A DNA stretch of 21,777 bases, taken from a virus. Position numbers and translations under genes: made by a program. The notes beneath the pieces were generated by a model. It was given only the letters and a program-made list of their open reading frames with translations. It was not told where the DNA came from and did not search any database. The stretch covers positions 1-21,777 of the IMG/VR virus record IMGVR_UViG_3300007555_000042. One strand, written 5' to 3'. Positions within the stretch are counted from its first letter, which is position 1; each line of letters starts with the position of its first letter. Below are positions 1 to 21,777 of the stretch, in pieces.

Positions 1-1
1 A

Positions 2-3000
2 TCTTTATCTATATTTTCAAGATGCACTGGTTCTGAAAATTCAACTGCATTAATGATTGATGTTCAACCTTATGGAGTTGTATCTGGTGATCCATTTACA
101 ACCCAACCAATAATTAAAATTGTCGATTCAAATGGCGATTTAGTTCCAACTGCAACTAATGATGTTGAGGCAGCAATAACGGTTGTTAATGGTTCTGGTT
201 CATTAACAGGAACAACAACAGTAACTGCTGTAGATGGTTATGCAACTTTTACTGATTTAGTTTTTACTGGTGCTGGTTCATTTTATTTGACATTCACCTC
301 AACAGGCTTAACTGAAATAGATTCAGATGAAATTGCAACTTTAACACCTACAGAGTTAGTTGTATATGTTCAACCTATCGCTGGATTGTCAGGCGAATTG
401 TTATTTACCCAACCAACAATTACAATTGCAAATTGGCTTGGTGATTTAGTTCCAGATGCAACAGATGTTGTTGATGTTTCTTTAGTAGATGTAACTGGTT
501 CATCAGTTTTAACAGGAACATTAAACTCAACTGCTTCTGGTGGATATGCAGCATTTACAGATTTAATTGCTACTGGTTACGGATCGTTTTATTTAACCTT
601 TACTTCTGGAACTTTAACATCTGTAAATTCTGATACATTGTTTTTCACTCCTGACCCTGGTAATCCTAATCCCCCAATTCCAGTTAAACCAAAAAGATCA
701 TACACACCTTTATCTGTTCCAACTTCTGGTGATATGGAAACTAATGAATTTGCAATAAATGTTGCAGATAAAAAAGGTTATGTAAGGGATTCAAACGGTA
801 TCATTCATTTAGTTTTTGATGGTAATGCTAGTGGATCTGGTTCAGTTACATCTGTTGGATTGTCTTCAACTAATTCAACTTTAACAATTTCTGATTCTCC
901 TGTTACAACTTCTGGAACAATCAAAATTGATTTGCCAGAAACTGGTGTTTCTGCAAAAGCTTATACTAATGCAGATATTACAATTGATGTTTATGGAAGA
1001 ATTACTGCTGCTTCAGATGGTGCTGGCGTTACATCTATTATTGCTGGAACTGGTGTATCAGTAGATACTGCAACAGGTGATGTTACAGTAACCAACTCTT
1101 TGCCCGATCAAACCGTTTCATTAACCAATGGAACAGCAATTTCTGTAACAGGTACTTATCCAGACTTTACTATTACTAATGATTCTCCAGACCAAATTGT
1201 TACATTGACTGACGGAACAGCAATTTCTGTAACAGGAACATATCCTGATTTTACTATTACTAACTCTTTACCTGATCAAACAGTTACCTTAACTGAAGGT
1301 ACAGATATAACCATTACTGGAACATATCCAGATTTTACCATTGGTTATTCTGGAGTTGCTGGTGGTGTAACTTCGATCATAGCTGGAACTGGAATTAGTG
1401 TAGATGTTGCAACAGGCGATGTTACTGTAACAAATTCTGCACCCGATCAAATTGTTTCAATCACCTCTGGAACTGGTATTAATACTACTGGAATTTATCC
1501 TGACTTTACGATTGATTCAACCATAACTCAATACACGGATTCAGATGCAAGATTGGCATTGTCCGCTGGTACTGGCATAAGTTACGATAATGCAACAGGA
1601 ATTATTACAAATTCAGAACCAGATCAAACGGTTTCATTAACTGACGGAACAGGTATTTCAGTAACTGGAACTTATCCTAGTTTTACTATTGCAACAACCA
1701 TTACTCAATATACAGATTCAGATGCAAGATTATCTTTATCTGCTGGAACTGGAATTTCTTACGATAATGCAACAGGGATAATAACTAATTCTGCTCCTGA
1801 TCAGACTGTTTCTTTAACAGATGGAACTGATATTTCAGTTACTGGAACATATCCTAATTTTACCATTTCATACACAGGGAGTAGTGGTTCTGGAACAGTA
1901 ACATCTGTTGATATGTCTGTACCTGTTGGTTTATTAGTAAGTGGTAATCCAATTACAACAACTGGAACATTATCAGTAACCTTTGATACTGGCTATTCAA
2001 TTCCAACAACAACTTCCCAGACAAATTGGGATACCGCTTATTCAAATTATTTGCAATGGGATGGTGGTTCAACAAGCTTAGTTGCAGCAACTGGTAGAAC
2101 TTCCTTGGGTGCTTCTACTGTAGGCGAAAACCTGTTTACCCTTACTAATCCATCAGCAATAACATTCCCTAGATTTAATGCTGATAATACAGTAACTGCT
2201 TTAAATGATGCTGATTTTAGAACTGCAATTGGTGCTGGAACATCATCAACAACTGGAACAGTTACATCGATATCAACAACCTCCCCAATAACAGGTGGAA
2301 CAATAACTGGAACTGGCACAATCGGAATAAATGCAGCAAGTGCAAATACTGCTTCTTATGTGGTTCAAAGAGATGCTTCTGGAAACTTTTCTGCTGGAAC
2401 TATTACCGCTTCATTGACTGGAACAGCATCAACTGCAACTAATCTTGCAGGTGGCGGTGCTGGTCAAGTTCCTTATCAATCTGCATCTGGTACAACCGCA
2501 ATGCTTTCAGCGGGAACATCAGGTCAAGTTTTAACTTCTTCTGGTACATCTGCACCAACTTGGTCAAATGTAATGCCTTCTGGAACTATAATGCAGTATG
2601 CTGGTGCAACTGCTCCTACAGGTTATTTGATATGTGACGGATCTGCTGTATCTAGAACTACATATGCAACATTATTTGCAGTAACTAGTACAACTTATGG
2701 TGTAGGTAATGGATCTACTACATTTAATTTACCAAATTTACAAAGTAGGCTTCCAATTGGTGCTGGAACTGGTTCTGGTTTAACCCTTAGAACTAGGGGA
2801 ACAACTTACGGAACTGAAACATTTACTTTAGCTTCTGGAAATATACCACAATTAACAAGTGGGAATATGAGTGCAAATGCTAGTCATAGTCACACGCAAT
2901 TAAGGCCTTCATATGTTTATGTTGGTTCGGGTGGTGGTGCTGGTAATGCTGCTGGAACTATAATCCAGACCAGCGATAATGTTAGTGGCCCTCAGATTCA

Positions 3001-3103
3001 ATCTCAAAGTACCGAGCATACTCATTCTGTTGGCAATATCACACCTTCAGCAGTTACCTTTTTACCTCCATCTTTGGCCCTTAACTACATCATTAAAACT
3101 TAG
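2..3103 (+). CDS. Tail fibre protein with Ig-like repeats, tail collar domain and HxH tip (5' partial)
   Basis: The frame is open from the left edge. The ATG at 53 lies inside an Ig-like repeat ('TALMIDVQP' aligns with 'TELVVYVQP' later on), so the real start is upstream of the window. Numbering from that ATG, residues 1-205 hold two roughly 95-residue Ig/invasin-like repeats. Residues 350-605 hold six copies of a 'PDQTVSLTDGT..SVTGTYPDFTI' repeat. A phage tail collar domain follows at about 841-905 ('GTIMQYAG...GYLICDGS...FNLPNLQSRLPIG'). The C-terminus has two HxH pairs (H945/H947 and H989/H991) and ends 'ALNYIIKT'. In T4-type fibres HxH pairs bind metal along the fibre axis. The likely role is a trimeric receptor-binding fibre on the virion; Ig-like repeats in fibres often contact host surface glycans. 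It heads a plus-strand late cluster. Confidence is high for tail fibre and low for receptor. Confidence 0.85.
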   Translation, partial: SLSIFSRCTGSENSTALMIDVQPYGVVSGDPFTTQPIIKIVDSNGDLVPTATNDVEAAITVVNGSGSLTGTTTVTAVDGYATFTDLVFTGAGSFYLTFTSTGLTEIDSDEIATLTPTELVVYVQPIAGLSGELLFTQPTITIANWLGDLVPDATDVVDVSLVDVTGSSVLTGTLNSTASGGYAAFTDLIATGYGSFYLTFTSGTLTSVNSDTLFFTPDPGNPNPPIPVKPKRSYTPLSVPTSGDMETNEFAINVADKKGYVRDSNGIIHLVFDGNASGSGSVTSVGLSSTNSTLTISDSPVTTSGTIKIDLPETGVSAKAYTNADITIDVYGRITAASDGAGVTSIIAGTGVSVDTATGDVTVTNSLPDQTVSLTNGTAISVTGTYPDFTITNDSPDQIVTLTDGTAISVTGTYPDFTITNSLPDQTVTLTEGTDITITGTYPDFTIGYSGVAGGVTSIIAGTGISVDVATGDVTVTNSAPDQIVSITSGTGINTTGIYPDFTIDSTITQYTDSDARLALSAGTGISYDNATGIITNSEPDQTVSLTDGTGISVTGTYPSFTIATTITQYTDSDARLSLSAGTGISYDNATGIITNSAPDQTVSLTDGTDISVTGTYPNFTISYTGSSGSGTVTSVDMSVPVGLLVSGNPITTTGTLSVTFDTGYSIPTTTSQTNWDTAYSNYLQWDGGSTSLVAATGRTSLGASTVGENLFTLTNPSAITFPRFNADNTVTALNDADFRTAIGAGTSSTTGTVTSISTTSPITGGTITGTGTIGINAASANTASYVVQRDASGNFSAGTITASLTGTASTATNLAGGGAGQVPYQSASGTTAMLSAGTSGQVLTSSGTSAPTWSNVMPSGTIMQYAGATAPTGYLICDGSAVSRTTYATLFAVTSTTYGVGNGSTTFNLPNLQSRLPIGAGTGSGLTLRTRGTTYGTETFTLASGNIPQLTSGNMSANASHSHTQLRPSYVYVGSGGGAGNAAGTIIQTSDNVSGPQIQSQSTEHTHSVGNITPSAVTFLPPSLALNYIIKT
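1103..1873 (+). repeat. Tandem repeats in the tail fibre (28- and 59-residue units)
   Basis: The repeat block begins with 'PDQ' at about 1103, 1187, 1271, 1442, 1619 and 1796, so the spacings are 84, 84, 171, 177 and 177 bases. The last two copies form an almost identical 59-codon unit (1520-1696 and 1697-1873) starting 'TITQYTDSDARL'. All spacings are multiples of three, so copy number can change without breaking the frame. This points to fibre length variation by recombination between repeats. Confidence 0.85.
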
Positions 3104-3114
3104 GAGTAAATATC

Positions 3115-3312
3115 ATGGAAATATCTATCATTAATTCTGAAGTTCCTCAAAAAGATACAGATTCTATAATGGGTGTTACTATTTCCGCAAATACTAAAAT
3201 AGGAAAAAGCAACTTGCAACAAGTAGATTTTTTCCCTGATGGTTCACAAATTCAAATTAAGGTTGAAGAACTGAAAACATTGTTAAAAGACTATTTCATT
3301 TCTCAACCGTAA
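3115..3312 (+). CDS. Small hypothetical protein (65 aa)
   Basis: This gene follows the tail fibre after 11 bases. A GGAG Shine-Dalgarno sequence ('taggagtaaatatc') sits about 8 bases before the ATG, and its first two bases belong to the fibre's stop codon, so the two genes are probably co-translated. The product is 65 residues, soluble and mildly amphipathic, with no signal peptide or membrane segment. I do not recognise its family. Genes directly behind a tail fibre are often fibre chaperones or small virion proteins, but nothing in this sequence proves either role. Confidence 0.65.
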   Translation: MEISIINSEVPQKDTDSIMGVTISANTKIGKSNLQQVDFFPDGSQIQIKVEELKTLLKDYFISQP

Positions 3313-3345
3313 ATGTTAAAATGTTTATTTATTGGAGATTAGAAA

Positions 3346-3618
3346 ATGATATTCGCAGACATTAATATCATAGACATTATCGAGCGATTCGGAGTGTCTT
3401 TAAGTTTTCTGGTTTTCCTTTTATGGGCAGTTTACAAGGGGTTTAGTTGGTTGGGTCAAAATATTCTACTTCCCTTGCACCAAAGACATATGGTGTTTAT
3501 AGATAGGCTAGAAAGCTCCATTGGCGAGGTAGCCAAGGCTCAAGCCGAAAGCTTGAGGATTTTGACAGAGGTTTTGAATTACACTAGGACTTTAAAAAAG
3601 GAAGTGAAGCATGATTAA
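3346..3618 (+). CDS. Holin-like small membrane protein (90 aa)
   Basis: One hydrophobic segment at about residues 16-30 ('VSLSFLVFLLWAVYKG') is followed by a charged, heptad-like helical stretch at about 45-85 with a basic tail. A short N-terminus, one membrane segment and a long soluble coiled coil is a common layout for phage holin or lysis-accessory proteins, with the coil in the cytoplasm. A GGAG ribosome site lies about 9 bases before the ATG. The gene overlaps the next one by 8 bases (GCATGATTAA). Its place just before a second protein with a hydrophobic tail and near a peptidase fits a lysis cassette. The holin role is inferred from topology and position only; a membrane-anchored scaffold remains possible. 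Confidence 0.6.
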   Translation: MIFADINIIDIIERFGVSLSFLVFLLWAVYKGFSWLGQNILLPLHQRHMVFIDRLESSIGEVAKAQAESLRILTEVLNYTRTLKKEVKHD

Positions 3619-3928
3619 TTTTCCCAATTCTATGCCTACGGATGCCATGATGTTAGTGGTTGATAAAGTTCGTGGCAAAAAAGATGTAGGCAATAAAGAA
3701 TTTTCTAATGCACTTTGGAACATCGTTGGTTACGCTGCTGACCAAGTTATTCCTGATGATAAACAGATATTTCAAAATGCAGAAGTTTCTCTTGAAGACT
3801 TTGCTGCAATTCTTGAACAAGCAATTCCCCAGGGTGATTTCCACGGAAATCCGATTACAATTGGAATCATCCCTTGGGCAATCGTTCTTAAGACCGCTCT
3901 GAAGTTATTAATCTCTGTTTTTTTATAA
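3611..3928 (+). CDS. Hypothetical protein with hydrophobic C-terminal tail (105 aa)
   Basis: It starts inside the end of the preceding holin-like gene, indicating coupled translation. The first roughly 75 residues are soluble and mixed in charge. The last roughly 24 ('ITIGIIPWAIVLKTALKLLISVFL' region) form a hydrophobic segment that could be a C-terminal membrane anchor. The family is not recognised. Pairing with a one-segment membrane protein suggests a lysis or membrane role, for example a second holin-type component, but there is no diagnostic motif. The HNH reading frame begins immediately downstream. Confidence 0.6.
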   Translation: MINFPNSMPTDAMMLVVDKVRGKKDVGNKEFSNALWNIVGYAADQVIPDDKQIFQNAEVSLEDFAAILEQAIPQGDFHGNPITIGIIPWAIVLKTALKLLISVFL

Positions 3929-3940
3929 TCGGGGATCACA

Positions 3941-4202
3941 ATGGGCCAAGGTAAGAGCAGCACATCTAGAACGGAATCCTAACTGTGCTGCCTGCCTTGA
4001 GGATGATCCCAATTTGCTTCAAGTCCACCATCTGATCCCATTTTGTAAAGATGCATCTTTAGAAATGGAGCCAAAAAATTTACTGTCGCTATGCAGACCT
4101 TGTCATTTTCTTTTTGGTCACGCAAAAAAATGGTCATCAGTAAATGTATACTGTTTGATAGATTCTAAAAACATGGCAGAACGAATAAGGAGCAGGCCGT
4201 GA
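3941..4202 (+). CDS. HNH endonuclease with apparent 1-nt frameshift at its 5' end
   Basis: Read in the frame of 3942, the protein runs 'WAKVRAAHLERNPNCAACLEDD', then 'LLQVHHLIPF', then 'NLLSLCRPCHFLFGH'. These are the CxxC, HH and CxxCH elements of a phage-type HNH nuclease with a zinc ribbon. No ATG, GTG or TTG opens this frame before the CxxC. The ATG at 3941, which has a GGGG ribosome site, is in the wrong frame and stops after 13 codons. Removing one G from the GGG at 3943-3945 would give 'MAKVRAAHLERNP', an ideal N-terminus. So the gene is either broken by a one-base insertion, wrongly assembled, or started unusually. A TTG at 4014 would drop the CxxC and is unlikely to be the real start. 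The gene is a probable homing or packaging-linked nuclease. Confidence 0.7.
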
Positions 4203-4828
4203 TAAACCTTCTTTTTTTAGTGTTTCTTCAAATTCCAACTATAGAGCTTCCCGCAAAGGTTTCTGGTCAACCTGGAGCGTTTATAAGCGTTCCAGCTAAG
4301 ACCGAATCTAAAGCAGTCAAATGGGTTTCAATTGATAAAGGCCTAAACATTTTCCCTGTGGATCTGCTAAAGGACTCCAAGACTCTAGTAGTTACTTCTC
4401 AGATACAAGGTGTGTACAGATTATTTGCTTATGTTGGCAATGAGTTTGGCCCTTCTGAACCAGCGTTTACATCTGTATTGATCGGTGATGAACCCGCTCC
4501 CGCTCCACCAGTAAATCCTGATAACGACATCAGGGCAGCAGCAGCAAAAGAAGACAAAGATCAAGTAAAGTGGTTGTGTATGTTTTACGATGAACTTGCA
4601 AAAGAATGTCAGAAAAACGACTACGAATTTCTTACAGATGTTTTCAAGGCAGCAAAGGCAACCATCAATAAACAATTTATGGAAAACGAGCTTGCCAATC
4701 TTAGAGATGTAATTGGGAAAAGACTCAATGAAAGATTACCTAAAGATGGTACATTGAAACTTGATCAAAAACTTAGGGATCTTTTGACCAGTGAATTTAA
4801 TCAAATAGCAAAGGAACTAAAACAATGA
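4199..4828 (+). CDS. Secreted protein with Ig/PKD-like domain and helical C-terminus (209 aa)
   Basis: The start is a GTG overlapping the HNH stop (GTGA), with AGGAGC about 9 bases upstream. Residues 1-16 are hydrophobic ('MINLLFLVFLQIPTIE') and may be a signal peptide or anchor. Residues about 17-100 look like a beta-sandwich domain ('PAKVSGQPGAFISVPAKT...VYRLFAYVGNEFGPSEPAFTSVLIG'), followed by a Pro-rich linker (APAPPVNP). Residues about 110-209 are helical and charged. From memory this Ig-like stretch resembles proteins seen repeatedly in Planctomycetota, one reason to suspect such a host. The stop overlaps the start of the peptidase gene (ATGA). The function is unknown: it may be a surface, virion or lysis accessory. 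The order suggests it works with the peptidase. Confidence 0.65.
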   Translation: MINLLFLVFLQIPTIELPAKVSGQPGAFISVPAKTESKAVKWVSIDKGLNIFPVDLLKDSKTLVVTSQIQGVYRLFAYVGNEFGPSEPAFTSVLIGDEPAPAPPVNPDNDIRAAAAKEDKDQVKWLCMFYDELAKECQKNDYEFLTDVFKAAKATINKQFMENELANLRDVIGKRLNERLPKDGTLKLDQKLRDLLTSEFNQIAKELKQ

Positions 4829-5799
4829 TTGAATATGTAAAAGTAGGTGGAAAACAGAAATACTTTGGAAAATCAACTCAATGGAATTTTGGTTGGAATC
4901 CAATAGATAGTATTGATGAAAAAAGAAGGCAAGCATTTCTAACCTCATTAGTTAAGTTTGAAATTGAAGGTGATGACTCTCCAGATGTAAAAGAAGCACT
5001 TTTATACAAGGTTGTTAACAAAGCTGCTGGATGCGAGTTTTTCCCTTGGAGTCAGAAAACAGGATCTTGTGTAGGTCACGGTGCGTTAGCAGTAATGGCA
5101 ACGCTTCAAGCGGTTGAAATCGTTACGCAAAATCAATCATATGAAGAATGGAAAATTCCGTTCATCATGTTTAATTATGGGCAATCTCGTAAGCGTGGAG
5201 GATTGCATGGTGTTGGTGAAGGTTCTTTTGGTTCGTCAATGGCTGAGTCATGTAGCCAAGACGGTGTTCCACCTATTGACACTAATCTTCCTCAACCCAT
5301 CAAAGAGAAAGATGGCTCATGGACTTTTGGTTCTAATGTTGAATACAAGTGGAGTAATGGGGATGCACCTCCAGTAGATTTATTTGAAGTATCAAATAGG
5401 TTTAAAGTCCAAACAACAAGTAAACTTGAGAACTCTGAAGAGGTTAAGAAGGCCTTGAGGAATGGGTATCCTGTTACAATCGCTTCTGGATGGTGGGGTT
5501 TTAGAGATTTGAAAGTTCAAGCCAAAGGTACTCCAGCAGTACAATTGGCTTCAAAAAGCGATTCTTGGGGGCATCAACAGGCTTGTTTGGGCTTTACTAC
5601 TCATCCTGACTTTGGGGTTATATATTTGATTCAAAACTCTTGGGGCAACGCTCACGGAACTCCCCCAGGGAATTACGGAGAGCCATTGGGTTCTTATTGG
5701 ATTTCAGAAAAAGATATGAATCGCATTTGCACAGAAGAAGTTTTTGCGTATAGTAACTTTAATGGCTATCCAGCCAGAGTGATCGATTGGACTCTTTAG
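4825..5799 (+). CDS. Papain-fold (C1-like) cysteine peptidase
   Basis: The 324-residue protein has the catalytic layout of papain-family peptidases. 'WSQKTGSCVGHGA' supplies an upstream glutamine (Q77) and the nucleophile C82, 'SWGHQQACLGF' supplies H250, and 'LIQNSWGNAHG' supplies N271 in the family's NSWG signature. There is no obvious signal peptide or prodomain; about 70 residues precede the catalytic region. It overlaps the upstream secreted-protein gene by four bases (ATGA). Possible roles are virion maturation cleavage, cleavage of cell-wall or surface protein during entry or lysis, or attack on host proteins. A protein-rich planctomycete envelope would be a plausible target. The fold call is secure; substrate and location are inferred. 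Confidence 0.85.
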   Translation: MIEYVKVGGKQKYFGKSTQWNFGWNPIDSIDEKRRQAFLTSLVKFEIEGDDSPDVKEALLYKVVNKAAGCEFFPWSQKTGSCVGHGALAVMATLQAVEIVTQNQSYEEWKIPFIMFNYGQSRKRGGLHGVGEGSFGSSMAESCSQDGVPPIDTNLPQPIKEKDGSWTFGSNVEYKWSNGDAPPVDLFEVSNRFKVQTTSKLENSEEVKKALRNGYPVTIASGWWGFRDLKVQAKGTPAVQLASKSDSWGHQQACLGFTTHPDFGVIYLIQNSWGNAHGTPPGNYGEPLGSYWISEKDMNRICTEEVFAYSNFNGYPARVIDWTL

Positions 5800-5810
5800 G
5801 AGGAAGCATT

Positions 5811-6023
5811 ATGTTCAGTCTAGTTTTAGCAGTTGGTATGGTTATTGATCTGCCTGTTCGCAAGGGTTCTTGTGCCAATGGGCAATGTTCTGCACCCGCA
5901 GTACAGATCGAAAAGAAAGTTGAAAAGACAATCAAAATTGAATCCGTAAAAACGGATTCGAGAGTTTTTCGTGGTGGAAAACTTCGTTTCGATTTGCGTG
6001 GTTCTAGTTGTTGTGGTCGATAG
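5811..6023 (+). CDS. Small Cys-rich exported protein (70 aa)
   Basis: The start is set at the ATG at 5811 because AGGAGG lies 7 bases before it; a longer frame from TTG at 5787 has no ribosome site. Residues 1-12 are hydrophobic ('MFSLVLAVGMVI') and may be a short signal sequence. They are followed by a Cys-rich stretch 'SCANGQCSAP', a Lys-rich middle, and a C-terminus ending 'GSSCCGR'. The four-plus cysteines suggest disulphides outside the cytoplasm or a metal site. Small 'C-NG-C' exported peptides are, from memory, common in Planctomycetota. It lies between the peptidase and another small gene. No function can be assigned. Confidence 0.6.
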   Translation: MFSLVLAVGMVIDLPVRKGSCANGQCSAPAVQIEKKVEKTIKIESVKTDSRVFRGGKLRFDLRGSSCCGR

Positions 6024-6034
6024 AAAGGGAGCTT

Positions 6035-6313
6035 ATGTCTACAGAACCTGTTAGTAATTCTACTTTGCCTTCTGGGATGAACGAGATTCTTCAGCAGATA
6101 AAACCTGTTGTTGACGAGTTTGTTTCATTTATCGAGGGCAAGTCTTCTAGAGAAGTAGCTTTGAAATCATTCCATAAATTTATGGTGATTACTTTGCCAC
6201 CTCCAATGAGGCCAAGCAAGGATCTTGCCACAAGCATATTGAAGTCTTCAATAACTGGGTTTGCTAATATTCCTCAGTTAATGGCTTCAATGGCTGTTCT
6301 TCTTGAAGAATAA
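6035..6313 (+). CDS. Small hypothetical helical protein (92 aa)
   Basis: The start is the ATG at 6035, with AAAGGGAG 5-8 bases upstream; in-frame codons further upstream overlap the previous gene and have no ribosome site. The product is predicted largely helical ('MNEILQQIKPVVDEFVSFIEG'), with no membrane segment, cysteine cluster or recognised motif. It is the last gene before a strong terminator, so it closes the fibre-lysis-peptidase transcription unit. The function is unknown. Confidence 0.6.
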   Translation: MSTEPVSNSTLPSGMNEILQQIKPVVDEFVSFIEGKSSREVALKSFHKFMVITLPPPMRPSKDLATSILKSSITGFANIPQLMASMAVLLEE

Positions 6314-6336
6314 TTTCATTTTTTAATTTGAAATTT

Positions 6337-6370
6337 AACAGGGTGGAGGATTCCTCTGCCCTGTTTTTTT
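6337..6370 (+). terminator. Rho-independent terminator
   Basis: The stem CAGGGTGGAGG / CCTCTGCCCTG (6339-6363) is 11 bp with two G-U pairs and a 3-base ATT loop. It is followed directly by seven T residues (6364-6370). It lies after the stop at 6313 and just before the ribosome site (AAAGGG) of the gene at 6382, separating two plus-strand units. Confidence 0.93.
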
Positions 6371-6381
6371 AAAGGGATATC

Positions 6382-7557
6382 ATGCCGAATATACAACCTA
6401 GCCTTGGAAATGGAATCAATGCTTCATGGGATGATTCCACAAATTCATTCATCATTTCAAACGATAGTGCATCAGACTTTTTGTGGTTTAAAATATTTCA
6501 ACAAGTTCCAACTAGTGTGCCAGGGACAGAGGTAAATACCTTTTATTATTTCCAAGAAGTTTCTTGGAGTGGTACTGGTTTTACTGATGTTCCAGGGGGT
6601 TTATTTTGTGACGAAACAACTCAAACTACTGGCCCAAAAGCTTATCCAATGCCATTTGTTTTAGATAGGAGGGATAACACCACAAACGATTTATCTATTC
6701 AGCCAGGGGTAATTTGCCCTGCAAGATTGGTTAGTACTGATTCGACTGATAATAGAGAGGTCTATTATTTTTGGTGCGGTGTAAATCCAAATAACAGAAT
6801 GTTTGTAATGCCGATTGGGGATGCCAATGGATCTCCTGTTATGGTTGGAACAAGATATTCTGCTAGAACTAGTTATGTTACTCCATATGGTACATTTCCT
6901 CCATCTGCGGGAAGCGGTGATGTCTGGGCTATAGAAATAAATGGAAGTCCTCTTTTACCTAACAGAACATATGTTGGTTTTTCTATTGGCTATTGGGATC
7001 CAGGTAATCCAGCAAATCCAAATGCCACTAATTACAACGATCAAAGACCATTGGTTGTATGCATGAAGAATGGTGGTACTGGGCCTAATGCTGTAAGAGT
7101 TGTCAAAGATATTGTAAACAATGGTGCTAGTGTTGTTATCCAATACACCACATTTTGCCCTGATGAATATACAGCAATTATAAATACCGAAAGTACTGGG
7201 TTAAGATATATAGACCTTCTTGATACACCTAAGACTTATGGAACCCCAGGCCAATACATTGTTACGACAGGATCTGGATTTCAATATGCTAATGCTCCTA
7301 CTGGTGCAGCTTGGCCTACACCTCCAACTAGTGGAACTGGTTTGGTAATGATTTCCACATCAGGCATAACTGCTTCTAGTTATCAAACAATCTTTAATAC
7401 TGCTGTGGATGGTGAATCATCTATAGATATTACTGGTTCGTTTATAAACGGAATAAATCTTAAATTACAAAACGACATTCCGTCACCTGGGCCAAATATG
7501 TATTATGGAACAGATGCTAATGGTAATAAAGGCTGGTTCCCTCTTCCAATTCCATAG
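6382..7557 (+). CDS. Virion tail-associated structural protein (391 aa)
   Basis: The ATG has AAAGGG 5 bases upstream. The N-terminal 250 residues are beta-rich with many Asn, Gly, Pro and aromatic residues, and I do not recognise them. Residues about 273-305 ('YIDLLDTPKTYGTPGQYIVTTGSGFQYANAP') match the 'DLxDTPxxYxGxxGxxLxVxxxGxxxxF' module common in phage tail fibre and baseplate proteins. The C-terminal 'YYGTDANGNKGWFPLP' resembles another tail fibre end module. So this is a likely distal tail or fibre component made after the terminator at 6370. The next gene starts seven bases after the stop. A precise role cannot be given. Confidence 0.65.
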   Translation: MPNIQPSLGNGINASWDDSTNSFIISNDSASDFLWFKIFQQVPTSVPGTEVNTFYYFQEVSWSGTGFTDVPGGLFCDETTQTTGPKAYPMPFVLDRRDNTTNDLSIQPGVICPARLVSTDSTDNREVYYFWCGVNPNNRMFVMPIGDANGSPVMVGTRYSARTSYVTPYGTFPPSAGSGDVWAIEINGSPLLPNRTYVGFSIGYWDPGNPANPNATNYNDQRPLVVCMKNGGTGPNAVRVVKDIVNNGASVVIQYTTFCPDEYTAIINTESTGLRYIDLLDTPKTYGTPGQYIVTTGSGFQYANAPTGAAWPTPPTSGTGLVMISTSGITASSYQTIFNTAVDGESSIDITGSFINGINLKLQNDIPSPGPNMYYGTDANGNKGWFPLPIP

Positions 7558-7564
7558 GTGTTAA

Positions 7565-10500
7565 ATGTATAAACCTAGTGCAGTATCAGCTTCACCAGAT
7601 CATTATGTTGATGGTCAAATAAAAGATAATTTTGAAGCAAGTGTTCCATTAAATTGGATTGGCAAAAATAATGTTACTTCAAATAAAGTTATATGGTATG
7701 ACCAAATAGATGAATCTTTTTTAATAAATGTAAGAATTACCCCAAACGAAAATTACATTTGGGAAGAATCAGATTTAACACAAACTTCAGTACCAACCGT
7801 TTATCAGGTAGATGGAACTGCTGGAACAGTTTCTCAATTTAATTTAAAAAAAATAACTGAAGAATATTGTAACCCACCAACCTCTGTGTATTCATATTAC
7901 CAATCTACAAATATTCCTTTTCAATATGACGAAACACTTATAAGGGAACAATCAAACATATATCATTACGATGTTTTTGAAGGAGTTAAAAAAACTGCTT
8001 GGCCAAACTTTAGTGATTATAGTGGAGCTTACCCAACAGGAATAAGTTCTTGGAGCGAAGCATATACTAATGTTGATTATATTCACCAGCCTTCTTTTTA
8101 CAACTATAACTATTACAATTATTATTACATGAATGGTTACAACCTTTTGTTTGATTCGTCAATAACAGGTACGATGCCAACCATTTTAGAAGACTATTTA
8201 CAACCATGCTCATTAGACCCCAGCATCCCATCGTATTTTCCATCTGGATCTATAATTCCAGAATGGCCACAACAAGGAGGTGGTTTTAATAACACATCGT
8301 ATTCTGGATACAAAATTTGCGGAGCATCTTTTAATGGGAACAATTTAATATTAAGAGTCCACAGTTTTTCTCAAACTGCACTTATTGGGTCAGAAGGTGT
8401 TATCAATATTCCGGTTACATTAAGTTCAATAAAAATACCTTCCAATTATTCTTATTGGCCTTGGCTAAATGATAATGACAATTTTTATATTTACGACAAT
8501 AAAATTTTATTTCCATCCATGTATGACATAGCTAGCGGACAAAATATTTATTATGGATCTTATTACCCATTTTTGCCAGAAAAAAAAGCTTGCATTTGTT
8601 TTACACAAAAAAACCCATTGGTAGAATCAACATCTGGGTTTAATACATTCACTTATAAAAATGTAGTAATATACGACAGAACATCTAGAAGCCAAGCCAT
8701 TATGGTAGAAGACCTTCCAAGAAGTCCTTATTTTTCCGGCAAGAACCTTGTTTGGTTTGCTGGAGCGGTTTGTGTTGACATTCAAATATCATTTAAAAAG
8801 AAAAATTTTCCAGAAATTTCTAGCATACCAAACATAAGTATTCCAAGGACATTCGCTGTTGTTCCAGAAGATATAAGGCCATTATCATACAGAGATGTTT
8901 ACAAATTAGATAGTGGCTGGTATGCATATAAATCTTTAACAAATGAAGAAGCAAGGGTACTGGTTGATCATTATCAAACAGAATACGGTTCTAGTACTAC
9001 TTTAAAATATTCTTCTAATGGATATGCTGTTTCAAACAGCAATTACAATTACCTGTATAATCAAAATACATTTGTAGTGTATGAACCAAACTATCCAGCA
9101 TTAAAACAGCCTGTGTTTCAAACATTTGGTGACCTTGAATCAGGTTTTATAAAAAACAAATCTGATGACTATTATTATTATTATTATTACAACTCAACAA
9201 GAGATATAAACAATATCCCAGATCCATTTAATTTATATTATTATTACAACTTTTATTATTACGACCAAAAGTCTTTTATTAATTCTGGAACGATTCCTTT
9301 TGCTTCTAACGAGTCTGTGACAGGAAATCTAAATTTCACTATGCTTAACATATATAATGCAAATTATGATTATTATTATTATTACAATATGGTTAAGCTT
9401 GGCACAAGTTTGTCTATGACTGTAAATATTCCACAAATTACTGTAGATCCTACTAAATATTATCAGATGTATGTAAACACATTAGGCATTAGCCCAACAC
9501 AAGAGTATGTTGGTGTTGAATTAATTCCTCCAAGATTTGGAGAAAAAGGTTTTGGTGACGGATGGTTTGGTTTAGCGATCAACCAACTTTCTATACCAAA
9601 TCCGTCTAATGGAAGATTAACTCAATTTGCTGGGTCTTTTTATGTAGCTGATCCTAATGGAAATATTCTTAGATATTATAACCCAAACACAGATTATATA
9701 ACCCCAACTACTGTTTTTGATGGAAACATGGAGGCATCATTTCTTGGAAACTATTATACTTCTTCGTATACATCTATACCAACAGGTGGATATGCATATA
9801 AATATTGGTTTTATAATGGAAACTCTACTGTAAATGCCTTGGATTATGTTTTAAACACTTCTAATCCATCAAGAGGGATAAAGCCATTTGGAACTTATTA
9901 TCAAGGTAGCCCAAACAATGAAGGTGGTTACTGTGAAGATGGAATATATTTAGTAATTGGACAATCGTATATTGACCAGATTCAACCTCTTCCAGGTTAT
10001 TATAACAATACAAATCAAGCTGCACCTCGTGCAATGTACCCTATTGGTGCATTCTATATTGAAACAACTGATAACCAGTTTTTAATATATGATGTTCCAC
10101 TTTACTATGTTCCAGATTTAGATTTAACTAAGCCATATTATGGTTGCCTTAATGCCAGTTACCAAATTTTAATAACATCCGTACCTAACACACTTAATTC
10201 ATCAAACATTTTTAATTATAATTCTAGTTACGCAGGGAAACCAAAAATAGTTGTTTCATCACAGTATGTTGACAATTATGAAAGTCTGATTGAAATTTAT
10301 GGGCCTGATACAACTCAATTAGTTCTTGATGAAGACTATGAAGTTTTGCCATATTCATCACAAAGGCCAGGGTGTTATGTAATATCGTTTTTAAAAACGC
10401 TAGGCAATCTATTTGAAAACGAATATACAGATAACCCACCATCTCTTGCTGATGGAAATTACAAAATAATTCTGCCAACTATAACAAACAAAACTATGAG

Positions 10501-10942
10501 CAGTCTTTCATATGTTGACAACATGACTAGCGTTTCAAATACTGGTTATAATTATAGCGTTTATTACAATTATTATTTTTTCTCTGAATTTTATATTATG
10601 AATTTTAATTCATTTTATAACAATGGTTTTAATCCATATTATTACAATTATGTAGATCAGTTCATGCCTAGAGCAAGAACTAACGACCCTCAATATTTTG
10701 GCTACAATGCCCGATTTTCTGACTCTGAAGTTATAAGTTTAAGTCCAATTAGATTCAGAATTAAGAATTGTATATTCACAGGAACTAATACAGATGATCC
10801 TGACAATCCTTATGAAATCGGTTTTAAATGTGATTTCACCTTCACAGAGTATCTTGAAGAAGATGAGTTACCAGCGAACCCTAATAGTTACAATCAGCTT
10901 TTAGAAGGAATTGATTTTGTTGAGGCTGATACAGATTATTAA
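7565..10942 (+). CDS. Very large Tyr/Asn-rich putative virion surface protein (1125 aa)
   Basis: An AGGTG site overlaps the previous stop region and lies about 4 bases before the ATG. The product is beta-rich, soluble and exceptional for tyrosine. Runs such as seven consecutive Tyr at 9170-9190, 'LYYYYNFYYYD' near 9233, 'DYYYYYN' near 9368 and 'NPYYYNYVD' near 10633 interrupt otherwise ordinary sequence. I recognise no domain. Few Cys, no signal peptide and a position beside a tail-associated protein suggest a large tail or surface adhesion protein. Tyr/Asn-rich loops are typical of carbohydrate-binding and hypervariable receptor-binding surfaces. The tandem TAT codons look like slippage products that keep the frame. 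Structure prediction would be informative. The structural role is inferred from context. Confidence 0.6.
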   Translation: MYKPSAVSASPDHYVDGQIKDNFEASVPLNWIGKNNVTSNKVIWYDQIDESFLINVRITPNENYIWEESDLTQTSVPTVYQVDGTAGTVSQFNLKKITEEYCNPPTSVYSYYQSTNIPFQYDETLIREQSNIYHYDVFEGVKKTAWPNFSDYSGAYPTGISSWSEAYTNVDYIHQPSFYNYNYYNYYYMNGYNLLFDSSITGTMPTILEDYLQPCSLDPSIPSYFPSGSIIPEWPQQGGGFNNTSYSGYKICGASFNGNNLILRVHSFSQTALIGSEGVINIPVTLSSIKIPSNYSYWPWLNDNDNFYIYDNKILFPSMYDIASGQNIYYGSYYPFLPEKKACICFTQKNPLVESTSGFNTFTYKNVVIYDRTSRSQAIMVEDLPRSPYFSGKNLVWFAGAVCVDIQISFKKKNFPEISSIPNISIPRTFAVVPEDIRPLSYRDVYKLDSGWYAYKSLTNEEARVLVDHYQTEYGSSTTLKYSSNGYAVSNSNYNYLYNQNTFVVYEPNYPALKQPVFQTFGDLESGFIKNKSDDYYYYYYYNSTRDINNIPDPFNLYYYYNFYYYDQKSFINSGTIPFASNESVTGNLNFTMLNIYNANYDYYYYYNMVKLGTSLSMTVNIPQITVDPTKYYQMYVNTLGISPTQEYVGVELIPPRFGEKGFGDGWFGLAINQLSIPNPSNGRLTQFAGSFYVADPNGNILRYYNPNTDYITPTTVFDGNMEASFLGNYYTSSYTSIPTGGYAYKYWFYNGNSTVNALDYVLNTSNPSRGIKPFGTYYQGSPNNEGGYCEDGIYLVIGQSYIDQIQPLPGYYNNTNQAAPRAMYPIGAFYIETTDNQFLIYDVPLYYVPDLDLTKPYYGCLNASYQILITSVPNTLNSSNIFNYNSSYAGKPKIVVSSQYVDNYESLIEIYGPDTTQLVLDEDYEVLPYSSQRPGCYVISFLKTLGNLFENEYTDNPPSLADGNYKIILPTITNKTMSSLSYVDNMTSVSNTGYNYSVYYNYYFFSEFYIMNFNSFYNNGFNPYYYNYVDQFMPRARTNDPQYFGYNARFSDSEVISLSPIRFRIKNCIFTGTNTDDPDNPYEIGFKCDFTFTEYLEEDELPANPNSYNQLLEGIDFVEADTDY
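9170..9385 (+). repeat. In-frame TAT/TAC triplet runs encoding poly-Tyr
   Basis: Three clear runs lie here: six TAT plus TAC then AAC at 9170-9193, two short runs at 9236-9265, and four TAT plus TAC then AAT at 9371-9388. Related '(TAT)n TAC AAY' runs occur near 8101-8128, 10563-10577 and 10636-10650. They look like trinucleotide microsatellites within a coding region. Confidence 0.75.
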
Positions 10943-10945
10943 GGT

Positions 10946-11037
10946 GTCCGAATGAAACTTTCCCCTCTGATGCAATTCTACTACGAAGGGAATTAGTCTC
11001 AGGAAATTGCGAAAACAAGCCCTAGAATCATTCGGAC
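10946..11037. other. Intergenic inverted-repeat element (10-bp stem, possible RNA structure)
   Basis: GTCCGAATGA (10946-10955) and TCATTCGGAC (11028-11037) are perfect inverted copies enclosing 72 bases between convergent genes. Inside are two shorter pairings that cross each other: TTCCC 10960-10964 with GGGAA 10988-10992, and GCAATT 10972-10977 with AATTGC 11005-11010. This could be a pseudoknot. No T-run follows on either strand, so it is not a standard terminator. A 14-codon ORF (10952-10996) with an AGGTG site lies within it. Confidence 0.4.
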
Positions 11038-11049
11038 TAAGTTAATATA

Positions 11050-11355
11050 TCAAGCTTGTTTCTTTTCTTCAAGCTGTCCGGTAGAAATATTTACAGATCC
11101 AGGGCGAAGCGATTTCATCAGGCCATCCGTAGGTGAACCCATGATGGTTTGAAGTTCATGTCTAGCATCTGATGCAGCATCCAGTTCTTTCTGCCACTCG
11201 GTAAACTTCATGAACAGTTCTACCGCTTTCATGTTCCCACCCCGAATTTTTCTTACTAGGCAGTTTTTCACAACAGCCATGTCTTCTTCCGTTACGGATT
11301 TGACATAGAATCGTTTCATTTCTTGAATATGGCGATAGTATGGATTTAGGTACAT
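11050..11355 (-). CDS. Small helical phage protein, possibly packaging-associated (101 aa)
   Basis: The ATG is preceded by AGGAG, formed by the stop of the upstream gene (TAGGAG), so the two genes are translationally coupled. The protein is mostly helical. 'TEEDMAVVKNCLVRKIRGGNMKAVELFMKFTEW' (residues about 17-49) resembles the 'AxxxGDxxAxxxLLxxL' helical hairpin found in many phage small-terminase-associated and DNA-binding proteins. The C-terminus is polar ('STGQLEEKKQA'). Position near the terminase genes supports a packaging link, but no DNA-binding motif is clear and a better small-terminase candidate lies at 12135-12593. Confidence 0.55.
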   Translation of the reverse strand: MYLNPYYRHIQEMKRFYVKSVTEEDMAVVKNCLVRKIRGGNMKAVELFMKFTEWQKELDAASDARHELQTIMGSPTDGLMKSLRPGSVNISTGQLEEKKQA

Positions 11356-11363
11356 TGCTTCTC

Positions 11364-11879
11364 CTATGGAGTGTGATGAATTACTCTTGCTCTTGATAGA
11401 ACATGACTTGGTAAATTTTTAGCTTGTGGGCCTCTCATAACTCTTGCCTTAAGATTCTTTCTCTTTCTATTTGTGTGAAATGCCCATGAAGATAACCTAC
11501 CTGTCATTTTTCTAGCTTTTGATCCTCTTGTTCTTCCTATTATTGAGTAATCTTTTAATGATGGAGATGCATACCAATAAATTTTTCCACCTCTCCAGTT
11601 ATTAGCTACCCATTTGTTAAAAGTAACTTTTCCGATTCTTGGATATATATAATCTATGTTTGGCCCTCTAGCTCGCATTATAACTGATCCAGAGGGTGCT
11701 TTTGCCATTGGAAAATACTCAAGTGATTTCATCCATGTAGATGGCGGTGTGTAAAGCACAGATTGACTTGTAGTAGAGATACTTGGGCTTGGATTAGTAT
11801 TCGTAGCTCTCCCCACCCGCTTTGCTCGGTCTTCTAAAAGTCTCTTCAGCTTTTCTATAGCTCCTACTAAATCTGCCAT
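11364..11879 (-). CDS. Basic phage protein, unknown function (171 aa)
   Basis: The ATG has AAGGGG about 8 bases upstream. Residues 1-25 are helical and charged ('MADLVGAIEKLKRLLEDRAKRVGR'). Residues about 45-110 look beta-rich ('SGSVIMRARGPNIDYIYPRIG...GGKIYWYASPSL'). The last 60 residues are strongly basic ('RTRGSKARKMTGRL...RKRKNLKARVMRG'), suggesting nucleic-acid or virion contact. The middle loosely recalls small KTSC-type domains, but this is weak. It is the first gene of a two-gene minus-strand unit transcribed away from the terminase genes, with a candidate promoter in the 11880-11946 gap. The family is not recognised. Confidence 0.55.
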   Translation of the reverse strand: MADLVGAIEKLKRLLEDRAKRVGRATNTNPSPSISTTSQSVLYTPPSTWMKSLEYFPMAKAPSGSVIMRARGPNIDYIYPRIGKVTFNKWVANNWRGGKIYWYASPSLKDYSIIGRTRGSKARKMTGRLSSWAFHTNRKRKNLKARVMRGPQAKNLPSHVLSRARVIHHTP

Positions 11880-11898
11880 CGAAATTCCCCTTGATTTT

Positions 11899-11907
11899 TG
11901 CTATAAT
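11899..11907 (+). promoter_or_regulatory. Candidate extended -10 promoter for the terminase unit
   Basis: TGCTATAAT (11899-11907) is a perfect TGn-TATAAT extended -10 element, 40 bases before the ATG at 11947. No good -35 box is visible, which extended -10 promoters can tolerate. It lies in the divergent gap with the opposing candidate promoter. Confidence 0.45.
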
Positions 11908-11917
11908 ACTGTTACCT

Positions 11918-11945
11918 ATTTTACCCTGTTTTTGAAAGGATGCAA
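11918..11945 (-). promoter_or_regulatory. Candidate sigma70-type promoter for the 11364-11879 unit
   Basis: Read on the minus strand, TTGCAT (11945-11940) and TAAAAT (11923-11918) are separated by 16 bases, upstream of the ATG at 11879. It is judged by eye only in an AT-rich gap. Confidence 0.35.
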
Positions 11946-11946
11946 T

Positions 11947-12138
11947 ATGTTAAATAAAGCTGGAGCAGACTGGATGGTGGAAGCGATTGCTGCGTATGAA
12001 AAAGGGAAGCCATCCCAATCAATAGCAGCAAGTTTGATCTATATCTCTGAGACACTTGAACTTATGAGAATGTTGATCGACCCAGAAACACCAGAAAATG
12101 TTGAATTCCCAGGGGGTAAGGAGTTTCCAAGGTCATGA
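11947..12138 (+). CDS. Small hypothetical protein upstream of terminase (63 aa)
   Basis: The start is the ATG at 11947, preceded by GAAAGGA at 6 bases; an in-frame TTG at 11932 would use no ribosome site. The protein is largely helical ('WMVEAIAAYEKGKPSQSIAASLIYISETLELMRML'), with no known motif. Its stop overlaps the next start (ATGA at 12135), so it is coupled to the probable small terminase. It may be a packaging accessory or an early regulator. The function is unknown. Confidence 0.6.
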   Translation: MLNKAGADWMVEAIAAYEKGKPSQSIAASLIYISETLELMRMLIDPETPENVEFPGGKEFPRS

Positions 12139-12593
12139 TAGATTCAGACAGTTTTTACGAGATGCTGGAGAATATTCAGCGTGGAATTGATTTTAAATTA
12201 GCCATGAAGGCCTTTGGGATTTCTAAAAGGGATCTTGAACCTTGGCATAAAAAAGAAATGGTTAAGGCCAAAGCACAGGCAACCATTGCTATGCAACAGG
12301 TTATCCATGAACATGGTTCTGAGGATTGGCGAGCCATGCAATGGATAATTGAACGCAATAATAAGGAACGAGATGATGAGCAAGAACTCCAAAAACTCCT
12401 CAACAAACAACTTGCAAAAGAGATGGCAAAAGGCCTTATCGAGTCCAGCGTTGCAGGGGAAACTTTCGGAAATCCAAGAGATCAAGAGGGTGAATCGGGA
12501 GAATCAGAAGACTATAGTGATTCCGAAAGACCCAGGGGAGTATTGCGAATACCTAGGGATAACATTGACTCCCCAGCAGATGGAAATATTTGA
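12135..12593 (+). CDS. Probable terminase small subunit (152 aa)
   Basis: The ATG overlaps the previous stop; AAGGAG lies 11 bases upstream. Residues about 10-45 ('IQRGIDFKLAMKAFGISKRDLEPWHKKE') look like a helix-turn-helix of the kind small terminases use to bind packaging sites. A helical stretch follows to about residue 110, consistent with oligomerisation. It directly precedes the large terminase and overlaps it by about 220 bases. The last roughly 40 residues are acidic and low in complexity ('GESGESEDYSDSERPRG') and may exist mainly because that DNA also encodes the large subunit N-terminus. The assignment rests on position and size rather than on a diagnostic family match. Confidence 0.6.
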   Translation: MIDSDSFYEMLENIQRGIDFKLAMKAFGISKRDLEPWHKKEMVKAKAQATIAMQQVIHEHGSEDWRAMQWIIERNNKERDDEQELQKLLNKQLAKEMAKGLIESSVAGETFGNPRDQEGESGESEDYSDSERPRGVLRIPRDNIDSPADGNI

Positions 12594-13929
12594 TTCCGTT
12601 GCTAATGGTGCAAGAAAAGTTCTAGTTCGATCCGCACACAATCAAGGCAAAACTTTTTTGTGTGCTGTTATTGCTTCATGGTTTCACGATCACTTTACTC
12701 CATCAGAAGTTTTGATATCAGCACCTGTTGCTCAGCAGATCAAAGATGGTGTATTCAAAGAATTACGCAGGGTTAGACCAAGAGATCCAAATTGGATGCC
12801 CAAGGCTAATCGTCTTGAAAAGAACCCCTCGCATTACATACAAGGTTTAACCGCTCAGAAGGCTGATGCTTTCCAAGGACGGCACTCCGCTGGTGGTTTG
12901 TGCATTCTGTTTGACGAAGCATCTGGTATTGAACCAACCTTCTGGGAACGAGCAGAATCGATGCTTTCAGCAAGCAAAGAGAATTGTTTATGGTTCTGCA
13001 TTTTCAATCCATATGATGCATCATCACCCGCCTATTTTGCTGAGAATTCACCTGATTGGAAAGTGTTCCACCTGTCTGCTTTAGATCATCCTAATGTGGC
13101 TTTTAAAGCTGATCTTGTGCCAGGGGCAATCAACTATGAGTATGTAGAGAACCGCATCAAAAACGAATGCAGAACCGCTAGAGAAGGTGAAGAATCTGAA
13201 CCAGGGTTCTTTACCTTCAATGATCGAAACTACATGGTTGAAGACCCGCTGTTTGATATTCAAGTTCTTGGAAGATACCCCAGTAAAGCGATCAACTCGG
13301 TATGGGGTGCTTTGCCCCTCAAACAAATCCTTGACCCAATTCCCCTTAACAAGGATTGGGTGGTTCAGATTGGTGCTGACCCTGCAAGGTTTGGTGACGA
13401 TAGATCCTGTTTAGTGGTCAGGCATGGATGTTGCATCATAGATGCAAAGGAGTATCGTGGTTTGTCTACAAAAGAATTCTCGGAAAAGATTAAAGAGTAT
13501 TGCCAGAAGTACGAAACTCCAAGGCAGTCTCAATTCAAAATCCCTGTGCTTATTGATGAGGGTGGTGTTGGTGGCGGTGTAGTCGATAACAAGGGTGACT
13601 ATATGTTTTACGGCATTAATTCGTCTGGTGAAGCACCAAGGTGGCGAGAGTTTCCAAACATGAGATCCGCACTCTGGTTTGAAGCAGCAGAACTTGCGAT
13701 GGAAGGCAAAGTTTCAATCGGACATCTTCCGCTGCATATGCGTGAAAGGATGATGGAAGAGTTACGCACACCAGTATACATTGTAGATACAAACGGCAGA
13801 AGAGTGGTCGAGTCTAAGGACATGATGAAGCGTAGACTCAAGCACTCTCCTGACCTTGCAGATGCTTTTAACTTAGCTCTGATGTCGATCCCTCGGATTG
13901 GGATTGAGAAGGTGATTGGTCATTTATAA
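12373..13929 (+). CDS. terL: Terminase large subunit (packaging ATPase-nuclease)
   Basis: Start chosen at the ATG pair 12373/12376, with AAGGA 5-8 bases upstream; an in-frame TTG at 12349 is an alternative. The N-terminal ATPase has Walker A 'SAHNQGKT' at about residues 87-94 and Walker B 'CILFDEA' with D181/E182. The C-terminal RNase H-like nuclease shows acidic residues in 'GADPARFGDD' (about D336), 'LIDEGGVGGG' (about D395) and 'PDLADAFNLAL' (about D494/D497). The length (about 518) is typical and no residue is missing. The protein translocates phage DNA into proheads and cuts it. Its start lies deep inside the small terminase frame, and its 3' end overlaps the convergent primase gene by 62 bases. 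Confidence 0.93.
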   Translation: MMSKNSKNSSTNNLQKRWQKALSSPALQGKLSEIQEIKRVNRENQKTIVIPKDPGEYCEYLGITLTPQQMEIFDSVANGARKVLVRSAHNQGKTFLCAVIASWFHDHFTPSEVLISAPVAQQIKDGVFKELRRVRPRDPNWMPKANRLEKNPSHYIQGLTAQKADAFQGRHSAGGLCILFDEASGIEPTFWERAESMLSASKENCLWFCIFNPYDASSPAYFAENSPDWKVFHLSALDHPNVAFKADLVPGAINYEYVENRIKNECRTAREGEESEPGFFTFNDRNYMVEDPLFDIQVLGRYPSKAINSVWGALPLKQILDPIPLNKDWVVQIGADPARFGDDRSCLVVRHGCCIIDAKEYRGLSTKEFSEKIKEYCQKYETPRQSQFKIPVLIDEGGVGGGVVDNKGDYMFYGINSSGEAPRWREFPNMRSALWFEAAELAMEGKVSIGHLPLHMRERMMEELRTPVYIVDTNGRRVVESKDMMKRRLKHSPDLADAFNLALMSIPRIGIEKVIGHL

Positions 13930-16345
13930 CGATGTACATTGATCCAGCACCATTCGCATCTCTGCTTTTCCTGATTGAAATTTCACCGCAATCTTGAAGG
14001 TATCGGATTGCATCATCAACGCTTTGCCCGCTGTGTACGATCTTCCTGAGATGCCTTTTCGCATCAATCATCTTTACACCATATATATCTGGTTCAATTT
14101 CGTTTAGTGAATCCTTGATCATGTTTAATAGTTTGTCTGTAATTTCACCAAACTTTGTATCGCTTACCATAACTGTATTTGCGGTCTGTCTTTTATTAAC
14201 TTCACGAACAAATTTAAATCCAGAGGTAACTCCAGCTAGCGAAATTGTGTCAGCGTTTATGTCCTGACTTAATTCCCACAGGCAAGCTATTTTCAGAGCT
14301 AACTCAGGAAGTCTAGCACATGAAGAAGCCTTTTCTTCTTCGCTGTTCTTCTGGTACTTGGAATACAGATCATCGTTTTCCCACACCTGAGTTTGAAAGA
14401 ATTCTAACGCATCTTCATCAAGTAAAAGAATTTTTGAATCCCTTTCAATCTGATTTAGTGGAGCATTTCCAAGTGCATCAAGTTTAGTATCTGCCATGAA
14501 TTCCTTGATCACTCCAGGCACAAGATTTTCATTCATGGCAATCAATCGTGCAGCAACTTCAACTAGGTATTCTGGAATTGGTTCTGATACTGACATACCC
14601 CGAAGATTCATTCTGCCTCGAATTGCAGATTGTAAAATCAGCAACCTATTGTAAAAACCTGACCGAAGCATCTTAGGTGATAGTGCCTTAAAATATTCTT
14701 CTGGGGTTGATGAAGTCATAATGGAAAGGAATGGGTAGCGAATAAAGTTTTCTGAGTCCGCATCACCCGCTTTAGCTCGCCTCTTAATATAGTTTGATGT
14801 GAACAGTTCTAGCATTGTTCCCATTACATCGTTGAACCTTGTGTCACCTGACTTTGCTTTCTCAAGATCAAATGCACCTTCATCAGCCATCAAGAATTTC
14901 GGGCCTTGAATCACCTTCTCTTCAAGCCCTTCACGGCTACCAACTTTCGTCATCAACAAGCTTGCGTTATCAATTTCCATACAGATTCTAGCGTTTAATT
15001 TTCGCGGGAAATCTTTGCCCGAAGCTGTCAAACCAAGCACAACAATGTATAAATTAAGCTTTAGTTCATTCGGCCCCATGATGGATCTTCCCACTAGGGC
15101 AGAAAACATCCCTAGTGCAGATGCAGCAGCAATTCGCTTTTCTGGGTATAGTGCGTTTCTCATGCAGTAGTCAATGTAAGTGTCGATCCACCCAGGAAAT
15201 GAAATCGCATCGTCAGGCACAATGTCTACAGTTCTGACCTGTTTAACCTTACCTGACTTTGTTGTTTCAAGGAAATCCCATCTAGTTTCGTTCACAGGCT
15301 CATCTTCAATTTTGTCTATTGAATACTTAGCAAATACCTGTGCGTAAAATGTTTTCCACTCCCTGCTCCCTGGTTGCCACCCTCGGCTCATACAATAAAC
15401 ATAATCTTTGGTTAATGGAATGTTTGGACTCAATCGCCAATCTAATGGACTGAAATTCCAATAGCGATCCATGCCACCATTTTTGCACCCTGCAATAGCG
15501 TTAGGTTCTCTGCCTGATGAATCAGGATGCCACACCATGAAGTAATCATGCCTGACCTCAACTACTCGGTAAGAATCTGGAAGAATTTCGGGCCAAGAAG
15601 TTTCTGCTCGCCATTGATCCAACGCAGTCTTTTTGCCTATCTCTTTATACTGATAAGGTTCCTTGTTTAGCTCGATGAATCTCTTTGCTGCTTTTTGATC
15701 ATACGACTGAGCAAATGACATGAGGAATTCATGTTCATCCGCAGTAAGCATTGGAATGGTTGCAACATCTCCATGAATCATTTTATATGGCTTAACCAAT
15801 CCATCAATCTTTGAGACTGCCTGAGAATAGAAACCAACTACATATCCACCCGCCCCCCTTGTTTCAATCAATGGTGGAGCAATCTTTTTGGTCGATCCTT
15901 TGGCTTTAGCTTCGGCTAACCACTTCTTACCGTTATCAGTAGACATTACCGCTAATTCACGGCACTTTGATTTACCTAGTGGCAAATAGTAGAAAATGTG
16001 CAATCCTTCAGATGGGGTGGTTTCTACGCACCCACAGAGTTTGTCGTGTAGTTCTTTGCTGGTTGCTTCTAGGTCAGGCAAGAAGTCAATCGCCACTTTA
16101 GGGCAATCAATATCAAGGCATTCTAAGTCCTTTTCCTGACCCACAACTGGGCCACAGTTGATTGCTATCCCTGCTACATTTGCGTGACTAAAATCTATCT
16201 CAATTTCAAGGTCTGATAGTGGGTTTGATCTAAGCTCCACTATACGGTTGGTTCTCTTAATTACTGGGGTTTTATCGACCTTAGTAGAAAAAACTGATAA
16301 CCCATGTCCACGAACACGCAAAGCCTGTTTCTTTATTTCGTCCAA
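13868..16345 (-). CDS. Primase-polymerase / helicase fusion (825 aa)
   Basis: The only possible start is TTG at 16345, since a stop codon lies in frame 24 bases upstream; AGGTG is 4 bases before it. Residues about 35-175 match the bifunctional primase-polymerase domain: 'LDID' (D78, D80), 'GLHIFYY' (H116) and 'IETRGAGGYVVG' (161-171). A C-terminal P-loop helicase-like region has 'GLTASGKD' (438-445, Walker A with Asp in place of Ser/Thr) and 'KFLMADEG' (D488/E489). This layout resembles DUF3987-type phage primase-helicases that prime and unwind DNA at the fork. It is the last gene of the minus-strand replication operon, after the RadD-like helicase. The tail is low in complexity (Ser/Gln-rich), and its last 20 codons overlap the terminase 3' end. 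Confidence 0.85.
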   Translation of the reverse strand: MDEIKKQALRVRGHGLSVFSTKVDKTPVIKRTNRIVELRSNPLSDLEIEIDFSHANVAGIAINCGPVVGQEKDLECLDIDCPKVAIDFLPDLEATSKELHDKLCGCVETTPSEGLHIFYYLPLGKSKCRELAVMSTDNGKKWLAEAKAKGSTKKIAPPLIETRGAGGYVVGFYSQAVSKIDGLVKPYKMIHGDVATIPMLTADEHEFLMSFAQSYDQKAAKRFIELNKEPYQYKEIGKKTALDQWRAETSWPEILPDSYRVVEVRHDYFMVWHPDSSGREPNAIAGCKNGGMDRYWNFSPLDWRLSPNIPLTKDYVYCMSRGWQPGSREWKTFYAQVFAKYSIDKIEDEPVNETRWDFLETTKSGKVKQVRTVDIVPDDAISFPGWIDTYIDYCMRNALYPEKRIAAASALGMFSALVGRSIMGPNELKLNLYIVVLGLTASGKDFPRKLNARICMEIDNASLLMTKVGSREGLEEKVIQGPKFLMADEGAFDLEKAKSGDTRFNDVMGTMLELFTSNYIKRRAKAGDADSENFIRYPFLSIMTSSTPEEYFKALSPKMLRSGFYNRLLILQSAIRGRMNLRGMSVSEPIPEYLVEVAARLIAMNENLVPGVIKEFMADTKLDALGNAPLNQIERDSKILLLDEDALEFFQTQVWENDDLYSKYQKNSEEEKASSCARLPELALKIACLWELSQDINADTISLAGVTSGFKFVREVNKRQTANTVMVSDTKFGEITDKLLNMIKDSLNEIEPDIYGVKMIDAKRHLRKIVHSGQSVDDAIRYLQDCGEISIRKSRDANGAGSMYIVINDQSPSQSQSEGSTSELS

Positions 16346-16393
16346 GGCACACCTATTCCTTTGATTTTATGGTTAAATTAGTTAAGATAATGA

Positions 16394-16416
16394 TGCTGGG
16401 CCGCTTCCTCCCAGCA
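16394..16416. other. Small hairpin between helicase and primase genes
   Basis: TGCTGGG (16394-16400) and CCCAGCA (16410-16416) form a 7-bp GC-rich stem with a 9-base loop in the 85-base gap. There is no T-run, so a full terminator is unlikely; it may be a processing or partial attenuation site. Confidence 0.4.
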
Positions 16417-16430
16417 CAGGGGGAGTGGTT

Positions 16431-18911
16431 TCACCCTTTCGCCATTCCCCCGCTTATTACTCTAGTACTTTGAAATTGGTAACTATCGATGTGATAGTAC
16501 CCCTTTTCATTTATGTGTGCCTTTATGGCAATTGGTTTCGGGATCGTATCTAACCACTCTTGGATTTGCAAGCTTTCTTTATTCATATTCCAATGCTTGT
16601 CTGGTAAACCTTTTGCACCAACAGACTTAAGCCATTTCCAAACTATAAATTCTAATCCATGCTTTAATGAGTGATAGCATCTGATTAGCTTACCTTCAAG
16701 CGTTTCGTGTGTTTCGAGTATGCAAGGATCTGATGCTGGAGTTTTACGATAGATCGTGTATCCGGTAGCAACTATTTCATATTGCTTTGGTTGCCTTCCC
16801 GCAAGAATTTCACCATTGGTTTGGCTTGCAGAAAGTTTCTCTGGAAACAAAGATTCTTCTTCTTTTGGTTTGAAATAACCGCATGAAGGGCAAATGATAT
16901 TGCCAACCCTGTGTATGAGATTGCATGAAGGGCAACGCTTTACTTTAGCTGCTGGAAGTTCAATGCCTTGGGCATCAACTACGATCTGATCGATGCAACC
17001 ATGCCTGAGAGCGTTGTCACCAAAATCAAGTATCAAACAGTTCTCTTTATCTGGAGCAAGGCGAAATCCCCGCCCAACCATCTGATACCACAACCCCTTC
17101 GACATGGTTGGTCGCATCACCACAACGCAATCAATTCCAGGGGCATCAAAACCAGTTGTCAAGACAGCTACATTTACTAACCATTTAAAACTGTTAGCCC
17201 GAAATCCATTAATCAAAAAGTCTCTAATCGTTGAATGCGTTTCGCCTGTTATCATGTTTGCCGATTGGCCCTGCTTCTTTAATTCATTAAGAATCATTTC
17301 AGCGTGTTTAATCGATGAGGCAAACACCAATACAGATTTTCTTGAAGATGCTTTTACGATTGCCTCTTTAACGCTGGATTGAACAAGATCAGCGTTTTCA
17401 AGAATCGCATCAAGATCCTTAGAAAAGTATTCACCCGCTCTGATTCTGACATTCTTTAGATCAGGAGAATCACTTGTACCCATTGTTACTAACGGAGAAA
17501 GAAATCCTTCGTCAATCAAATCTCGCACTCCAATTGCGTAGCAGCAATTATCAAAAGTCTTTTCTTTATGACCAAAGATGATTCCGCTCTGAAGTCGATA
17601 TGGGGTTGCAGTTAAGCCAACAACTTTTACTCTAGAGTTTGAAATCTTTGCCTGAGACAGAAACTTTCGGTACATGGTTTCTTTGTTCTGGCTAATGAGA
17701 TGGCAATTATGTACTGCTACCCCATCAGCAAAGTAAGAAGGATGTCCGCTGACTTGAATGTTGAATACAAGGACAGGGCTTTTTCGTTTTTTACACGATA
17801 CACCGACCACCCTAATCCCGCCAAAAACTTCATTTTCTTCTGATCCTTTTCTTTCCTCTCTAGTGAACCGTGGCTTCCCCCATCCAGTTCGATTGCAATC
17901 ATTTTCTCTTTGTTCCCAATGTCCACCTTGTAACAATTTGGATACATTCCGTTTAGATGCCCCGCATGAGTGATTATCGCAAGCTCCGCTTTCCATCCAT
18001 CCCCTAGTGCGTGTAACAATGCTAGTTGAGCCAAGGGAAGCAATTGCCCGTTCCCGCCTCTTTGTATAGGTTTGTGTTTCATCTCTTTCAGTTTGTCGCT
18101 TATTTTTTTCCTTGCTGCTTTGTTCAACGATGTTGGGGAAAATTTCTTCGCACACGCAACTGAGCAAAATTTCTGCTTTTTCCAAAGGGATTCTTGTAGC
18201 GTGGATTTTATCTTCCCATTTTCCAGATACTTCACCCAAGGACAGAACACTTTCCCACAACATACGCATATCTTGGATTCCAAAAAGACCCGATCCGTTC
18301 TCCAACTCCTTGGCTGCACACCATCCTCTTTCGGTAAAGAACCTGTGGTTCCCTGTGCATTCAATTTTTTTTCCATTACTAAGCTCCACTATATATGTCT
18401 CTGGTGCTGGTTTACAAGATACGGCTTCAACCGTTCCAACACCGCATTGATTGAATACTAAGTCACCGCACCTCACCTTGTCAATAGGGATTTCTCCTTT
18501 TGGAGTAGATATCATTGTTCCAGCCACAAAGCATTCGTCAATCATAATGAAATCCAGATAACCAAAGTCAGCACCCTTTCTGTACACACTTTGAATCCCT
18601 GCAATCGTCAAAGGTTTTACTTCTCTGCGTTTTAATGCAGCAGAATAAACCCCGATTGATTCAACAGGTAAGCCAGTAGTAGTTGCATAGTGTGTACAAG
18701 TTTTGTTGGATTGCTCAAGCAATTCTTTTACATGAGACAGAATCATTCCCCTGCAATTTGGGTTCGCCTCGAATGACCTTCTAATTATCTCGGCCATGAC
18801 TCTAGTTTTCCCGCCACCAGTTGGAATGACGATTACTGATGATTGCCCAGGGCGATCATGCTGAAATTCAAATAGTGAATTCACAGCATCTTGTTGATAC
18901 TTGCGTAGCAT
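16431..18911 (-). CDS. RadD-like SF2 DNA helicase interrupted by an intein
   Basis: The start overlaps the previous stop (TAATG), with GGGAG upstream. The extein (about 550 residues after splicing) follows the RadD/YejH layout: Walker A 'PTGGGKT' (30-36), 'LSHVKELLEQ', 'IQSV', motif II split as DE|CH, 'GLTATP' (432-437), 'VLTTGFDAPGID' (motif V) and 'QMVGRGFRLAP' (motif VI). A four-Cys zinc finger 'CPSC...CPSC' lies at 660-677. An extra C-terminal domain of about 125 residues is not recognised. RadD-type helicases act in recombination and double-strand break repair, so this probably serves phage replication and recombination. The intein occupies residues 127-402 inside motif II, so the enzyme should be inactive until spliced. 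Confidence 0.9.
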   Translation of the reverse strand: MLRKYQQDAVNSLFEFQHDRPGQSSVIVIPTGGGKTRVMAEIIRRSFEANPNCRGMILSHVKELLEQSNKTCTHYATTTGLPVESIGVYSAALKRREVKPLTIAGIQSVYRKGADFGYLDFIMIDECFVAGTMISTPKGEIPIDKVRCGDLVFNQCGVGTVEAVSCKPAPETYIVELSNGKKIECTGNHRFFTERGWCAAKELENGSGLFGIQDMRMLWESVLSLGEVSGKWEDKIHATRIPLEKAEILLSCVCEEIFPNIVEQSSKEKNKRQTERDETQTYTKRRERAIASLGSTSIVTRTRGWMESGACDNHSCGASKRNVSKLLQGGHWEQRENDCNRTGWGKPRFTREERKGSEENEVFGGIRVVGVSCKKRKSPVLVFNIQVSGHPSYFADGVAVHNCHLISQNKETMYRKFLSQAKISNSRVKVVGLTATPYRLQSGIIFGHKEKTFDNCCYAIGVRDLIDEGFLSPLVTMGTSDSPDLKNVRIRAGEYFSKDLDAILENADLVQSSVKEAIVKASSRKSVLVFASSIKHAEMILNELKKQGQSANMITGETHSTIRDFLINGFRANSFKWLVNVAVLTTGFDAPGIDCVVVMRPTMSKGLWYQMVGRGFRLAPDKENCLILDFGDNALRHGCIDQIVVDAQGIELPAAKVKRCPSCNLIHRVGNIICPSCGYFKPKEEESLFPEKLSASQTNGEILAGRQPKQYEIVATGYTIYRKTPASDPCILETHETLEGKLIRCYHSLKHGLEFIVWKWLKSVGAKGLPDKHWNMNKESLQIQEWLDTIPKPIAIKAHINEKGYYHIDSYQFQSTRVISGGMAKG
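17717..18376 (-). CDS. Nested out-of-frame homing endonuclease (zinc finger + Vsr/DUF559-like PD-(D/E)XK)
   Basis: This 219-codon ORF lies wholly inside the intein, on the same strand, shifted by one base from the helicase-intein frame. Its ATG has GGAG 7 bases upstream. Residues 37-40 and 71-75 give a C-x2-C ... C-x3-C zinc site ('CVCCGKVF', 'FCSVAC'). A basic helical linker (about 85-105) follows. The nuclease core at about 145-196 has 'YKVDIG' (D152), 'IAIELDGGSH' (E163, D165, H169), 'EKDQKK' (D178) and 'LGWSVYRVKN', the pattern of Vsr/DUF559-type folds used by EDxHD-type homing enzymes. It would cut intein-less alleles of the helicase gene. The 3' end overlaps splicing block F; the 5' end overlaps block B. 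Activity is inferred. Confidence 0.82.
   Translation of the reverse strand: MEKKLNAQGTTGSLPKEDGVQPRSWRTDRVFLESKICVCCGKVFCPWVKYLENGKIKSTLQESLWKKQKFCSVACAKKFSPTSLNKAARKKISDKLKEMKHKPIQRGGNGQLLPLAQLALLHALGDGWKAELAIITHAGHLNGMYPNCYKVDIGNKEKMIAIELDGGSHGSLERKEKDQKKMKFLAGLGWSVYRVKNEKALSLYSTFKSADILLTLLMG
18377..18387 (-). promoter_or_regulatory. Internal ribosome binding site for the nested nuclease
   Basis: On the minus strand GGAG (18387-18384) precedes the nested ATG (18376) by 7 bases, within codons of the intein frame. It argues that the nuclease is translated independently from the shared mRNA. Confidence 0.6.
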
Positions 18912-19288
18912 TATGATCTCCCTAACTTTGAATACCCAAGAATCAAATTCGTTGCACCATAGTTATCTGTGGTTTCGCCTATTTCGACTAGAAAAGGTTT
19001 GTCCACAAGTTCTTCGGGTTTCATCACAGTAGTAATACCGCATGAAGAAGCCAGCCTTGCTAGCTTTCGCCTTGAGTCCGCTCTGAACTTTGTGTCAGTC
19101 GAAAAGATGTGAAAATTTGCATCTAATGCTCTGCCCTGCTGTGACCCTTGCAATATCTGCATATCGCAAGCAAGGTATTTATTTCCCGCTCTAGATGTCT
19201 TAATCTCCGCTCGCATGATGCGAGCAGAGTAAGTTCCAGCGGGAATCGGTTTGGTTTCTTCGGGATCGAATAAAGGTTCATCACTCAT
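18911..19288 (-). CDS. DUF669-family phage protein, putative ssDNA-binding (125 aa)
   Basis: The pattern 'DPEETKPIPAGTYSARIMRAEIKTSRAGNKYLACDMQILQG' and a long polar C-terminal half match the DUF669 family, common in phage replication operons beside recombinases and helicases. Family members are suspected to be single-stranded DNA-binding-like beta-barrel proteins. The ribosome site GGAGC lies upstream of the ATG, overlapping the previous gene's end; the stop overlaps the helicase start (TAATG). The likely role is coating or handing over ssDNA to the RadD-like helicase. A paralogue-like gene lies at 19979-20374. Confidence 0.7.
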   Translation of the reverse strand: MSDEPLFDPEETKPIPAGTYSARIMRAEIKTSRAGNKYLACDMQILQGSQQGRALDANFHIFSTDTKFRADSRRKLARLASSCGITTVMKPEELVDKPFLVEIGETTDNYGATNLILGYSKLGRS

Positions 19289-19291
19289 TGA

Positions 19292-19768
19292 TTAAGCTCC
19301 AAATAAGGTAGGTTGATTGTTAACAGGCTTCTTCCTTTTAATCGGAAAGCTAACAGGTTTAATTCTTTTTTCTTCAACCCTTTGAACTGGATCTGTCTCA
19401 ATCGATTTCAAAACCCGAATGCCATTATCATCCTCGATAATTAATCTGGATGGAGTTCTTGGAGTCCAAAGAGCGATGTCCAATGCATCTTCTAAACAAT
19501 CTGGGTAATCAGAATCAAATGTGTTCTTCCAAGATTCCTTGTTAGACCAAGTAGGCGGGAAATTAAATTTTTCGACAATAGGTTCTGGATCAACTGTCCA
19601 ATGATGTGCTATTAGTTGACCATCTTCAGTAGACCAATCAGTATCAACTACTGAAGCAATTCGTGATCGATACATTCCCCTGCGTTCTAAAGTTTCAATA
19701 AAACTTTTTTCACCAAAAGCATTTGTAACCGCTGCTCGTAACTCAAAAATATTGGCAATAACTTCCAT
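19292..19768 (-). CDS. Hypothetical replication-operon protein with C-terminal QxxLF motif (158 aa)
   Basis: The start is the ATG at 19768, which has AAGGAG about 8 bases upstream; a GTG at 19777 sits too close to that site. Residues 1-130 are mixed alpha/beta with many aromatic and acidic residues. The last roughly 30 residues are basic ('KRIKPVSFPIKRKKP') and end 'QPTLFGA', matching the pentapeptide QxxLF clamp-binding consensus at an exposed C-terminus. Sliding-clamp binding would fit the gene's place between recombination genes. No family is recognised and the motif is short enough to arise by chance. The upstream lipoprotein gene stops 2 bases before this ATG. Confidence 0.6.
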   Translation of the reverse strand: MEVIANIFELRAAVTNAFGEKSFIETLERRGMYRSRIASVVDTDWSTEDGQLIAHHWTVDPEPIVEKFNFPPTWSNKESWKNTFDSDYPDCLEDALDIALWTPRTPSRLIIEDDNGIRVLKSIETDPVQRVEEKRIKPVSFPIKRKKPVNNQPTLFGA

Positions 19769-19770
19769 GT

Positions 19771-19923
19771 CTACCACTCCTTTTTAAACTTAAGATTTAC
19801 ATCCATTTTTTCGATTACTGGGGAATCAGACATTAAAGTTGTTGATGCCCCAGTTTCTATCGAATTCTTAGTTCCCTGACATCCAATCAAGAAACACAAA
19901 CAAAACAAGAAAAGTTTACTCAT
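19771..19923 (-). CDS. Small lipoprotein (50 aa)
   Basis: This ORF is ATG-initiated with a very strong site, AAGGAGGTG, 4-6 bases upstream. The N-terminus 'MSKLFLFCLCFLIGCQG' is a lipoprotein signal: Lys, a hydrophobic core, then lipobox LIGC with C15 as the expected lipidated residue. The mature part is about 35 residues, polar, ending 'DVNLKFKKEW'. It is probably anchored in a membrane. Such a product is unexpected between replication genes. It could be a superinfection-exclusion or envelope protein, or an Rz1-like spanin far from the lysis cassette; none can be shown. A 12-bp hairpin overlaps its start codon (19919-19972). Confidence 0.7.
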   Translation of the reverse strand: MSKLFLFCLCFLIGCQGTKNSIETGASTTLMSDSPVIEKMDVNLKFKKEW

Positions 19924-19972
19924 GTTGCACCTCCTTACCTTTCTTATCGGTTGCTTCCAAGTGCAACATGAG
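19919..19972 (-). promoter_or_regulatory. 12-bp hairpin burying the lipoprotein start codon
   Basis: On the minus-strand RNA, CTCATGTTGCAC (19972-19961) pairs perfectly with GTGCAACATGAG (19930-19919), which contains the lipoprotein ATG. The 30-base loop ends with AAGGAG, the core of its ribosome site. Part of the 5' arm (GTTGC) can instead pair with GCAAC in the loop (19954-19950), giving an alternative smaller hairpin. A 17-codon ORF (ATG at 19969, stop at 19916) runs through the structure and ends past the lipoprotein start, so its translation would melt the stem. Confidence 0.55.
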
Positions 19973-19978
19973 CAAAGA

Positions 19979-20374
19979 TTAGACAGCTTTCAAGAACTTT
20001 TCTACATTTTCGTAAGTAGAGCCGTTCTTTTCGCTGTTTTTTATTTTAACCACACAGGCCTGACCAATGATGTTTGTCAGGGTCATGCGATCTAATCCAA
20101 GAGCAGCATCAAGACTCTGCCTTAACTTTGCATGAATACTGCAAACCTGTGGGTTAGGGTGACCGTCTTTGATATACAAGGTAAAGGTCTTATATCGACC
20201 CTGCATATCATGTGGAGCATCTATTTGACAACCAAGAGACAACCATTTTTTGTCATCCTTAGTACGGACTTCCGCTTTGGTAATGATTACTGGATATTCC
20301 CCTGGAGGAAGAATGTCAGCCTTTAAAAGCTCTTTCGCTTCATCTTGGCCAAAGATTTCAAATTCATCACTCAT
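19979..20374 (-). CDS. Second DUF669-like putative ssDNA-binding protein (131 aa)
   Basis: It starts MSDE like the 125-residue DUF669 protein and shows a parallel pattern: 'LPPGEYPVIITKAEVRTKDDKKWLSLGCQID' against 'IPAGTYSARIMRAEIKTSRAGNKYLACDMQI'. The remaining beta-rich and helical part ('HAKLRQSLDAALGL...IIGQACVVKIKNSEKNGSTYENVEKFLKAV') also fits this class. AAAGGTAAG precedes the ATG. It sits immediately after the RecA-like ATPase, and Sak4-type ATPases are known to depend on a partner SSB, so an SSB role is attractive. The call rests on pattern similarity by eye. Confidence 0.6.
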   Translation of the reverse strand: MSDEFEIFGQDEAKELLKADILPPGEYPVIITKAEVRTKDDKKWLSLGCQIDAPHDMQGRYKTFTLYIKDGHPNPQVCSIHAKLRQSLDAALGLDRMTLTNIIGQACVVKIKNSEKNGSTYENVEKFLKAV

Positions 20375-20376
20375 AA

Positions 20377-21117
20377 CTACTTACCTTTCTTAGAAAAAAT
20401 TTCATTAACCTTAGTCACAAAATTGTCAACAGTCATCGTTCCAGTTACCCCTGGGATTCTGGATTTCGCAGTCAGTCCACCCCTTGGTGTTACCGTAATC
20501 GTTCTGCGTACTTCGTTGCCGTCTTTGCGAATGATAGGCTTGCCATCATCACCAACCATCAAATCAATCTCAACGAACCCAATTAAGTCTGCCCAACTGG
20601 TCACCCATTCGGACATTGCTTTGTCAGCACGAACACCGAAAGAAGCATATTCACCTCTTGTTGGATCATTTACACTTTTTACTGTCGAATGACACAAAAA
20701 GTAAACCCCAAGATCCTTCTTGGCATTTAGCGAGTTGATAAGCAGAGACATCTGCGTTACAGACTCCACAAGGCCTTTACCATACCCGCCACACGCTAGC
20801 ACGATTGATGATGCTCCAGATGTTTGGCAGATGTGCTGGTGAAGCAATCTTTCCAAAGCGGTTAGAGAATCGATGACAATATTTTCGTAGGCAAATTCTG
20901 CGGTTGTTACGATCTCTTTGATCGTAGCCACAAATTCTGCCCATGTTTTTATTGACACGCAATCAATGTCTATGCCTGAGATACCACCCTCGACATCAAG
21001 AAACAAAGCTTTTGTAAGCTTCGATCCCATTGTTGATTTACCCGAACCTTCAGCACCAAAGACAACTGCCTTTGGCTTATTAGTCAAACCAAAACCAACA
21101 GGCTTCCCAATTTTCAT
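20377..21117 (-). CDS. Phage RecA-like ATPase, Sak4/AAA_24-type recombinase
   Basis: Of 246 residues, Walker A is 'GAEGSGKST' (21-29) and Walker B is 'NIVIDS' (79-84, D83). They are followed by 'VYFLCHSTVKS', a position where RecA-like enzymes sense ATP. A short N-terminus and 'ALFLDVEGGI' after the P-loop are typical of the AAA_24 family, which includes phage Sak4 single-strand annealing/recombination ATPases. GGAAGGGG lies before the ATG, overlapping the upstream stop. It would promote strand annealing or exchange with its neighbouring SSB-like proteins and the RadD-like helicase. Confidence 0.82.
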   Translation of the reverse strand: MKIGKPVGFGLTNKPKAVVFGAEGSGKSTMGSKLTKALFLDVEGGISGIDIDCVSIKTWAEFVATIKEIVTTAEFAYENIVIDSLTALERLLHQHICQTSGASSIVLACGGYGKGLVESVTQMSLLINSLNAKKDLGVYFLCHSTVKSVNDPTRGEYASFGVRADKAMSEWVTSWADLIGFVEIDLMVGDDGKPIIRKDGNEVRRTITVTPRGGLTAKSRIPGVTGTMTVDNFVTKVNEIFSKKGK

Positions 21118-21118
21118 G

Positions 21119-21571
21119 TTAACCCCTTCCTTTGAAAGTAACTTCCAACTCGTACTTTTTGAGTCCGTGATACAACGATATCACTCTAACCGATTCAACA
21201 TTTGCACCAAACTGAGTGCGAAGTCCAATCTTTACAATTTCTTCAAGTTGCTCGTTTGATAATTCAATAGAGACAACTGTGTTTAGGTCGCCCATTTTCA
21301 TTCTCACTTTTATGATCGTGTCAGAATACGATCCTCTGCCCGAAGTGATGTCATCTATGCTAGTGATAGACATCATTTTGTTTTGACCAATAGCATGGGT
21401 AGATATGCCATTAAACAAAAGAAACTTCAAAAGTTGCTCGTCAGCATCAACAACACCTGTTATGGTTAGCGGTTCCACAGATACATCGTCATTAAGACTG
21501 CATGGTGGACTAAAACTTGGTACACAAATGCCTTGTAACTGCTTATCATTCATAACAATTTCATCTTCCAT
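21119..21571 (-). CDS. Hypothetical protein (150 aa)
   Basis: AAAGGGGAATGTC precedes the ATG with good spacing. The C-terminal half alternates beta-like and helical segments ('TIIKVRMKMGDLNTVVSIELSNEQLEEIVKIGLRTQFG', then 'VESVRVISLYHGLKKYELEVTFKGRG'), ending as a likely small alpha/beta domain. The first roughly 40 residues are polar and probably flexible. No family is recognised. Its stop TAA lies 2 bases before the recombinase ATG, so the two are co-translated. It precedes the recombination genes and may regulate or partner them. Confidence 0.6.
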   Translation of the reverse strand: MEDEIVMNDKQLQGICVPSFSPPCSLNDDVSVEPLTITGVVDADEQLLKFLLFNGISTHAIGQNKMMSITSIDDITSGRGSYSDTIIKVRMKMGDLNTVVSIELSNEQLEEIVKIGLRTQFGANVESVRVISLYHGLKKYELEVTFKGRG

Positions 21572-21604
21572 GACATTCCCCTTTCGTAAAAAAAAAGTAA
21601 AAAA

Positions 21605-21687
21605 CTAGCGGTGCGTGTGCTAGCCTCGGTAAAAACTAGTGTCTTTTTAAGGTTCGCAACGAGCTTACCCATATGACCACCGCTAGT
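21605..21687. other. Intergenic inverted-repeat element (10-bp stem enclosing 63 bases)
   Basis: ACTAGCGGTG (21605-21614) and CACCGCTAGT (21678-21687) are perfect inverted copies. Read on the minus strand the second arm is followed by TTTTTT and another long T-run before the ribosome site of the 150-residue gene, so it could be a large terminator or attenuator after the partial gene. Read on the plus strand the interior forms two further arms with G-U pairs (GTGCTAG/CTAGTGT and AAGGTTCG/CGAGCTT). The functional strand is unresolved. Confidence 0.4.
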
Positions 21688-21777
21688 CATCATCATCCAG
21701 ATGTATCTCCGCATCTGGACAAGATTCGGTTTCTGTCTTAGAAGCGTTTCTTTTATCTTTAGAAATTATTGGGATCG
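21683..21777 (-). CDS. 3' end of an unidentified gene (acidic C-terminus)
   Basis: On the minus strand the frame starting at 21775 is open for 30 codons and stops at TAG (21685-21683). It ends with an acidic 'EIHLDDDD', typical of the C-terminus of single-stranded DNA-binding proteins and many phage proteins. Too little is present to name it. It would be the gene upstream in the replication operon. Confidence 0.5.
   Translation of the reverse strand, partial: IPIISKDKRNASKTETESCPDAEIHLDDDD

Follow-up and report, generated by a model that had tools for sequence, protein, structure and literature searches.

An out-of-frame, putative homing endonuclease gene nested within the intein of a viral RadD-like helicase

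Inteins are usually described as splicing domains with a homing nuclease fused in frame. The stretch of viral DNA analysed here (21,777 nucleotides of IMG/VR record IMGVR_UViG_3300007555_000042, referred to below as the window) raises the question of whether the two activities can be encoded by separate genes that share the same DNA: the RadD-like helicase gene of this virus contains an intein, and within it lies a second ORF in another frame (Table 1). We consider it highly probable that the intein is mobile and that its homing endonuclease is encoded by a gene of its own, which overlaps the intein, rather than by an in-frame domain. The computational basis consists of the layout and its conservation, frame-specific selection, stop avoidance, a start-site signal, empty-site polymorphism and recent transfer.

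Table 1. Features of the helicase-intein locus and of the nested nuclease gene in the window.
Feature	Position	Strand	Basis or remark
RadD-like helicase-intein ORF	18911-16431	(-)	one uninterrupted frame
N-extein of RadD-like helicase, 126 aa	18534..18911	(-)	ORF, profile match, intein junction
Intein, 276 aa; insertion site DE|CH in helicase motif II	17706..18533	(-)	Pfam/NCBIfam intein matches, Foldseek inteins/Hint
Hint N-terminal part: blocks A (with C1) and B (TGNH)	18264..18533	(-)	block-mean pLDDT 88-97
Promoter-like match TTGACA-18-TAGTAT, upstream of nested ATG	18455..18484	(-)	weak: 4 sites vs 2.3 expected in the stretch
GGAG Shine-Dalgarno match, 7 nt before nested ATG	18384..18387	(-)	sequence
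Nested ORF, 219 codons/aa, ATG start: Zn-finger and DUF559/Vsr-like (EDxHD) nuclease	17717..18376	(-)	+1 frame of intein
CxxC...CxxxC zinc-finger-like region, nested protein residues 37-75	18152..18268	(-)	conserved Cys; weak eL24/zf-FCS resemblance
Intein linker, residues 102-237	17823..18230	(-)	mostly pLDDT <50 in intein frame; nuclease core overlaps in other frame
DUF559 match, nested protein residues 149-201, with D152, E163, D165, H169, D178	17774..17932	(-)	Pfam, alignment
Hint C-terminal part: blocks F and G; HN then C+1	17706..17816	(-)	intein block motifs, predicted model
C-extein of RadD-like helicase	16431..17705	(-)	ORF, profile match, intein junction

The class 1 intein residues (C1, TGNH, HN and C+1) are all present in the window, where the intein begins with CFVAGT and ends with VAVHN before C+1. 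Its structural model is confident at both ends, which form the Hint fold, and Foldseek matched it to gp41-1, to DnaB inteins and to a bacterial intein-like domain (E 3e-7 to 1e-5). The Pfam Intein_splicing profile scored 32.8 bits, under its cutoff of 35.8; of the NCBIfam profiles, intein_Cterm was over its cutoff and intein_Nterm just under. Among 33 representatives of the related loci described below, C1 and a C or S at +1 are found in 33/33, HN in 32/33 and TxxH in 31/33. These motifs predict that the window intein is capable of protein splicing, and the suggestion of the first-pass annotation that it is a mini-intein in function was upheld, as were the proposed layout and nuclease family. 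The complete ORF reported one base out of the intein frame on the same strand, with its own GGAG site, was confirmed; its start lies 535 nt downstream of that of the helicase and hence in the +1 frame. As also proposed, the in-frame linker lacks an endonuclease motif: we found no nuclease family match in the helicase frame, and model confidence there is mostly very low, which led us to reject an in-frame nuclease. A sub-threshold match of the linker to Cdh1_DBD_1 (E 0.0013) was taken as chance. A group I or II intron was likewise rejected (no Rfam match at E <= 1 on either strand of 17400-18800), as was a fractured gene with a split intein, the helicase-intein ORF being unbroken.

The following scheme would account for this arrangement. 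Translation of the helicase-intein frame would yield a precursor, and the intein, a functional mini-intein whose linker is long and disordered, would remove itself from it by splicing. Ribosomes would also initiate at the internal ATG with its Shine-Dalgarno match and read the +1 frame, giving a free-standing Zn-finger and EDxHD/Vsr-like nuclease. The targets of this enzyme would be helicase alleles that lack the intein, cut at the DE|CH codons, into which repair would then copy the entire intein.

The assignment of the nested protein to a nuclease family, with a zinc finger and a Vsr/DUF559-like core, is borne out by its match to Pfam DUF559 (E 6.2e-07, 29.7 bits; gathering score 20.6), a match found in 28/28 nested nucleases. 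All five residues named for the core (D152, E163, D165, H169 and D178) are invariant among the 28 aligned sequences, as are C37, C40 and C75 of the zinc finger, with C71 nearly so. A strict search for the catalytic motif succeeded in 29/33 representatives, missing L013, L039, L044 and L057; in L044 and L057 the catalytic residues are present in alignment A3. Nuclease similarity is found both by profile comparison (3hrl E 1.9e-07; I-Bth0305I, 3r3p, E 0.014) and by structure comparison (3hrl Z 9.0; 3r3p Z 8.9; Vsr, 1cw0, Z 8.1), the latter with a model of pTM 0.48 and on a scale where mitoribosomal proteins equal I-Bth0305I (Z 8.9 and 8.5) and unrelated models often reach Z 7-8. Foldseek gave no match for the nuclease model at E <= 0.001, with I-Bth0305I (3r3p) at 0.018. 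An NCBIfam colicin_Z match (E 0.0018; 18 bits, cutoff 300) was taken as chance. The nested nuclease is predicted to cleave the element-free allele, to which the signature of recent transfer and the empty sites described below point indirectly.

Matches were obtained in 54-55 phage records, of which 11 regions and L071 were examined. In total we found 45 same-strand nested loci in 34 clusters, with the nuclease at +1 in 45/45. The interrupted genes encode helicases, a clamp-loader-like ATPase or a methylase/helicase; phage phi673, for one, has a nested copy within its helicase intein (L013). The nuclease was annotated in none of the seven named phage records with a same-strand copy that we checked. 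Because inteins are usually described with the nuclease in frame, annotation and surveys of inteins generally consider a single frame. The intein frame across the overlap contains no stop in 33/33 representatives, compared to about 268 expected in sum from synonymous shuffling; taken by itself, L060 is not significant (P0 0.27), L025 is incomplete at one end, and in L026, L029 and L058-L060 the nuclease ORF extends 7-91 nt past the intein end. In 18 related nuclease ORFs outside inteins, stops were near expectation, with no avoidance; these controls were deemed to lie outside inteins solely on the ground that none is covered by a same-strand ORF containing a block G motif. Five of them were scanned, with DUF559 over the cutoff in four and just under in L068, the end of which is overlapped by a long ORF. 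The retention of the layout in 45/45 loci, together with the extreme result of the stop test, places it beyond chance.

Substitutions sorted by intein codon position reveal a frame switch within the intein, following intein codons at the Hint ends and nuclease codons in the middle. In 14 pairs, the counts at the three positions were 115/88/286 for block A-B, 443/190/146 for the linker and 26/20/50 for block F-G, and in 9 pairs without shared sequences they were 35/13/92 versus 166/51/36 (chi2 p 2e-24). The nuclease frame is under purifying selection (NN/NS 0.37, SN/SS 0.15, with the transition weight fixed at 3, multiple hits uncorrected and sequences shared among the 14 pairs). Of the checks that had been proposed for this locus, the search for broken nested frames found the frame intact in homologues, and that for frame-specific constraint identified the nuclease frame as the one under purifying selection in mid-intein. 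Long alternative-frame ORFs do arise in GC-rich genes, Cane17 being an example, and the nested ORF could in principle be spurious, or the remnant of an old in-frame nuclease that was frameshifted out; the purifying selection, the invariant catalytic residues, the occurrence in diverse phages, the DUF559 match in 28/28 and the stop counts make such an origin exceedingly improbable. The Cane17 portal intein itself was rejected as a nested case, since its nuclease is a canonical LAGLIDADG in frame. No Pfam family matched a 212-codon ORF that lies antisense to the L072 mini-intein. A search of plasmids gave 13 records, mostly annotated DUF559 genes, with a best E of 7e-5.

A Shine-Dalgarno match precedes the first ATG in 30/33 representatives, compared to 77/511 control ATGs, a comparison in which codon context was not matched, the signal partly overlaps conserved intein codons and weak matches were counted (GTGA in L019, at the first ATG, L027 and L035); L039 has no early ATG with such a match. 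The exact start is uncertain (ATG 18376 or a later TTG), since in the window's subfamily the nested ORF coincides with block B over its initial ~30 codons, which show little sign of conservation. The Shine-Dalgarno signal suggests that the nested frame is translated on its own and that two proteins are made. The nuclease might also be made as a fusion, through a programmed frameshift near block B joining the N-terminal piece of the intein to the nuclease frame, and a frameshift requirement would explain the common +1 frame, as would shared descent. We judge this very unlikely: in 14 representatives a stop closes the nuclease frame 1-5 codons upstream of the ATG, with the frame opening at intein nt 142-154 and the ATG at 157, and in L010, L037, L040 and L041 the frame opens at the ATG or one codon before, leaving little room. 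There is more room in L019, L021 and L057, but most loci have an ATG with a Shine-Dalgarno match.

Two results go beyond the first-pass annotation, namely the evidence for recent homing and an antisense variant of the layout. The window intein is 99.4-100% identical to those of L097, L098 and L100, whereas the exteins are 86.6-92.6% identical, and the intein site is empty in 25 close relatives (in a comparison of 55 loci minus L121, L122, L123 and L131, where the match stops short of the intein junction, and with L089 and L090 belonging to one contig). Near-identical inteins in four diverged helicases, together with the 25 empty sites, are a signature of recent homing. The intein-less DE|CH site is the predicted cleavage target. 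Since the DUF559 fold is not specific to homing, and related nuclease ORFs also occur outside inteins, the nuclease could be functional in another role, such as excluding rival phages or cutting host DNA, while the intein spreads by ordinary recombination. This seems very unlikely, given that the near-identical tract coincides with the intein within diverged exteins, that close relatives carry empty alleles, that the inteins holding the same-strand nested loci are inserted at DE|C or DE|S, and that the nuclease profile and fold resemble the homing enzyme I-Bth0305I. A homing nuclease encoded by an overlapping gene remains our preferred reading. Hint distances correlate as well with those of the C-extein (0.65) as with those of the nuclease (0.60), so that long-term co-travel of intein and nuclease is unsupported. 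Over the part that was compared, L078 does not differ from the window, and it could represent the same virus.

Canonical homing-endonuclease inteins (LAGLIDADG, blocks B-F, as in the Cane17 portal) share with this element class-1-like Hint blocks, insertion in a conserved motif, a nuclease coded between blocks B and F and the pattern of mobility; here, however, the nuclease is a separate +1 gene and the in-frame linker has very low confidence and no nuclease match. Fractured genes that combine a split intein with an EDxHD/Vsr-like endonuclease, reportedly described by Dassa et al. in 2009, are said to have in common with the present element the nuclease family, a location in phage replication genes and a dedicated nuclease gene inside the intein. 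There the nuclease separates the intein halves, whereas here it overlaps the intein, and because the intein ORF is uninterrupted splicing would occur in cis. L077 is a fractured uvsW with a split intein and an ORF between the halves. To our knowledge, I-Bth0305I does not overlap a second coding frame. It is an intron-borne EDxHD homing endonuclease (PDB 3r3p, 'mobile intron protein'; PMC3943268), with which the nested nuclease shares the fold and motif of the catalytic domain but not the DNA-binding parts. The out-of-frame HNH insertions of ShiLan and Pacc40 have no recognisable intein or intron, and in ShiLan no detectable RBS (Arsenault et al., 2025; PMC11855218); they resemble our loci in their stop-free host frame, a homing-type nuclease in another frame and a disjunct distribution, and differ from them in that here an intein is present and the nuclease is a DUF559/EDxHD enzyme with a Shine-Dalgarno match. 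For the same reasons (an intein, and DUF559 rather than HNH), a ShiLan-type insertion without a splicing element was rejected for the window. The closest precedents are the fractured genes that carry EDxHD enzymes and the ShiLan element, an out-of-frame HNH without an intein. The initial statement that no well-described class has this layout holds insofar as no report of an intein with an out-of-frame endonuclease appeared in open-licence PMC (titles and abstract beginnings, among the matches listed), and has to be qualified in that the ShiLan out-of-frame HNH, albeit without an intein, is in print (PMC11855218). The same article cites for overlapping frames a preprint on the 'non-canonical architecture' of actinophage inteins (Gosselin, 2025; 10.1101/2025.01.02.630785), which may pre-empt the finding of a nested nuclease.

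A second layout was found in head-gene (MuF-like) inteins of Vibrio phages, in which a DUF559 nuclease lies antisense, in codon register. L014 and L071 avoid stops strongly, whereas the effect is weak for L049 (0.02) and falls short of significance for L054 (0.13), for which the background was drawn from mixed ORFs; the L054 intein does not open with an evident Cys or Ser. Between L014 and L071, conservation of the overlap is only moderately higher in the nuclease frame (0.62 vs 0.50; differences 76/37/69). The two kinds of loci probably represent a distinct mobile intein class of wide occurrence, with at least two geometries (same-strand +1 and codon-register antisense). Splicing and homing would here be the work of two independent proteins whose genes are overprinted on the same DNA, as a stable alternative to, and possibly an intermediate between, inteins with in-frame nucleases and fractured genes with split inteins. 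An overlapping layout would free the nuclease from the splicing reaction, offer a possible route to split inteins, with closure of the linker frame fracturing the gene, and provide a natural case of dual-frame constraint in DNA phages, about 150-260 codons long. Since the layout is conserved, a nuclease gene may also be concealed in other inteins whose linker is long and unconserved. Scans of viral contigs with the antisense nucleases were without matches in two cases and in two others returned the known loci together with L134 and L135.

Our analysis bears out the out-of-frame ORF claimed in the first-pass annotation: the nested ORF and the RadD-like helicase ORF around it are both intact (see table), and their starts lie 535 nt apart, which places the nested frame at +1 relative to the intein. 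The helicase matches NCBIfam heli_RadD_YejH (E 6.4e-84, with a score under the family cutoff) and Pfam ResIII and Helicase_C. The Vsr/DUF559-like nuclease proposed for the nested ORF was recovered in the suggested Pfam search, where the DUF559 match exceeds the gathering score. Elsewhere in the window, a Prim-Pol domain protein (13868-16345, Pfam E 5.8e-06) adjoins the helicase on the same strand, a tail collar protein (53-3103) has many DQTVSLTDGT-type repeat units, and a 1125-residue protein (7565-10942) is very rich in Tyr/Asn runs and has no Pfam match at E 0.001.

Coordinates of the nested nuclease ORF and its host elements, and of the regions that contain antisense nuclease ORFs
Feature	Source	Position	Strand	Remark
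Nested nuclease ORF	window	17717-18376	(-)	intact reading frame
RadD-like helicase ORF	window	18911-16431	(-)	intact reading frame
Intein	window	17706-18533		splits helicase motif II as IDE|CHLIS
Antisense DUF559 ORF in intein-bearing ORF	L014	3086-5209		codons in register; MuF-like head gene
Antisense DUF559 ORF in intein-bearing ORF	L016	3083-5209		codons in register; MuF-like head gene
Antisense DUF559 ORF in intein-bearing ORF	L071	3602-5695		codons in register; MuF-like head gene
Antisense DUF559 ORF in intein-bearing ORF	L049	3185-5050		codons in register
Antisense DUF559 ORF in intein-bearing ORF	L054	251-5056		codons in register

The layout recurs. With the nested protein as query, tblastn matched 54-55 phage records, and in 7 of the 11 regions examined (five Vibrio phages, Pseudomonas MR14 and Corynebacterium phi673) the nuclease lies on the same strand of an intein-bearing helicase-like ORF, always at +1 and always unannotated; the other four comprise two antisense cases and two without a visible intein ORF. 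With a profile, 42 loci were found among viral contigs (34 with same-strand nesting, including four on contigs already known from another search; 2 antisense in an intein-bearing ORF; 6 without a visible intein ORF) and 14 in genome contigs (4 nested, 10 not). After removal of repeats, 45 same-strand nested loci remained, all 45 at +1. Both intein ends were located by script in 43, inserted at DE|C or DE|S and forming 33 clusters at 95% identity; of the other two, L025 is truncated on one side and L029 has an end that is visible but was missed by the script, and since L025 joins L022 (99.6%) and L029 stands alone (66%), the clusters number 34. Most host genes are SF2 helicases; others are a DE|SSILK helicase (L044), a clamp-loader-like ATPase (L046) and, in L047, a methylase/helicase ORF of 2404 codons that is truncated at the ends of the locus. 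The helicase of L039 (2404-5301) apparently contains a P-loop intein that ends VHN|SGKTE in addition to the DE|C intein with the nested nuclease.

By its residues and predicted fold, the nested nuclease belongs with the EDxHD/Vsr-like enzymes. Its model (mean pLDDT 80.8, pTM 0.48) comes closest to 3hrl (Z 9.0), to I-Bth0305I, a homing enzyme of the EDxHD type (Z 8.9 to 3r3p), and to Vsr (Z 8.1 to 1cw0); mitoribosomal proteins rank among them (Z 8.9, 8.5), and Foldseek was weaker (I-Bth0305I, E 0.018). DUF559 was matched in 28/28 nested proteins, and the profile built from them matches 3hrl (1.9e-07) and 3r3p (0.014). The intein model is confident over residues 1-90 and about 240 to 276, and falls below pLDDT 50 across most of 102-237; its matches are inteins and an intein-like domain of bacterial origin. 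Splicing residues are kept among the representatives (one per cluster): C1 in 33/33, TxxH in 31/33, HN in 32/33 and C or S at +1 in 33/33.

The frame on which selection acts differs between parts of the intein. Across 14 pairs, the differences at intein codon positions 1/2/3 were distributed 115/88/286 over blocks A-B, 443/190/146 over the part that overlaps the nuclease and 26/20/50 over blocks F-G, intein position 1 being nuclease position 3; the contrast among 9 pairs having no sequence in common was 35/13/92 versus 166/51/36 (p 2e-24). Class-rate nonsynonymous/synonymous ratios were 0.37 (NN/NS) and 0.15 (SN/SS) for the nuclease frame and 1.65 (NN/SN) and 0.67 (NS/SS, few SS) for the linker frame, so that the amino acid sequence of the linker seems almost unconstrained and the nuclease, as the proposed per-frame test was meant to detect, is under constraint. 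Nuclease identity exceeded linker identity in 496/496 pairs of 32 representatives, in which Hint identity correlated with both nuclease (0.60) and C-extein identity (0.65). Shuffling of synonymous nuclease codons predicted 268 intein-frame stops summed over 33 representatives, and none was observed in any of the 33 (L060 carries no information on its own); 18 related ORFs outside inteins had about as many stops as predicted. Stop avoidance and nuclease constraint together indicate that both frames are maintained: the nuclease frame is kept for its protein sequence and the intein frame for the read-through that a splicing precursor needs.

The sequence around the nuclease start points to internal initiation. 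A match of at least 4 bases to TAAGGAGGTGA precedes the first nested-frame ATG in 30/33 representatives, compared with 77/511 other ATGs in the same inteins. Intein nt 157 is the site of this first ATG in 16/33 (and of the second ATG in L019), where the ATG and, mostly, GGAG or GAGG both come from conserved intein codons; seven (L006, L008, L010, L011, L037, L040, L041) have an ATG at nt 262-274 after the GAGGT of DEV codons, and the remainder vary. A weak promoter-like site at 18484-18455 was discounted as evidence for nuclease expression, there being 4 such sites versus 2.3 expected.

Within the window's helicase family, the intein is present in 4 and absent from 47 of the 51 loci read across the site. 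These four inteins are 99.4-100% identical to that of the window; one carrier, L078, does not differ from the window anywhere in the compared stretch and is perhaps the same virus. In the other three carriers, identity to the window falls to 87.0-92.6% in the N-extein and 86.6-88.6% in the C-extein, and each C-extein is nearer to some empty allele (91-95%; 25 compared) than to the window. No nuclease was found in the mini-inteins at DE|C of Vibrio phages 13VV501A, K453, K459 and 268E42.1, so that one site hosts both nuclease-bearing and nuclease-free inteins. The 13VV501A helicase (L072, 2652-5153) has two mini-inteins, at the P-loop and DE|C.

Dassa et al. reportedly found EDxHD/Vsr-like enzymes in fractured genes. 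The uvsW of Salmonella phage UTK0003 (L077, 2814-5540) is a fractured gene, arranged as IntN half/ORF/IntC half, whose intervening ORF has weak TnsA-like/NUMOD3 matches. According to PMC11855218, a hidden out-of-frame homing nuclease has a precedent in ShiLan, an HNH insertion without a splicing element or RBS, whereas the window element includes an intein; for overlapping frames, that paper cites the same group's preprint on the non-canonical architecture of actinophage inteins. We consider the overlapping intein/nuclease architecture well established, and infer the biochemistry of the intein and nested nuclease.

An opposite-strand DUF559 ORF occurs within an intein-bearing ORF in Vibrio phages 1.266.O, 1.082.O and 1.265.O and in two metagenomic contigs (L049, L054), the register being assigned by script in L014, L016, L049 and L054 and from coordinates in L071. 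Against Phage_Mu_F, the host ORF of L014 scores just above the cutoff, those of L071 and L054 fall short of it, and that of L049 has no match. Since the codons are in register, stops in the intein ORF would be TTA, CTA or TCA codons of the nuclease; these are absent from the 245 (L014) and 247 (L071) nuclease codons (P about 2e-9 and 2e-8 from background usage), the avoidance in L049 (0.02) and L054 (0.13) being weak taken singly. The intein-bearing ORF of L054 also contains a NUDIX domain (Pfam E 5.9e-12).
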